DNA of 64,000 bases from NCBI GenBank assembly GCA_904392525.1, contig CAJFMW010000004.1, positions 1-64,000 on the forward strand, in the 5' to 3' direction. The notes beneath the pieces were generated by a model. The model was not told where the DNA came from. It saw nothing but the letters and a program-made list of their open reading frames with translations, and did not search any database. Made by a program: the position numbers and the translations under genes. Below are positions 1 through 64,000 of this stretch, in pieces. This stretch comes from an uncultured Eisenbergiella sp. Its GTDB lineage: Bacteria; Bacillota; Clostridia; Lachnospirales; Lachnospiraceae. The first letter of the stretch is position 1. Every line of letters begins with the position of its first letter.

Positions 1-1143
1 ATAGACCTTCAGGCTCTTTGCTCTGGTGTTGTCAGCCGACTTTACTTCAATGGGGATAAGCTGACCGTCACGCTGAATGACAAAATCTATCTCAGCCCCA
101 CGCTCGGACTCCCAATAGTAGGTCTTGTATCCGTTAATGGTAAGCTGCACATCGACATAGTTTTCAGCCATACCGCCCTTAAAGTCGTTCAGCTCCTCGA
201 CCATATAGAGGACATCGTTTGCCGCTAAGTCTTTCTTTGCACAGAGCAGCCCCAAGTCGGAAACATAAATCTTGAACGCATCAATATCACGGTAATTCTC
301 CAAAGGCTTCTTGATTTGCTCCACTTTATACACCTGTGAAACGATACCCGATAGGCAGAGCCATTCGATAGCGTTTTCAAACTCGGAAGCCCTGCCGCCT
401 TTCTTTATCAGCTTATACTGAAAACGGGTATTCTTTTTTGAAAGCTGTACCGTAATGTTGTCATAGGCAAGCCTTGTTTTTTTGATTTCGTTCACATTGT
501 TGTACTTGCTCATATCGTTGAGATAGCTTGCGAGTATGGTGTCCTGCGTGTGGCGCACAAGGATATAATCCTTTGTCTCTTTGAACTGCAAGACGCACTC
601 AGGCATACCGCCCACAACGAGATACTGCCTGTAAAGCAGCATTGCCGCATCGTGCAGGGCAGAGGGCATCGGCGTATCAGCCCGCATAAATTCCTCCATA
701 TCCATAGGATACAGGGTTTTCATATCGACCTTGCCGACAGGGAAAGAGAATTTCGCCCTGCCTGCCGCCACGCCGAGCAAGCTGCCAAGAGCTACAATAT
801 GATAATCTGGCGCGTCCTCACAAAAGTATTTCAGAGAAGTCAAAGCCCGTTCGCAAAGCTGTACCTCGTCAAATACTATCAGCGTTTTTTCCTTTACTAT
901 CGTCTGACCTGCAATGTGCGATAAAATGGGTATCAGGTAATCAGGGCTGATATTTTCCTCAAAGGTTTTGTTCAGCTTTGGATTCGTTTCAAAATTGAAG
1001 TATGCCACATTTTCATAGCGGCTACGCCCAAACTCTAAAATCGAGTAGGTTTTTCCGACCTGTCTTGCCCCCTGCAAAATCAGGGGCTTACGGTGTTCGC
1101 TTTCTTTCCACGCTTCCAGGAAGCTCATAATCTTTCTATACAT
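1..1143 (-). CDS. ATP-binding protein, AAA_14/DUF4143 type (3' end beyond window)
   Basis: Minus-strand reading frame open to the left edge; starts MYRKIMSFLEAWKESEHRKPLILQGARQVGKTYSILEFGR (Walker A GARQVGKT); C-terminal part has the ESERGAEIDFVIQRDGQLIPIEVKS nuclease-like motif typical of DUF4143 proteins. Confidence 0.85.
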   Translation of the reverse strand, partial: MYRKIMSFLEAWKESEHRKPLILQGARQVGKTYSILEFGRSRYENVAYFNFETNPKLNKTFEENISPDYLIPILSHIAGQTIVKEKTLIVFDEVQLCERALTSLKYFCEDAPDYHIVALGSLLGVAAGRAKFSFPVGKVDMKTLYPMDMEEFMRADTPMPSALHDAAMLLYRQYLVVGGMPECVLQFKETKDYILVRHTQDTILASYLNDMSKYNNVNEIKKTRLAYDNITVQLSKKNTRFQYKLIKKGGRASEFENAIEWLCLSGIVSQVYKVEQIKKPLENYRDIDAFKIYVSDLGLLCAKKDLAANDVLYMVEELNDFKGGMAENYVDVQLTINGYKTYYWESERGAEIDFVIQRDGQLIPIEVKSADNTRAKSLKVY

Positions 1144-1589
1144 GGCCACCCTCCTCGGTTCAACCATAGCATAGCACATATTCATGCAAATATCAACGAG
1201 TATTGCTTGATTTTTAACACTAAAATACACGAATTTTCTTTTTAACTTCTCAAAATTTAACACGAACATAGGTATTACCGTACGGGCACCCATATTTACC
1301 AATCTCCACTTTGTCCACTCCCTCCTTTTGAGCGTGCACGGTGTCTTTCCGCATACTCTCCCCTCTTCTGCTATTATAAGTTATTATAAACGCCAAAGAC
1401 CCTTGATGCCATGCGCCCGTTTTTACATCCTGCGCAGATTTTTACCTGCAAAACCACTTATCTCGTCAACAGCACTTCTTTTTCAAAACAACAGCCGCTG
1501 AAAGCATTCCTGAATTCTTCCGCATTCCAGGATATCGCTTTACAGCGGCCGTTATTCTTTTATTCTTCATATTTTTTGAAAGCACATTT

Positions 1590-1741
1590 CACTGAGCCAG
1601 CTTATAAAGCGCAAGCTGATTCAGACTTACACCTTCCTTTTTTGCTTCAATCGCCAATCGCTGATGCAGGGATTTAGGAACCCTTACCAGAAAGTCTGTC
1701 CGAATTCCTGAGAGAACTGAACTCTTGCGGGAAGAAGTCCT
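1590..1741 (-). pseudogene. HicB-like ribbon-helix-helix C-terminal remnant
   Basis: Minus strand reads ...GIRTDFLVRVPKSLHQRLAIEAKKEGVSLNQLALYKLAQ*, a HicB C-terminal RHH pattern; in-frame TGA at about 1742-1744 and no start codon. Confidence 0.5.
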
Positions 1742-1824
1742 TCAGATGCAGTCGGCTTCTCTGCCGGAGCATATAAAAGCGCTGCTTTCTCTGCTGACGC
1801 GGTACAGGAAAAACCCGAACTTTC

Positions 1825-2811
1825 TCAACAGATTCTGGGCAGCCCTTCCCCGATCAGCTCCGGCACCATCCGGAGCCCGCCCAGGGACGTGTGCAGAAGC
1901 ACCTTTCCGTCCTCTCTGTGGGAAATGCTCCCGATCAGGGCGGCATTTTCGCCGTAGCGGCTTTTTTTCATGCAGGCAAGGGCCAATTCCGCGTCCGCCG
2001 CATCCACCACCGCCGTCATTTTACCCTCGTTTCCCATGTACAGAGGGTCAAGTCCCAGCAGGCCGCAGAAGCCCTTCACGGGAGCGGATACCGGCAGGGC
2101 CTCCTGAGAAAGCTCCACACAGCAGCCGGAAGAGCGGGCGAATTCGGAAAGAACCGTGGCAAGGCCGCCTCTGGTCACATCCCGCATGGCATGAACGCGC
2201 ACCCCCGCCTGCTGCAGGGCGGACACCATCTCTCCCAGCGGGGCGCAGTCGCTTCTGATCTCATTCTCAATTCCCATCCGGGAGCTTAAAATCGCCGCGT
2301 GATGCTCTCCCAGAAAGCCGGATACCAGCACCGCGTCCCCTTCCCGGCAGGCGGATGCGCTCACACAAACGCCTTCCGGAAGGAAGCCCACGCCCGCCGT
2401 GTTGATGAACACGCCGCCCTTTCCTTCCACCACCTTGGTGTCTCCCGCCACGATCATGACTCCCGCCTCCGCTGCGGTTTCCGCCATGGACGCGGCGATT
2501 CTCGCAAGCGCTTCGCCATCCGCCCCTTCTTCAATGATGAAGCCGCAGGTCAGATACTTCGGCACGGCGCCGCTCATCAGCAGGTCGTTTACCGTTCCGC
2601 ACACGCACAGCCTGCCGATATCTCCTCCGGGGAAAAAAAGCGGGTCCACCACAAAGCTGTCCGTGGTCATGGCAAGTCTTCCGCTTCCCTCCACCACGGC
2701 GGAATCTTCCATTTTATCCAGCACCTCGTTATGAAAATTTGCTTCGAAAATCTCCCGGATCAGCTTTCCCGTCTCCCTGCCGCCGCTTCCGTGAACCATT
2801 GTGATTTTCAT
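1825..2811 (-). CDS. hypE: Hydrogenase maturation protein HypE
   Basis: MKITMVHGSGGRETGKLI..., PurM-like fold, terminal ...LPRIC motif. Confidence 0.95.
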   Translation of the reverse strand: MKITMVHGSGGRETGKLIREIFEANFHNEVLDKMEDSAVVEGSGRLAMTTDSFVVDPLFFPGGDIGRLCVCGTVNDLLMSGAVPKYLTCGFIIEEGADGEALARIAASMAETAAEAGVMIVAGDTKVVEGKGGVFINTAGVGFLPEGVCVSASACREGDAVLVSGFLGEHHAAILSSRMGIENEIRSDCAPLGEMVSALQQAGVRVHAMRDVTRGGLATVLSEFARSSGCCVELSQEALPVSAPVKGFCGLLGLDPLYMGNEGKMTAVVDAADAELALACMKKSRYGENAALIGSISHREDGKVLLHTSLGGLRMVPELIGEGLPRIC

Positions 2812-2865
2812 CTTTACCTCCTACCGAAGCACAAAATTGCCATCCTTTCCCATTTTCTTGCTGTC

Positions 2866-4008
2866 CTACAGTCCCCCGGACTGCCAGCAGGAAAAGCAGC
2901 TTCCTTCCGTGGAAACCATGCAGGCTCCCTGGGGCGTCTGGGGCGTGCATACCTTTCCAAACAGCGGGCATTCCTGCGGCCGGATCCTTCCCATCAGTAC
3001 CTGCGCACAGCGGCAGGCGGGATTTCCTCCCGCATCCTCCATCAGCTCCGCGCTTCCCGCATCGAAGGCTTCATATTCCTTCCTCAGCTTCCTTCCGGAA
3101 CCCGCGATCACGCCGATCCCCCGCCAGGCTGCGTCACAGGGCTCGAAAAAGCGGTCCACCCGCTCCTGTGCCTCCCTGTTCCCCTCTTCCGTTACCGCCG
3201 AAGGATACAGATTCAGCACCCGTCCCTGCCCCTGCAGCTTCACCAGCGCGGCGATGGCCGCCAGGATTTCCTTTCCTTCAAAGCCCGCTACCACAAAGGG
3301 AAGGCCGTACTTTCGTGCCAGAGGCTCGAAGATACGGCTGCCCGTGATTACGCTCACGTGTCCAGGGGCGAGGAATCCATGGATCCGTTCGGGTCCATGG
3401 ATTCCTCGAAATGCGGGAATCCATCCGGATTCCTGCATTTCCCCGGATTGTCCTCCCCTGACGGGAACAGAGATTTCCCTGGCAGGGCAGGCGTCTGAGG
3501 AATTATGGGCGCAGATCCAGTCGATTGCGGGGGGCATTACCTTCAAAGAGGTGAGAAGGCGCAGATTCTTAACGCCCTGCTCCAGCGCTTCCTGCACCAG
3601 AAGGGCATAAACGGGTGTTGTGGTCTCAAAGCCCACCGCCGCAAAAATGTATCCATGATCCGGGTCCGCTTTTGCCAGCTTCAGCGCGTCCATGGGGGAA
3701 TAGACCATCCGCACGCTGCATCCCTGAGCGCGCGCCTCGCTCAGGCTGATAGCGCTTCCGGGGACGCGGAGCATATCGCCGAAGGTCACGATGCAGTTCT
3801 TCGGATCCGTTCCCAGCTCGATCAGACGGTCAATATAAGAGCTCACCGTCACGCAGACCGGACAACCGGGGCCGGATACCAGCTCGATGGAGGGCGGCAG
3901 CAGGGCGGGAATCCCGTTTCTGTGGATTTCCGCCGTGTGGGTGCCGCACACTTCCATGAAGCGGAGCGGCTTTCCGTCATAGCTTTGCAGATACTCAAGG
4001 ATTTTCAT
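2866..4008 (-). CDS. hypD: Hydrogenase maturation protein HypD
   Basis: MKILEYLQSYDGKPLRFMEVCGTHTAEI...GPGCPVCVT...FLAPGHVSVITG; start placed at internal Met (4008) rather than the ORF-track start. Confidence 0.93.
   Translation of the reverse strand: MKILEYLQSYDGKPLRFMEVCGTHTAEIHRNGIPALLPPSIELVSGPGCPVCVTVSSYIDRLIELGTDPKNCIVTFGDMLRVPGSAISLSEARAQGCSVRMVYSPMDALKLAKADPDHGYIFAAVGFETTTPVYALLVQEALEQGVKNLRLLTSLKVMPPAIDWICAHNSSDACPAREISVPVRGGQSGEMQESGWIPAFRGIHGPERIHGFLAPGHVSVITGSRIFEPLARKYGLPFVVAGFEGKEILAAIAALVKLQGQGRVLNLYPSAVTEEGNREAQERVDRFFEPCDAAWRGIGVIAGSGRKLRKEYEAFDAGSAELMEDAGGNPACRCAQVLMGRIRPQECPLFGKVCTPQTPQGACMVSTEGSCFSCWQSGGL
3369..3441. repeat. Two adjacent near-perfect inverted repeats inside hypD
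   Basis: cgaggaatccatggatcc(3369-3386)/gggtccatggattcctcg(3391-3408), 17/18 paired; gaaatgcgggaatcc(3408-3422)/ggattcctgcatttc(3427-3441), 14/15 paired. Confidence 0.9.
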
Positions 4009-4225
4009 CCGCCATGACCTCCTCCAGCTCGTCAAACAGCTCCTGCATCCGGTCTCCCTCTTCTTCGGAAAGCACCTGCAGGATACAGCCCGCATGCACC
4101 AGCACCCGGTCTCCGGGCTTCACCTTCACCAGCCCCGCCTCCGCGGTCACCTGGTTTCCCTGAAAATCCACCACAGCCTTATTTTCCTTTATCGACAACA
4201 CCCTTCCGGGCAAAGCAACACACAT
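3995..4225 (-). CDS. hypC: Hydrogenase maturation chaperone HypC
   Basis: MCVALPGRVLSIKENKAVVDFQG...; Met1-Cys2 signature; start at internal Met. Confidence 0.93.
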   Translation of the reverse strand: MCVALPGRVLSIKENKAVVDFQGNQVTAEAGLVKVKPGDRVLVHAGCILQVLSEEEGDRMQELFDELEEVMADENP

Positions 4226-4592
4226 ATTTTCCCACTGACTGCATTCCATACGGGCAGCCGCCTATATGACAGTCTTTCCTTTCTGCAGCCTCCGACATCC
4301 GAAAGTCTGCTCTTCTTACGACAGTTGAAACGGGGCTCAGGCCGTTTCCATTGCCGCCAAATCATTTTCTATTATACTCGTTTCCAGCCGATTTTCCAGC
4401 CCTTTCAGCGACGTTTCCCGGCCCCGGCAGTGTCTGGCCGGTCTATTTTTTCCCCCAGCTTTTCTTAGTCATACATCTGATCCTGCGGAAAAAAATTCGT
4501 GACGAAAACGGCACATCCATGTATAATCATACAGTGGTCTGTTTTTCTTTTCAGGAACCATACAAATATCGGCAACATATGCTTTTAAGAGG

Positions 4593-5216
4593 GTGAGACA
4601 TTTGTACAGAACGTTGCTTTACACAATCCTTGGCTACCTGTCCGGCAGCCTTCTTTTTGCGAAATTTTTCAGCCATCTTCTCGATGGGGAGGACATTACA
4701 GAGGACAGTCCGGATAAAAATCCCGGTGTCTACAACGCTTTTCTCTACGGTGGAAAGCTCTGCGGCATCCTGACGCTGTGCTGTGATTTATTGAAGGGTA
4801 TTCTCCCCGTTTATCTCTACTTAAAAGCCCCGTCCCCGGCCGCTGCCGGAGGCGGGCTGGCTCTGGTTCTCGCCGCGCCCGTGCTGGGACATATTTTTCC
4901 GCTCTGGCACAGATTCCGCGGAGGGAAGGGCATCACCGTGAGCTTTGGCGTGCTCCTCGGCCTGCTTCCTAAAGCCGGCCCGGTGGTGATTCTGGCCTGT
5001 GTGTTCCTCTTTTTCTCTCTGGTCGTAAAAATCACGCCCAACTGCCACCGGACGCTTTTTACCTATCTGGTCTCCGCTGTCCTCATGGTGGTGTTTTTCC
5101 CCGAAACTCCTGTTTCCGCGGGTTTCTGGATCATCACGGCGGCGGTGGCTGCAAAGCTCCTTTCCGGCTCCGAAATTCGAGAAAGATGTGAGGTAAAAGC
5201 ATTATGGAAGCACTGA
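4593..5216 (+). CDS. plsY: Glycerol-3-phosphate acyltransferase (PlsY family)
   Basis: GYLSGSLLFAKFF...DKNPGVYNAF...GHIFPLWHRFRGGKGITVSFGVLLG. Confidence 0.85.
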   Translation: MRHLYRTLLYTILGYLSGSLLFAKFFSHLLDGEDITEDSPDKNPGVYNAFLYGGKLCGILTLCCDLLKGILPVYLYLKAPSPAAAGGGLALVLAAPVLGHIFPLWHRFRGGKGITVSFGVLLGLLPKAGPVVILACVFLFFSLVVKITPNCHRTLFTYLVSAVLMVVFFPETPVSAGFWIITAAVAAKLLSGSEIRERCEVKALWKH

Positions 5217-6322
5217 TTCTTTCCTGCGGCACGGGCGGCGGCCATCATTCCGCCGCGCGGGCGGTGGCAGATGAACTGAAACGGCGGGGACATACCGCTG
5301 TTTTTCTTGACCCCTTTACCCTTGCCGGCAGAAAAACCGCCGCGCTGGTGGGCAACAGCTACATCCGTGTGGTGCAGAATTCCCCAAGGCTGTTCGGTTT
5401 TGCCTATTCCCTGGGCGAGCATTACCGCAGGCTCCCCATCACCTCTCCGGTCTATCAGGTGAACAGCCTGCTTGCCGGGCATTTGAAACGTTATCTGCAA
5501 GAGAATCACTTCGATGTGATTTTCATGACCCATATGTATCCGGCGCATGTCCTGACGGCTCTGCGAAAGAAGGGAACCGCCCTTCCACCCACCATTCAGA
5601 TCGCCACGGACTATACCTGCATTCCTTTCCTGGAGGAAGGCATCTGCGATTATTATGTCATCCCTTCCGCGGAGCTTTCGGAAGAATTTACCGAGCGGGG
5701 CATTCCTTCCGAAAAGCTTCTTCCATTCGGCATACCGGTGAACCGGAAATTCACCCTCTCCTTCTCTCAGCAGGAGGCCAGAAAAAGGCTGGGACTTCCG
5801 GAAAAGGGTCTCTGCTGTCTGCTTGCCGGCGGCAGCATCGGCGCCGGAAGCATTCCGCAGGCGGCCGATATTCTGCGCACTTTTCTGGCAGGCGAAGAAA
5901 ACGGCACGCTCGTCATTCTCTGCGGGAAAAGACGGGGACTGTACGAAAGGCTCTGCAAAAAGTATCAGGCTGACAGCCGGGTTCTGGTTCTGGAAAGCAC
6001 GCCGCGCATGGCGGAATATATGCGCGCCTGCGATATTTTTCTCACCAAGCCGGGCGGCCTTTCCTCCACGGAAGCCGCCGTTTCCGGCGTGCCGCTGATC
6101 CTGCTCTCCCCCATTCCGGGCTGTGAGACGCACAACGCCGCCTGGTTTTCCTCCCACCGGATGGCCCTCACTGCGGAGCATCCGCAGACGGACCTGCTTT
6201 CCGCCCTCACAGTCATGCAGAACGTACACGGTCTGAAGGAGGAAATGCTCCAGGCCCAGCGGACATACATCAATCCGAATTCCACCCGGGATCTTTGCGA
6301 CTTCGCAGAACGTCTGCTCTGA
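5204..6322 (+). CDS. MGDG synthase/UgtP-like processive glycolipid glycosyltransferase
   Basis: MEALILSCGTGGGHHSAARAVADEL...; GT-B fold with FLTKPGGLSSTEA motif; overlaps plsY end. Confidence 0.85.
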   Translation: MEALILSCGTGGGHHSAARAVADELKRRGHTAVFLDPFTLAGRKTAALVGNSYIRVVQNSPRLFGFAYSLGEHYRRLPITSPVYQVNSLLAGHLKRYLQENHFDVIFMTHMYPAHVLTALRKKGTALPPTIQIATDYTCIPFLEEGICDYYVIPSAELSEEFTERGIPSEKLLPFGIPVNRKFTLSFSQQEARKRLGLPEKGLCCLLAGGSIGAGSIPQAADILRTFLAGEENGTLVILCGKRRGLYERLCKKYQADSRVLVLESTPRMAEYMRACDIFLTKPGGLSSTEAAVSGVPLILLSPIPGCETHNAAWFSSHRMALTAEHPQTDLLSALTVMQNVHGLKEEMLQAQRTYINPNSTRDLCDFAERLL

Positions 6323-6339
6323 CCGGCGCCGCCCTGCGC

Positions 6340-8730
6340 TCAATCCTGCAGGGCGATCCAGGCCTGTCCCAGGCAGATGCCTCCGTCGTTGCCCGGCACC
6401 TGCTCATTGACATACACCGAAAAACCGTCCGCCTCCAACAGCGCCCTGCAGCGTTCCTGCAGCAGTACATTGGCGAACACGCCGCCGCTTAAGGCAGTCT
6501 GGAGGATTCCGGTTCTCTCCCGCAGCCGTCTGCACATGGCAAGCACCATCCGGGCCAGCGCCTCATGGAAGGCCAGCGCGAGCGTCTGGGCCCGCTCCGG
6601 TTTTATTCCGCATTCCCCTTCTTCAGAAAGCTCCCGAAGCAGCGCTTCCAGAAGCGTTCTGCGGTCCGCAATCAGCATCTCTCCTTCTTCCCGTATCGGA
6701 AAGGGAAGCTCCCGTTCCCGGGCCCCGTTCTCCGGCCTCTCTTCCCGCCGTTTTCTTTCCTTCCAAGCCGCATTTTCCAGCGCGATAGCGCATTCCCCTT
6801 CATAGCTGTTACAATCCCGGATGCCAAGCAGAGCGCTCACCGCGTCAAAAAGCCGTCCCATGCTGGAGCTTTGTTGTACGTTGATCCCGAGCTTCAGCGC
6901 CTTTCTGACCAGCTCCACTTTGGAGCCGACCGTTTTGGAAAAGGAAGCGTCTTTCCCTTCCGAAAGGAGGGCGAGATGGCAGGCGGCTGTCAGGGACGCA
7001 TCTTTGGAGGAAGCATCCCCGCCCGTCAGGAAAATCTCCTCCAGATGGCCGCAGCGCTGAAAGGAAGCCCCTTCACAGACCAGAAATTCCCCGCCCCAGA
7101 TGTGGCCGTCCGTTCCGTATCCGGTTCCGTCAAAAATCACGGCGATGCAGCGTTCCAGCCCGTGCTCCGCCATCACGGAAGCCGCATGGGCGTGGTGATG
7201 CTGTACCTGAAGCAAAGAAAGTCCGCTTCGGGCAGCCATCTCCTCCGCCAGCCGGGTCGTCTGATAACCCGGATGCAGGTCGCAGATCAGCTTTTGCGGA
7301 CGGACGCCGAACAGCGTTTTCATCCGGTCCAGTTCTTTGCGGAAATTCTGATATACACGGAAATTTTCCATGTCTCCCAGATACTGGCTCAGGTAGGCCC
7401 GCTCTCCCGCCGCCAGACAAAACGCCGATTTCAGGTCGCCGCCGAAGGCCAGAACCTCCTTATGCTCCTTTTTTGCAGAAAAAACCGGCCCGCATTCCCT
7501 CTCATGCAAATAAACCGGGGAGGGCACAAAGCCCCGGCTTCTTCTGAGCATCTGCACATGTCCCGCCGTAATCCGCATCAGGGAATCATCCAGCGGCGTA
7601 ACGATGCGCCTTGTGTTCCAGGCAGCGCCGTCCAGCGCTTGGGGAAAACGCTCCCACAGCTCTGCCAGTTCCTCCTCCTTCGTGAAAATGGGATCGTCCG
7701 TGGCATTTGCGCTGGTCATCACCAGCGGCCCCGCTTCTTCGGTGAGAAGCTGGTGCAGGCCCGTATACGGAAGGAACGCCCCCAGATACCTGCTTTCCGC
7801 GCACAGGGACGGACAAAAGGTGTCCTGCCCGCTTCTTTCCAGAAGGACGATCGGTCTGGCCGGGGAAAGCAGCAGCGCTTCCTCCTGCCGGGATACCCTG
7901 CAGAAGGCCCGGATGCCATGGGTGCCGTCCAGAGACGGAAACATCACCGCAAAGGGCTTTTTCTCCCGCCCCTTTAACAGACGGAGCCGGCGTACCGTTT
8001 CCTCCCGGTCGGGCCGGCAGGCAAACTGATATCCGCCGATCCCTTTTACCGCCAGAATCCCGCCCTCCTTCAGGATGCGAACCGCTTCTGAAAGGGCGGC
8101 GTCTGAGGGCAGGCCCGGAGCCATCCCACCGCCTTTGGAAGAAAAATCCTCCCTCCCGCTCAGAATCAGCTGCGGGCCGCAGTCTCTGCAGGAAATGGTC
8201 TGGGCATGCCGTCTTCTTCCGCCCGGCTGCCGATATTCCCGGCCGCATTCCGGGCACATGGCATATTCCCGCATGGAAATGTGCTCCCTGTCATAGGGAA
8301 TGGCTTCCAGGATGCTGTAACGGGGCCCGCAGGCCGTGCAGCTGATGAAGGGATATCGAAAACGCCGGTTTTCGGGATTTTTCAACTCCGCCAGACAGTC
8401 CGCGCAGATGGGAAGGTCGGGCGGAATCAGCGGAAGATCCGCTCCGTTTTCCGCCTCGCTCTCCACGATCAGAAAATCCTCCGGCTCCGCACCTGCCTCT
8501 CTTTCCTTTTCCACAATCACCCGGTCCACCCGGGCGGCTGGCGGCGTACACGAACGAAGGCGATGGACCAGCTCCTCCATCGCCTCTTTCGTTCCATATG
8601 CTTCGATTCTCACCACGCCGCCGCTGTTGCACACGCTTCCCCGAATGGAAAGCGTGCGGGCACACTCCGCCACAAAGGGGCGGAAGCCCACGCCCTGCAC
8701 CACGCCGAGGACGGTGATCTGCGCCCTCAT
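6340..8730 (-). CDS. hypF: Carbamoyltransferase HypF
   Basis: Acylphosphatase domain (VLGVVQGVGFRPFVAECA), two CxxC zinc-finger pairs, YrdC-like domain, Kae1-like domain (HHHAHAASVMAEH). Start at 8730, overlapping the upstream 4Fe-4S gene stop by 4 nt. Confidence 0.93.
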   Translation of the reverse strand: MRAQITVLGVVQGVGFRPFVAECARTLSIRGSVCNSGGVVRIEAYGTKEAMEELVHRLRSCTPPAARVDRVIVEKEREAGAEPEDFLIVESEAENGADLPLIPPDLPICADCLAELKNPENRRFRYPFISCTACGPRYSILEAIPYDREHISMREYAMCPECGREYRQPGGRRRHAQTISCRDCGPQLILSGREDFSSKGGGMAPGLPSDAALSEAVRILKEGGILAVKGIGGYQFACRPDREETVRRLRLLKGREKKPFAVMFPSLDGTHGIRAFCRVSRQEEALLLSPARPIVLLERSGQDTFCPSLCAESRYLGAFLPYTGLHQLLTEEAGPLVMTSANATDDPIFTKEEELAELWERFPQALDGAAWNTRRIVTPLDDSLMRITAGHVQMLRRSRGFVPSPVYLHERECGPVFSAKKEHKEVLAFGGDLKSAFCLAAGERAYLSQYLGDMENFRVYQNFRKELDRMKTLFGVRPQKLICDLHPGYQTTRLAEEMAARSGLSLLQVQHHHAHAASVMAEHGLERCIAVIFDGTGYGTDGHIWGGEFLVCEGASFQRCGHLEEIFLTGGDASSKDASLTAACHLALLSEGKDASFSKTVGSKVELVRKALKLGINVQQSSSMGRLFDAVSALLGIRDCNSYEGECAIALENAAWKERKRREERPENGARERELPFPIREEGEMLIADRRTLLEALLRELSEEGECGIKPERAQTLALAFHEALARMVLAMCRRLRERTGILQTALSGGVFANVLLQERCRALLEADGFSVYVNEQVPGNDGGICLGQAWIALQD

Positions 8731-9200
8731 GCTTCCGTCTTTCCGACAGGAGCCTGCGCTTTTGTGACCGCACCGGATCCCTCCGCTTTCGCCGTCGCTT
8801 CCCCCTGCGGTTTTGCTGCAGGGGCCGCAGGCTTTGCGGCCGGAGCGGGCATGTTTGTTTTCAGGAAAGAATCCTCTGTCTTCTCCGCCCCGGGCCGGGT
8901 ATAGGTATTCTTCATGGTCAGACACTTCTTCGGGCAGGTTTCCACGCAGCAGCCGCACTGGATACAGCCGAAGCGCTCGATCTTCCAGGTCTTCTCCGCC
9001 CGGTTTACGGTAATCGCGCCGGTGGGACATTTTCTGGAGCAGAGCCCGCAGAGAATGCAGGTGTCAATATCGATTTCCACATGGCCCCTCGTCCGCTCCG
9101 GGTATTCCCTGGGCTGTTCCGGATAGGGTCTGGTAACGGGCGGGCTGAACAGATTCTTCAGCGCCGTCCGGGTAAATCTCATGGTCCGCATGTTTTTCAT
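8727..9200 (-). CDS. echF: Ech-type hydrogenase 4Fe-4S subunit (EchF/NuoI-like) with Ala/Pro-rich C-terminal tail
   Basis: CILCGLCSRKCPTGAI...CIQCGCCVETCPKKCLTM; operon position. Confidence 0.85.
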   Translation of the reverse strand: MKNMRTMRFTRTALKNLFSPPVTRPYPEQPREYPERTRGHVEIDIDTCILCGLCSRKCPTGAITVNRAEKTWKIERFGCIQCGCCVETCPKKCLTMKNTYTRPGAEKTEDSFLKTNMPAPAAKPAAPAAKPQGEATAKAEGSGAVTKAQAPVGKTEA

Positions 9201-9216
9201 GGCAATCTCCCTCCTT

Positions 9217-10296
9217 TTATCTCTCCGTACAGCTGATGCAGGGATCGATGGTCAGGATCATGATCGGCACATCGGCCAGCTGGCAGCCCTTCAGCGTCTG
9301 GATCAGGGCCGGAAGGTTGGCAAAGGTGGGGGTGCGGACGCGGAAGCGGTCGATGAACTTGGTTCCGTTCGCCTTCACATAGTAGATCGCCTCGCCTCTC
9401 GGCTGCTCCTCCCGCATGAAATATTCCCCTTCCGGGAAGCCCTTAAAGGGAACGGCAACCTCGCCGCCGGGGATTTTGGAGGCCGCCTGACGGATCAGGT
9501 CAATGGACTGGAAAATCTCCCGGATGCGCACGTCGCATCTGGCGTAGCAGTCTCCCACATCGCTGGTCACCGGCTCAAAATTCAGATCGGAATAGGCCGC
9601 ATAGCCAAGCTTCCGGTTGTCCAGCGCGATGCCGCTGGCCCGCATGAAGGGGCCCACAGCGCCCAGATCATGGGCCTGCTGCTTCGTCAAAAAGCCCACA
9701 TCCCTGAGTCTGCTGTTCACCGCAGAATCGTTCAGGAAGGTCTTTGTCAGCTCCTTTAATTCCTTTTCCATGTCCTGAAAATTGGCCACAAACTGACGGA
9801 GCATGGAAGCGTCCATGTCTTTTCTCTGGCCGCCGATTTTGTTCACGGAAAAAATAACCCTCCCTCCGGTGGAGGCCTCAAACATATCCAGCACCTTTTC
9901 CCGGATTCTCCAGGACTGCATGAACAGGCTCTCAAAGCCGAACGCATCGGCCAGAAGTCCCAGCCAGAGCAGATGGCTGTGGATACGGCTCATCTCGCAC
10001 CAGATGGTGCGCAGGTATCTGGCCCGGGGCGGGATCTCGATGTTCATGATGTGCTCCACCGCCTCGCAGTAGCCCATGCCGTGCATGAAGCTGCAGATGC
10101 CGCAGATGCGTTCCGCCACGTATACATATTCGGTAAACTCTTTCTTTTCAACCAGCTTTTCCAGGCCCCTGTGGACGAAGCCGATGGAGGGAACCGCTTC
10201 CACCACCTTTTCATCCTCCAGAACCAGGTCCAGGTGGATCGGCTCCGGCAGCACCGGATGCTGCGGCCCGAACGGGACAATACTTCTTGTAGACAT
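9217..10296 (-). CDS. echE: [NiFe] hydrogenase large subunit, group 4 (EchE-like)
   Basis: RICGIC near the N-terminus and DPCISCTER at the C-terminus: both CxxC nickel-binding motifs; NuoD-like body. Confidence 0.9.
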   Translation of the reverse strand: MSTRSIVPFGPQHPVLPEPIHLDLVLEDEKVVEAVPSIGFVHRGLEKLVEKKEFTEYVYVAERICGICSFMHGMGYCEAVEHIMNIEIPPRARYLRTIWCEMSRIHSHLLWLGLLADAFGFESLFMQSWRIREKVLDMFEASTGGRVIFSVNKIGGQRKDMDASMLRQFVANFQDMEKELKELTKTFLNDSAVNSRLRDVGFLTKQQAHDLGAVGPFMRASGIALDNRKLGYAAYSDLNFEPVTSDVGDCYARCDVRIREIFQSIDLIRQAASKIPGGEVAVPFKGFPEGEYFMREEQPRGEAIYYVKANGTKFIDRFRVRTPTFANLPALIQTLKGCQLADVPIMILTIDPCISCTER

Positions 10297-10697
10297 TACT
10301 TTCCCTCCTGTCTTTCCGACTGCTGCGCGGCTGCCTTTTCCGGCTGCGAAGCGGCCGGCTCTTTTCTGTAGGGCGCCCTGTTTTTGATGCGGTAAAGATT
10401 TCCGTGGTAATCCATGGACATCATCTTCACCGTGATGCCGAACAGGTCGTGCATTTCATTTTCATACAGATAGGCCGGCGCGTAAATATCGCTGATGCTG
10501 ACGATCTCGTCATCCGGCATAATGGAAAGCCGCAGGCCCACCATTTTGTATTCTTTTCCAAAGGAATAGGTCACGTCATATCCATCGCCCGCGTTTGCGG
10601 CACAGATCTGAATGAGCCTGTAATCCCGATGCTTTAATTTCAGCACCTCCGTGATCAGGCTTTCGGGATCCACCTGCATGATTTCTCCGTCTATCAT
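10296..10697 (-). CDS. echD: NuoC-like hydrogenase subunit (EchD)
   Basis: SISDIYAPAYLYENEMHDLFGITV; overlaps neighbours within the operon. Confidence 0.83.
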   Translation of the reverse strand: MIDGEIMQVDPESLITEVLKLKHRDYRLIQICAANAGDGYDVTYSFGKEYKMVGLRLSIMPDDEIVSISDIYAPAYLYENEMHDLFGITVKMMSMDYHGNLYRIKNRAPYRKEPAASQPEKAAAQQSERQEGK

Positions 10698-11158
10698 TTT
10701 GCGCCCTCCCTTCCGGCCTTTTCCAGTTTCTTTTCTTCCGCCATTTTCTTTTTCTTCTCATCCAGAAGCGCGACCGCCTTCACCACCCCATCGATGATGG
10801 CCTCCGGCCTCGCCGCGCAGCCCGGCACGTAGATGTCCACCGGAATGATGGTGTCCACGCCGCCGATGATGTTGTAGCACTCCTTGAAAATTCCGCCGTT
10901 GCAGGCGCAGATTCCCACCGCAACGACCACCTTGGGAGAAGGCATCTGAGAATACAGCTGCTGCACCACCGGCTTATTCTGCTGGTTGATACCTCCCGTG
11001 ATCAGAAATATATCCGCATGTTTCGGATTTCCCGTATTGATGACCCCAAACCGCTCCACGTCGTACACCGGAGTCAGGCAGGCCAGAACCTCTATATCGC
11101 AGCCGTTGCAGCTCGAACCGTCATAGTGCAAAAGCCACGGTGAATTCGATACTTTCAT
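10694..11158 (-). CDS. echC: NuoB-like hydrogenase small subunit (EchC)
   Basis: SSCNGCDIEVLACLTP...GICACNGGIF...YVPGCAARPEAII. Confidence 0.88.
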   Translation of the reverse strand: MKVSNSPWLLHYDGSSCNGCDIEVLACLTPVYDVERFGVINTGNPKHADIFLITGGINQQNKPVVQQLYSQMPSPKVVVAVGICACNGGIFKECYNIIGGVDTIIPVDIYVPGCAARPEAIIDGVVKAVALLDEKKKKMAEEKKLEKAGREGAK

Positions 11159-11210
11159 CTTGCTTCCTTTCCTTCCTCATACGGAACGGATCCCCATCCG
11201 TACCGCATTT

Positions 11211-12074
11211 TTACTTGATCAGCATGACGATCATCAGGTTGATTCCCCCCGCCGCCAGCGTAACGATCCAGGTCCATTTCAGCATTTCCTGCCACTTTAC
11301 CCTGGGAAACACGTTGTCAATCAGCGTCTCCAGCAGGAAAGCCGCCAGGCAGACCAGAATGGCAGCCGGAATGCTCACCCAGCTGGAATTGATGATGAAC
11401 AGCCCCACCACGCCGAGCAGGAACACATTTTCATACCAGTGGGACAGCGTCACCAGCGCCAGAATATTTCCGGAAAGCTCTGTGGTGACTCCCCGCACCA
11501 TTTCCTGATGGGCGTGATGAGAGGTGCTGATGTCAAAGGGCGACTTCCGGAACTTGATCGTCAGGATGAAAAGAAATCCAATGAAGAAGCCGGGCAGGTA
11601 GCAGATGGCGGAAACGGGCGCCTCCGAAATCTGCCGGACGGAAAAGCTTCCCGTGGCGATGTAGAAGCCGATGGCGGTCAGAAGCACCATGGGCTCATAG
11701 GCCATCATCTGCATCAGCTCTCTCTGCGCGCCCATGGAGCTGTAAGGAGCATTTGCGGAGCAGGCAGACATGATAAAAAAGATTCCCGCCAGGGTCAGCG
11801 CAAAGAACACGAGCAGAATATCTCCGCCCCAGAAAAACAGCGCGCCTGTAAACACCACGAATACCAGAAAGCCGCAGACCAGAAAGTCCTGTACGCTGTT
11901 TACCACAACGGACTGTTTGCAGAACAGCTTATGAATGTCATAAAGAGGCTGAAACAGAGAAGGACCCTTCCTGCCCTGCATGCGGGCCGCCACCTTCCGG
12001 TCCAGCCCTTCCAGCAGAGCGCCGGCGAACGGCGCCCCGATCAGATATACAATTGCAATGATAAAGGAAGTCAT
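11211..12074 (-). CDS. echB: NuoH-like membrane subunit (EchB)
   Basis: LEGLDRKVAARMQGRKGPSLFQPLYDIHKLF; multiple TM segments. Confidence 0.88.
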   Translation of the reverse strand: MTSFIIAIVYLIGAPFAGALLEGLDRKVAARMQGRKGPSLFQPLYDIHKLFCKQSVVVNSVQDFLVCGFLVFVVFTGALFFWGGDILLVFFALTLAGIFFIMSACSANAPYSSMGAQRELMQMMAYEPMVLLTAIGFYIATGSFSVRQISEAPVSAICYLPGFFIGFLFILTIKFRKSPFDISTSHHAHQEMVRGVTTELSGNILALVTLSHWYENVFLLGVVGLFIINSSWVSIPAAILVCLAAFLLETLIDNVFPRVKWQEMLKWTWIVTLAAGGINLMIVMLIK

Positions 12075-13999
12075 ACCGCCACACCTCCTATTGTCAGAAT
12101 CAGCAGGATAATCAGCGCCCCCGCCGCAAAAACCATGGAGGGCATAAGCACCTTATTTTCACTGAAATAATCCGGCATATACCAGTTCGCCAGATACATG
12201 CGCTTTTCCTCCCCGAAGGAATCCGTAAAATTCCGGTCGTCCCCCGCGTTCGCGCCGCCCATATAGGACATGACGAGCTTATTCTTTTTTCCGAAGGTCA
12301 GAAGCCGCACAGCCACCGGAAGCACCAGGATCAGGCACAGCATCATGATCATGATGTACAGGTTTCCGGTTCCGATCAGATTCGGCACATAGGTGTGGTA
12401 CATATCCATCAGGAAGGGCTCGATCAGTCCGGAGGAAACCACCGGGAAGGTCAGACACAGCAGCACCATGAGGATGCTCAGCGTCAGGAGCGCCGTCCAT
12501 TCACTCTTTTTCGTCACATTTTTTACCCGTTCGGAATGATGATGCACCGCCACCAGCGTTCCCAGCCATTTGGTCCAGTAAAAAAGGGTGGTCGCGCTTC
12601 CGAATACCAGGAAAATCACCAGCAGGATGCTTCCGGAATCCACATAGGCCTTCAGCGCCGCCCACTTGGAAATCAGCATGCCGAAGGGGGCGAGGAACAT
12701 GCCCGCGATACCGATGATCATCACATAGGCGAGCCCTGGCAGCTTCACGATCAGCCCGTGCATATCCTCCACGTTCCTGCTGCCGGTGCAGTTTTCCACC
12801 GCGCCCACGGAAAGGAACATCAGAGACTTGGACACCGCATGGAACATCATCAGAAGGATGCCCGCCCACACGGCCTCATGCATGCCCACGCCTGCGCAGG
12901 CCGTAATCAGTCCCAGATTTGAAATGGTGGAATATGCAAGCACTTTCTTTCCATCATCCTGAGAAATGGCAAGCACGGAAGTCATCAGGAAGGTAAAGCC
13001 GCCAATGGTCGTCACCATCATACCCGCCGTATTGCCCTGAAGGGCAGGTGCCAGACGGACCAGCAGATATACGCCTGCCTTCACCATCGTAGCGGAATGC
13101 AGCAGCGCGCTGGTGGGCGTCGGAGCCACCATGGCTCCCAAGAGCCATCCCGAAAACGGAAGCTGGGCGCTCTTGGTCAGTCCGGCAAATGCCAGGAACA
13201 CCACCGGAATCAACGCCAGGGAAGCCCTCTCATCCCCGCTCACCGCAAAATTCACCAGATCCTGAATGTTGATGATCTGAAGCTGTGTCACGGAATAAAT
13301 GATCGCCACGGCAAAACCCAGACCGCCCAGCAGGTTCATCCACAGGGCGCGGAAGGAATTGTCCATGGCCTCGTCCGTCTGATTGTAACCGATGAGAAGG
13401 AAGGAGCAGATGCTTGTGATCTCCCAGAAAAAATAGATCCAGATCAGATTGCTGGAGAAAATCAGCCCCATCATGGCTCCCAGGAACAAAAAGAGCATCG
13501 AAAAGAAAAAAGACCTCCTGTCCTTATTGTCCAGATGGTGCCTGTTATAGTCTTTCATATAGCCGATCGCGTAAACGCAGATCAGGCAGCCGACAATTCC
13601 GACGATCAACGCCATGGCCACCGTCAGCTTGTCTGCCAGAATATGGTTCGCCTCAATATCCGTCCTGCCGCTTAATTCCAGCCAGGTCATCGCTCCGGTC
13701 TGCAGAATGGAAAGAAGCGCGCAGTAATATTTCCGATATTTAAAGCTGTAGTAAAACACCAGCACGACCAGCCCCCACTCCACTGCGAGCATGGCCATAT
13801 CAATCACATGCGTATGCGGCAGATAGGCTACCGTCTTCCCCCCGATCAGATTCGTAACCGCGAACACGATGACCGCCGCAACGATGATCCCACAGAAAGT
13901 GAACTGAACCGTTCTTCTGAGCAGCCCATGCTGTTTCATACAGGACATCACCAGTGCGGCCAGAAATGGAAACAGAATCAGAAACAAAATGATTTCCAT
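12071..13999 (-). CDS. echA: NuoL/antiporter-like membrane subunit (EchA)
   Basis: 642 aa, many TM segments; SAQLPFSGWLLGAMVAPTPTSALLHSATMVKAGVYLL signature. Confidence 0.88.
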   Translation of the reverse strand: MEIILFLILFPFLAALVMSCMKQHGLLRRTVQFTFCGIIVAAVIVFAVTNLIGGKTVAYLPHTHVIDMAMLAVEWGLVVLVFYYSFKYRKYYCALLSILQTGAMTWLELSGRTDIEANHILADKLTVAMALIVGIVGCLICVYAIGYMKDYNRHHLDNKDRRSFFFSMLFLFLGAMMGLIFSSNLIWIYFFWEITSICSFLLIGYNQTDEAMDNSFRALWMNLLGGLGFAVAIIYSVTQLQIINIQDLVNFAVSGDERASLALIPVVFLAFAGLTKSAQLPFSGWLLGAMVAPTPTSALLHSATMVKAGVYLLVRLAPALQGNTAGMMVTTIGGFTFLMTSVLAISQDDGKKVLAYSTISNLGLITACAGVGMHEAVWAGILLMMFHAVSKSLMFLSVGAVENCTGSRNVEDMHGLIVKLPGLAYVMIIGIAGMFLAPFGMLISKWAALKAYVDSGSILLVIFLVFGSATTLFYWTKWLGTLVAVHHHSERVKNVTKKSEWTALLTLSILMVLLCLTFPVVSSGLIEPFLMDMYHTYVPNLIGTGNLYIMIMMLCLILVLPVAVRLLTFGKKNKLVMSYMGGANAGDDRNFTDSFGEEKRMYLANWYMPDYFSENKVLMPSMVFAAGALIILLILTIGGVAV

Positions 14000-14129
14000 A
14001 TCATTCTCCCCGCTTTCCTTTTAGTAAAAATTGGGCCGGTTGTGCACCCTTCCTTATCCTACTTCCGTTCACCAAAAGTGTCAAGCAAAAAGCAATGAAA
14101 AACTTACTTTTATAGCACAACTCACAAAA

Positions 14130-14172
14130 GCCCCCGCCGTACGCCATATGAAAAGCAGGCCGCAGCGGGGGG
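14130..14172 (-). terminator. Probable terminator of the TIM-barrel gene
   Basis: CCCCCGC...GCGGGGG stem followed by CTTTT on the minus strand. Confidence 0.5.
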
Positions 14173-14210
14173 GTCGCTTATTATCCTGTCCAGATTGCAC
14201 AAAAAATTTC

Positions 14211-15074
14211 TTATTCGCCCAGCACCGTCTGAAGCGCTCTGCACGCGGTGACAAACGCCGCCTCCGTATCGGTGCGCCCGCGTTCTGCGGCATTCTTTTC
14301 CAGACCGGAGAGGCCTGCAAAATCAGCGAGGTGGGGTTCCAGGCTCAGGAAGCCTTCGTAGCCTTCTTTGTCAAGGCGGGTAAGAATTTCCTTCACATTT
14401 CCGTCTCCCTGTCCCGCAGGGACCACCAGTCCGCCGTCAAAAAGAGCGTCCTTCACATGCACATAGGCGATATGGCCTTTCAGCATATCATAGGCCTCCA
14501 GGGTGTCCTGGCCGCACTGGACGAAATTGGCGAAGTCAAAGGTTGCCTTCAGGTTCGCCCCTCCGAAGTTCTCCATCAGGTCCAGGCAGCGGGAAGCGAT
14601 GTCCCCGTAAATCTCCTTTTCATTCTCATGAAGCAGAATGAGATTCTCCTTTGCCGCAAGCTCCACCATCCGGTCCATCCTGCGGAAAACCTCGTCACGG
14701 AATTTTTCCGGCTTCTCTCCTTCCGGAAGGAAAAAGCTGAAGCAGCGGATATAGGGCGTGTTCCAGATTTTCGCCAGCTTCGCAACGTGCGCAAGGCTCG
14801 CAAGGTGGGGCTCGAAATCATCCCCGATGTTGATCTTGCCGATGGGCGAGCCGACCGCAGATACCCGGATCTTCTTTCCTTCCAGACGGCGCATCAGGGC
14901 CTCAGCCTCCGCTTCCGTATAGTCTGCCACGCCCTTGCCGTCTCCGCTTCTAAACTCCACCCAGCCGATGCCGAGCTCTTCCATCAGCGCCATCTGTCTG
15001 TCCACGGAGCTGTCAATTTCATCTGCGAAGCAGCTGATGGGGCAACTCTTCAAAATCCTTCTATCGTCACTCAT
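14211..15074 (-). CDS. Sugar phosphate isomerase/epimerase-like TIM barrel
   Basis: VEFRSGDGKG...LLHENEKEIYGD...ATFDFANFVQCGQ...AYVHVKDA; AP_endonuc_2-type. Confidence 0.8.
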   Translation of the reverse strand: MSDDRRILKSCPISCFADEIDSSVDRQMALMEELGIGWVEFRSGDGKGVADYTEAEAEALMRRLEGKKIRVSAVGSPIGKINIGDDFEPHLASLAHVAKLAKIWNTPYIRCFSFFLPEGEKPEKFRDEVFRRMDRMVELAAKENLILLHENEKEIYGDIASRCLDLMENFGGANLKATFDFANFVQCGQDTLEAYDMLKGHIAYVHVKDALFDGGLVVPAGQGDGNVKEILTRLDKEGYEGFLSLEPHLADFAGLSGLEKNAAERGRTDTEAAFVTACRALQTVLGE

Positions 15075-15094
15075 TTTTTGTTTCCCTTTCGTCC

Positions 15095-16105
15095 TCACTT
15101 TTTCATTCTGATCTCTTTGCCCGCGCAGTTTGCGGACTCATATGCACCGAGCATCAGACGGACCGTATCCCGGACGCCGTCCAGATCCTGCGCAAAACGT
15201 TCCCCGGTTCTCAGGCAGCGGTAAAAATCCGAAATGCAGTCCAGATGACCGGTTCCCCAGTAGCTCTTTCCGAGCGCCTTCTTCCTGTCAATCTCCGGCT
15301 TTTCCCTTCGGCCGTCCCGCCAGAGAAGCGTCACATCCAGCTCCTCGATGCGGATGACCACATTTTCACAGGAAATCTCGATGAGAGGAGGCGCGTCCTC
15401 GGTATAAGCGGTAGTGGCATAGAAGCAGGCCGCCGCATTTTCGTACCGGATGTAGGCCTCCATCATGTCCTCCACTTCAATGATGCCGGGGAGGTGATGG
15501 TTCGCCGTCTGCGCTTCCACGGATACCGGTTTTCCCAGGAAAACGCCCAGCAGGTCCATGGTGTGAATGGACTGATTGATCAGCGCGCCTCCTCCCTCGG
15601 TTTCCAGCTTTCCTCTCCAGCCGCTTTCCGTATAGTAAGCCGCATCCCGGTGCCAGGTGACGATTCCCCTGGCCCCCTTCACCTTTCCGGCCTTTCCGGA
15701 AGCGAGCAGCTTCTTCACGAAAAGCACACTGGGATTGTATCGGTTCTGAAAGCAGAAGCCCGCGCGGCCGGGGCCTTCCGCTACGGCCTTTTCCAGGCAG
15801 GTGAGCTGTTCTTCCGAAATCACGGGCGGCTTTTCACTGAATACATGGATTCCCTTTTTCAAAGCGTACTGCGCCATGGGGACATGCAGATAATGGGGCG
15901 TGCAGATATGCAGCACGTCCGGCCGTTCCTCCTCCAGCATTTTTTCCAGGGAATCACAGGCCCGGCAGCCGTATTCCCTTTCGTACCTTTCCGCCCGGTC
16001 CATTTTGATGTCCGAGACGGCTGTGAGCGTCACGCCATCCAGCAGGCTGATGCTCTTTGCATGCACGGCTGCGATGTTCCCGCAGCCAACGATTGCAGCT
16101 TTCAT
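15095..16105 (-). CDS. Gfo/Idh/MocA family oxidoreductase
   Basis: MKAAIVGCGNIAAVHAKSI...HVFSEKPP Rossmann fold and EKP motif. Confidence 0.9.
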   Translation of the reverse strand: MKAAIVGCGNIAAVHAKSISLLDGVTLTAVSDIKMDRAERYEREYGCRACDSLEKMLEEERPDVLHICTPHYLHVPMAQYALKKGIHVFSEKPPVISEEQLTCLEKAVAEGPGRAGFCFQNRYNPSVLFVKKLLASGKAGKVKGARGIVTWHRDAAYYTESGWRGKLETEGGGALINQSIHTMDLLGVFLGKPVSVEAQTANHHLPGIIEVEDMMEAYIRYENAAACFYATTAYTEDAPPLIEISCENVVIRIEELDVTLLWRDGRREKPEIDRKKALGKSYWGTGHLDCISDFYRCLRTGERFAQDLDGVRDTVRLMLGAYESANCAGKEIRMKK

Positions 16106-16125
16106 GTTCTGTCTGGCCTCCGGCT

Positions 16126-17301
16126 CTATTTTGTCTGTCCGCTTCCGTAGGAACCCTCCGTCTGGAAGGTAACCTCCTGAACGTTTTCTTTTGTCTTTGA
16201 ATTTTCCCGAAGCTCATTCAGCTTTTCCAGGAAAAGGTCTTCATCGATGGGCAGAGTGACGGGCTTTCCGAGCCAGCTGGACAGATGCATGGCATTGGAA
16301 AGCATCAGTCCGCGGATGCCCTCTTTTCCGTCCGCCACCAGGGGCTCGTTTCGCAGAATCTTCGCCGCAAAAGCGCGGAGCACTCCCGCGTGCTGCGGGT
16401 TTTCCCCGTCTGTTTCAAGCTCCACCACATGTCCTTCCGGCTTTGCGAAGCCCTCTGTCGCAGTGAAACAGTATTCCCGCTCGCTCATATCAAGCACATA
16501 AAAGTAGAGCTTATTGTCCTCGCAGACCAGCTTTGCCTTCTCCAGCGTAATCTCGAAACGATTGGTTCCGGGAGCGTCCGCAGTGGTGGTCACAAACACG
16601 CCGGTGGCCCCGTTTTCAAATTCCAGATAGGCGGTCACATCATCCTCTACCTCGATGTCATGCCACTTTCCGTTGTGGCAGAAGGCCTGTACCTTCACCG
16701 GAAGGCCGCAGATCCACTGCAGCAGATCCAGGTTGTGAGGGCACTGGTTCAAAAGCACGCCGCCGCCCTCTCCGGCCCAGGTTGCGCGCCAGCCGCCGGA
16801 GTTATAATAAGCCTGGGTACGGTACCAGTCCGTGATGATCCAGTTCACCCGTTTGATCTGCCCGTACTCGCCGCTGTGGACGATTTCATGCATCTTTCTG
16901 TAGACATGGTTGGTACGCTGGTTGAACATCATGGCGAACACTTTATCCGATTTTTCCGCCGCATCGTTCATCTCCCTCACCTGTTTCGTGTAGACTCCGG
17001 CAGGCTTTTCACACAGGGCGTGCAGACCGTGCTCCAGAGCCGAGATCACCAGTCTGGGATGGTCATAATGCGGCGTAGCAACCAGCACCGCGTCGCAGAT
17101 TCCGGATTCAATCAGCTGATCTCCGTCCTCAAAGATGCGCACATCCTCCGGAAGGTTCTCCTTCGCCCACTGTCTTCTCGTTTCACGAAGGTCTGCCACC
17201 GCAACGAGCTTCAGCTCCGACACCTGTCCGTCCAGGATCGTCCTGCAGTGACCGCTTCCCATATTTCCGATTCCAATAATTCCAAGCTTTACCTGTTCCA
17301 T
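16126..17301 (-). CDS. Gfo/Idh/MocA family oxidoreductase
   Basis: MEQVKLGIIGIGNMGSGHC...LHALCEKPAGV; start at internal Met 17301. Confidence 0.9.
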   Translation of the reverse strand: MEQVKLGIIGIGNMGSGHCRTILDGQVSELKLVAVADLRETRRQWAKENLPEDVRIFEDGDQLIESGICDAVLVATPHYDHPRLVISALEHGLHALCEKPAGVYTKQVREMNDAAEKSDKVFAMMFNQRTNHVYRKMHEIVHSGEYGQIKRVNWIITDWYRTQAYYNSGGWRATWAGEGGGVLLNQCPHNLDLLQWICGLPVKVQAFCHNGKWHDIEVEDDVTAYLEFENGATGVFVTTTADAPGTNRFEITLEKAKLVCEDNKLYFYVLDMSEREYCFTATEGFAKPEGHVVELETDGENPQHAGVLRAFAAKILRNEPLVADGKEGIRGLMLSNAMHLSSWLGKPVTLPIDEDLFLEKLNELRENSKTKENVQEVTFQTEGSYGSGQTK

Positions 17302-17338
17302 TGTTTTTCTCCATTTCTGATATCTTCGGCTATCCGCA

Positions 17339-18115
17339 TCAGCGGTATCCTGCCGCAGCCAGATTGTCATAGCTCGTCTTAAGGCAGTCGAAGGGGCTTC
17401 CCTGGCAGGTATCCTGCTCCACCAGCAGATATTCGCAGTCCGTCTTTTCCAGCAGACTGAGGATGGCCGGGAAATTCAGGTTGCCTTCCATCACAGGCGC
17501 CATCACCTGCTGGAAGCCCTCTACTGCCATATCCTTTAAATGCACGCAGGGAATCCTTCCGGAAAGTCTTGCGATCCAGTCGCACACATCTCCGCCCGCA
17601 GCTGCCACCCAATAGGTGTCCAGCGTGAATCCCAGTTCTTCGGGAGTGAAGCTGTCCATCAGATATTCAATGATCCGTACCGGCTTTTCGTAGCCCGGAA
17701 TGGAAATTTTCTGGAATTCAAAGTTATGGTTATGGTACATAAACCGCTTTCCCGCCGCCGCTATTTTTTTCGCCGGCTCCTTGAAATCCTCCGCGAAATA
17801 CCGGATCCACTCCGGCGCACGGTACTTCTCCGGCATTGCGCCAAGTCCGATACAGTCGCAGCCGAGAATGTTATGTTCTTCGATGAGCCGGTCCGTATCG
17901 TTCAAAATCCGATTCACATCGCTGTGGGTCAGCACGATCTTCAGACCGTTTTCGTCGCAGATCTCACGCACCCGCTCCGGACGGATTTCCTTTCCGATCG
18001 CGGAAATCTGCACGGTGGTATAACCCATATCTGCAATTCTCTTTACCGTACGCGCGAAATCCTCTTCCGTCTGCGTATAGGCCCTGACCGTGTAAAGCTG
18101 TGCTCCAGTTTTCAT
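17339..18115 (-). CDS. Sugar phosphate isomerase/epimerase-like TIM barrel
   Basis: MKTGAQLYTVRAYTQTEEDFARTVKRIADMGYTTVQISAIG...FTLDTYWVAAAGGD. Confidence 0.87.
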   Translation of the reverse strand: MKTGAQLYTVRAYTQTEEDFARTVKRIADMGYTTVQISAIGKEIRPERVREICDENGLKIVLTHSDVNRILNDTDRLIEEHNILGCDCIGLGAMPEKYRAPEWIRYFAEDFKEPAKKIAAAGKRFMYHNHNFEFQKISIPGYEKPVRIIEYLMDSFTPEELGFTLDTYWVAAAGGDVCDWIARLSGRIPCVHLKDMAVEGFQQVMAPVMEGNLNFPAILSLLEKTDCEYLLVEQDTCQGSPFDCLKTSYDNLAAAGYR

Positions 18116-18135
18116 AGTATTTAACCCCTTTCTTT

Positions 18136-18157
18136 GGCACGAACCCCGGTTCGTACC
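18136..18157 (-). repeat. Hairpin immediately upstream of the SD of the 17339-18115 gene
   Basis: ggcacgaacc/ggttcgtacc, 9/10 paired; minus strand continues ...GTGCCAAAGAAAGGGGTTAAATACTATG. Confidence 0.75.
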
Positions 18158-18350
18158 GCCGCCCTGAGACGGCTTTTTCTTTTAGTGTTACTATATCCTG
18201 CCATTCCGCAAAAAGCCATTGCAGATGTGCACTTTTTTATTGCAAATATAGCGATGGTGAAGTAAGCTGATAGAAGGGTATTTCTACATGAGATTCATCC
18301 GGGTGTCAGCCGCTTCTTTCTGAATCTGCCGGAAGCCGCAGACGCTGGAA

Positions 18351-19283
18351 ATGGAGGAAAAAATGGGAGCTGCAACAGAGAAAAAAGAGACCGGAGAAAC
18401 CGCAAAATCCGCTCATATCAACACGGACCAGGTCAGCTTCAGCTACAGCACGTCCCGACAGGCCATGGAAGCATATTCCCTGCACTGTCACAATTTTTAT
18501 GAGGTCTATCTCTTTCTGGAAGGAGATGCGGACTACCTGGTGGAGGGAAAACAGTACCGTCCCACACCGGGCAGCCTGCTTCTTCTTTCTCCGCACTGCT
18601 TTCATGGCGTGAGGGTCAACAGCGACAGGCCCTACCGGAGATACTCCATCCATTTTCATCCGGACATTCTCTCCGCCGAAAGGCGTCCCTTCCTTCTGTC
18701 CGCCTTTCCCTCGCCAGACAGAAGAAATGCGGAAATCTATTTTGAACAGGTGGACAGGCAGGGCATCGTGAGCTGTTTTGAGGCTCTCGCTGACTGCGCG
18801 GATAAGGCGGAAGCTCTGCGGAACCGTCTCCTTCCGATCTATGTGGAGTCCCTGCTCGCCCGGATCGTGTCCCTGTCCCGGGATGTATCCGTTTCCGCAG
18901 CGGCCCCCGGCAGCGCCGATACCGTCTCCGACATCCTGCTCTACCTGAACCGGCATGTGGGGGAACCCATCACGCTGGACCAGCTCTGCGAACGCTTCTA
19001 TATCAGCAAACATCACTTAAACAAGGTTTTCCGCCGTGCAACCGGAACTACGGTTTTTGATTATCTGCTTCACAAGCGGGTCATTCTTGCCCAGGAGCTT
19101 CTCATAAACGGCCTGAGCGCGCAGGAGGCCGCTGCCCATGCGGGCTTTGGAGATTATTCCTCCTTCTACCGCAGCTACCGGCGTATTCTGGGCCATTCCC
19201 CCCTGAAAGACCGGGGCGTGCTTCCCTCCTTCCGCGCAGGCGGGGCAAAAAAGCTGGAGTATGTGAATCTGGGGAGAGGGTGA
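18351..19283 (+). CDS. AraC family transcriptional regulator
   Basis: N-terminal cupin-like sensor; C-terminal HTH VGEPITLDQLCERFYISKHHLNKVFRRATG...EAAAHAGFGDYSSFYRSYRRILG. Confidence 0.9.
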   Translation: MEEKMGAATEKKETGETAKSAHINTDQVSFSYSTSRQAMEAYSLHCHNFYEVYLFLEGDADYLVEGKQYRPTPGSLLLLSPHCFHGVRVNSDRPYRRYSIHFHPDILSAERRPFLLSAFPSPDRRNAEIYFEQVDRQGIVSCFEALADCADKAEALRNRLLPIYVESLLARIVSLSRDVSVSAAAPGSADTVSDILLYLNRHVGEPITLDQLCERFYISKHHLNKVFRRATGTTVFDYLLHKRVILAQELLINGLSAQEAAAHAGFGDYSSFYRSYRRILGHSPLKDRGVLPSFRAGGAKKLEYVNLGRG

Positions 19284-19374
19284 GCAAGGGTATCCGTAAC
19301 CCTCTTTTCCCCTCATGAATATAATAAGGCAAGAAGGATTTCCCGACCGCCATTTTCAAGAGAGGAGAACCCCT

Positions 19375-20064
19375 GTGAAAAATAGTACCCGCTTCTGCAT
19401 CCTTACCCTTGTCCTGAGCATGCTGCTGGCCTTCGTCATTTTTACCCTGTTTGCGGGCGGCATTTTCGTTCTCGATACATCCTCACATATTTTTGATCTG
19501 ATGATCGCATTTTCCTGCATCCTGCTTTCCGCTCTGCTTCTCGGCTCGCTGCTGGCCGCCCGGAGGTCCCTGCGTCCCGCTTCCTGCTGTGTCAGTCTGT
19601 CCGCTGCCGGAGGCGGTTTTCTAGCGCTTTCCGCCTTTCTCACCTCTTTCAGCCCCACCTTCACCGGCATCGCCTTTTCCATAGGCATCGCGCTTTGCTT
19701 CTTCTTTCTTGCCCTGCTGGTAGGCGGTATTTTCTGTCTGCTTCATGGACTCTTCTCCCGGGAGCAGGACAACAGACGCACAGACGCGGATAGCTCCCCG
19801 CGCATAACGGCCGGAGCCATCCGGTCCAGGAACACCCGCACCGGAACGGGAAATCCGGGCACAGGCTATCCGGGAAGCGGATACTCATCCGACTACTCCG
19901 GAACAGGCGTTTCCGGAACGGATTATTCCAGAACAGGCTACACAGGAACAAATTGTTCAGGGCCAAACTGCTCTGCAAATCCTTCCCGCCCCTCTTTCCG
20001 GCGCGGATACGAGGAACGGGAAATGCCGGAGGACAGCTACTTCGGCCGCCGGCCCCCGCTTTGA
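19375..20064 (+). CDS. Membrane protein with Gly/Thr/Tyr/Ser-rich C-terminal tail (GTG start)
   Basis: SD agaggagaacccct then GTG; several TM segments; tail GTGNPGTGYPGSGYSSDYSGTGVSGTDYSRTGYTGTNCSGPNCS. Confidence 0.65.
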   Translation: MKNSTRFCILTLVLSMLLAFVIFTLFAGGIFVLDTSSHIFDLMIAFSCILLSALLLGSLLAARRSLRPASCCVSLSAAGGGFLALSAFLTSFSPTFTGIAFSIGIALCFFFLALLVGGIFCLLHGLFSREQDNRRTDADSSPRITAGAIRSRNTRTGTGNPGTGYPGSGYSSDYSGTGVSGTDYSRTGYTGTNCSGPNCSANPSRPSFRRGYEEREMPEDSYFGRRPPL

Positions 20065-20067
20065 TTT

Positions 20068-21027
20068 TCAGACCGGCTTCGTTTCCAGAATCCGGTCAAA
20101 CAGCTTTGCACAGGAAAGCGTCAGGGAATGGGGTACTACCCGGCTTTCCCCCCTGCCTGCGCGGATGCAGGAAACGGTTTCCTGAATTTCATAGATAAAA
20201 CCGTTTTTCGTTTCCGTATCCCGGAAAGAAATCCCTTCTCCGCCATCCTGCGGATAGAAAAAAGCCTCCGACGCATAATGCGGATGGGGAAGCACAATCC
20301 GCCCCCTGTCTCCGTAAATAACCGCTTTTTCCTCCAGAGCCGCATCGAAGCTCGCGGTAAGGGAGGCGCACATTTCCGGGAAATGAAGCACCACATGATC
20401 CGTCACATCCACCCCTGTCGGCCCCCAGACCGCAGATGCCGTAAGGCTGTCCTCCTCTCCGAGCAGAAATCTGGCAATCTCATAGACATACACTGTGATG
20501 TCGTAGGCTGCGCCGCCGCCCAGCAGCGGATTCCGGTAACGGTTTCCGGCATCCGGCGGAGCCAGAAAGCCGATATCGATCTGTGCAAAGGAAGGCTTTC
20601 CCGCGTATTCCTGCCTGATCCACTCCCGCGCCTGCTTCACCGCCGGAAGGAACCTGCTCCAGAGCGCTTCCATCACAAAGATTCCTTCCTTTTCAGATCG
20701 GGAAAACACCTCCTGCGCCTGCGCGCTGTTCAAAAATGCCGCTTTTTCACACAGAACCGGAACGCCGTGGTCCAGACACAGCATGGTGAGTTCATAGTGG
20801 GAATCCGGCGTAGTGGCGATATAAACGCAGTCCGGCTTTTCCTTTTCCAGCATCCGTTCATAATCTCCATAGGAGCCGCTGACTCCATTCTCTGCCGCCC
20901 ATTTCCCGGCCCTTTCTGCGGACTTGCTCGCCACAGCAGCGACCTCGCAGCCGGCCATGCGCGCTGCCTCACAGAATTTTCCTGCGATATTCCCCGCTCC
21001 CATAATTGCGAAACGAAATGTTTCCAT
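20068..21027 (-). CDS. Gfo/Idh/MocA family oxidoreductase
   Basis: METFRFAIMGAGNIAGKFCEAA...VPVLCEKAAFLN. Confidence 0.9.
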   Translation of the reverse strand: METFRFAIMGAGNIAGKFCEAARMAGCEVAAVASKSAERAGKWAAENGVSGSYGDYERMLEKEKPDCVYIATTPDSHYELTMLCLDHGVPVLCEKAAFLNSAQAQEVFSRSEKEGIFVMEALWSRFLPAVKQAREWIRQEYAGKPSFAQIDIGFLAPPDAGNRYRNPLLGGGAAYDITVYVYEIARFLLGEEDSLTASAVWGPTGVDVTDHVVLHFPEMCASLTASFDAALEEKAVIYGDRGRIVLPHPHYASEAFFYPQDGGEGISFRDTETKNGFIYEIQETVSCIRAGRGESRVVPHSLTLSCAKLFDRILETKPV

Positions 21028-21040
21028 AAATAACCTCCTT

Positions 21041-21195
21041 GCCGAAGCGTTTTACGCTGAGGCACGCGCGCCGAATCTCCAATTCGGCGCTGCGCAAGAC
21101 TACAAATCCCATAATGGGATTTGTAGTCTTAGGATTTGTGACGCTTCGGCACAAATCCAGGTTGAAAAATGCGCTATCGAGCGCATTTTTCAACC
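21041..21195. repeat. Multi-hairpin palindromic element, copy 1
   Basis: agcgt/acgct 21046-21058; gcgccgaat/attcggcgc 21068-21090; 16-bp perfect stem 21096-21130 (aagactacaaatccca taa tgggatttgtagtctt); ggatttgtg/cacaaatcc 21132-21158; 16-bp perfect stem 21160-21195 (ggttgaaaaatgcgct atcg agcgcatttttcaacc). Confidence 0.92.
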
Positions 21196-21225
21196 ACCCC
21201 TCCATTCTCCGCTCCCTGAATTGGA

Positions 21226-21254
21226 ATGACAATCCGGAAAAACCCTGCTATAAT
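21226..21254 (+). promoter_or_regulatory. Sigma-A-like promoter of the LacI-family gene
   Basis: ATGACA (21226-21231), 17-nt spacer, TATAAT (21249-21254). Confidence 0.65.
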
Positions 21255-21308
21255 AGAGCCAGCTTATTCGATTTTAACCGGCATCAGCCCCTGAAGGGAG
21301 GACTTCTT

Positions 21309-22367
21309 ACGAATATTTACGATATATCCAAACTTGCAGGCGTATCCATCGCCACCGTTTCCCGGGTTCTGAATGGAAGCGACAAGGTCAGCGAAACCAC
21401 CAGACAGAAAGTGCTTGACGTCATGGAGCAGAACGGCTATACGCCGAATGCCTTTGCCCGCGGGCTTGGCCTGAACACCATGCGCACGGTGGGCATTCTC
21501 TGCGCCGATTCCTCTGATATCTACCTGGCACGGGTCATTTACTGGCTGGAGCGGGAGCTCTGGAAAAATTCCTATGCTTCCATGCTCTGCTGTACCGGCT
21601 ACAAGCTGGAGGAAAAGGAAAAATATCTTCAGCTCCTTCTGTCCCGCAACGTGGACGCCCTGATTCTGGCCGGCTCCCAGTTCATCGAGGAAAAGGATGA
21701 GGACAACGCCTATCTGTATGATGCGGCAAAAAAGGTCCCGGTATTTCTTCTGAACGGTGTTCTTGCCGGAAGCGGCGCCTATTCCGTCGTCTGTGACGAT
21801 GCCCTTGCCGTAAAAGAGATGACGGACGAGCTTCTTGAGCTTGGCTGTAAACGTCCGATCTTTCTCTATCGTTCCTTGAGCTATAGCGGGAAGCAGAAGC
21901 TTTCCGGCTTCTGCCGTGCTCTTTCAGAGCATACGTTGAAAGAGCACACCTCACAGGAGAATACTCTCGCGGACATCCCTGCGGGACATGAAACTCCGGA
22001 AGAACGCTCCTTCCTCTGTCCGGCCGGGATTCCGGAAACCGCACAATTCCTGCGCGATCTGGAGGCGCGCGGCGTTTCCTTTGATGCCTGCCTCTCTACC
22101 GATGATGAGCTGGCCGCCGGCGCCGTCAAGTACGCTCTCAATGCAGGAAAACGGATTCCGGAGGACATTCAGATCACCGGCTACAACAATTCCCTGCTTT
22201 CCATCTGCAGCACTCCGGAAATTACTACAGCAGACAACCGGGTGGAATTCTTATGCACCACCGCCGTCTCCCTGCTCATGCAGGTTCTGGAAGGAAAGGA
22301 TGTACCGGAGAGGACCATGTATTCCGCCAACCTGATCCGGCGGGCGACCACAAAAAGTCGAAAATGA
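21309..22367 (+). CDS. LacI family transcriptional regulator (probable ACG start)
   Basis: NIYDISKLAGVSIATVSRVLNGSDKVSETTRQKVLDVMEQNGYTPNAFARGL helix-turn-helix. No ATG/GTG/TTG lies in frame between the promoter and the HTH; ACG at 21309 is 7 nt after aagggagg. Confidence 0.75.
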   Translation, partial: TNIYDISKLAGVSIATVSRVLNGSDKVSETTRQKVLDVMEQNGYTPNAFARGLGLNTMRTVGILCADSSDIYLARVIYWLERELWKNSYASMLCCTGYKLEEKEKYLQLLLSRNVDALILAGSQFIEEKDEDNAYLYDAAKKVPVFLLNGVLAGSGAYSVVCDDALAVKEMTDELLELGCKRPIFLYRSLSYSGKQKLSGFCRALSEHTLKEHTSQENTLADIPAGHETPEERSFLCPAGIPETAQFLRDLEARGVSFDACLSTDDELAAGAVKYALNAGKRIPEDIQITGYNNSLLSICSTPEITTADNRVEFLCTTAVSLLMQVLEGKDVPERTMYSANLIRRATTKSRK

Positions 22368-22498
22368 CAGGCCGCAGCCCCGTGTACAGGCTGCCGGGAA
22401 TTTTACATTCCGAAACATTTATCCCAATCAAAGCAACCGGGAGGCCGATGATTTTTTCACCTGCCTCCCGGCCGTTCTTTATGTTGTCATATATCGTC

Positions 22499-23914
22499 TT
22501 ACTTTTCTTCCAGGTCAAATCCAAAGTAACGAACTGCGTTGTTATAGGAAATTCCCCTGATAATACGGGACAGCATCCTCTCATCGTCCGGAAACTCGCC
22601 GTTTTCCACCCAGCCGCCGACCAGCTCGCAGAGGATTCTGCGGAAGTATTCATGTCTGGGGTAGGAAAGGAAGCTTCTGGAGTCCGTCAGCATACCGACG
22701 AAATTTCCAAGCAGTCCAAGGTTCGCCAGGGAAGTCATCTGCTTCATCATTCCCGTCTTGTTGTCATTGAACCACCATGCGGAGCCCTGCTGAATCTTGC
22801 CCACCGCATCCGAATTCTGGAAACAGCCGAGAATACTTCCGATCGACTCATCGTCGTTTGGATTCAGGCTGTAGATGATCGTCTTGGGCAGATGTCCGCC
22901 CCTGTTCAGAAGATCCAGGAAATCCGCAAGCTGTGCGGACGGAGCATAGTTGTTGATGCAGTCAAAGCCCGTATCCGGTCCAAGGAGGCTGTACATCGCA
23001 GTATTGTTGTCGCGCTTACAGCCGTAGTGAAGCTGCATTGCCCAGCCGAGCCTGGAATATTCTCCGGCCACAAACAGCATGAAAGCGGTCTTGAACTTCA
23101 TTTCCTCTTCCCTGGTGATCCGCTCTCCGGCAAGACGCTTTGCGAAAATCTTCTCCAGATTTTCATCCGTCTCCGGAACGCACATCACATATTCCAGCGC
23201 ATGATCGCTGGCGCGGCATCCCATTTCCGCAAAGAATGCCATTCTCTTCTTCAGCGCTTCCTTCAGATCGGCAAAGCTTCTGATCTCCATTCCTGCCGCA
23301 CTGCCCAGCCTCTTCAGATAATCCGCGTAATCCGGCTTTTCCAGATTCATGGCCTTGTCCGGTCTCCAGGCGGGAAGCACCTGTACCTCAAAGCTCTTAT
23401 CCTCCGCGATCTGCTTATGCCATCTCAGGTCATCGGCCGGATCATCCGTGGTGCACACCAGCGTCACACCGGACTGACGGATCAGGTTGCGGACGCTCAT
23501 GCTGTCCTCATGAAGCTTTTCATTGCAGAGATTCCAGACCTCTTCAGCGGTCTCACCGTTCAGCACGCCGGTATAGCCGAAAAAGCGCTGCAGCTCCAGG
23601 TGGCTCCAGTGAAACAGCGGATTGCCGATGGCGAGTTCCAGCGTTTCCGCCCACTTCTGGAACTTCTCCCTGTCAGGCGCATTTCCGGTAATGTAATACT
23701 CCTCTACCCCGTTGGAACGCATGGCACGCCATTTATAATGATCCCCTCCCAGCCATACCTGCGTGATGTTGTCAAATTTCCTGTCCTCCGCGATCTCCTG
23801 CGGGTTGATGTGACAGTGATAGTCCAGAACCGGCATGCTCTCCGCATAAGTATGGAAAAGCTTCTTCGCCGTCTCCGTACTCAGTAAAAAGTCCCTGTCC
23901 ATAAATGCTTTCAT
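22499..23914 (-). CDS. uxaC: Glucuronate isomerase
   Basis: MKAFMDRDFLLSTETAKKLFHTYAESMPVLDYHCHINPQEIAEDRKFDNITQVWLGGDHYKWRAMR; start at internal Met. Confidence 0.95.
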   Translation of the reverse strand: MKAFMDRDFLLSTETAKKLFHTYAESMPVLDYHCHINPQEIAEDRKFDNITQVWLGGDHYKWRAMRSNGVEEYYITGNAPDREKFQKWAETLELAIGNPLFHWSHLELQRFFGYTGVLNGETAEEVWNLCNEKLHEDSMSVRNLIRQSGVTLVCTTDDPADDLRWHKQIAEDKSFEVQVLPAWRPDKAMNLEKPDYADYLKRLGSAAGMEIRSFADLKEALKKRMAFFAEMGCRASDHALEYVMCVPETDENLEKIFAKRLAGERITREEEMKFKTAFMLFVAGEYSRLGWAMQLHYGCKRDNNTAMYSLLGPDTGFDCINNYAPSAQLADFLDLLNRGGHLPKTIIYSLNPNDDESIGSILGCFQNSDAVGKIQQGSAWWFNDNKTGMMKQMTSLANLGLLGNFVGMLTDSRSFLSYPRHEYFRRILCELVGGWVENGEFPDDERMLSRIIRGISYNNAVRYFGFDLEEK

Positions 23915-23924
23915 CTCTACCTCT

Positions 23925-24060
23925 CTTTCTGCCGCGCAAGCGGCACTAAAATCATAGGAAGAATGGCGTAAGCCATTCTTCGGCACGAAACGAAGGTTCG
24001 TGCCAACCTCTTCTTTCTGCCGCATACAGGCGGCGTAAAATAATGAAGAAAGGCATAAGC
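23925..24060. repeat. Tandem-unit palindromic element upstream of uxaC
   Basis: gccgc gcaa gcggc 23931-23944; gaagaatggc/gccattcttc 23958-23981; ggcacgaa/ttcgtgcc 23982-24004; second ctttctgccgc...ggcggc unit 24019-24034. Confidence 0.85.
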
Positions 24061-24066
24061 CCTTCA

Positions 24067-24080
24067 TGTAAACGCTTACA
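24067..24080. promoter_or_regulatory. LacI-family-type operator (uxaC side)
   Basis: TGTAAACGCTTACA palindrome just downstream of the uxaC -10. Confidence 0.65.
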
Positions 24081-24093
24081 AAACTTTTTCTTC

Positions 24094-24122
24094 ATTATAT
24101 TCCACATAAGCAGAAAAGTCAA
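24094..24122 (-). promoter_or_regulatory. uxaC promoter
   Basis: Minus strand TTGACT, 17-nt spacer, TATAAT. Confidence 0.75.
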
Positions 24123-24130
24123 TGAAAGAC

Positions 24131-24159
24131 TTGACTTCATGGGTAAACAGGTGTACTTT
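24131..24159 (+). promoter_or_regulatory. uxaA promoter
   Basis: TTGACT (24131-24136), 17-nt spacer, TACTTT (24154-24159). Confidence 0.55.
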
Positions 24160-24162
24160 AAA

Positions 24163-24176
24163 TGTAAGAGCTTACA
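24163..24176. promoter_or_regulatory. LacI-family-type operator (uxaA side)
   Basis: TGTAAGAGCTTACA palindrome overlapping the predicted uxaA +1. Confidence 0.65.
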
Positions 24177-24234
24177 CAACCAAAAAAGAAATATCTAATG
24201 CCGCTTACGCGGTGGAAAGTGAGGTAGCGAAACC

Positions 24235-25743
24235 ATGCAGACCTGCATTCGAATCCATCCGAAGGACAGCGTTGCCGTGGCGCTTCAGCCGTTGTCGGAG
24301 GGGACTTGGATTTCCGAAAGCAATCCCGGCCAGTCCGAAGCCGGAAAGGAACCCGGTTTTCTTCTTAAGGAGGATATCCCCGCCGGGCATAAATTTGCCC
24401 TTACGGATATTCCGGCCGGTTCTCCCGTCATCAAATACGGGGAGCCCATCGGCACCGCCTGCGCGGATATCCCGCAGGGCGCGCACGTACATACCCATAA
24501 CCTAAAAACTGCGCTGGACGGGGTGCTCTCCTATACTTACCGCCCCACCCATCCGTCGGTGGCCGCCACCGAAGAAGCTTTTTTCCAGGGTTACCGCCGC
24601 TCAGACGGAAAGGCAGGCGTACGCAACGAGCTGTGGATCATCCCCACGGTGGGCTGCGTGAACGATGTTGCCGCAGCAATCGCGAGGCAGGCACAGGATC
24701 TGGTGAACGGCAGCATTGACGCCGTCGTTTCCTTTTCCCACCCCTACGGCTGCTCCCAGATGGGCGAGGATCAGGAAAATACACGTCAGATCCTTGCCGA
24801 CCTGATCCACCACCCCAATGCGGGCGGTGTGCTTGTGCTGGGACTCGGCTGTGAAAACAGCAACATTGGCGAGCTGAAAAAATATATCGGCGACTACGAT
24901 CCCGAACGAATCCGTTTTCTTGTGGCACAGGAATGCGACGACGAGATTGAAGAAGGCGTCTCCATTCTCCGTTCTCTTGCAGAATACGCCGGAAAAGCGA
25001 AACGGGAGCCCATTTCCTGCAGCGAGCTGGTCATCGGCATGAAATGCGGCGGCTCCGACGGTCTTTCCGGCATCACGGCGAACCCCACGGTAGGCGGCTT
25101 TTCCGACCTTCTCATCAGTAAGGGCGGCACCACCATCCTGACCGAAGTTCCTGAAATGTTCGGTGCGGAAACCCTTCTCATGAACCGCTGTGAAAACGAG
25201 GCTCTTTTTGATCAGACCGTAAAGCTGATCAACGATTTCAAGAACTATTTCACCGCCCACGGCCAGAGCATTTATGAGAATCCTTCACCCGGCAACAAGA
25301 AGGGCGGCATCTCCACTCTGGAGGACAAATCTCTTGGCTGTACCCAGAAATCCGGCTCCGCTCCGGTAAAAGGCGTGCTTTCCTACGGAGAGCCTGTGAA
25401 AAACCGCGGCCTGAACCTGCTGTCCGCTCCCGGCAACGATCTGGTAGCCTCCACCGCCCTCGCCGCGTCAGGCGCACAGATCGTCCTGTTCACCACCGGC
25501 CGTGGAACGCCCTTCGCCTCCCCGGTCCCCACGGTGAAAATTTCCAGCAACACGCCTCTTTATGAAAAGAAGAAGAACTGGATCGACTTCAACTGCGGCG
25601 CACTGCTGGAAGGGACATCTCTTTCCGAGCTTTCAGAGCAGCTGTTCGACTATGTTCTCCGTGTTGCGAGCGGGGAACAGGTAAAATCGGAGGCAGCAGG
25701 CTTCCATGATATGGCGATCTTCAAACAGGGAGTAACCCTGTAA
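24235..25743 (+). CDS. uxaA: Altronate dehydratase
   Basis: SAF domain N-terminus; GYRRSDGKAGVRNELWIIPTVGCVN...MKCGGSDGLSGITANP. Confidence 0.95.
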   Translation: MQTCIRIHPKDSVAVALQPLSEGTWISESNPGQSEAGKEPGFLLKEDIPAGHKFALTDIPAGSPVIKYGEPIGTACADIPQGAHVHTHNLKTALDGVLSYTYRPTHPSVAATEEAFFQGYRRSDGKAGVRNELWIIPTVGCVNDVAAAIARQAQDLVNGSIDAVVSFSHPYGCSQMGEDQENTRQILADLIHHPNAGGVLVLGLGCENSNIGELKKYIGDYDPERIRFLVAQECDDEIEEGVSILRSLAEYAGKAKREPISCSELVIGMKCGGSDGLSGITANPTVGGFSDLLISKGGTTILTEVPEMFGAETLLMNRCENEALFDQTVKLINDFKNYFTAHGQSIYENPSPGNKKGGISTLEDKSLGCTQKSGSAPVKGVLSYGEPVKNRGLNLLSAPGNDLVASTALAASGAQIVLFTTGRGTPFASPVPTVKISSNTPLYEKKKNWIDFNCGALLEGTSLSELSEQLFDYVLRVASGEQVKSEAAGFHDMAIFKQGVTL

Positions 25744-25765
25744 TAATAAACTGGAGGAAAAGAAA

Positions 25766-27271
25766 ATGAAAAAAATATGTTATCAGACACTGCAGGAAAA
25801 CGGTTATGACGGCTATCTTCTTAAAAATGCCCCGGAGCGTGTCATTCAGTTCGGAGAAGGCAATTTCATGCGCGCCTTCGTGGATTATTTTATCGACCGG
25901 ATGAACGAGGAAGCCAACTTCAACAGCAAGGTCGTTCTGGTTCAGCCCATCGCTCCCATCCCCGGCGCCTTCGACCTGAAGGAAGCCATCAATGAACAGG
26001 AGGGGCTCTACACCCTGTATCTGCGCGGCAGTGAGAACGGCCAGAAGGTGAACCGGAAACGGATTATCTCCTGCGTGAGCCGCTGCCTGAATTCCTATAC
26101 CGATTTTGACGAGGTTTTGAAATGCGCGGAAAATCCCGAGCTGCGTTTCATCTCCTGCAATACTACAGAGGCTGGCATCACTTACGACGCCTCCTGCCAG
26201 TTCACCGACCGTCCGGCGTCCAGCTACCCGGGCAAGCTCACCCAGTTTCTCTATAAGCGCTTCCAGACCTTTGGCAGCGAGCCGGGAAAGGGCTTCATCA
26301 TTCTGGCCTGTGAGCTGATCGATGACAACGGAAAAGAGCTGGAAAAGTGCGTGAAAAAGTACGCCGAGCAGTGGAACCTTGGCGCCGATTTCCTCACCTG
26401 GCTCGAGAAGGAAAACATCTTCTGCTCCACGCTGGTTGACCGCATCGTAACCGGCTTCCCCAGAGCGGAAGCGGATGCTCTGAACGAAGAAAACGGCTAC
26501 ATTGATAACGTCATGGATACCGGAGAGGTCTTCGGCTTCTGGGTCATCGAAGGACCGCAGTCCTTAAAGGAAGAGCTCCCCTTTGAAAAGGCAGGGCTTC
26601 CCATTCTGGTCACGGATGATCACAAGCCCTACAAGCAGCGCAAGGTCCGCATTCTGAATGGTGCGCATACCTCCATGGTGCTCGGCGCCTATCTGGCCGG
26701 ACAGGATATCGTGCGCGACTGCATGGCGGACGATGTGATCCGCGGCTTCATGAACAAGGCCATTTATGAGGAAATCATCCCCACCCTCACCCTGCCGGAA
26801 GCAGAGCTGAAGGACTTTGCGGCTTCCGTAACGGAACGGTTCCGCAATCCCTTCATCGACCATGCGCTCCTTTCCATTTCCTTAAACTCCACCTCCAAAT
26901 GGAAGGCAAGGGTGCTGCCTTCCCTGAAAGGCTACGTGGAAAAAAACGGGACACTGCCCGTCTGCCTGACGGCTTCCCTTGCCTTCTACATCGCCTTCTA
27001 CCATGGAACGAAGCTCACGGATGCCGGGCTCATCGGAACCCGTCCGAAGGGAAATGAGTACACCATCAACGATACAAAAGAGGTTCTGGAATTCTTCTAT
27101 GCCCACAAGGATGACAGCGCCGAAGCGCTGACCCATGCTGTCCTCTCCCGGACTGACTACTGGGGTATGGATCTTACAGAAATTCCCGGCCTGGAATCAG
27201 CCGTCTGCAAAGACCTGATGCTGATCGAAGAAAAGGGTGCTTATGAGATGATGAAACAGACGCTGGCATAA
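25766..27271 (+). CDS. uxaB: Tagaturonate reductase (mannitol dehydrogenase family)
   Basis: ERVIQFGEGNFMRAFVDYFIDRMNE...LPFEKAGLPILVTDDHKPYKQRKVRILNGAHTSMV. Confidence 0.94.
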   Translation: MKKICYQTLQENGYDGYLLKNAPERVIQFGEGNFMRAFVDYFIDRMNEEANFNSKVVLVQPIAPIPGAFDLKEAINEQEGLYTLYLRGSENGQKVNRKRIISCVSRCLNSYTDFDEVLKCAENPELRFISCNTTEAGITYDASCQFTDRPASSYPGKLTQFLYKRFQTFGSEPGKGFIILACELIDDNGKELEKCVKKYAEQWNLGADFLTWLEKENIFCSTLVDRIVTGFPRAEADALNEENGYIDNVMDTGEVFGFWVIEGPQSLKEELPFEKAGLPILVTDDHKPYKQRKVRILNGAHTSMVLGAYLAGQDIVRDCMADDVIRGFMNKAIYEEIIPTLTLPEAELKDFAASVTERFRNPFIDHALLSISLNSTSKWKARVLPSLKGYVEKNGTLPVCLTASLAFYIAFYHGTKLTDAGLIGTRPKGNEYTINDTKEVLEFFYAHKDDSAEALTHAVLSRTDYWGMDLTEIPGLESAVCKDLMLIEEKGAYEMMKQTLA

Positions 27272-27318
27272 GGCTTCTTCGATTCATCAACAGTGATGTG
27301 ATTTTCAATCAAAAACAA

Positions 27319-27361
27319 ACGGCACAGCCTCCGATTTTCAGAAGCTGTGCCGTCTTTTTTT
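27319..27361 (+). terminator. Rho-independent terminator after uxaB
   Basis: ACGGCACAGC...GCTGTGCCGT followed by a T-run. Confidence 0.85.
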
Positions 27362-27373
27362 AGTTAAGCAGGC

Positions 27374-28015
27374 TTACGCCTCAAGCAGTTCCTTTACACA
27401 TGCCGCAATTTTCTCATCCTTGCAGCTTGCGAAGAAATACTCCCGGAAATGCTTTCCGCTGATCGCGCCTTTCACCAGATCTCTGTCCAGACTCTTCAGA
27501 ATCGTAACCAGGTCCGTGTGGGTGATCTTCTTCACCTCATCCAGAATCTTCTTGTTGCGCTGCTCGGGAATCACTCTCTCCTTGGGATAGCCCTGTCCGC
27601 TCTCGCCCTCAAACAGCTTCTCAAAGATGTACTGAAGATTCAGCTCAGCGCCCCAGCCGAAGCCCTTTGCAAAAGGCAGGGCGATGGCATTGCCATCGTT
27701 GATCTGAGCGAACATATAAGCATCGGAAGGATCTACAATATGTCCGCACAGCACGCCGGGGAAGGAATTGCAGGCAAGCATTGCGCCCTCTCCGGTGCCG
27801 CAGCCAGTTACCACGTAATCAGCCGCTCCGGAATTCAGCAGAATTGCCGCCAGAATTCCGTTCTGCACATAGGTAAGCTGGTTTTCATCATCCGCGCTGT
27901 ACATACCATAATTGACGACCTCATGTCCCATGGGCTCCACAACCTTTTTCAGAACGCTCTCCACAAGCTCGTTCTTTGCGGCCTGGCTGTTTTCATTGAT
28001 TAATGCGATTTTCAT
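27374..28015 (-). CDS. RpiB/LacA/LacB family sugar-phosphate isomerase
   Basis: MKIALINENSQAAKNELVESVLKK...YVVTGCGTGEGAMLACNSFPGV. Confidence 0.88.
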   Translation of the reverse strand: MKIALINENSQAAKNELVESVLKKVVEPMGHEVVNYGMYSADDENQLTYVQNGILAAILLNSGAADYVVTGCGTGEGAMLACNSFPGVLCGHIVDPSDAYMFAQINDGNAIALPFAKGFGWGAELNLQYIFEKLFEGESGQGYPKERVIPEQRNKKILDEVKKITHTDLVTILKSLDRDLVKGAISGKHFREYFFASCKDEKIAACVKELLEA

Positions 28016-28033
28016 TGGTTTTTCCTCCTTTCG

Positions 28034-28070
28034 GCACGAATCAGCGGTTCGTGCAGCCGCCCTGGCCGGC
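28034..28070 (-). repeat. Paired hairpins abutting the RpiB-like gene SD
   Basis: gcacgaa/ttcgtgc 28034-28054; gccg/cggc 28056-28070; SD complement cctccttt 28024-28031. Confidence 0.75.
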
Positions 28071-28523
28071 GACAATGAAATGACAGAAGCGTATTCTGCT
28101 CTTTGCCGTTCTTTTTCAGGAACAGAGCGCATACCTTCCACATAGTATCAACAGTATACCTCAAAAAACAGATTCCCGCACGTCTTTTCTTTTCCTTTAT
28201 CATGCAGATTCTGCACAATCCTCTCCGGTATTTTATTCTTTCAGCTGTTCCTGCCTGTATTTGATGTGGTAATGAGTGTCTGGCAGAAACTGCCAAAAAG
28301 AATGTGCGAACGCACAAATCATATAGAAATGACAAAGGCATGTTTGAAGCCCCTGTATAACTTAATTTGATTATATGGGTGTAAGATTGTTCTGTCAACC
28401 TGATGTTACTTTCACGGACATTGCTTCACTGGCAGGCCGGCAAACAGTAATCCGTCCCTCAAGAGCTTTTTCTGTCAGAAGCCTCCCCGGCCCGCAGGCA
28501 CAGGGAGGCTTCGTCTCTTATTT

Positions 28524-30236
28524 TCATCTTTCCTTCACAATGCGGAAGGTACGGTCATAGGGTGTATAATCGTTCAGGAAAATGCTGTAGCCGTCCTCAT
28601 TGCGTTCCTCTCCGGAATAATGTCCCCGGAACGCATGGGTTCCATATCCGGGACCGATCACAATCTTTTTCGCATCATCATGCAGATTGAGCAGGCCGCT
28701 CTTCAGGATGATGCTCTCTCCCTTTCCTGCTGTCAGGTGTACAGTGTCGTTTTCCAGAATCACACCGGCAGGAACATCCAGCTCCACGCGGAGCGGAAGG
28801 CCGCTCATTCCCTCTGCCTTTACATTGAATTCCAGCCCCTTTTCCAGTTCGGAAATGGTCACGGTAATCGCAACCGTGCTGGTATATACCTTATCCCGCT
28901 TGGTATGATCCATTGCCCACCAGTCGCTGGTTCCCTGACTTTCTTTGAATGGCTGATAATACCAGCCTCCCGCTTCCGCTTTCAGCACACAGCCGTTGTC
29001 CTTCACCTCAATGGATTTCGGAATGAAGTTCCGGATATCACAGTAGGATTCCCCGATGCGCAGGCCGATGGGAAGGGTTCCGAATTTCAGGAACAGGAAA
29101 GCCGCCTTGTTGTTCAGCACACTGTAGACATAATTCTCCTTTTTCACGCGGAGTACCTGGGAACCGCGGAAAAATCTGCGGTATTCGGAAAGATAGCCAT
29201 AGCCCCTGAACTCATACTCCAGCAGCCAGTCGTACATCATGAAAATATACATACAGTCCGGTGCAGGCAGGGCACGTTCCATATTGTCCTTAATGCTCTT
29301 GTGAGCCGCAGCGTCAAACAGCGGGTTCCCCGTTTTCGCAGCCATATAGGTATAGAGGTAAAAATATTTATCCGGATACTGTGCTGTCCCATGATCCTGT
29401 CTGGTAGAATTCTGTGTAAAAATGGTGTCGTCCCCATCGATATAATAAAGCATCATATCCAGGTTTCTTTCCACATAGCCCAGAAACGCTTCATTGCCGG
29501 TGGCCTCATAAGCAGAAATCAGGCACTTGTCCACCACAGCGTTATAGTTTCCGGTAGAACGCTCCGCGTATTCTCCATCCTCATCCCCATCAATTCCTTC
29601 CGCCAGATACTGACCGGCGCGCGCTTTCAGCTTTTCGGTCAGCTCCTCCACCGTGTGAGGAATCTGTTCCTGCGTGAAATACTCCTTTGGATAACGGGGG
29701 ATCTCCAGTGCAGCTTCTCCATGCTTTTCCACCACATTTACAAGGGTAAAAAGCACAGACATCACCGACCAGCGGTGATTCGGCGTATGGAAGCCGCCGT
29801 AGAGAAGGATCGGAATGCAGCGAAGCATCAGAACCAGATATCTGTTTTCCAGTTCCTTTTCTTCTTTTGTCTCCGCATATTTTCCAAGAATCGTCCAGGC
29901 CCCGTACAGTCTGCGGAAACAGAAAGCGGTATCCGGCGCGGAATAGAAATTGCAGGCCGGGTAATCCAGGCTTCCGTCATCCCTCTGCCATCTTTCAATG
30001 AAGCTCACCCCACTTTTCACAGCTTCAAAGAGCTTTTCATCCCTGTAATACCTGCTTTCTCTGCAGAAATACAGGCATACCGCATCCGTCAGCAGGTAAA
30101 TCGTGCGCTTTCCCTCCACAATCTCCCCCGGCATACATCCGTCATCAGGCCGGGAGCTGTCTCTCACCTGCTTTGCCAGATAATCCTCCACTGTTTTTTC
30201 CGTGGACTTTACAATATAAGACCAGTACCTTTTCAT
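28524..30236 (-). CDS. Uncharacterised protein, possible alpha/alpha-toroid plus beta-sandwich fold
   Basis: Continuous ORF; MKRYWSYIVKSTEKTVEDYLAKQVRDSSRPDDGCM...; helical Trp/Tyr-rich N-terminal half, beta-rich C-terminus; SD GGAG then ATG at 30236. Confidence 0.6.
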   Translation of the reverse strand: MKRYWSYIVKSTEKTVEDYLAKQVRDSSRPDDGCMPGEIVEGKRTIYLLTDAVCLYFCRESRYYRDEKLFEAVKSGVSFIERWQRDDGSLDYPACNFYSAPDTAFCFRRLYGAWTILGKYAETKEEKELENRYLVLMLRCIPILLYGGFHTPNHRWSVMSVLFTLVNVVEKHGEAALEIPRYPKEYFTQEQIPHTVEELTEKLKARAGQYLAEGIDGDEDGEYAERSTGNYNAVVDKCLISAYEATGNEAFLGYVERNLDMMLYYIDGDDTIFTQNSTRQDHGTAQYPDKYFYLYTYMAAKTGNPLFDAAAHKSIKDNMERALPAPDCMYIFMMYDWLLEYEFRGYGYLSEYRRFFRGSQVLRVKKENYVYSVLNNKAAFLFLKFGTLPIGLRIGESYCDIRNFIPKSIEVKDNGCVLKAEAGGWYYQPFKESQGTSDWWAMDHTKRDKVYTSTVAITVTISELEKGLEFNVKAEGMSGLPLRVELDVPAGVILENDTVHLTAGKGESIILKSGLLNLHDDAKKIVIGPGYGTHAFRGHYSGEERNEDGYSIFLNDYTPYDRTFRIVKER

Positions 30237-30299
30237 TTTAATCTCCATTCCGCCGCAGGCATCGGCTTTTTCTTATTCTGTTCCATCCTGTCTGAACCA

Positions 30300-31782
30300 T
30301 CATGTATGAGAGCCCTTTTCCATCTGCAGCGGGCAGTCATTCAGCGCCGCAATCCCCACGACGTAAATCCTGAGCGCTTCCAGAAGCTGTCTTACATTCA
30401 GCCCTTCATCCGGCTCATGGGCCCCGCCGTGGCCGGGTTTGAACAGCCTCTTTTTCGCCTGAACATCCTGTTCACTTTCCCGCATCCCCCCAATGCCGTA
30501 GGCAAAGGCATTGGGAAGCTTTCTCGCATAGGTTCCTCCGCCCATGACAAAGCTTTCCGTCCTCTCTCCGGTGACCTCCTGATACAGCCCGGTAAGCAGG
30601 CTGACAGCCGGATGCTCCTTCGGGAAATAGTTCGGAGCGCTGTCCCGTTCCAGTCTCCACTGATATCCTTTTGCTCCGGCAGCCTTACGGATCCCTTCCT
30701 GCAGCCGTCCCGGATCGTCTGTAATGGCGTACCTGATATTCAGGTTAAGAACCGGTCGGCGTTTTTCCATGGTCAGCACCGTGGCGGCGCAGGTAGTGCG
30801 CCCGGAAACCGCATCCTCATAGCTGATTTCCAGATTGATTCCATCGTATTTCTCCGAAAGAAAAGCAATGCTGCGAAACAGCTCTCTGTCCCCTTCCTCC
30901 AGGCTGTCCAAAGCGGCCAGGAAGGATGCCAGCTCATAAATCGCATTGCGGCTTCCTTCCGGAAACGCGCTGTGTTTTGCGGTCCCCCTCGCCGTCACCC
31001 TTATTCCTTCCTCCGTCTGCTCCAGAAAAATATTCCGGCTCTCTGCTCCCTGACCTGCGGTCCTTGCCTGCAGCTCCTGCCAGATGGCTTCATCCTTCTT
31101 CAAAACCGCCAGGGCCAGATCCGGAATCATGTTTCCCGCGCTGCCTCCCTGACAGGAAATCACTGCGTCTGACCACTCCCCTGTGGCGGCAAGCTGTCCC
31201 TCCATGATTCCCTTTTCTCCATAGCAGACCGGAAAACCGCTGTCCGCAATCATAGACATTGCCGGACAGGGGTGATTGGCACGGTACCATGCCAGATCTT
31301 CCATCCCCCGCTCCTCGTCACAGCCTACGAACAGACAGAGCTCATGCTTAAGCGGAACGCCAAGCTCCCGCAGACACTGCATTACATACAGCATTCCAAC
31401 GGCAGGTCCCTTATTGTCCTGCGTGCCCCGGCCGATCAGAAAATGTTCCCTCATAACCGGTTCAAAGGGCTCATACTCCCAGAAATTCCCTGCGGGAACC
31501 ACATCCAGATGATTCCAGAAGCCGATCATGTTTTTCCCAGTTTTTCTCACCGGTTCCAATGCTCCCCACACGGTAGTCATAATTTTCCGTGACGAATCCG
31601 TGCTCTCTTCCGATTTGAAGCATCTCATCCATCACCTCGCGGCAAGCCGCGCCAAAGGGCGGCATGCCTGAATCCGGATCAGAAACACTGGGGATCCGCA
31701 CCAGTCTCACGATATCCTGAACCAGCTCCTTCCTGTGCGCCTCAAACCAGGTGCCCGCTCTTTCATATAATTCCTGGTCCAT
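30300..31782 (-). pseudogene. M20 family (PepV/Sapep-like) dipeptidase with a frameshift
   Basis: N-terminal MDQELYERAGTWFEAHRKELVQDIVRLVRIPSVSD...GEKNWEKH in one frame; [22 protein letters not shown]...[12 protein letters not shown] in another; switch near 31525-31535 at GGGAAAAAC. Confidence 0.8.
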
Positions 31783-31854
31783 ACCTTCCTCCTTTCCTGC
31801 CTGACAACGGCTTTGTATGAAATGCCGCCAGGCAGTCCCTTTCTGGTCCATCAT

Positions 31855-32041
31855 GTTACAGTTCACTCCGCGCCATTCGCAAAGCCGCGCTTCGCGCTCT
31901 CCGCTGCTTCGCAGCTACGAGAAATCGCCCTTGGCGATTTCTTGCTCATTAAACCGGCGCTCCCATCGTCCACTCAGAGCCAGTCATCTGTTCGTGCAAG
32001 CACGACATCTGACTGGTTCTGGCGGACGAGTGAACTGTAAC
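31855..32041. mobile_element. MITE-like element with 14-bp terminal inverted repeats
   Basis: gttacagttcactc (31855-31868) / gagtgaactgtaac (32028-32041); internal hairpins; flanked by CCATCAT (31848-31854 and 32043-32049). Confidence 0.7.
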
Positions 32042-32148
32042 CCCATCATAACACCTTTTCGAAAATATTTTAAGTAAAAGGATTTGTTTTTTCCATTTCC
32101 GTGCTATAATTAAGAATTGGGCTTCGCCCTTTTTCACCAAATTATAGT

Positions 32149-32173
32149 GCCGGTGACGCGGCAGGAAAGAGGA
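32149..32173 (+). repeat. Hairpin abutting the SD of the MATE gene
   Basis: tgccg gtgacg cggca followed directly by ggaaagagg. Confidence 0.7.
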
Positions 32174-32177
32174 ATTT

Positions 32178-33533
32178 ATGAAAAGCCAAAGTCAGTCCAC
32201 TCTCATGACCGAGGGATCTATCGCCAAAAAACTTACTGCTTTTGCCATCCCGCTTTTTCTCGGGAATCTCTTTCAGCAGCTTTATAATACTGCGGATTCT
32301 CTGATCGTGGGAAACTTTCTTGGAAGCGAGGCCCTGGCGGCCGTAAGCTCCTCCGGAAGCCTCATTTTTCTGATGGTGGGCTTTTTCAACGGCATTTCCA
32401 TCGGCGCGGGCGTCGTCATTGCCAGATATTATGGTGCCAGACAGATCGACAAGGTACAGAAGGCCATCCACACAACAGTGGCATTCGGCCTGGTGGCCGG
32501 TGTGCTGCTCACCATAATCGGCCTTCTGCTCGCTCCCGTGCTGCTGGTATGGATGGGCACGCCGGAAAATGTGCTGCCCAATTCCATCACCTACTTCCGC
32601 ATCTATTTCTGCGGTTCCATCGCGTTCGTGCTTTATAATGTTTTTGTCGGCATCCTTCAGTCCGTGGGCGACAGCACCCACCCTCTGATCTACCTGATCA
32701 TCTCTTCTGTGGTAAACGTGGTTCTGGATCTTCTGTTCGTAGGAGGATTCCATATGGGTGTGGGAAGCGCCGCTTTTGCGACCATCATTTCCCAGTTCGT
32801 CAGCGCCATCCTCTGCCTGCTTCAGCTGTTGAAAAGTCCCGAGGACTACAGGCTTCACCCTGAAAAAATCCGTTTTCACGGCTTTTATCTGAAACAGATC
32901 ATTCAAAACGGCCTTCCCTCCGGTTTTCAGAATTCCATCATTTCCGTTGCGAATGTGGTGGTGCAGGCCAATATCAACAGCTTCGGCGCTCTGGCCATGG
33001 CAGGCTGCGGAGCCTATTCGAAAATCGAAGGCTTCGGCTTTCTTCCCATCACCTGTTTTGCCATGTCCCTGACCACCTTCATCAGCCAGAATCTGGGCGC
33101 CGGGCAGTATGATCGCGCCAAAAAAGGAGCCAGGTTCGGCATCCTCTGCTCCGTTATCATGGCTGAGCTGGTGGGCCTTGCCATCAATCTTGCCGCCCCG
33201 CTTCTCATCGCTGCTTTCAACAGCGATCCCCATGTAGTCGCCTACGGCGTCGCCCAGGCAAGGACCGTCACCCTGTTCTACTTCCTGCTGTCCTTCTCCC
33301 ATTGTGTCGCGGGTATTCTCCGGGGCGCTGGACGGGCTGCTGTCCCCATGCTGGTCATGCTTTGCTGCTGGTGTGTGATCCGAATCAGCTACATAACCAT
33401 CGCCGTACGCATCATTCCTTCCATCCGGGTGATATTCTGGGCCTATCCTATTACCTGGTGTTTAAGCTCCATCGTCTTTCTGATCTACTTCCTGAAGGCG
33501 GACTGGCTGCATGGTTTTGAAGTCAAAGCCTGA
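32178..33533 (+). CDS. MATE family efflux transporter
   Basis: MTEGSIAKKLTAFAIPLFLGNLFQQLYNTADSLIVGNFLGSEALAAVSSSG. Confidence 0.93.
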   Translation: MKSQSQSTLMTEGSIAKKLTAFAIPLFLGNLFQQLYNTADSLIVGNFLGSEALAAVSSSGSLIFLMVGFFNGISIGAGVVIARYYGARQIDKVQKAIHTTVAFGLVAGVLLTIIGLLLAPVLLVWMGTPENVLPNSITYFRIYFCGSIAFVLYNVFVGILQSVGDSTHPLIYLIISSVVNVVLDLLFVGGFHMGVGSAAFATIISQFVSAILCLLQLLKSPEDYRLHPEKIRFHGFYLKQIIQNGLPSGFQNSIISVANVVVQANINSFGALAMAGCGAYSKIEGFGFLPITCFAMSLTTFISQNLGAGQYDRAKKGARFGILCSVIMAELVGLAINLAAPLLIAAFNSDPHVVAYGVAQARTVTLFYFLLSFSHCVAGILRGAGRAAVPMLVMLCCWCVIRISYITIAVRIIPSIRVIFWAYPITWCLSSIVFLIYFLKADWLHGFEVKA

Positions 33534-33545
33534 GTTGGACATCAT

Positions 33546-33576
33546 AAAACGGACTTCGACGGAAGTCCGTTTTCTT
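33546..33576 (+). terminator. Terminator after the MATE gene
   Basis: aaaacggacttc gacg gaagtccgtttt plus T-rich tail. Confidence 0.75.
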
Positions 33577-33580
33577 ACTC

Positions 33581-34276
33581 TCAAATACCAAGCGCCCACT
33601 GTTTCAATACCACGATTCTTGTGGATGACGTATGTGTATGCTCCGCATACACGGCGGGAGAGGCCAAAGCCTTCGCCGTCTCTTCCTCCTCACCGTCTCC
33701 CGGCTCCAGCAGAATGCTGTCCGTATCGTATTTCGTCACATTTTCACAATCCTTCAAATACTCTTCACAGGTCTTCAGAACCGGAAAGCCGCTTTTTTCC
33801 GTGCGATAATGCATGGGAATCATAACGGCCGGAGAAAGCCTGCCGATCAGCTCCCTGATCACCTCCGGCTCCGCCGTATAATATCCGCCCACCGGCGCCA
33901 TGATCACATCCGCGTTCTCCATCCGTTCCAGCTGCCACTTTTCAGGTATGCATCCAATGTCTCCAAGATGGATGACCTTCAGCCCATCCGCCTGAAGGAT
34001 ATGAATGACGTTGCTTCCCCGAAGCGATCCCTTTTCCCCGTCGTGCCAGCTTTCCAGCCGTTCGATCTTAAACGGGCTGTCCACCCCTCTGTTTTTCAGC
34101 CGGATCCACTCCAGGCCGCAGTGGTCACCGTGTCCATGGCTGCACAGACACTGATCCGCCTCCACCTCAAGCGCTTTCAGTCCGGGCACCGAACCCTTTT
34201 CATAAGGATCCAGCACGATTTCATACCCCTCTGCCTCAATTTTGAAGCAGGAATGTCCCAGATACTGCAGTTTCAT
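33581..34276 (-). CDS. MBL-fold metallohydrolase (UlaG-like)
   Basis: MKLQYLGHSCFKIEAEGYEIVLDPYEKG...LCSHGHGDHCG. Confidence 0.85.
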   Translation of the reverse strand: MKLQYLGHSCFKIEAEGYEIVLDPYEKGSVPGLKALEVEADQCLCSHGHGDHCGLEWIRLKNRGVDSPFKIERLESWHDGEKGSLRGSNVIHILQADGLKVIHLGDIGCIPEKWQLERMENADVIMAPVGGYYTAEPEVIRELIGRLSPAVMIPMHYRTEKSGFPVLKTCEEYLKDCENVTKYDTDSILLEPGDGEEEETAKALASPAVYAEHTHTSSTRIVVLKQWALGI

Positions 34277-34296
34277 TGTAATAACCCCTTTCCTCT

Positions 34297-35196
34297 CTAC
34301 CTTCTGTGGCCGCCGCCTCCATGAGAAACGCCCCGTGATGAGGTGTGATGGCCGCCCCCGCCGCCTCCGCCGCTTCCGGTATTTCTTTCTATATGTCTTT
34401 TTGTCACTGTTTTTCTCAGGAAAATATCCTCCCGCCGCTTAAGCTCGGGCCTTCCGCCCTCCACATAGGTGGTGAGATTCACGGTTTTGCTTCCTCTGTG
34501 GTTTTTCAGTGCGCTTCCCACGAACAAAACCGTTCCGAGAACCGCCATCACGAGAGGGACCAGCACCGGAATGTCAGGCGTGGAACCGCTTTCCGTCATC
34601 ATCTCCGCAAACAGATTTACATATTTTACATAGGCTCCATACGGATCCTGGTCCACATTCGCAAGCGCCTCCGTAAGCAGAGCGTCACTCATGGATGAAG
34701 AAAATCGTTCTTTCGCCCTGCCGCAGGTACTCAGCCAGGAATAAACACCCCCGTCCGCTTCCCGGTACCAGTTGTCCAGAAGCAGAACCCCATCCCCATA
34801 TGGCCTGTCATAACCGAATTTATGTTCATCATAAAAATTATCCGCATATACCATCGTATACCGGTCAGGAGTGAGATACCCCAGCTCATCCTCATAAACT
34901 GCCGCATAATCCGCAAGGGATTCGTTCAGCGTAACCAGAACAATATCGCAGGCGGTTCGCTTCTCTTTTTCCGCGATCAGCACTCTCAGCGCTTCCTCCT
35001 GCTCTCCGGTCAGCACATCCGCATAATCAAACACTCTCTCCTGCGTATCGCATTCCTGATTCGTCCGCTCCGCCGTGCTTCCTCTTCCACGGACCGCAAG
35101 AAGAACCACAAACAGCACGGCAAGCAGAAGTATGGCAAGAAACCAGAATTTAAAGTAAGAAACGTATTTTTTCCAGTTGATATCTCTGTTGTCCAA
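34297..35196 (-). CDS. TPM domain-containing membrane protein
   Basis: N-terminal TM; VFDYADVLTGEQEEALRVLIAEKEKRTACDIVLVTL; Gly/His-rich C-terminus. Confidence 0.8.
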   Translation of the reverse strand: MDNRDINWKKYVSYFKFWFLAILLLAVLFVVLLAVRGRGSTAERTNQECDTQERVFDYADVLTGEQEEALRVLIAEKEKRTACDIVLVTLNESLADYAAVYEDELGYLTPDRYTMVYADNFYDEHKFGYDRPYGDGVLLLDNWYREADGGVYSWLSTCGRAKERFSSSMSDALLTEALANVDQDPYGAYVKYVNLFAEMMTESGSTPDIPVLVPLVMAVLGTVLFVGSALKNHRGSKTVNLTTYVEGGRPELKRREDIFLRKTVTKRHIERNTGSGGGGGGGHHTSSRGVSHGGGGHRR

Positions 35197-35208
35197 TCTC
35201 TCCCTCTC

Positions 35209-36192
35209 CTACAGAAGCGAAATACAAGCCCATATCAGCATCAGCACCGCCGTAAGGCACCCGAAAAATGTCCCCCCGTAAAGCAGCATACAGGGAATGG
35301 ACAACGGAAGCTCTCCGGCCATTTTTCCTGTCTGCCCGTTTACAAAACAGTCATAGTCCCTGTCCCGATAGCGATACCGGTAGCACCAGACCGGAAGCAG
35401 GGCGTACCGGGCATCCTGCTGCCTGATGTCCACCGTCTCATGATTTGGAACCACCGTGGAATATCCTGAAACGGTCTGCATCAGCAGGCTTTTCGCATCC
35501 GCTCTCGCCTTCTCCTGCGCTCTGGGCGCATATTCTTCACTGGGCCCGTTATACACCTCTCCCAAAAAGCCGGACATATATTCCGGCGCAAAATCCTGAA
35601 GACCGCCGTATTCATAGGGCTCCATCAGATCCATGATCTCATCCGGCAGCTGTCCTGAGGCATCAGCCGGAATTTTCTCAAACTGCACCTTCATGTCACG
35701 GAGGATATGAAACCATGAGGTTTCCGTGTATTCCGTATCCCCGCTTCTCCAGACCCGCACTCTGGTTCCCGTTCCATCATAATGGCAGTCCGCCGACATA
35801 TCATACAGCCAGAACGGAACATAACTTCCTTCCATCCGTGCCAGCGTCGCATCCGACAGAAATGAATCCGGCGCGAAAATCCGGTTCTTAAATTCTCTCT
35901 GCAGGCATTCAGATGCCTCCTTCTTTCCAATCCGGAACGGCAGAATGAAACGGGGACGGTATGCATCCCCGATCCGCTCATCCAGAATCGTATACTGTCC
36001 GCAGTACGCGCACTTTACGGCAGAACCGAACTCACCCGCCTCCAGGGGAGCGCCGCAGTTCTTACAGACCGGCTGCCCATCCCCTGCCTCCTGTTCCTGG
36101 GTATCCACTCCGTCACAGTATGGACAGTGCATTTTCCCCTGTTCCGGATCATACACCACATTTCCGCCGCAATTTCTGCATTTAAAAATCAT
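35209..36192 (-). CDS. Zinc-ribbon membrane protein
   Basis: CRNCGGNVVYDPEQGKMHCPYCD...CKNCGAPLEAGEFGSAVKCAYCG; C-terminal TM. Confidence 0.8.
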   Translation of the reverse strand: MIFKCRNCGGNVVYDPEQGKMHCPYCDGVDTQEQEAGDGQPVCKNCGAPLEAGEFGSAVKCAYCGQYTILDERIGDAYRPRFILPFRIGKKEASECLQREFKNRIFAPDSFLSDATLARMEGSYVPFWLYDMSADCHYDGTGTRVRVWRSGDTEYTETSWFHILRDMKVQFEKIPADASGQLPDEIMDLMEPYEYGGLQDFAPEYMSGFLGEVYNGPSEEYAPRAQEKARADAKSLLMQTVSGYSTVVPNHETVDIRQQDARYALLPVWCYRYRYRDRDYDCFVNGQTGKMAGELPLSIPCMLLYGGTFFGCLTAVLMLIWACISLL

Positions 36193-36219
36193 GTTTCCTC
36201 TTTCTTCCGCTCCTTTTTA

Positions 36220-36366
36220 CGCAATCATTATACCACGTGCGCAGAGGGGAAAGCGCCGCCAGAAGCGGCATTTTCCCCACAAGCCGTGGGTTGCCGGTAT
36301 AATCCCCGCGGAGCGGGGCGGCACGATGTAATCGTGCCGGATTGCGCTTTGCGCAATCATTATACC
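36220..36366. repeat. Hairpin cluster bounded by 15-bp direct repeats
   Basis: CGCAATCATTATACC at 36220-36234 and 36352-36366; between them gccgc/gcggc within ggggaaa...tttcccc, ccccgc/gcgggg, ggcacgat/atcgtgcc, attgcgc/gcgcaat. Confidence 0.85.
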
Positions 36367-36471
36367 GTAAATGCCTCCTCCTTTTCAACCGTTTCCGATA
36401 AGATTTGACAATCCGTCCCCCTTCGTATAAACTGAATCCACACAGAAATCGGAAAGGAAACAAAGCATAGA

Positions 36472-36708
36472 ATGAACGGTATCAATCCACTCAGGCTGCT
36501 GCAGCTGAAAAGTGCCTGGGAACAGTTTCAGGCCCGGCATCCCAAATTTCCGGCGTTTCTGAACGCAGCGTCCAGAAACACACTGGAGGAGGGAACCATC
36601 ATAGACGTTACCGTCACTTCCCCGGACGGCAGACAGATCGGAACCAATCTGAAGCTGACCGCTGAAGATCTTCAGCTTCTTCAGGAAATAAAAGAACTGA
36701 GAAAATAA
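36472..36708 (+). CDS. Small conserved-looking hypothetical protein
   Basis: SD ggaaaggaaac upstream; terminator downstream; MNGINPLRLLQLKSAWEQFQARHPKFPAFLNAA. Confidence 0.65.
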   Translation: MNGINPLRLLQLKSAWEQFQARHPKFPAFLNAASRNTLEEGTIIDVTVTSPDGRQIGTNLKLTAEDLQLLQEIKELRK

Positions 36709-36730
36709 AATGCCGCAGCCCTGCAAAGTC

Positions 36731-36766
36731 AAAAACGGGGCCGGAATCTGTCCGGCCCCGTTTTTT
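36731..36766 (+). terminator. Rho-independent terminator
   Basis: CGGGGCCGGA atctg TCCGGCCCCG TTTTTT; A-tract on the other side may make it bidirectional. Confidence 0.88.
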
Positions 36767-36797
36767 CATTCCTGTTCTGTTCGCCACAGGAGAAATT

Positions 36798-37505
36798 TTA
36801 TTGTTCGTAAAGCGCAAGCTGGGCAGTCGACTGCTGCACCGCTGCCGCAAGGTTCTGTACATTCAGAAGAGCCTGCTGACAGACAGCCGGATCGGCCTGC
36901 TGCTGATAGAGAAGCACAACCTGCTGCTTGGCAGTGATCAGCGCCTGAAGCTGCGCGCACATATCCGCATAGATCTGGAGCGCCGCCGCTTCCTCAGGAG
37001 AAGCGGAAGATGCCGCAAGCTGCTGAAGCAGGGCGGCCTGCTGGGCCATGCCCGCCACCATGACGGCCTGCTGGTTCAGCTGTGCCAGCTGCTGATTTTC
37101 CAGTGCCAGCTTTTCCTCCTCACTCATCGCATCCATCGCGGCCACGTTGTTCAGATGCGCCGCCGCTTCCTGTGCCAGCATCGCGGCGTCCTTCACAGAA
37201 ACCGCATTTCCGTTTCCATCCAGCACAATGCTGGAAACAGCCGTTGCCTTCAGCTTTGCCAGAACATTGTCGAAACTGTTATATCTGACAAAATACGGAT
37301 CTGAAGCCGTCTCCCTCATAAACTGCGTGACGGCATCTCCTTCCTGTGTAAACATCAGGCCGTTTACACCGTTTTCATCCATCACATAGACCTGCCCATA
37401 AACGGACGACTGGATCAGTTCAGCCGCATCCGCCTTCAACGGAACCACACACAGAAGTACGGCTGCCGCAGCAACTGCTGCCTTCACCCACTTAAAAACC
37501 CCCAT
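36798..37505 (-). CDS. Secreted Ala/Gln-rich coiled-coil hypothetical protein
   Basis: Signal peptide MGVFKWVKAAVAAAAVLLCVVPLKADAA; Gln/Ala-rich helical remainder. Confidence 0.7.
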   Translation of the reverse strand: MGVFKWVKAAVAAAAVLLCVVPLKADAAELIQSSVYGQVYVMDENGVNGLMFTQEGDAVTQFMRETASDPYFVRYNSFDNVLAKLKATAVSSIVLDGNGNAVSVKDAAMLAQEAAAHLNNVAAMDAMSEEEKLALENQQLAQLNQQAVMVAGMAQQAALLQQLAASSASPEEAAALQIYADMCAQLQALITAKQQVVLLYQQQADPAVCQQALLNVQNLAAAVQQSTAQLALYEQ

Positions 37506-37512
37506 AACCTCT

Positions 37513-37624
37513 CCTTTCAGCCGCCGCAGGCGGCATTTAAATCAGGTGAAGAATCACGAAGTGATTCTTCCAGGAAGACAGGCTTCAGGCTGTCTTCCGC
37601 CTTTCAGCCGCCGCAGGCGGCATT
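37513..37624. repeat. Palindromic element bounded by exact 25-bp direct repeats
   Basis: cctttcagccgccgcaggcggcatt at 37513-37537 and 37600-37624; gaagaatcac/gtgattcttc 37548-37570; ggaagacag/ctgtcttcc 37573-37598. Confidence 0.92.
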
Positions 37625-37680
37625 CCGTTTTGCTATATGCCCATCATATCCTTTTCAGCCGTGAAACGCAATATGGCCTG

Positions 37681-39234
37681 CTACTTTTTCCACCATCTGC
37701 GTTTTTTTCTTGCCTGAATATGGTAAACGTTGCTTCTTCTCACGCTGCGGCGGTAAACCGGATCCTTCCCGTCATGTTTTCTTCTGCGCCATCTGGCTTT
37801 CCAGATCTGGCGTCTAACGAAGAGATATCCTCCCCCTCCAAGGGCAGCCACAACGACAATCCCGATCACCAGATACACCCAGGGGAAACCTTTCCCTTCC
37901 TGCCTCTCCGTCTCTTCAGGAACCACTGTTTCCACCGGAGTCTCCGTCTCCACCGGAATCACCAGGGACGACGGCAGTACGATCTGCGCCTGTCCCACCA
38001 CACGGCCTGCGTAGCTGTACTCCAGAGTGGCGCTTTCCCCTTCCTGCGCATTCTCTGTATCGTAGTACAGGTCAGCATCCAGATCCCCCAGTGTGACACT
38101 GGACGGAAGCACCACACAGCCGTCTTCCTTCATCTGAACCGGAATCTCTTCCGTTACCACGGAACCGCTTTCCACGCCGTTCGTTCTTGCATGAATGGAA
38201 GCTGTCGTACTGCCGGAAACGCTTCCGCCGATATCTACCAGATTAAAATGATCGAAGCCATAATCAAACAGCGTCGCCGCATCCGTATATACCTGCTGTC
38301 CCTGTGTTTCCATGGTGACACAGATCAGATCCATGCCATCCCGTTCCGCACAGGTGACCAGCGTATTCTGCGCCACTGTCGTATAGCCGTTCTTTCCCGC
38401 GAATACTCCGTCATAATGGAACTTTCCATTAAACAGCATCTTGTGATGATGGGACATGGGAATCAGGTCCGGCTGATTCGCGGAAGGCTGTATTTCATAA
38501 AAGGTGGTTCCGGCAATCGTGCGGAAAATGTCGTGCTTCAGCGCTTCTCTGGTAATCAGCGCCATATCGTAGGCACTGGTCACATGGTTTTCATCCGGAA
38601 GGCCGTGCGGATTCGTAAAATGAGTATCCTCACAGCCAAGCTCCTCCGCTCTCTGGTTCATCATGTCCGCAAAGTTTTCAATGGTTCCTCCCACATGAAT
38701 CGCAAGCGCATATGCCGCATCGTTGGCGGAGGCCAGCATGATGGCGTACAGGCAGTCTTCCACCGTCAGCTCTTCTCCCTCGTCAAGAGCGATATGGGAA
38801 CCTTTATCCTCCATGTACACAGCCTCATGAGGGACGGTTACCATCTCATCCAGCTCGCAGTTCTCAATGGCAAGCAGCGCCGTCATGATCTTGGTGATGC
38901 TGGCGGGATAATGCTGCTCATGCATGTTCTTATCATACAGAACGGTTCCGGTGGACGCCTCCATCAGAACCCCGGACGGCGCCACAATGGATGGCTCTGC
39001 CGGCCAATCCTCTCCTGTTTCCTCCATCGTTTCTTCCGTCATTGCTTCCGCTGTTGTTTCTACTGTTTCTTCCGGTGCTGTCTCCACCGTTTCTTCCGGC
39101 GCTGTCTCCATCCCGCTCTCCAGAGCCGCACTGGATGAAACCTCCGCCGCAAAAGACCGCACCGGCGCAGAAGCCGTAAAAAAAGCCGCTGTCAGGCAGA
39201 CAGCCGTTATCGTAAGCCTGCATCTATATTTCAT
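37681..39234 (-). CDS. D-alanyl-D-alanine carboxypeptidase (PBP5/DacF-like)
   Basis: Signal peptide; YPASITKIMTALLAIEN (SxxK), SAN and KNGYT motifs; C-terminal TM. Confidence 0.92.
   Translation of the reverse strand: MKYRCRLTITAVCLTAAFFTASAPVRSFAAEVSSSAALESGMETAPEETVETAPEETVETTAEAMTEETMEETGEDWPAEPSIVAPSGVLMEASTGTVLYDKNMHEQHYPASITKIMTALLAIENCELDEMVTVPHEAVYMEDKGSHIALDEGEELTVEDCLYAIMLASANDAAYALAIHVGGTIENFADMMNQRAEELGCEDTHFTNPHGLPDENHVTSAYDMALITREALKHDIFRTIAGTTFYEIQPSANQPDLIPMSHHHKMLFNGKFHYDGVFAGKNGYTTVAQNTLVTCAERDGMDLICVTMETQGQQVYTDAATLFDYGFDHFNLVDIGGSVSGSTTASIHARTNGVESGSVVTEEIPVQMKEDGCVVLPSSVTLGDLDADLYYDTENAQEGESATLEYSYAGRVVGQAQIVLPSSLVIPVETETPVETVVPEETERQEGKGFPWVYLVIGIVVVAALGGGGYLFVRRQIWKARWRRRKHDGKDPVYRRSVRRSNVYHIQARKKRRWWKK
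39066..39113. repeat. 24-bp tandem repeat (2 copies) in the carboxypeptidase N-terminus
   Basis: gtttcttccggtgctgtctccacc / gtttcttccggcgctgtctccatc, encoding the acidic ETAPEETV repeat. Confidence 0.8.
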
Positions 39235-39369
39235 GGGGAACCTGCTCCTTATTTTCCTTTGTCGAATTTTCAGAAAAGATTTCAGAATATGTAATAATTT
39301 CTTAATGTCTCTTTAACAGATTAACCCCACAGAGAATCCTCGTCAAGAACAAAATTTCTTAAGTTTTTT

Positions 39370-40038
39370 CTAAGACTGACCGCCGCTGTTCTTTTCCCGT
39401 GCAAGGCGCTCATAAAACTGACTGTAGAAATCCTTCTCTTCATATGGCTGCAGATAAAAACGTTTCAGCACGGACATCGTCAATTCCTTCATCCGCGCTT
39501 CCTCCTGCGCATGCTTCACCTCATCGCCCACCCGTTTCAGATAATCATGCCAGGCAAGCACAAATGCCTCATAACGTTTGATTTCCGGAATTCCGATCCA
39601 TTTCTTCACCTTCACCTTGGACCGGTTTTCCTTATGACACTCATGAATCTGAAGGAAATAATGGAAGCCGTCCTCTTCATACACTCTTCCCAGGGGAAAC
39701 AGCCTGCAGAGACCGGGGCGGAACGCATGAATGGAACATCTGCCTTCCCCGTTCAGAAAGCTGCAGCCTTCTCCATTTTCTCTCAGCTTCAGGTTCGGAA
39801 GAATTACGCCGTCCGCCATGTTCAGCTCGATCCTGCCCTCTTCCAGCAGGGCGGCAAACGTCGTTTTCAGCCCGCAGCCGAGCTCCCATATATCATAAGG
39901 GTCCAGAATGATGGTGTTTCCCGTTTCCCTGCAGCAGGACGAACAGCCCGCGCAGTCCCCGCAGCCAACCTTCACCAGATCCTCCGCGCCATACAGCTTC
40001 CCGTCAGACACTTCCGCCAGATCAATTTCCCGCTCCAT
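39370..40038 (-). CDS. YkgJ-family cysteine cluster protein
   Basis: MEREIDLAEVSD...KVGCGDCAGCSSCCRETGNTIILDPYDIWEL...GEGRCSIHAFRPGLCRLFPLGR; start at internal Met. Confidence 0.85.
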   Translation of the reverse strand: MEREIDLAEVSDGKLYGAEDLVKVGCGDCAGCSSCCRETGNTIILDPYDIWELGCGLKTTFAALLEEGRIELNMADGVILPNLKLRENGEGCSFLNGEGRCSIHAFRPGLCRLFPLGRVYEEDGFHYFLQIHECHKENRSKVKVKKWIGIPEIKRYEAFVLAWHDYLKRVGDEVKHAQEEARMKELTMSVLKRFYLQPYEEKDFYSQFYERLAREKNSGGQS

Positions 40039-40054
40039 CCTTACCGCTCCTTTC

Positions 40055-40069
40055 GCCGCCATAGGCGGC
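40055..40069 (-). repeat. Hairpin abutting the SD of the YkgJ-like gene
   Basis: gccgcc ata ggcggc; minus strand GGCGGCGAAAGGAGCGGTAAGGATG. Confidence 0.75.
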
Positions 40070-40134
40070 CTTTTATTTTTCTTTTCTGTCATTATAAACT
40101 TTTTGGAACCATTACACAACAAATGAAAAAGGGA

Positions 40135-40194
40135 TTGACAAATTCATCCTGTTAGTTTAGACTATCTACGAATCGATCAGTTAGTTCAAACTAT
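40135..40194 (+). promoter_or_regulatory. feoA promoter with two DtxR-family-like operator repeats
   Basis: TTGACA 40135-40140, 17 nt, TAGACT 40158-40163; TTAGTTTAGACTAT 40152-40165 and TTAGTTCAAACTAT 40181-40194. Confidence 0.6.
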
Positions 40195-40231
40195 CTGAAA
40201 ATCATCTTATGAGAGGAGGTCATCTGCTCTT

Positions 40232-40444
40232 ATGACTTTACTGGACGCTAGGGAAGGCGAAGAATATATCATTCAGAAAATCACCACGGATGATGAGGAT
40301 CTGGAAGCCTTTCTGTTTTCTCTGGGCTGCTACAGCGGAGAACCCATTACCGTAGTTTCCCATTCGAAGGGGGGCTGCGTGGTTTCCATTAAGGACGGGC
40401 GCTACAATATTGATACTGATTTAGCGCAGGCTATTTCAATATAA
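40232..40444 (+). CDS. feoA: Ferrous iron transport protein A
   Basis: SH3-like 70-aa FeoA; directly upstream of feoB. Confidence 0.88.
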   Translation: MTLLDAREGEEYIIQKITTDDEDLEAFLFSLGCYSGEPITVVSHSKGGCVVSIKDGRYNIDTDLAQAISI

Positions 40445-40480
40445 GGAAAAATGGCTTCGGCTGTTTTTTTTACCATGCGG

Positions 40481-40494
40481 TTAGTTTATGCTAA
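40481..40494 (+). promoter_or_regulatory. Third operator-like motif upstream of feoB
   Basis: TTAGTTTATGCTAA, matching the two repeats upstream of feoA. Confidence 0.5.
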
Positions 40495-40512
40495 TCAGAA
40501 TGAAGGAGGAAA

Positions 40513-42522
40513 ATGTGTATGAGAATCGCTTTTGCGGGTAATCCCAACAGCGGAAAGACAACCATGTACAATGCGCTCACAGGCAGAAATGAACGCGTCG
40601 GAAACTGGGCCGGTGTTACGGTCGAAAGAAAGGAAAGCCTGATCAGAAAAGCTTATTATGACGGAGGCGAAGAGCTCGTGGCGGTAGACCTTCCGGGCGC
40701 CTATTCCATGTCTCCCTTTACTTCGGAGGAAAGCATCACCAGCAGCTATGTAAGGAACGAGCGTCCCGATGTGATCGTCAACATCGTTGACGCGACCAAC
40801 TTAAGCCGTAGTCTGTTTTTCACCACACAGCTTCTGGAGCTTGGCGTTCCGGTCGTGGTCGCTCTGAACAAGAGTGATCTTACGGACAGGAAACAGACGA
40901 AAATCAATGAAAAGCTTCTGTCCGAAAAGCTGGGCTGTCCGGTCATTAAAACCGTCTCCACCTCTTCCGGACACGACGGCCTGAAGGAGGTCGTACAGGC
41001 TGCCGTTTCCGTAAGCGGTACAGAACAGAAGGCGCCTTACGTCCAGGAAGATATTGATTTGAAGGACCGCGCCGCGGTAGAAGCCGCTGACAGAAAGCGT
41101 TTTACGTTTGTCAACGGTCTCGTTTCGGAAGTGGAGAAAAGAAAGGTTCTTACAAAGGATAAAAACTTTCAGGATAAAATCGACAGCGTGATCACCCATA
41201 AGATCATCGGCATTCCGATTTTTGCCGTGATCATCTTCCTGGTATTCTACATATCCCAGTCCACAATCGGGACCTACATCGCGGACTGGCTGGTCGCCTG
41301 GATTGAAACCTTCCAGGGCTGGGTCGGCGGCCTTATGGAAAACGCGAATCCGCTCCTGTACGCAATTCTGGTTGACGGCATCATCGGCGGCGTCGGCGCG
41401 GTAGTGGGTTTCCTCCCTCTGGTTATGGTGATGTATTTCCTGATCGCCCTGCTGGAGGACTGCGGATATATGGCCCGCGCGACTGTTGTTCTTGATCCGA
41501 TTTTCAAGCGGGTCGGCCTTTCCGGCAAATCCATCATCCCCATGGTAATCGGCACTGGCTGCGCGATTCCCGGAATCATGGCCTGCCGCACGATCCGTAA
41601 TGAAAGAGAACGCCGTACCACCGCCATGCTGACGCCCTTCATGCCCTGCGGCGCCAAGATTCCGGTCATCGCGCTGTTCGCGGGCGCGTTCTTCTCCAAT
41701 GCCGCCTGGGTATCCGCTACCATGTATCTGGTGGGTATCGTTCTGATTTTCCTCGGTGCTCTTCTGGTGAAGAGAATCACCGGACAGAAGTACCGGAAAT
41801 CCTTTTTCATCATCGAGCTTCCGGAATATAAGGTTCCCAGCCTGAAAAGAGCCGTCATTTCCATGCTGGAACGCGGCAAGGCATATATCATCAAAGCCGG
41901 AACCATCATTCTGGTATGCAACACCGTAGTACAGATCATGCAGACCTTTAACTGGCAGTTCCAGCTTGTGGAGGAAGGCGCGGAAAATACTTCCATTCTG
42001 GCAAGCGTTGCCCATCCCTTCGCCATCCTGTTCATTCCTCTCGGCTTTGGCGTATGGCAGCTTGCCGCTGCGGCAATCACCGGCTTTATCGCCAAGGAAA
42101 ACGTGGTCGGCACGCTGGCTGTTGTTTACGGCGTTACGAATCTGATCGATACGGAGGCGCTGGAGCTTGTAGGCGCAGGCGGCGATGTGGCTTCCGTACT
42201 GGGGCTTACCTCCGTTGCGGCTCTCGCCTATCTGATGTTCAACCTCTATACGCCGCCCTGCTTTGCGGCGCTCGGAGCGATGAATTCTGAAATGAAGAGC
42301 GGAAAATGGCTGCTTGGCGGAATCTGCCTCCAGCTTGCAACCGGTTATACGGTGGCCTTCCTGGTATATCAGATCGGAACTCTTGTGACGACCGGCGCTC
42401 TGGGAACCGGCTTTGTTCCCGGCCTGATCGCGGTGCTCATCTTCGCGGCAATCATCATCTGGAGAATCCGTGTATCCGATCATGAATTTGCAGCAGAATA
42501 TAAACTGAACGCTCATGCGTAA
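40513..42522 (+). CDS. feoB: Ferrous iron transporter FeoB
   Basis: AFAGNPNSGKTTMYNALTGRNERVGNWAGVTVERKES; GTPase plus permease. Confidence 0.96.
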   Translation: MCMRIAFAGNPNSGKTTMYNALTGRNERVGNWAGVTVERKESLIRKAYYDGGEELVAVDLPGAYSMSPFTSEESITSSYVRNERPDVIVNIVDATNLSRSLFFTTQLLELGVPVVVALNKSDLTDRKQTKINEKLLSEKLGCPVIKTVSTSSGHDGLKEVVQAAVSVSGTEQKAPYVQEDIDLKDRAAVEAADRKRFTFVNGLVSEVEKRKVLTKDKNFQDKIDSVITHKIIGIPIFAVIIFLVFYISQSTIGTYIADWLVAWIETFQGWVGGLMENANPLLYAILVDGIIGGVGAVVGFLPLVMVMYFLIALLEDCGYMARATVVLDPIFKRVGLSGKSIIPMVIGTGCAIPGIMACRTIRNERERRTTAMLTPFMPCGAKIPVIALFAGAFFSNAAWVSATMYLVGIVLIFLGALLVKRITGQKYRKSFFIIELPEYKVPSLKRAVISMLERGKAYIIKAGTIILVCNTVVQIMQTFNWQFQLVEEGAENTSILASVAHPFAILFIPLGFGVWQLAAAAITGFIAKENVVGTLAVVYGVTNLIDTEALELVGAGGDVASVLGLTSVAALAYLMFNLYTPPCFAALGAMNSEMKSGKWLLGGICLQLATGYTVAFLVYQIGTLVTTGALGTGFVPGLIAVLIFAAIIIWRIRVSDHEFAAEYKLNAHA

Positions 42523-42543
42523 GCAGAAAGGTGGAAAACGGCT

Positions 42544-42918
42544 ATGACAAATCTGATCGCAACTGTCATTCTGGCGTTGATCGTCGGCGGCGCTGTTTTC
42601 TATATCATCAGGGCGAAAAAAAGCGGTGCGAAATGTATCGGCTGTCCCGCAGGAGGAAGCTGCTCCGGCAGCCATTCTCCTGCAAAGAAAAAGCTGGATG
42701 GCCCCGTCATCCTTAAAAGGACGCTGGCCATAGACGGTATGCACTGTGAGCATTGTGCGGTGGGTGTGACGCAAAGCCTGAACCGGATCGACGGCGTCAG
42801 CGCACAGGTAAATCTCTCCAGAGGCAGAGCCATAGTTTCCTGTGATCGGGAGATTGATGATTCCATTCTCAAAAATGCCGTGGAAAAAGCAGGCTATCAT
42901 GTCACATCCATATCCTGA
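42544..42918 (+). CDS. FeoB-associated Cys-rich membrane segment fused to an HMA metal-binding domain
   Basis: N-terminal TM + KCIGCPAGGSC; C-terminal LAIDGMHCEHCAVGVTQSLNRIDGV. Confidence 0.8.
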   Translation: MTNLIATVILALIVGGAVFYIIRAKKSGAKCIGCPAGGSCSGSHSPAKKKLDGPVILKRTLAIDGMHCEHCAVGVTQSLNRIDGVSAQVNLSRGRAIVSCDREIDDSILKNAVEKAGYHVTSIS

Positions 42919-43107
42919 GCCGTAACCGGCTCCCCAGACTTTCCCTCTCGTCCCGGAAACAGGCTTGCCAGCCGGCAGGTTTTAAGGTAATATAAATACA
43001 AAATCCGCCGGCCGGAATGTTTTCCGGTCTGCCTCGATCATATCCGGGCATTCCTTTACGGAGAGCCCGCCAGAAGAAAGACAGGAAGGGTAAACAAGGG
43101 TGAGCGT

Positions 43108-43488
43108 ATGATACATGTAAACGAATCAGCAGAAAACTATCTGGAAACCATACTTATTCTGAGCAAAAAGCATCCGGTAGTCCGTTCCGTGGATATTGCC
43201 GAGGAGCTTGGCTTTAAGAAGTCCAGCGTCAGCGTCGCCATGAAAAACCTGAGGGAGAAGGAGCATATTGTCGTATCGAAGGAAGGCTTTATCACCCTGA
43301 CGGAAAGCGGGCGGAACATTGCGGAAATGATTTATGAACGGCACGAACTTCTCTCAGAATGGCTCACCCGGCTCGGTGTCGATCCGGAGACAGCCGCAGA
43401 GGATGCCTGCCGCATCGAGCATGTGATCAGCGCGGAAAGTTTTGAAGCAATCAAAAGGCATATCGGAAATAGGAAAACCGGGAAATAA
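43108..43488 (+). CDS. DtxR/MntR family metal-dependent regulator
   Basis: MIHVNESAENYLETILILSKKHPVVRSVDIAEELGFKKSSVSVAMKNLREK. Confidence 0.9.
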   Translation: MIHVNESAENYLETILILSKKHPVVRSVDIAEELGFKKSSVSVAMKNLREKEHIVVSKEGFITLTESGRNIAEMIYERHELLSEWLTRLGVDPETAAEDACRIEHVISAESFEAIKRHIGNRKTGK

Positions 43489-43518
43489 AAAAGTGTGCGT
43501 CCTGACGCACACTTTTTT
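43487..43518. terminator. Bidirectional terminator
   Basis: aaaaaagtgtgcgt cctg acgcacactttttt. Confidence 0.85.
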
Positions 43519-43541
43519 ATTTCCTACATTCTGGCAGCGCT

Positions 43542-43820
43542 TCATTCACTGTCCGGAAGCAGCTTCACGCGCACCATGATTTTACGCACCATTTCTCCTT
43601 CTTTCAGAGGAATATCCTCAATCGCCGTCTGGTTCGGCAGATGGCATTCTTCTTCCTCCAGTTCAGAAAGAATCCAGTTATAGGCCGCATCCATGGCATT
43701 TTCAATCGCATCCTCCATATCGGCGCCGAACGCCTCACAGCAGGCCAGATCCGGAAAACTCGCCCGAAATCCGCTTCCATCCGCCTGCGGGGTAAAAACA
43801 GCAGGATATACAAATGTCAT
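43542..43820 (-). CDS. HicB family antitoxin-like protein without an adjacent HicA
   Basis: VYPAVFTPQADGSGFRASFPDLACCEAFGADMEDAIENAMDAAYNWI. Confidence 0.75.
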   Translation of the reverse strand: MTFVYPAVFTPQADGSGFRASFPDLACCEAFGADMEDAIENAMDAAYNWILSELEEEECHLPNQTAIEDIPLKEGEMVRKIMVRVKLLPDSE

Positions 43821-43824
43821 TATC

Positions 43825-45489
43825 TCACAACCTCCCGAATGATTTCCGTCCCATTATAAGCCAGAGGGAGGAAGGATTCCTGTCAAATAGGGGAACGGAC
43901 AGGACAAACGCCGCCCCCTTTCCAAAAGGAGAGGTTTCGTCCAGCCGCACGCTTCCTCCATGAAGCTCCAGGATCTTTGCGGTGATCGCAAGGCCCAGTC
44001 CGGATCCATGCCCGCTCCCCCGCGCCGCGTCTCCGGTCACGAAGGGCCGGAACAGATCCCGCTTCAGTTCCTCCGGAATTCCGTTTCCGTCATCCGCAAT
44101 CCGGATTTTCGCGCGTTCCTTCTCTTCTGTCACTTCCACCAGCAGCTTCGTTCCGGGCGGATTGTAGGCAACCGCATTGTTCACGATATTCTCCATGGCG
44201 CGCCGCAGAAGCGCCCGGTCCACACAGGCCCGGATGCTTTTCTCCGGAATGGACGCTTCCACCTCGACCCCCGCAAGCTCCAGCTCCTGATACCTCTCCG
44301 CAAAGTATTCCTGAACCAGCTCACAGAGATCCTCCCGTCTTTTGCTGACGGGTATGTCAGGGCGGTCGAGCCTGCTGTACTCGTGAAAGGTCAGAAGCAG
44401 TTCGTTTACCCGGTCGGCTTTTCTGGAGATGGTATCCAGATATTTTTTCTGATCCTCCGGCGCCGTCAGCCCGTCACGCAGTGCGGCCGCATAACCCTGA
44501 ATCACCGTGACAGGCGTCTTCAGATCATGGGAAATATCGGAAAGCAGCTTTCTCCGCTCTCCGTCCAGCCGCTGCCTTTCCTCCTCGCTTTTCTGAAGCG
44601 CCTCCTCCAGGCGCAGAAAGTTATCGGCAAGCTCCTTAAATTCCACGGGCCCGCTGTAGCTCTCAAGCCCGCTGGGCCGGTCGGCTGCCAGGTTGGCCGC
44701 GGCTTCGTTCAGCGGGGCAAGAAGCCGCTTCACTCTCCGGCTCAGCCAGAAAACGCAGAGGGCAGCCGTGCCGAGATAGATCGGGAGGATAAACCATTTG
44801 ATCCCGTCCACCACCCTGTAAAACAGACGGTATTCCTCCGAACCGGCTTCCCGCATCCAGAACACGGCATGCCTCGTAAGCCCCTCCGGATTTTCATAGG
44901 AATACCTGTAGATGCTGTGTCCCTGTCCGTCACGTCCCATCAGATATTCCAGTTCTTCCCCGGTAAACGGAGTTTCCCTTTTTAGAATCGTACCCGATTT
45001 CCATAAGCGGTTCTCATCCAGAAAGGCATATCCCGTGATGGCAAGACTTCCATCCTCCAGATACTCCGCACGGGTCAGCAGATAGCTTCCTCCCTCCGCT
45101 CCCTCCGGCAGTTCTGCAACCAGAATGCGGCTGTCCGCATCATAGACCGGAATACAGGAAACCGCCTCTTTCGAAAAGGCTTTTCCCTGCGCATCTCCCT
45201 GTTCGCAGATCACGTTTCCCTCTCCATCCAGAACCAGAAATCCGTAATCCTTCCCCAGCCAGGAGGTTACCGGCAGGCGCCCAAGCTCCTGATCCGCCAC
45301 ATCTCCGAGTACCTCAAGCATCCCCGCCGCATTCGGTGTCGGCGCCACATGATCCGCATATACCGTAATCACCAGATAAATGCCTGTCAGAATGACCAGA
45401 TTTATGATGGTAAAAAACGCATAGTTTTCCGCCAGGAAACGGAACAGGTCCTCCCTTCTTCTATTTCCGGTCTTCAATTTTATATCCAA
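43825..45489 (-). CDS. Sensor histidine kinase
   Basis: LLSDISHDLKTPVTVIQGYA H-box; NNAVAYNPPG; GNGIPEELKRDLFRPF; HAMP region. Confidence 0.92.
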   Translation of the reverse strand: MDIKLKTGNRRREDLFRFLAENYAFFTIINLVILTGIYLVITVYADHVAPTPNAAGMLEVLGDVADQELGRLPVTSWLGKDYGFLVLDGEGNVICEQGDAQGKAFSKEAVSCIPVYDADSRILVAELPEGAEGGSYLLTRAEYLEDGSLAITGYAFLDENRLWKSGTILKRETPFTGEELEYLMGRDGQGHSIYRYSYENPEGLTRHAVFWMREAGSEEYRLFYRVVDGIKWFILPIYLGTAALCVFWLSRRVKRLLAPLNEAAANLAADRPSGLESYSGPVEFKELADNFLRLEEALQKSEEERQRLDGERRKLLSDISHDLKTPVTVIQGYAAALRDGLTAPEDQKKYLDTISRKADRVNELLLTFHEYSRLDRPDIPVSKRREDLCELVQEYFAERYQELELAGVEVEASIPEKSIRACVDRALLRRAMENIVNNAVAYNPPGTKLLVEVTEEKERAKIRIADDGNGIPEELKRDLFRPFVTGDAARGSGHGSGLGLAITAKILELHGGSVRLDETSPFGKGAAFVLSVPLFDRNPSSLWLIMGRKSFGRL

Positions 45490-46165
45490 GCCCCCTTACC
45501 GTTTTGATATACCGCGGATTTTTGGGATCGTCCTCAATCTTTTCGCGAAGCTTTGAAACGTGAACCATCATCGTTTTATCGTCATTTTCAAAAAATTCCC
45601 CGTTGATGCTCTCGTAGATCTGCGCCTTCGTATACACCCGGCCCGGGGAGCGCATCAGCTTCAGCAGGATCTTATATTCCGTCGGCGTCAGGAAAATCTG
45701 CTCCCCGTTTTTGGTTACCGTCATCGCTCCCGCGTCCAGACACAGCTCGCCCAGCGTGATCCGGTCCGGCCGTCCCGCCTCCCCTGCCGCCGCTCCCAGC
45801 TCATAGAAACGCCGGAGATTGGAATTGATCCGGGCCGCCACCTCCATGGGGTTAAAGGGCTTGGTCAGATAGTCGTCCGCTCCCAGATTCAGCCCCAGAA
45901 TCCGGTCGTAGTCCTGATCCCTTGCCGATAAAATCAGAATGGGAATATTGCTGATTTTTCTGATCTGTCTGGTCAGCTCATATCCATCCATCTGAGGCAT
46001 CATCACATCCAGAAGCGCCAGATCCACGTGTTCTCTTTTCATCAGCTCCAGCGCCTTTTCTCCATTATCGGCGGATATGACGCGATAACCGCTGTTTTCC
46101 AGATACAGCCGCAGAAGCTCCACGATATCCCCGTCATCCTCCGCGATCAGAATCGTATATTGCAT
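45461..46165 (-). CDS. OmpR-family response regulator
   Basis: ILIAEDDGDIVELLRLYLENSGY...LLDVMMPQMDGYE...winged-helix C-terminus. Confidence 0.93.
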   Translation of the reverse strand: MQYTILIAEDDGDIVELLRLYLENSGYRVISADNGEKALELMKREHVDLALLDVMMPQMDGYELTRQIRKISNIPILILSARDQDYDRILGLNLGADDYLTKPFNPMEVAARINSNLRRFYELGAAAGEAGRPDRITLGELCLDAGAMTVTKNGEQIFLTPTEYKILLKLMRSPGRVYTKAQIYESINGEFFENDDKTMMVHVSKLREKIEDDPKNPRYIKTVRGLGYKIEDRK

Positions 46166-46196
46166 GGTATCTCCCTTTTCCTTTCAAATGCTCTTT

Positions 46197-48446
46197 TTAT
46201 TCCATTATGGCTTCCAACTTTTCTTCCAGAGAGCGAAGGTGTATATTCCGGTTTTCCCCTTCGGCATGTACCCGGATGGCGCTGCCCTTTCTCACCGCGC
46301 GTACGGTAAGAACCGTTTTCCCTTTCAGATCGGTAACTTCGGTTTCCGCCTCCGCGCCGTCCTCAAACAGGCTCAGATATAGGGTTACTCCGTCGGCATA
46401 GGCATAATCCGGCCTGGAATCTTCCGCCCCTACGGCCAGAATGGTATTGGGCTTAAGCAGCAGGGGCATGCGGAAGTAATCATAGCTCTCTTTGTGCCAT
46501 TTTCCTCCGGCCACTTCCTCCTCCGTAAGGATATTATACCACCTGCCCTCCGGCACGTAATACTCCACCTCGCCGGACGATTTGAAAATGGGCGCCGCCA
46601 GCAGGCTGTCTCCCAGCATATACTGCCGGTCCAGGGTTTCACAGCTGCGGTCCTCCGGAAATTCCACGAACATGGGGCGCAGCAGGGGCGTTCCGTGCTC
46701 ATGGGAAAGAACCGCCTGCCGGTAAAGATAGGGCATGAGGCTGCACTTTAATTTCACAAATTTCCGCAGCACGTCGCAGGCCTCTTCATCAAAAAGCCAG
46801 GGTACGCGGTAGGAGCTGGAACCGTGCAGACGGCTGTGGGAGCTCAGCAGACCGAACTGACACCATCTTTTGTAAATATCCGCCGGAGCCGTGCTTTCAA
46901 ATCCGCTGATGTCATGGCTCCAGAATCCAAAGCCTGCGCAGGAAAGGGACAGTCCGCTTCTTAAGGTCTCCGCCATGGACGGGTAGGTTGCAGAGCAGTC
47001 TCCGCCCCAGTGGGCCGGAAATTTCTGTCCTCCCACCGTCGCCGAGCGGGCGAAGAGTACGGCCTCGCCCTCTCCCCGCTCTCTTTCCAGCAGTTCAAAA
47101 ACGGCCTTATTGTACAGGTACGTATAGTAATTATGCATCTTCACCGGGTCCGATCCATCGAACCAGGCGATGTCCCTCACCGGGATTCTTTCCCCGAAAT
47201 CCGTTTTGAAGCAGTCCACGCCCATGTCTAGCAGGGTTTTCAGCTTTCCCTGATACCATGCGGCGGCATCCGGATTGGTAAAGTCCACCAGTCCCATTCC
47301 CGCCTGCCACATATCCGTCTGCCACACGTCTCCGTTCGTCTTTTTCAAAAGATAGCCCTGCTCCATTCCTTCCTGAAACAGCGGGGATTTCTGGCCGATA
47401 TAGGGATTGATCCATACGCAGATCTTCAGCCCCCTGTCGTGATACCGCTTCAGCATACCCTCCGGGTCCGGGAAGGTCGCGGGATCCCAGGTGAAATTGC
47501 ACCATTCGAAGGCTTCCATCCAGTAGCAGTCAAAATGAAACACATGAAGGGGAATGTCTCTGTCCGCCATTCCCTGAATGAAGCTGCTGGTGGTCGCTTC
47601 GTCATAATCGGTGGTAAAGGAGGTGGTGAGCCAGAGTCCGAAGGACCACGCCGGAGGAAGCGCCGGCTTTCCGGTAAGCTCCGTATACTTTTCAATGGTT
47701 CCCTTCGGCGTCCTTCCGTTGATCACATAGTAATCCAGCCGTTCCCCCTCTACGGAGAACTGGACTCTCTCCACCTTCTCACTTGCGATCTCAAAGGACA
47801 CGTCTCCCTCGTTATCCACCAGAACACCATAGCCCTTATTAGTTATGTAAAAGGGAATGTTTTTATAGGCAATTTCGCTGGAGGTACCGCCGTCCTCGTT
47901 CCACATCTCCACGACCTGTCCGTTTTTGACGAAAGGGGTAAAACGTTCGCCCAGTCCGTATATGGATTCATCCACATCGATGGCGAGGGCTTCCACCGTA
48001 TAGGTTCTGCCGGTTTCGTTGTTTCTGATATTGGCCATGTTCCGAAACCCTGTACCGGTCAGCTCCCTGTCCCCGTCCAGGAAACGGATCCCCCAGGAAT
48101 CAGGACGCTTGTCCACCACCGCTTTGGTTTCGCCGGACTGATAGAGCAGGAACTCTTCGTTTTCCTCAATTCTCACATGGGGCGCCGTATTTTTGATTTC
48201 CGCAAAGGGTCCCTTATACGCCGTTCCGTCAAAATGGGAGATGGACACCTTAATCACATCCTCCATCGGGCTGGAAAGGCGGATGGTCAGCATTCCCAGA
48301 TTCAGACAGTCTCCCCGGTTTGCGATATGCTTCCCCGGCGCATAGATGGTAAGCTCCCCTCCGTTTCTTCTGCTGTCCGCGTATTCTACGGCATAAAGCG
48401 GCGTCATTTCCTTTTTTACACACCAGTATCCGTCTGTAAATTTCAT
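46197..48446 (-). CDS. GH31 alpha-xylosidase (YicI-like)
   Basis: FHFDCYWMEAFEWCNFTWDPATFPDPEGML...CFKTDFGERIPVRDIAW. Confidence 0.92.
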   Translation of the reverse strand: MKFTDGYWCVKKEMTPLYAVEYADSRRNGGELTIYAPGKHIANRGDCLNLGMLTIRLSSPMEDVIKVSISHFDGTAYKGPFAEIKNTAPHVRIEENEEFLLYQSGETKAVVDKRPDSWGIRFLDGDRELTGTGFRNMANIRNNETGRTYTVEALAIDVDESIYGLGERFTPFVKNGQVVEMWNEDGGTSSEIAYKNIPFYITNKGYGVLVDNEGDVSFEIASEKVERVQFSVEGERLDYYVINGRTPKGTIEKYTELTGKPALPPAWSFGLWLTTSFTTDYDEATTSSFIQGMADRDIPLHVFHFDCYWMEAFEWCNFTWDPATFPDPEGMLKRYHDRGLKICVWINPYIGQKSPLFQEGMEQGYLLKKTNGDVWQTDMWQAGMGLVDFTNPDAAAWYQGKLKTLLDMGVDCFKTDFGERIPVRDIAWFDGSDPVKMHNYYTYLYNKAVFELLERERGEGEAVLFARSATVGGQKFPAHWGGDCSATYPSMAETLRSGLSLSCAGFGFWSHDISGFESTAPADIYKRWCQFGLLSSHSRLHGSSSYRVPWLFDEEACDVLRKFVKLKCSLMPYLYRQAVLSHEHGTPLLRPMFVEFPEDRSCETLDRQYMLGDSLLAAPIFKSSGEVEYYVPEGRWYNILTEEEVAGGKWHKESYDYFRMPLLLKPNTILAVGAEDSRPDYAYADGVTLYLSLFEDGAEAETEVTDLKGKTVLTVRAVRKGSAIRVHAEGENRNIHLRSLEEKLEAIME

Positions 48447-48483
48447 GTCGGTATTCTCCTTTTCCCAGTCTGGATTTTTCCAG

Positions 48484-50985
48484 TCAGCACATATTTCCAG
48501 GACGAAAGCCCACGGCTTTCGTCCGCCTCTTCCCGATCAGGCGGATGTGAAAATCCCCCTTTCGAAATTCCATATCCCCTTGGGAATCCCATTCCACCTT
48601 CCCGCTCTCATCCTGATAGCGGATCTGCGTCACGCAGTATTCTCCCTTTTCGTATCCGTAGCCGTCTCCCGCATCCTCATACAGGGCAAAGCTTCCATCC
48701 GCTCCCGCGTAGATCTGCAGCCAAATCTCCCTGCCTTCCATTTCCGCCGTACTCTCTCCCGGCTCCATCACCGGCAGGATGGAACCGGCCTTCACATAAA
48801 CCGGAATGTGATCGATCCCGACACGGACCTCAATCTCCCGGCCTCCTTCATGGTGTTCTTCCGTATAAAAATCATACCAGTCCGTTCCTGCCGGAAGATA
48901 TACCGTCCGGACGGATTCCTTTCCTTCCATGGACTCCGTAATCGGGCAGATCAGAAGGTTTGGCCCGAACATATATGCATCCATGATGCCAGCCGCCTTC
49001 TCATCCTGCGGAAAATCAAAGACCAGCGGGCGCATCATGGTGCCGTTTTCTCTCCAGACCGCTCCTGCCAGAGAATAGATATAGGGAAGCAGCCGGTATC
49101 TTCCCCGAATGGCGGAAAGGAGCGCTTCATAAAAAGGCTCGCCCGGCGCGCCGGACTGCCCTGACTCAAATTGCCATGGCTCTCTCCTGCAGTCCGTTCC
49201 GTGGCTCCGGAAAACGGGCAGAAAGGCACCGTACTGGAACCATCTCACATACAGCTCCCGGTACGCCGGATCCTGACTGCCGTTCTCATATTCTCCGTTC
49301 CAGAACCAGGTATTTCCCTTTTTCGTAAAAAAGGCACCGATGTCCAGCGTCCAGTAGGGCATACCGCTGGCGCAGAAATGCAGTCCCGCAGCGATCTGGC
49401 GGCGCAGAGTCTCCCAGCTGGCAGAGATGTCACCCGACCAGAGGATCGTTCCGTACCTCTGGCTTCCTGCCCAGCCGCTCCGGGTCAGATTGACCACCCG
49501 CTTTTCACGAAAAGGCATGGGGGACTGATCCTGCCGGCTGTCCGCATTCTCTTCCGGCGCGCCGGACAGGAAACGTGCGGCGCAGTCTCTCTGCCCTTCA
49601 TAGACCGCTCTGGCATGATACATACCGTAAGCGTTCGCCTTCTGGCGGGGCATGATCTCAGACGCTGCTTCCAGATATTCGTGATACATCTCTCCCGGCT
49701 CCGGTTTCAGCTTCCGGCTCCATTCCGGCGTCACCGGCTCGCAGGAATCGCACCACCAGGCGTCGATCCCGTACCGGAACAGCCCTTCCTCCGCCTGCTT
49801 CCAGTACAGCTTCCGCCCCTCCTCCCGGAAGGCGTCATAGATCTCGCTGCCGGGCAGCAGCAGTCCCGCCTCCTGAAACTCCCGATAATTGTCACATTCC
49901 GCGCTCATGTTCGGCCAGATGGAAATCATGAAATGCACGTTTTTCCCATGCAGCGCATCCGTCATGGCGGCCGGATCGGGAAAACGCTCCGGATCGAAGG
50001 TTTTCTGGCCCCACAGATCCCCTGTCCAGGACATCCAGTCCAGCACCAGCGCATCCAGCCCGATGCCACGCCTACGGAATTCCTCCGCTGTCTCCACAAG
50101 CTCCTGCGCCGACTCATACCGCTCCTGGGACTGGATATAGCCGAATGCCCATTTCGGAAGCATGGTTGCCTGTCCCGTCAGAGCACGGAACTGTCCGATC
50201 ACCTCATCCGGGCGGCCCGCCAGAAAATAATAATCCAGATATTCATCCGCTTCCGTGTAAAGATAGGAACCGTACTGCGTATCGTTAAACACCGCTGTTC
50301 CCTGGGTGGACAACAGGATACCATAGCCGTTTCCGGAAAGGAGCAGAGGAATGGCAATCTTCAGATTGGCCTGATGCAGGTACTGGGTGGTATGCCGCAG
50401 ATTCCATACGCCTTCCTCCGCCTGCCCCAGTCCGTACAGCCGCTCCCCCGGTGCAAAATCCAGATACAGCCTGGTACGGCACAGCTTCCGGTCAAATACC
50501 CGGTCCGCTTCCTTAATTCTCTTCTTGATCCCGTCCGGCGTTGCCACTTCCTCCACCCTGGTGTTTTCATTGATCACCGGGCGGAAGGAATCATAATCTT
50601 CCGTATTTTTGCTCTCCCATGCCCGTTCCGCCAAAAGCGGCGTACCATCCGGACGCTCATAGCGGATGGAGCCGGTGGCACGTGCCGCGATCAGATGAAG
50701 CTGCGCCGTTTCCAGCCGGATTTCCCGGTCGTTTTCCGTCCATTTCCACCACCGGGTATCCGGGGCCGATCCCCTCTCCGGGCAGACGCAGGATTCGGAC
50801 AGATCCGCGTATTCCGCTCCCTGTTCCTTTCCAAAGCTTCCGTTTTCCGTCCAGGAAACCCGGACCGCCCGGTCCGTCTGCGGAATCAGACGGATGATTC
50901 CGGCTTCTGATGTGAGGAAAAGGGCGTTTTCCTCTCTGGTCACTTCTGTAATCGCCCTGCTTTTTCTCCCCGATGCCTGAAGCAT
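48484..50985 (-). CDS. GH31 family glycosidase
   Basis: PKWAFGYIQSQERYESAQELVETAEEFRRRGIGLDALVLDWMSWTGDLWGQKTFDPERFPDP. Confidence 0.9.
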   Translation of the reverse strand: MLQASGRKSRAITEVTREENALFLTSEAGIIRLIPQTDRAVRVSWTENGSFGKEQGAEYADLSESCVCPERGSAPDTRWWKWTENDREIRLETAQLHLIAARATGSIRYERPDGTPLLAERAWESKNTEDYDSFRPVINENTRVEEVATPDGIKKRIKEADRVFDRKLCRTRLYLDFAPGERLYGLGQAEEGVWNLRHTTQYLHQANLKIAIPLLLSGNGYGILLSTQGTAVFNDTQYGSYLYTEADEYLDYYFLAGRPDEVIGQFRALTGQATMLPKWAFGYIQSQERYESAQELVETAEEFRRRGIGLDALVLDWMSWTGDLWGQKTFDPERFPDPAAMTDALHGKNVHFMISIWPNMSAECDNYREFQEAGLLLPGSEIYDAFREEGRKLYWKQAEEGLFRYGIDAWWCDSCEPVTPEWSRKLKPEPGEMYHEYLEAASEIMPRQKANAYGMYHARAVYEGQRDCAARFLSGAPEENADSRQDQSPMPFREKRVVNLTRSGWAGSQRYGTILWSGDISASWETLRRQIAAGLHFCASGMPYWTLDIGAFFTKKGNTWFWNGEYENGSQDPAYRELYVRWFQYGAFLPVFRSHGTDCRREPWQFESGQSGAPGEPFYEALLSAIRGRYRLLPYIYSLAGAVWRENGTMMRPLVFDFPQDEKAAGIMDAYMFGPNLLICPITESMEGKESVRTVYLPAGTDWYDFYTEEHHEGGREIEVRVGIDHIPVYVKAGSILPVMEPGESTAEMEGREIWLQIYAGADGSFALYEDAGDGYGYEKGEYCVTQIRYQDESGKVEWDSQGDMEFRKGDFHIRLIGKRRTKAVGFRPGNMC

Positions 50986-51010
50986 AATTTTTTTCCCTCC
51001 CTTTTATCTC

Positions 51011-51820
51011 CTACAGATGCATCCTCCGAAATGCCCCTGGCGTCATGCCCACGGCATTGCGGAATATCAGAATAAAATGACTGGTATCACAGTAGCCCAC
51101 CTCATTGGCAATAACCTGAACCCTTCTTTCCGGATGACGGAGCAGAAGCTCCTTCGCCCGTGTTATACGGTAACCGGTCAGATATTCATAGACAGAACAG
51201 CCCATATATTGCTGGAAAACCCGTGACAGATACTGCGGAGAAATGTACACCCTTCCGCTGAGCTCTTCCAACGTCAATGGCTCCATATAGCTGTCCTGTA
51301 TGAGCTTCAGAACCGGCCGCACATATTTTTCCATCGCAGGACTGCCCGTTTTCTCCGGCATGACTCTGCTGTCCGCCAGAAGAAGCAGCAGCTGATAGCT
51401 GTACAGGGAAGCCTGGTACAGGTTGACCGGAGTCTCCTCAAAGCACTTCACAGCTTTCTGTATGATATCCCGGATCGCATGTCCCTTTTCTCCCTCTGCC
51501 AGCAGAACCTGCGCATTCCGAAGAAGCGTTGGAATGCTATCCTGCAGCAGTCCGCTGAAGGTTGCAAAAAGGGTGATCCATCCGCCGCCTTCTCCATGGT
51601 ATTCATGAGGCACGCCCGGAGCCAGCAGAATTCCCTGGCCCTCTTCCAGAAAATAGATCTCTTTCCCTACAGTGACAGATCCGACTCCTTTCTCCGTCTG
51701 CAGGTAGTGATACAAAGGAAAGCCCCTCGGCCTGCGGTTTGGCTCCTGTTCCCAGCGAATACCAAGAGAATCAAACTGAAAGGGCTCTCTGCTTAATGTG
51801 CTGTTAAAGTAAATCGGCAT
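51011..51820 (-). CDS. AraC family transcriptional regulator
   Basis: C-terminal PLTLEELSGRVYISPQYLSRVFQQYMGCSVYEYLTGYRI...ANEVGYCDTSHFILIFRNAVGMTPGAFR; start at MPIYFNSTL. Confidence 0.9.
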   Translation of the reverse strand: MPIYFNSTLSREPFQFDSLGIRWEQEPNRRPRGFPLYHYLQTEKGVGSVTVGKEIYFLEEGQGILLAPGVPHEYHGEGGGWITLFATFSGLLQDSIPTLLRNAQVLLAEGEKGHAIRDIIQKAVKCFEETPVNLYQASLYSYQLLLLLADSRVMPEKTGSPAMEKYVRPVLKLIQDSYMEPLTLEELSGRVYISPQYLSRVFQQYMGCSVYEYLTGYRITRAKELLLRHPERRVQVIANEVGYCDTSHFILIFRNAVGMTPGAFRRMHL

Positions 51821-52040
51821 GATCCCCTCTCCTTTTCCCGTTCTGTTCTCTTCGAGCATAGCATGTACCCTTCCAGCCGTCAATTGTTTCATAAACTTAT
51901 ATTTTATGGGCCGTATTCTTATACTTTTTTCCCATAATTCCTTTATAATCACTTTATGAAAAGACTTTTCATCCCGTTTCCCGGCGAGGGGGCATTTTTG
52001 TTTACTTTTCTTTTATATTTTACAGCGAAGGAGGACTACT

Positions 52041-54050
52041 GTGGAACCAAAATTTAAACGGATCCTCTATGGAGGAGACTATAACCCGAATCAGTGGCCG
52101 GAAGAAATCTGGAAGGAAGACATGCGCATTTTCCGGGATGCCCGAATCAACAGCGCCACCATAAACGTTTTTTCCTGGGCAAAGATACAGCCTTCCGAGC
52201 ATGAATATCATTTTGATGAGCTGGACCGGATTGTGGACATGCTTTCAGAGGAAAACTATGACATCGTCATGGCCACCTCCACCGCAGCGCTTCCTGCCTG
52301 GATGGTCAAAAGATACCCGGAAGTCATGCATACCGATTATGAAGGAAGGCGTCATAAATTCGGCGGCCGACACAACGCCTGCCCCAATTCTCCGGTATAC
52401 CGTCATTTCGCAGCCTCTCTTGTCGAAAGGCTGGCAGAAAAATATGCGCATAATCCCCATGTCACCTGCTGGCATATCAATAACGAATTCGGTAACGAAT
52501 GCTACTGCGATATCTGCCAGAATGCATTCCGCGTCTGGCTGAAGGACAGGTACAAAACCATTGAAGCGGTAAACGAAGCCTGGAACATGGAATTCTGGGG
52601 ACATACGCTTTATGACTGGGATGAAATTGTTCTCCCCAATGCGCTGGGAGACGGTTTTTGGGGGGATCGTACCAATTTCGCGGGAATTTCCCTGGATTAC
52701 CGCCGTTTCATTTCGGACAGCTATCTGGACTGCTATAAGCTGGAACGGGATATCATTCACCGGCATAATCCGGAAACTGTGATAACCACCAATCTGATGG
52801 GAACCTACAAGGGACTGGACTATTTCAAATGGGCAAAGGAGATGGACATCATCTCCTGGGACAATTATCCGGCGTATGATACGCTTCCCGCACAGACGGC
52901 AATGAGGCATGACCTGATGCGCGGGCTGAAGGATCGGCCCTTTCTGATCATGGAGCAGACACCCAGCCAGCAGAACTGGCAGAAATACAATACGCTGAAA
53001 CGCCCGGGACAGATGCGCGCGCTGAGCTATCAGGGAATCGCGCATGGAGCGGATTCCGTCCAGTATTTTCAGCTGCGCCGCAGCGTCGGTGGCTGTGAGA
53101 AATTCCACGGGGCCGTGATTGCGCACTCGGGCACGGAAAACACGCGGGTCTTCCGGGAGGTAGCGCAGCTGGGAAAAGAGCTGGAAAGCTTCGGTACTGC
53201 CACTCTGGGAAGCGAAAAGCATTCTGAGGCCGGTATTCTTTTCGACTGGGAAAATTACTGGGCGCTGGAATATACCAGCGGTCCCTGCGCCGACCTGAAA
53301 TACGTTCCGCAGATTCAGCAGTATTATGATTATTTTTATGAGCACAATATTTCCGTAGACATGCTTCCTGTGGACGCTGATTTTTCCCGATATAAAATCC
53401 TGTGCGCTCCGGTTCTCTACATGGTCCGCGGAAACATGAAGGAATCTCTGGAAGCCTTTGTCAGAAACGGCGGCATCCTGGTCCTGACCTATATGAGCGG
53501 CATCGTGGGAGCGTCCGACAACGTTTATCTGGGGGGCTATCCCGGTCCCTTACGTGATCTGGCCGGAATCTGGGTGGAAGAAATCGACTCCCTTCCCCCT
53601 GAGCTTCACAATGGAATTCGCTTTTCCGACGGCAGCCATGCGGAATGCAATCTGGTCTATGATCAGATCCATCTGGAAGGCGCGGAGACGCTTGGAGAAT
53701 ATACCCGGGATTTCTACGCCGGAACGCCGTCCGTTACCAGGAACCGCTTCGGAAACGGAGCCGTCTATTATATCGGTACACAGCCGGATAAGGCCGGACT
53801 CACCCATATCCTGGACCAGGCCGCTGCGGAAAGTCAGGTCCACAGCCTGATTCCGGAGGCCTCTGAACTGGAAATCTCCTGCAGGGAAAGCGGAGACACC
53901 CGCTTCTATTATCTGATCAACTTCAGCGGCAAAGAACAGCCGGTGCCGAAAAGTCTGGCCGGAAAGACAGACCTGATCACCGGTGTGCCGAGTGCGGCGG
54001 AGGATGTTCTGATGCCCTGGGATGTGAAAATCCTGGCCGAGGCGCTCTGA
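52041..54050 (+). CDS. GH42 beta-galactosidase
   Basis: KRILYGGDYNPNQWPEEIWKEDMRIFRDARINSATINVFSWAKIQP...HINNEFG. Confidence 0.94.
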   Translation: MEPKFKRILYGGDYNPNQWPEEIWKEDMRIFRDARINSATINVFSWAKIQPSEHEYHFDELDRIVDMLSEENYDIVMATSTAALPAWMVKRYPEVMHTDYEGRRHKFGGRHNACPNSPVYRHFAASLVERLAEKYAHNPHVTCWHINNEFGNECYCDICQNAFRVWLKDRYKTIEAVNEAWNMEFWGHTLYDWDEIVLPNALGDGFWGDRTNFAGISLDYRRFISDSYLDCYKLERDIIHRHNPETVITTNLMGTYKGLDYFKWAKEMDIISWDNYPAYDTLPAQTAMRHDLMRGLKDRPFLIMEQTPSQQNWQKYNTLKRPGQMRALSYQGIAHGADSVQYFQLRRSVGGCEKFHGAVIAHSGTENTRVFREVAQLGKELESFGTATLGSEKHSEAGILFDWENYWALEYTSGPCADLKYVPQIQQYYDYFYEHNISVDMLPVDADFSRYKILCAPVLYMVRGNMKESLEAFVRNGGILVLTYMSGIVGASDNVYLGGYPGPLRDLAGIWVEEIDSLPPELHNGIRFSDGSHAECNLVYDQIHLEGAETLGEYTRDFYAGTPSVTRNRFGNGAVYYIGTQPDKAGLTHILDQAAAESQVHSLIPEASELEISCRESGDTRFYYLINFSGKEQPVPKSLAGKTDLITGVPSAAEDVLMPWDVKILAEAL

Positions 54051-54094
54051 TTCTGTTGGGTTCAAAGCATGGGGGGATGACACTGTCCGGGCAA

Positions 54095-54126
54095 AGCGGC
54101 CCGTTCTTCAACCGGGCCGCTCTTTA
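54095..54126 (+). terminator. Probable terminator after the GH42 gene
   Basis: AGCGGCCCG...CGGGCCGCT followed by a short T-rich stretch. Confidence 0.55.
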
Positions 54127-54165
54127 AACGGCATCCCTTCTTTTCCGGGCGGAAGGAGGCGCGGC

Positions 54166-55155
54166 CTAAGGCGTCTTTGCTTCCAACGCCCACTTATCCC
54201 CGCCGTCCGGAGTATATTTGTTGTACATCCAGTTTCCGGTCAGCTCGTTGCGGATGCGCAGACATCCGTCCTCATCCTCCATCTCAAACAGAAGCATCCG
54301 TTCCTGGCCGCTTCTGTTCGGAGAATGCAGCCCCATCAGGAGCCTGCCCGCAAAGTCCGTAAAGAGCATGGAGTGGCCGCCGTCCTGGCTGAACAGGGGC
54401 TCCGGCTCCTGTTTCCAGGGCCCGGTGATCTCTCCGGACAGGGAACGGGCATAGCCGCAGGTGTAGGCTGTATTGGAAAAGCTGCTCCAGACCATGAGAA
54501 GCTCTCCGTTCTTCGCCCGATGCATGTAAGGGCCGTCCGTCACCCTGGCCCAGCCCATATGGGGCTGGGGCTCGGTCAGCTTCCACAGGCCCGACGGATC
54601 GGTGAACTTCCAGGGCGCTTCCGAAGCGCGGAACAGAATGACAGGCTCTCCGACGGAGTCTGACAGATCCTCCTTCATGCGGATGGCACAGATCTGACCG
54701 TCCTGTACCTGAAGCCATTCATGGCAGAACACCATCCAGGGATTTCCCTTTCTGTCCTCATACAGGGTTCCGTCCAGACACTGCCAGTCCGCAGGGGTGG
54801 CCGGGCCGTTCTTCTTCGGTACAAAGGGGCCTCTCGGAGTATCCGCCTCCAGGAACTGACAGCCCCGGTATCCGCCCGGCGCGCGGAAGGAGCTGATCAG
54901 ATAGTATTTTCCCCGCCAGTAATGACATTCCGGCGCCCAGAAATCAAGCGGCCCCCAGAAATCCTCATCCGGTTCAAACACGGGATAGCTTTCCGACCAC
55001 CAGATCAGGTCATCGCTATCCCGGACATTCACCGCACGCCCTTTCTGTCCCGGCCTGGCAAAGCAGTCGTACAGAAAATATTTCCGTTCTTCCCTGCTGG
55101 GAAGAATGCACACATCCCTCGTATGCAGATCCCTGACATGAATTTTTCCATTCAT
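54166..55155 (-). CDS. GH43-like beta-propeller glycoside hydrolase
   Basis: FWAPECHYWRGKYYLISSFRAPGGYRGCQFLEADTPRGPFVP; several possible ATGs (55155, 55161, 55173); SD spacing favours 55155. Confidence 0.85.
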   Translation of the reverse strand: MNGKIHVRDLHTRDVCILPSREERKYFLYDCFARPGQKGRAVNVRDSDDLIWWSESYPVFEPDEDFWGPLDFWAPECHYWRGKYYLISSFRAPGGYRGCQFLEADTPRGPFVPKKNGPATPADWQCLDGTLYEDRKGNPWMVFCHEWLQVQDGQICAIRMKEDLSDSVGEPVILFRASEAPWKFTDPSGLWKLTEPQPHMGWARVTDGPYMHRAKNGELLMVWSSFSNTAYTCGYARSLSGEITGPWKQEPEPLFSQDGGHSMLFTDFAGRLLMGLHSPNRSGQERMLLFEMEDEDGCLRIRNELTGNWMYNKYTPDGGDKWALEAKTP

Positions 55156-55173
55156 TTTCATTTTCCCCTCCAT

Positions 55174-55302
55174 GCCGAAGCGATACGCTGAGGCCGCGAG
55201 GAGAAATCACGCAGGTGATTTCTCCTCTGCGATCACAGCAGTTTTGTGCTTCGGCGCAAAACTGCTGATTGAAAAATAAGCCATCGGGCTTATTTTTCAA
55301 TC
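55174..55302. repeat. Multi-hairpin palindromic element, copy 2
   Basis: gccgaagcg...cgctgaggc; 13-bp stem 55198-55227; cagcagttttg/caaaactgctg 55236-55267; 16-bp stem 55267-55302 (gattgaaaaataagcc atcg ggcttatttttcaatc). Confidence 0.92.
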
Positions 55303-55315
55303 TTCCCCTGTATCT

Positions 55316-55690
55316 TTAGTCTATCATCCGAAAAAAATACCACCTGTGATTCTCCACGCTGTAACGGATCTCATAGGTCCGTCTGCGGCCTCCGATCGAA
55401 GAGGCACAGATGAACTGCTCAATCTGAAGCCCCACATAGTGAATGGTTTTTCCGGAAAGCACGCTGCCGATTTCCACCTTCCGGATCCGATTGTCCTCAT
55501 CCGCATACCGGAACCAGAGCGGATGGAGCTTGCCCGTAGTATCGCACAGGGCCGCCACCTGAATCGGAAGATTCCGGTTCACTTCAACGGCCTCCGGCAG
55601 TCTGTGACCGCGGCTCCGGCCTGTTCCCGCCGGTTCCCTGTTCCCATGGTTCCTGTCCTTCATGGCAGTTTCCGCTGCAGTCTGCTTCAT
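55316..55690 (-). CDS. Small SOS-regulated hypothetical, possibly of a Y-family-polymerase accessory family
   Basis: ...NLPIQVAALCDTTGKLHPLWFRYADEDNRIRKVEIGSV...YEIRYSVENHRWYFFRMID; SD AAAGGGGTG and start at 55690. Confidence 0.65.
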   Translation of the reverse strand: MKQTAAETAMKDRNHGNREPAGTGRSRGHRLPEAVEVNRNLPIQVAALCDTTGKLHPLWFRYADEDNRIRKVEIGSVLSGKTIHYVGLQIEQFICASSIGGRRRTYEIRYSVENHRWYFFRMID

Positions 55691-55704
55691 AGAATCACCC
55701 CTTT

Positions 55705-55718
55705 CGAACATTTGTTCT
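55705..55718. promoter_or_regulatory. LexA (SOS) box 1
   Basis: CGAACATTTGTTCT, close to the Gram-positive CGAACRNRYGTTYG consensus. Confidence 0.7.
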
Positions 55719-55725
55719 TTTCATC

Positions 55726-55754
55726 ATCATATCAGAACAAACGTTTGTTGTAAA
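55726..55754 (-). promoter_or_regulatory. Promoter with LexA box 2 in the spacer
   Basis: Minus strand TTTACA, 17-nt spacer, TATGAT; AGAACAAACGTTTG (55734-55747) occupies the spacer. Confidence 0.7.
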
Positions 55755-55757
55755 GAG

Positions 55758-57068
55758 CTATGAAGCATTACCAGCCATTCCCTCTGCCTTTGCCCTGTTG
55801 CGGGTACGCAGGCTCACATAAAAGCAGTTCATTTCGTCCCGGTACTCCACACCGATTGCCGCATGGTGCTTTGCCGCAACCTCACTGGCAATCGCAAGGC
55901 CGAGCCCGTAGCCCGTTCGGGAGGCCCGCACCCTTTCATCCCGGTAGAAGCGCTGGAAAATCAGCGTCCGCTTCTCCTTCGGGATTGGCTCTCCTTCACT
56001 GTTCACCCAAAGTTTTGCCCTGCCGCGTCCGGCCGGCTCCAGCCGGACCTCCACACGGCCTGCACTTCCCGCTCTGTCCTCTCCTGCCTCACCCGCTTCG
56101 TCCGCTGTGCCGGACGCATATTTGACCGCATTATCCAGAAGAACCGTAACCAGCTGTCCCAGCTGGGAGGCGTCTCCTTTTACAAACACATCGTCCGCCA
56201 CCTCAAACTGCAGTTCCTTCCCGGCCTGATAAAAAAGAGGTTCAAAAACCAGAAGCTTCTCCGTCAACACATCGCTGAAGGAGAAAGTTTCCCAGCTTTC
56301 CTTCCGCTTGGTCCAGGTATCCCCTTTGGCCAGAAGCAGAAGGCTCTCCACCAGAGCGCGCATATCCCTGCATTCCTGATTGATATGCTCCAGCCATCTG
56401 TCCGCCTCTTCCGGAAGCCCGGCGCAGCGCTCCTGAAGGAGCTCCGCATTGGCGGTGATAACCGTCAGAGGCGTCTTTAATTCATGGGAAGCGTCCGCCA
56501 CGAACTGCTTCTGCAGGCGAAGGGACTGCGCGATGGGCCGGACCACCCAGTGAGAAAACAGGAAGGAAAGGCCCAGAAACAGCAGCCAGATGACCGCGCA
56601 GGCCAGACCCCCATAGCGTAAAACCGCATCCAGCACGGTATCTCCATAGGAAGTATCCGCGAATACCAGCAGATGGCCGGAGGGCTGTTCCACCCGAAGG
56701 TATCTGAGCTGATAACCGTCAAGAATACCGTTATCCGCCTTCGCCGCCATTCCAAGGAAAGCCAGCTGTTCCAGATAGCCCATCCCGGGGAAGGAGTTAT
56801 AAGCGCTCTCCCGCATGATAACCTCTCCGTTCTCCGTTACCAGCACGGAAAAATAAGGGAGCCTCACCTGGGGAACCGCATCAAAGATCAGCCGTTCTCC
56901 GGGCTGTTCCACCGCCCGTTCCAGAATCAGCCTTCCCTCCTCATCCCCTCTGCTTCGCAGCACCAGTATCAGGGCGGTAAAGGTGATTCCGATCACCGCC
57001 GTCACGATGAGCATATTATAAATGATGAATTTCCGCCTCAGCCGGCTGATTTCCTTCATGTTTTCCAC
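55758..57068 (-). CDS. Sensor histidine kinase
   Basis: FVADASHELKTPLTVITANAELL; two TM segments. Confidence 0.92.
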   Translation of the reverse strand: MENMKEISRLRRKFIIYNMLIVTAVIGITFTALILVLRSRGDEEGRLILERAVEQPGERLIFDAVPQVRLPYFSVLVTENGEVIMRESAYNSFPGMGYLEQLAFLGMAAKADNGILDGYQLRYLRVEQPSGHLLVFADTSYGDTVLDAVLRYGGLACAVIWLLFLGLSFLFSHWVVRPIAQSLRLQKQFVADASHELKTPLTVITANAELLQERCAGLPEEADRWLEHINQECRDMRALVESLLLLAKGDTWTKRKESWETFSFSDVLTEKLLVFEPLFYQAGKELQFEVADDVFVKGDASQLGQLVTVLLDNAVKYASGTADEAGEAGEDRAGSAGRVEVRLEPAGRGRAKLWVNSEGEPIPKEKRTLIFQRFYRDERVRASRTGYGLGLAIASEVAAKHHAAIGVEYRDEMNCFYVSLRTRNRAKAEGMAGNAS

Positions 57069-57075
57069 CGCTTTC

Positions 57076-57750
57076 TCACTTCTTCACAATCCGATAGCCC
57101 AGCTTCCTGCTGGTCACAATGCAGATATCCGCCTTTAAAAATTCCAGTTTTTTGCGCAGAAAGGAAATGTATACCTCCACATTGTTTTCCACCGCGTCCG
57201 CATCGTTTCCCCAGACCTTCAACAGCAGGGTTTCCTTGGAAACCACCTGCTCTCTGTTAACCATGAGGATCCGCATGATATCATATTCCTTTTTTCCGAG
57301 GGAAATCTGTTTTTCCGGCCCCCGCAGCGTGTAATCGGCCTGATTCAGGGTGATATTTCCATAGGACGGATTTTCCGGAATCATCTCGCCCCGGCGTCTG
57401 ACCAGTGTTTTCACCACAGCGGTCAGTTCCTGCATGTCGAAGGGTTTGGTCAGATAATAATCCGCCCCGCTCTCCAGCCCGAGCACCCGGTCCTCCAGCT
57501 CGCTTTTTGCCGTCAGAATCAGGACGGGGACAAAGCATCCCTTCCTTCGCACCTCTTTTAACAGGCTGATTCCGTCCATTCCGGGCAGCATGAGATCCAG
57601 GATGGCCGCATCGTAGCCCCCGGCAGGCAGCAGCACGGCTCCCTGCCTTCCATCCTCACAGATATCGCAGTCATACCAATACTTCAGGATATCCCGGATG
57701 GACTCCGCCAGCCGCCTGTTGTCTTCTATAATCAAAATGCGCATGGCCAT
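57076..57750 (-). CDS. OmpR-family response regulator
   Basis: MRILIIEDNRRLAESIRDILKYW...AILDLMLPGMDGISLL. Confidence 0.93.
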   Translation of the reverse strand: MAMRILIIEDNRRLAESIRDILKYWYDCDICEDGRQGAVLLPAGGYDAAILDLMLPGMDGISLLKEVRRKGCFVPVLILTAKSELEDRVLGLESGADYYLTKPFDMQELTAVVKTLVRRRGEMIPENPSYGNITLNQADYTLRGPEKQISLGKKEYDIMRILMVNREQVVSKETLLLKVWGNDADAVENNVEVYISFLRKKLEFLKADICIVTSRKLGYRIVKK

Positions 57751-57869
57751 TCCCCGCTCTCATAAGTTTATCTCGCGTTTTCTTCCGAACCGCTATAAAT
57801 GATTATATATGCCGGATGCCTATTTTACAATCCCCTGCGGGCTTCCTCAGGCAGGGAACAACCATACAC

Positions 57870-57938
57870 GTCACAGTTCACTTCGCGCCATTCGCAGACA
57901 GCCGCCGCAACCGGATTTTTCCAGTTACGGCGGCTGTC
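57870..57938. repeat. Partial relative of the 31.86-kb element plus a 19-bp hairpin
   Basis: gtcacagttcacttcgcgccattcgca (57870-57896) matches 25/27 with the left end at 31855; stem gacagccgccgcaaccgga (57897-57915) / tccagttacggcggctgtc (57920-57938), 17/19 paired. Confidence 0.8.
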
Positions 57939-57992
57939 AGAAAAGCGCACACGATTCTGTTTTTATGCTGTTTTGGGTCTTTCCAGACTGTC

Positions 57993-59006
57993 CTACCTGG
58001 CCCGGATCTCCTTACGCATGAAGCAGATATAGGACAGGGCGAACATGATAATTGTCAGCGCCAGCAGTCCCACCAGATGAGGCCATACCAGAAGCAAGCT
58101 CTGTCCAAGCGACAGATAGCCGCTGATGGCTCCCGACAGCTGCTGCGGCAGGATCACGTTGGTGGTCCGCACCGTAGGGTCCATAATGGTAGAAATCGCT
58201 TCGCTGTACAGGTAATAGGGAGAAAGTCTGTTCAGGCCGTACTGCAGGTCATAGTAATCGATCACCTGTCCCCAGGTCGTCACATTTTCCGTGGGATACA
58301 GCACTCCCATCAGCATATTGACCACCAGAGACATGAACAGCGCGAAGAAGATCCACAGGGCGATGACGATCATGGCCGAGGTCGCCGCATGGCGGCAGAC
58401 GACGGAGAAAAAGATTGACAGCGCCAGCCAGAAGCAGATATAAACGGAGGTGAAGAAAAGCATGGCAAAAATACGCCCCGCTTCGTCCGCCGTGGGCGGG
58501 ATTCCCACCGTGATCAGGCCTATGGCACTGATGATCAGCCCCATTCCGAACACCATGATAAAAATGACGGTAGCACCCGCCAGGAATTTTCCGTTAATGA
58601 CGGCATCCCGGTAGATCGGCTGGGATACCAGCCGGTTCAGCGTTCCTTCCGACCGCTCGCTGTTGATGGCGTCAAAGCCCAGCGTCAGCCCGACAAAGGG
58701 CCCGAGCAGCGCGATGAAGGAAAGGAACGAAGGGATCGATTCTCCGCTTAAGGTAAACAGCTTCAGGAAAATATTGTTCGGATCCGACTCCACCGCCTCG
58801 GAGAGCCCGGACAGCGCGCCGTAGATGCTGGCACAGCTCGTCAGCAGGATCAGCGCGAGGATGATTAAGAAGCGCCTGCTTCTCAAATGATCCGCCAGTT
58901 CCTTTCTGTACAGGGCATGCAGTCCGCTTCTGTACGGCTTTGCATCATCCCTGGTTTTTACGGAACGAAAGAAAACGTCCGCTCTTTTTCTGATCGAACT
59001 GAGCAT
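57993..59006 (-). CDS. ABC transporter permease (ABC-2 type)
   Basis: LYRKELADHLRSRRFLIILALILL...GFDAINSERSEGTLNRLVSQPIYRDAVINGKF. Confidence 0.9.
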   Translation of the reverse strand: MLSSIRKRADVFFRSVKTRDDAKPYRSGLHALYRKELADHLRSRRFLIILALILLTSCASIYGALSGLSEAVESDPNNIFLKLFTLSGESIPSFLSFIALLGPFVGLTLGFDAINSERSEGTLNRLVSQPIYRDAVINGKFLAGATVIFIMVFGMGLIISAIGLITVGIPPTADEAGRIFAMLFFTSVYICFWLALSIFFSVVCRHAATSAMIVIALWIFFALFMSLVVNMLMGVLYPTENVTTWGQVIDYYDLQYGLNRLSPYYLYSEAISTIMDPTVRTTNVILPQQLSGAISGYLSLGQSLLLVWPHLVGLLALTIIMFALSYICFMRKEIRAR

Positions 59007-59955
59007 GTTCTTTCTCTCCTTTCTCAAAGTATCTGCGGTAGATTTCATCCAGGTCGCTTCCTCTCTGTCTTAAATGAGCAATGGTATAGCCGCCCTGCAG
59101 CGCCTTGCGGACCAGTTCTCTGCGCAAGTCCATCCGGGAGTAAACCACGTAATATTCCCCGTTATGCTCCACCCGGTCCACATTTCCCAGATTTTTCAGA
59201 AGCTCTGGGAATCCGCTGTCATCGGGTATTGCGGAAACCTCCAGCGCGCAGTGTCCCTCCTGCTGAAGCTCTTTTGCCAGCTCTTCAATCCTGCCACAGG
59301 CCACCAGCTTTCCTTCCACGAAAATGCCTACTCTGTCGCAGACCTGCTGCACCTGATAAAGCTGGTGGGAGGAAATCAGAATGGTCCGCCCTTCTTCTTC
59401 CGCCATCTGACGGATCAGCGTCATCAGTTCCCGCATTCCTTCCGGGTCAAGTCCCAGCGTAGGTTCATCCATGATGATCACCTTCGGGTCCTTGATCAGC
59501 ACATCCGCCACGCCGAGACGCTGCTTCATACCACGGGAATAGGTTCCTGTCTTCTGATCCGCCGCTCTGGTCATTCCCACTTTTTCCAGAAGAATATCAA
59601 TCCGCTCCTCCAGCTCTTTGCCGCCGAGGCCGTTCAGTCTTCCGGTAAACCGCAGATTTTCCCGTCCCGTCATATCCATATAAAAGCCAACGCTGTCCGG
59701 CAGATAACCCACGATCTGTTTTACCGCAATGGGGTCCCGCGTACAGTTTTTTCCATCAATAAACGCGGTTCCCGCCGTGGGCTCCGTCAGCCCAAGAAGC
59801 ATCAGCGTGGTCGTGGTTTTGCCCGCGCCGTTTGGGCCAAGCAGGCCGAAGATCTCGCCCTTTTTAATGTTCAGCGTCAGATTGTCGACCGCTTTCTTTT
59901 CTCCGTAGGCTTTGGTCAGACCCTTCATCTGTATGATCATTTTATCGTCTGACAC
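58945..59955 (-). CDS. ABC transporter ATP-binding protein
   Basis: GLLGPNGAGKTTTTLMLLGL; YSRGMKQRLGVADVLIKDPKVIIMDEPTLGLDPEG. Confidence 0.94.
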   Translation of the reverse strand: MSDDKMIIQMKGLTKAYGEKKAVDNLTLNIKKGEIFGLLGPNGAGKTTTTLMLLGLTEPTAGTAFIDGKNCTRDPIAVKQIVGYLPDSVGFYMDMTGRENLRFTGRLNGLGGKELEERIDILLEKVGMTRAADQKTGTYSRGMKQRLGVADVLIKDPKVIIMDEPTLGLDPEGMRELMTLIRQMAEEEGRTILISSHQLYQVQQVCDRVGIFVEGKLVACGRIEELAKELQQEGHCALEVSAIPDDSGFPELLKNLGNVDRVEHNGEYYVVYSRMDLRRELVRKALQGGYTIAHLRQRGSDLDEIYRRYFEKGEKEHAQFDQKKSGRFLSFRKNQG

Positions 59956-59991
59956 GGCAATGCCTCCTTTCCTGTCTGTTTCATACGGCGG

Positions 59992-61212
59992 TTACCTCCT
60001 GCCGTATTTGCGGAACACATACACAAGTCCGCCGATTACACACAGGATGATCAGCACTGCCAACAGGCCCCAGATCGTCTGTGTCTTCACGGATACACGG
60101 AACTCTGCACTGGAGGTCGCCTCATCCGTTTCTGCCGTAAAGGTTGCCACATAGTCTCCCGTAATCGCATCGGAGCTGGGGGTCACGGTCGCAATCACTT
60201 CCACCGTGCTTCCCGCAGGAATGGAGTCGATCACGTTATCCTCCACGTTATAGGTTACCGTCCATCCGGAAGGAAGGGTTGAATTTAAGGAAACATTCTG
60301 CAGATCCACATTTCCGGTGTTGGTGATGTTCAGCGTCACATCCGACTCATCGTTCGCATGCGCGTCAAAGCTGAGTCTTCCGTCCGGCGTGCTTAAAGAA
60401 ATCCCATATGTACCGGTGATGACCACCTTCAGATCCGTGGTCAGCGTCTCGGATGCGGATACAGCGCTGCAGGAAATGTCGTATTCTCCCGCTTCCACAC
60501 CTTCCGGAGGAACAACCTCAACCGTCAGTCCCTGGCTCGCGCTGGACTCCACATCAATACCTGCCACAGATGCCGTTTCATCAGAAGGGGTGAAGCGTAC
60601 CTGCCAGCCGGAGGGAGCATTGGAAGAAAGGCTGTAGGACTGGGTGGAAAGGCCGTTGTTGATCAGCGTGGTGCTGAAGCTGAAGGTCGTTCCGGAAGTT
60701 CCTTCCTGTTCCGGATATTCCGTCGTAAAGCTTCCCGCTCCCGCGTTCACCTCATTTACCTGAAAAGAAAGCGTAAGGGAATCTTGGATTTCTTCGCTGA
60801 CAGAGGCGTCCACAACCACATCATAGGTGCCTTCCTCCAGCGCATCTGGAACGGTCAGATGAAGTGTAAGAGCGGTTCCTTCGCCGCCGTTTGCCACATG
60901 AACCCGGCTCACCTCATAGCTTCCGCCCTGCAGGTATCCTTCCCAACCTTCCGGAAGGGATGCGATTTCCACATCTGCATCCAGAGCGCTTCCGGACGTA
61001 TTCGTCAGGGTCAGCGTAATGTTCAGAGTCTCTCCCGGTGTGATCGTCATACCCGGATATTCTGTGGACAGCTCCAGGCCTCCCGCCGCATGTACGGTCC
61101 GGGCGCTTCCCCAGAACAAAACCAGCGCCATCATGGCCGCCGCGAATGCCGCAATCAAAATGTGCATTCCTTTTGAAGGCGTCTGCCTTCCGATTTTCAC
61201 TGCTTTTTCCAT
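59992..61212 (-). CDS. NEW3/alpha-galactosidase-associated domain membrane-anchored surface protein
   Basis: Signal peptide; repeated TPGETLNITLTLTNTS.../LPSGWTVTY Ig-like units; C-terminal TM and basic tail. Confidence 0.85.
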   Translation of the reverse strand: MEKAVKIGRQTPSKGMHILIAAFAAAMMALVLFWGSARTVHAAGGLELSTEYPGMTITPGETLNITLTLTNTSGSALDADVEIASLPEGWEGYLQGGSYEVSRVHVANGGEGTALTLHLTVPDALEEGTYDVVVDASVSEEIQDSLTLSFQVNEVNAGAGSFTTEYPEQEGTSGTTFSFSTTLINNGLSTQSYSLSSNAPSGWQVRFTPSDETASVAGIDVESSASQGLTVEVVPPEGVEAGEYDISCSAVSASETLTTDLKVVITGTYGISLSTPDGRLSFDAHANDESDVTLNITNTGNVDLQNVSLNSTLPSGWTVTYNVEDNVIDSIPAGSTVEVIATVTPSSDAITGDYVATFTAETDEATSSAEFRVSVKTQTIWGLLAVLIILCVIGGLVYVFRKYGRR

Positions 61213-61325
61213 AGGTTTTCAATTTCCTCCTTTTGCCTTCCCGGCTTTTTTCAAAAGGCGTCCTTTCGATCACAGCCGCCTTTTTTCTCGTTCTCTATCT
61301 TAGCAGAGAAAGCTTTAATGAACCT

Positions 61326-62357
61326 TTAGGAAGTTTGAAAATCCTGTGAAACCGGAGAACACCACTCCATCGTGTATTCCATCCGTCCCGTATCTTCCTC
61401 CGTTTCCCTGGAAACCACCGTCAGCCCCTCGCGCCGGTAAAAAGAGACGGCCCGCTCATTTTCCGCATAAACATGCAGAGAAAAAGAAGGATGCGTCTCC
61501 TTCACCCGGTTAAGGAGTTCTCTGCCGACTCCCTTCGAACGGGAGCCTGCCTCCACAAAAATGCCCGCCAGATAATTTCCCTGCAGCCCGGCGAAGCCCT
61601 GTATTTTTCCCTCTTCCTCACAGACAAAAATCTCCGCCTGCAGAAGCTGCTCTTTTACCGCTTCCGCATTGGACTCCCAGTATTCCCGCGGGATGAACGC
61701 GTGGGCCTCCAGATTTCCGTTCAGCCAGATTTTCATGACCTGTTCCATATCCTCCGGGGTAAATTTTCGAATTCCGTTTTCATGGACGTTTCCGCTGGTA
61801 TTTCCGCTGGCGTTTCTGCGGACATAAACCAGCCCGGTGATTCCGTTTTCGCTTTCCGTCCGGATCAGCCGCAGCTTCCTCTCCTTTTCCGACGTCTGAA
61901 ACAGGCGGATGCCGTCTCCAAGAAGGATGGGAAGAATGGAAATATGATAGACGTCTATCAGATCCTCCTCCATCAGCTGTCTGACGATGTCCGCTCCGCC
62001 GCAGATCCAGATATTTTTCCCTTCTTCCTTTTTCAGACTCTTCACCAGATCACAGGGAGACCGGTCCGTGAACAGAATCGGGGATTCTGCGGCTTTTTCC
62101 CCCTCTTCTGCCGTTCGGTGTGTGATCACCCAGGTGGTGAGTCCCTCGTAAACCCATTCTCCGGCGGACAGCTCCGTGGTTACCTGATGATAGGTATTCC
62201 AGCCCATGATCACCGTGTCCACCGTTTTGATAAAGTTCTCATAGGAATCCCCGTTTTCTGCGGATTCCTCCTGGCCGTTCATCCAGCCCACTCCGCCGTT
62301 GGGATCTGCGATGTATCCGTCCAGGCTCATACCGATGTATAGTACTGTTTTTCTCAT
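61326..62357 (-). CDS. DHFR-like (RibD C-terminal) domain fused to a GNAT acetyltransferase domain
   Basis: MRKTVLYIGMSLDGYIADPNGGVGWM...GGADIVRQLMEE; then GIRKFTPEDMEQVMKIW...GIFVEAGSRSKGVGRELLNRV. Confidence 0.85.
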   Translation of the reverse strand: MRKTVLYIGMSLDGYIADPNGGVGWMNGQEESAENGDSYENFIKTVDTVIMGWNTYHQVTTELSAGEWVYEGLTTWVITHRTAEEGEKAAESPILFTDRSPCDLVKSLKKEEGKNIWICGGADIVRQLMEEDLIDVYHISILPILLGDGIRLFQTSEKERKLRLIRTESENGITGLVYVRRNASGNTSGNVHENGIRKFTPEDMEQVMKIWLNGNLEAHAFIPREYWESNAEAVKEQLLQAEIFVCEEEGKIQGFAGLQGNYLAGIFVEAGSRSKGVGRELLNRVKETHPSFSLHVYAENERAVSFYRREGLTVVSRETEEDTGRMEYTMEWCSPVSQDFQTS

Positions 62358-62512
62358 TTTCCCTTTCCTCTTTCTATTTCTTTAGTCAGTTCTTTTTTCC
62401 ACAGGACACACAGGACCATCGGCTGAATCCAGCCGGTGGCCCTGATTACATGGAATATTCTGATCTCTCATCACAAATGGGAAGCTGTCCGTTTTCTCAT
62501 AAACATCACGTT

Positions 62513-62734
62513 CTATTTTTCCTTACATTTAATCCCATAGTTTCCCCGGCTTCCATTTTCGTATCCGCGATAGACTTCATATAATTTTCCATCTATCATA
62601 ACCTCATCGTCGGCCGTGAACGTATAGGAATACCCATTTTCTCCGCAATATGCGGCAATCGCCTCCTTCGCTTTCGTAACGGTGGGATAATTCCCACCGT
62701 CTTCATAGGGAACCCAGAATGCTTTCTTAAACAT
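62513..62734 (-). CDS. Small hypothetical protein
   Basis: MFKKAFWVPYEDGGNYPTVTKAKEAIAAYCGENGYSYTF; SD gagggg upstream. Confidence 0.6.
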   Translation of the reverse strand: MFKKAFWVPYEDGGNYPTVTKAKEAIAAYCGENGYSYTFTADDEVMIDGKLYEVYRGYENGSRGNYGIKCKEK

Positions 62735-62856
62735 ATATATCCCCTCCTGCCACATTTTAAACCGGCTTCCCATCTGCCAATATCTTCCATAGCCTCATTG
62801 TATCACTCTGGCGGGGATTTTTCATCTGTAAATGATGCCGCATGCGATGCAATTCT

Positions 62857-63456
62857 TTATCTCACGCTCCCCAGGGCCAGTTCCGCTTCAGCCCTCGCCC
62901 ATGCTGTCTGCCATGGTCTTGCCTCTATACAGGGAATTCCATACCTGCCGCAGAGCTCCGTAAGACGTTCTCCATAGGAAACGCTGATCCGGGCCCGGTA
63001 GTCCTGCGGGTCTCCTCCCTCCCGTTCCAGGTAATTTTTGACAATCTGCGCCGGATCCGGCTCCCGGACATAAAAGGCACAAATTTCCGGTCCCAAAATT
63101 GTGGAAATCCATTCCGGATTCAGAAAATCCCCTTCTATGATGACCGGAAGCCTGTCCTCCACATGTCTGAGCGCGATTTCCCGAAGCGCCGGGAACAGCT
63201 CCTTTCCCACATCCAGCAGCCAATCCACATTTTCCTCCAGACCGGCCTTCTGCCAGTCCCTTCCATGATCCCAGTAATGCAGCGCAGGAAGCTGTGCTTC
63301 GTCCGCCGCTGCTTTGACTGCGAGGTAAATATCGTCTGCTTCCAGAACCTGCGCGCCATGGTGCAGGGCAATTTCACGGGCAAGGGTTGATTTTCCTGTG
63401 CCGGAAGGGCCGCCCAAGAAGAGGACGGTCCAGGGGGTGAGGTGATTGTTATTCAT
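62857..63456 (-). CDS. P-loop kinase (2-phosphoglycerate kinase/zeta-toxin-like)
   Basis: VLFLGGPSGTGKSTLAREIALHHGAQVLEADDIYLAV. Confidence 0.75.
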   Translation of the reverse strand: MNNNHLTPWTVLFLGGPSGTGKSTLAREIALHHGAQVLEADDIYLAVKAAADEAQLPALHYWDHGRDWQKAGLEENVDWLLDVGKELFPALREIALRHVEDRLPVIIEGDFLNPEWISTILGPEICAFYVREPDPAQIVKNYLEREGGDPQDYRARISVSYGERLTELCGRYGIPCIEARPWQTAWARAEAELALGSVR

Positions 63457-63561
63457 GGGGATAACTCCTTAGCATTTTGAAAATTATATGGCTATTAAGT
63501 TAATTCTGCATTGCAATTAGCATATAATATAGGTGCAATAAACTTAAAAGGGGATGATAAA

Positions 63562-63837
63562 ATGGCTAATACTACAAATTTTAGTGTCCGCATGGACAGC
63601 GATATCAAAAGACAGTGTGAAGCGCTTTATGGTGAATTGGGAATAAACCTTACCACCGCTATCAATGTATTTTTGCGCCAGTCACTCCGCGTCGGCGACT
63701 TTCCTTTTGAAGTCAGGCTGGAACAGCCCAATAAGGAAACCATCGCCGCCATGTTAGAGGCTGAACGGATTGCCCACGATCCCAGGGTGAAGCACTACTC
63801 CGATGTGGAAGAAGCCCTCCGGGAACTGAAACGATGA
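63562..63837 (+). CDS. RelB/DinJ family antitoxin
   Basis: MANTTNFSVRMDSDIKRQCEALYGELGINLTTAINVFLRQSLRVGDFPFEV. Confidence 0.92.
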   Translation: MANTTNFSVRMDSDIKRQCEALYGELGINLTTAINVFLRQSLRVGDFPFEVRLEQPNKETIAAMLEAERIAHDPRVKHYSDVEEALRELKR

Positions 63838-63961
63838 AACGCGATATTGTTTGGACAACAAAATTCAACCAGACTGGCTGCTCATCTACCGAATAGAAGA
63901 TGATGTACTGGTTCTGACTCTGGCCCGCACAGGAACACACAGTGACCTGTTCGATAAATGA
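63834..63961 (+). pseudogene. RelE/YafQ family toxin with internal deletion
   Basis: MKRDIVWTTKFN in one frame, then directly QPDWLLIYRIEDDVLVLTLARTGTHSDLFDK* in another; ATG overlaps the antitoxin TGA. Confidence 0.8.
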
Positions 63962-64000
63962 GAGGCAGCCGCCGTCCGGCCAGCTGAAACAGCTCTCACC

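Follow-up and report, generated by a model that had tools for sequence, protein, structure and literature searches.

In the 64,000-nt window analyzed here (positions 1 to 64,000 of contig CAJFMW010000004.1, from an uncultured Eisenbergiella sp.), two folded elements lie on the minus strand, one directly before a GH43 gene and the other directly before a Gfo/Idh/MocA oxidoreductase gene (Table 1). Read in the sense of these genes, the first consists of P1, a near-perfect A/T-rich palindrome beginning with GATTGAAAAAT, P2, a hairpin with GCCGAAGC in its loop, P3, a variable hairpin, and P4, a hairpin with a 2x2 mismatch, and it is followed by a Shine-Dalgarno (SD) sequence, a short spacer and the start codon. 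The second copy has the same frame with an extra hairpin, which accounts for its greater length. The earlier note had described two copies with a shared layout, including a GCTTCGG-containing loop and a final palindromic hairpin, whose stems differ yet remain paired and which abut the SD of minus-strand carbohydrate genes, and this observation is confirmed. However, the boundaries need correction, since the inserted unit includes the AT before GGAGG, and the association with carbohydrate genes does not generalize.

Table 1. Features of the two element copies and their neighboring genes in the window.
Feature	Position	Strand	Description
Element, copy 2	55172..55302	-	whole inserted element, 131 nt, GATTG...CGGCAT
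P1 hairpin	55267..55302	-	GATTGAAAAATAAGCC-CGAT-GGCTTATTTTTCAATC; holds a TTG 5-6 nt after the upstream SD-like sequence
P2 hairpin	55236..55267	-	loop GCCGAAGC (55248-55255) pairs with the 3' arm of P4
P3 hairpin	55198..55227	-	GAGGAGAAATCAC / GTGATTTCTCCTC
P4 imperfect hairpin	55174..55194	-	GCCTCAGCG/CGCTTCGGC; 3' arm (55174-55182) is the pseudoknot partner
Downstream SD	55167..55171	-	GGAGG, serving the GH43 gene
Upstream SD-like region	55303..55310	-	AGGGGAAG; taken as the gene's former SD (locus L001 against L199)
GH43 gene	54166..55161	-	start ATG at 55161-55159
Element, copy 1 (sister)	21039..21195	-	157 nt; extra hairpin at 21096-21130
Downstream SD of copy 1	21034..21038	-	GGAGG
Gfo/Idh/MocA oxidoreductase gene	20068..21027	-	downstream of copy 1

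Copy number, distribution and covarying structure

A BLAST search of the own genome, a 3.3-Mb, 82%-complete MAG, gives dozens of copies on many contigs, with copies up to 98-100% identical at unrelated genes. A covariance model built from 22 divergent copies scores the two window copies at 116.7 and 94.3 bits, which is not chance, and finds 64 hits at E<=1e-3 in the genome, at least four of them opposite-strand shadows, leaving about 60 copies. The outcome that would have spoken against the earlier note, a covariance search returning only its two copies, therefore did not occur. Among 250 Lachnospiraceae genomes, 31 (30 of 249 genera) have hits at E<=1e-8, whereas in a class-wide draw of 392 Clostridia genomes, examined with strict filters, only two Lachnospiraceae scored at E<=1e-13 and nothing outside the family did. 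A search for plasmid carriage found none. Three unannotated human-faecal records labelled Bacteriophage sp. (MT838414.1, MT836788.1 and MT837007.1) carry a copy at 77-79% identity, but these may be bacterial contigs.

Compensation in the stems was tested on the alignment of the 22 divergent copies. P1, P2, P3 and the pseudoknot together have 94.5% of cells paired, with 28 of 50 pairs showing changes on both sides; 0 of 500 shuffles is as high, and slid controls fall to 34-49% paired. P4, as the alternative to the pseudoknot, fares similarly, and the pseudoknot between the P2 loop and the 3' arm of P4 is 92% paired on its own. Additionally, over 66 non-redundant copies from many genera, own loop-arm pairs beat permuted ones in 2000 of 2000 trials, with at least four different pairing sequences (CCGAAGCG, CCGGAGCG, CGCAGACG and TCTGAGCG loops with matching arms). 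In the stems, departures from Watson-Crick pairing are G.T and A.C about equally (55 against 57), as palindrome self-correction in DNA would give, which we read as possible DNA-level palindrome copying. Only the pseudoknot leans to G.U over A.C (11 against 2, in a fixed register), as sense-strand RNA would, although cells are not independent and this is a lean rather than proof.

Placement at Shine-Dalgarno sequences and comparison with empty sites

A query lacking the SD found 34 distinct copies in the own genome that reach the 3' end. All 34 are followed by an SD and 33 by a start codon with an ORF. In 74 copies from other genera, 69 have a start codon with an ORF within 18 nt after the element (60 of them at 5-6 nt), and 70 have an SD-like sequence in the 12 nt upstream, against 16% of background windows. 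Orientation relative to the gene is constant. Tandem arrays occur at L141, L162, L249 and L280 (loci are numbered with the prefix L), in which each copy's 3' SD serves as the upstream SD of the next. In contrast, a degenerate copy with a broken P2 loop, around position 1501 of L243, appears to lie inside a coding region rather than before a start codon.

Orthologous sites in related genomes are empty, with the gene's own SD intact, whereas the filled site has the form SD-[131-158 bp]-SD-ATG. Specifically, L165 is empty (CAGGGAGGTAAAAATGTC) where L167 reads CAGGGAGGTAA[GATTG..CGGCAT]GGAGGTAAAAATGTC, L185 is empty (ATGGAGGGAAAATATGGC) where the own-genome copy L041 reads ATGGAGGGAAA[GATTG..CGGCAT]GGAGGTAAAGATGGC, and L184 is empty (ACGGAGGAAAATAATTATG) where L039 reads ACGGAGGGAAAGA[..]GGAGGTAATTATG. 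Further filled/empty pairs are L165/L167, L037/L188, L028/L181 and L100/L127. Some of the empty sites carry element relics and are thus decayed rather than virgin. The resident SD is kept upstream, and a second GGAGG, which may be target-derived or carried, comes with, or next to, the element. The base after GGAGG matches between the upstream and downstream sides no more than chance (8 of 21, p=0.42), although the whole flanks correlate weakly (p=0.004); a simple 8-bp target-site duplication, suggested by the first empty site comparison, was not upheld by this larger set. Copies with 5' truncation or internal deletion are common, and relics of the 3' end (GCTTCGGMAT before GGAGG) mark 31 of 269 SD-led gene starts in 747 kb from five relatives, against 0-1 for control motifs. 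Just downstream of the element at L063 (GGAGGAAGATTGAAAAATATGAAA), an 11-nt stub of the element's 5' end (GATTGAAAAAT) lies between SD and ATG, as if a second insertion had been almost wholly deleted.

Downstream genes are functionally unrelated and include GH43, Gfo/Idh/MocA, obgE, ruvA, smpB, mnmE, a carbon-nitrogen hydrolase, MerR, galT and an S4 protein, which argues against a dedicated regulator, carbohydrate-specific or otherwise, and for a tolerated insertion. At L225 (1318-1631) the element lies between a SAM riboswitch and the regulated gene's start codon, and at L221 (1501-1958) between a T-box leader and that of its gene. A start codon (TTG, GTG, ATG or CTG) sits at the head of P1 at normal spacing from the resident SD in most copies, namely in 63 of 74 copies from other genera and in all 73 Eisenbergiella copies, whose detection required TG; L226 and the second L233 copy lack it. 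In 65 other-genus copies, 24 of these frames stay open beyond the element, against 1 and 9 in the two other frames, whereas 34 of 65 stop well inside it. At L003, L019, L033, L121 and L127, from the own and related genomes, this start codon is in frame with the downstream gene without a stop, so that automated annotation may extend these proteins N-terminally.

A mobile element aimed at ribosome-binding sites as the best reading

Taken together, these findings are best read as a non-autonomous mobile palindromic element that inserts 3' of an SD, in the orientation of the gene, and would carry its own SD, a reading to which we assign a probability of about 0.82. What the sequences themselves show is a unit of 131-158 bp (GATTG/GTGTG...CGGMAT-GGAGG) just 3' of a resident SD, a second SD at its 3' end at normal spacing from the start codon, its absence from orthologous sites, and dispersed copies that are sometimes near-identical or in tandem and that decay. 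All evidence is comparative, and the mechanism of mobility, any regulatory role and the continued translation of the gene are inferred. In this view, the old SD stays upstream and the element's own ATGGAGG replaces it, so that expression of even core genes is tolerated and the element is not purged. The transcript would fold into P1-P4, with the P2 loop and the 5' arm of P4 competing for the strand right before the SD, leaving the SD exposed beside a stable structure, and the same folded strand, as ssDNA or RNA, is probably what an unidentified trans-acting enzyme recognizes. Weighing against this reading, the element has no terminal inverted repeats, no mobilizing enzyme was found, and no autonomous longer copy either: searches by P4 without a nearby P1, and by P1-only hits in three genera, returned only truncated or internally deleted copies.

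The interpretation offered in the earlier note is partly supported. Structure is conserved through compensatory change and the copies abut SDs, as it had proposed, and no named Rfam family matches at threshold, but the carbohydrate-gene link is not supported and, because the element is a mobile repeat with orthologous empty sites, covariation alone does not show RNA function.

Other readings account for parts of these data. A cis-regulatory RNA that controls translation by toggling the P2 loop between the P4 3' arm pseudoknot and the P4 hairpin would fit the covariation of the pseudoknot across genera, its lean to G.U and its position 2-3 nt from the SD. It is nevertheless unlikely, since neither alternative sequesters the SD itself, the downstream genes share no theme, near-identical copies sit at unrelated loci with empty orthologous sites, and copies occur in tandem and inside SAM and T-box leaders. 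A mobile upstream-ORF cassette, translated from the NTG of P1 and in some copies adding an N-terminal extension to the host gene, is somewhat less improbable but still doubtful: the frame bias and the in-frame fusions favor it, yet peptide length is not conserved and the stem constrains the sequence, which may explain the open frame. Translation of the element is thus likely but not shown to be selected. Movement through an RNA intermediate, primed by the target's bottom strand annealing to the GGAGG at the 3' end of the transcript, agrees with the sense orientation, the intact 3' ends of many 5'-truncated copies, the lack of inverted repeats and the resident SD in the target. However, 5' truncation could also reflect decay or selection for the 3' SD, one sequence pattern used to collect copies required the 3' end and so biases towards 5'-truncated ones, and no reverse transcriptase was linked. 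The evidence leaves room for, but makes improbable, a bacterial SINE-like element of this type, in which a structured leader RNA would use the SD at its 3' end both to find new genes' ribosome-binding sites and to restore their translation after insertion.

Membership in the Rfam family TD-2 (RF03162), whose host group is Treponema, is the least likely of these readings. The TD-2 model matches full length on the strand opposite to the gene at 44.4 bits (E=5.5e-6 for 171 nt), with three hairpins in the same order and similar loops and arms, and L019 gives 40.8 bits. These scores are below the gathering score of 48.7, none of 20 loci from other genera reaches it, and the TD-2 model as aligned has no P4, pseudoknot or SD; no Rfam family matches at its threshold.

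Comparison with described repeats gives partial resemblances. The YPAL/RU-2 repeat of Yersinia (PMC2229807) is about 168 bp, with internal inverted repeats, no terminal TA motif, known empty and filled sites and duplications of variable length, but it belongs to a different host group and its targets are next to dyad symmetry rather than SDs, with no carried SD described in the text consulted. Rickettsia palindromic elements (RPE; PMC2229807, PMC10969869) are likewise short, palindromic and non-autonomous and can be read as protein sequence fused to genes, but they insert in frame inside ORFs, whereas the present element sits between SD and start codon. BOX elements of Streptococcus pneumoniae (PMC3049150) are modular dispersed repeats with stable hairpins upstream of genes, and are not known to target or carry an SD. 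Like a MITE (DDE-transposase-derived), the element is dispersed, multicopy and non-coding with empty orthologous sites, but its ends, GATTG/GTGTG and CGGMAT, are not inverted copies of each other. REP/RAYT systems share dispersed hairpin repeats with bulged stems mobilized in trans; mobilization by a Y1/RAYT-type transposase is unlikely here, as Y1_Tnp was not found in the own, 82%-complete MAG and is rarer in element-positive Lachnospiraceae genomes (9 of 31) than in element-negative ones (128 of 219). A relation to IS110/bridge-RNA or TnpB/omega-RNA elements would call for a linked recombinase or nuclease using the element's RNA as guide, and no autonomous copy was found. Within the literature that could be searched, no paper on such an element, and no such target preference, was found.

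Mobile elements usually avoid or break the few bases that a gene needs to be translated. This family appears to aim at exactly those bases, in core genes too, and to repair them on arrival, in at least 30 Lachnospiraceae genera sampled. That would be a new targeting strategy for a mobile element and an unrecognized reshaping of 5' leaders in abundant gut bacteria, as well as a trap for annotation, in which start codons shift and structured leader RNAs look like regulators.
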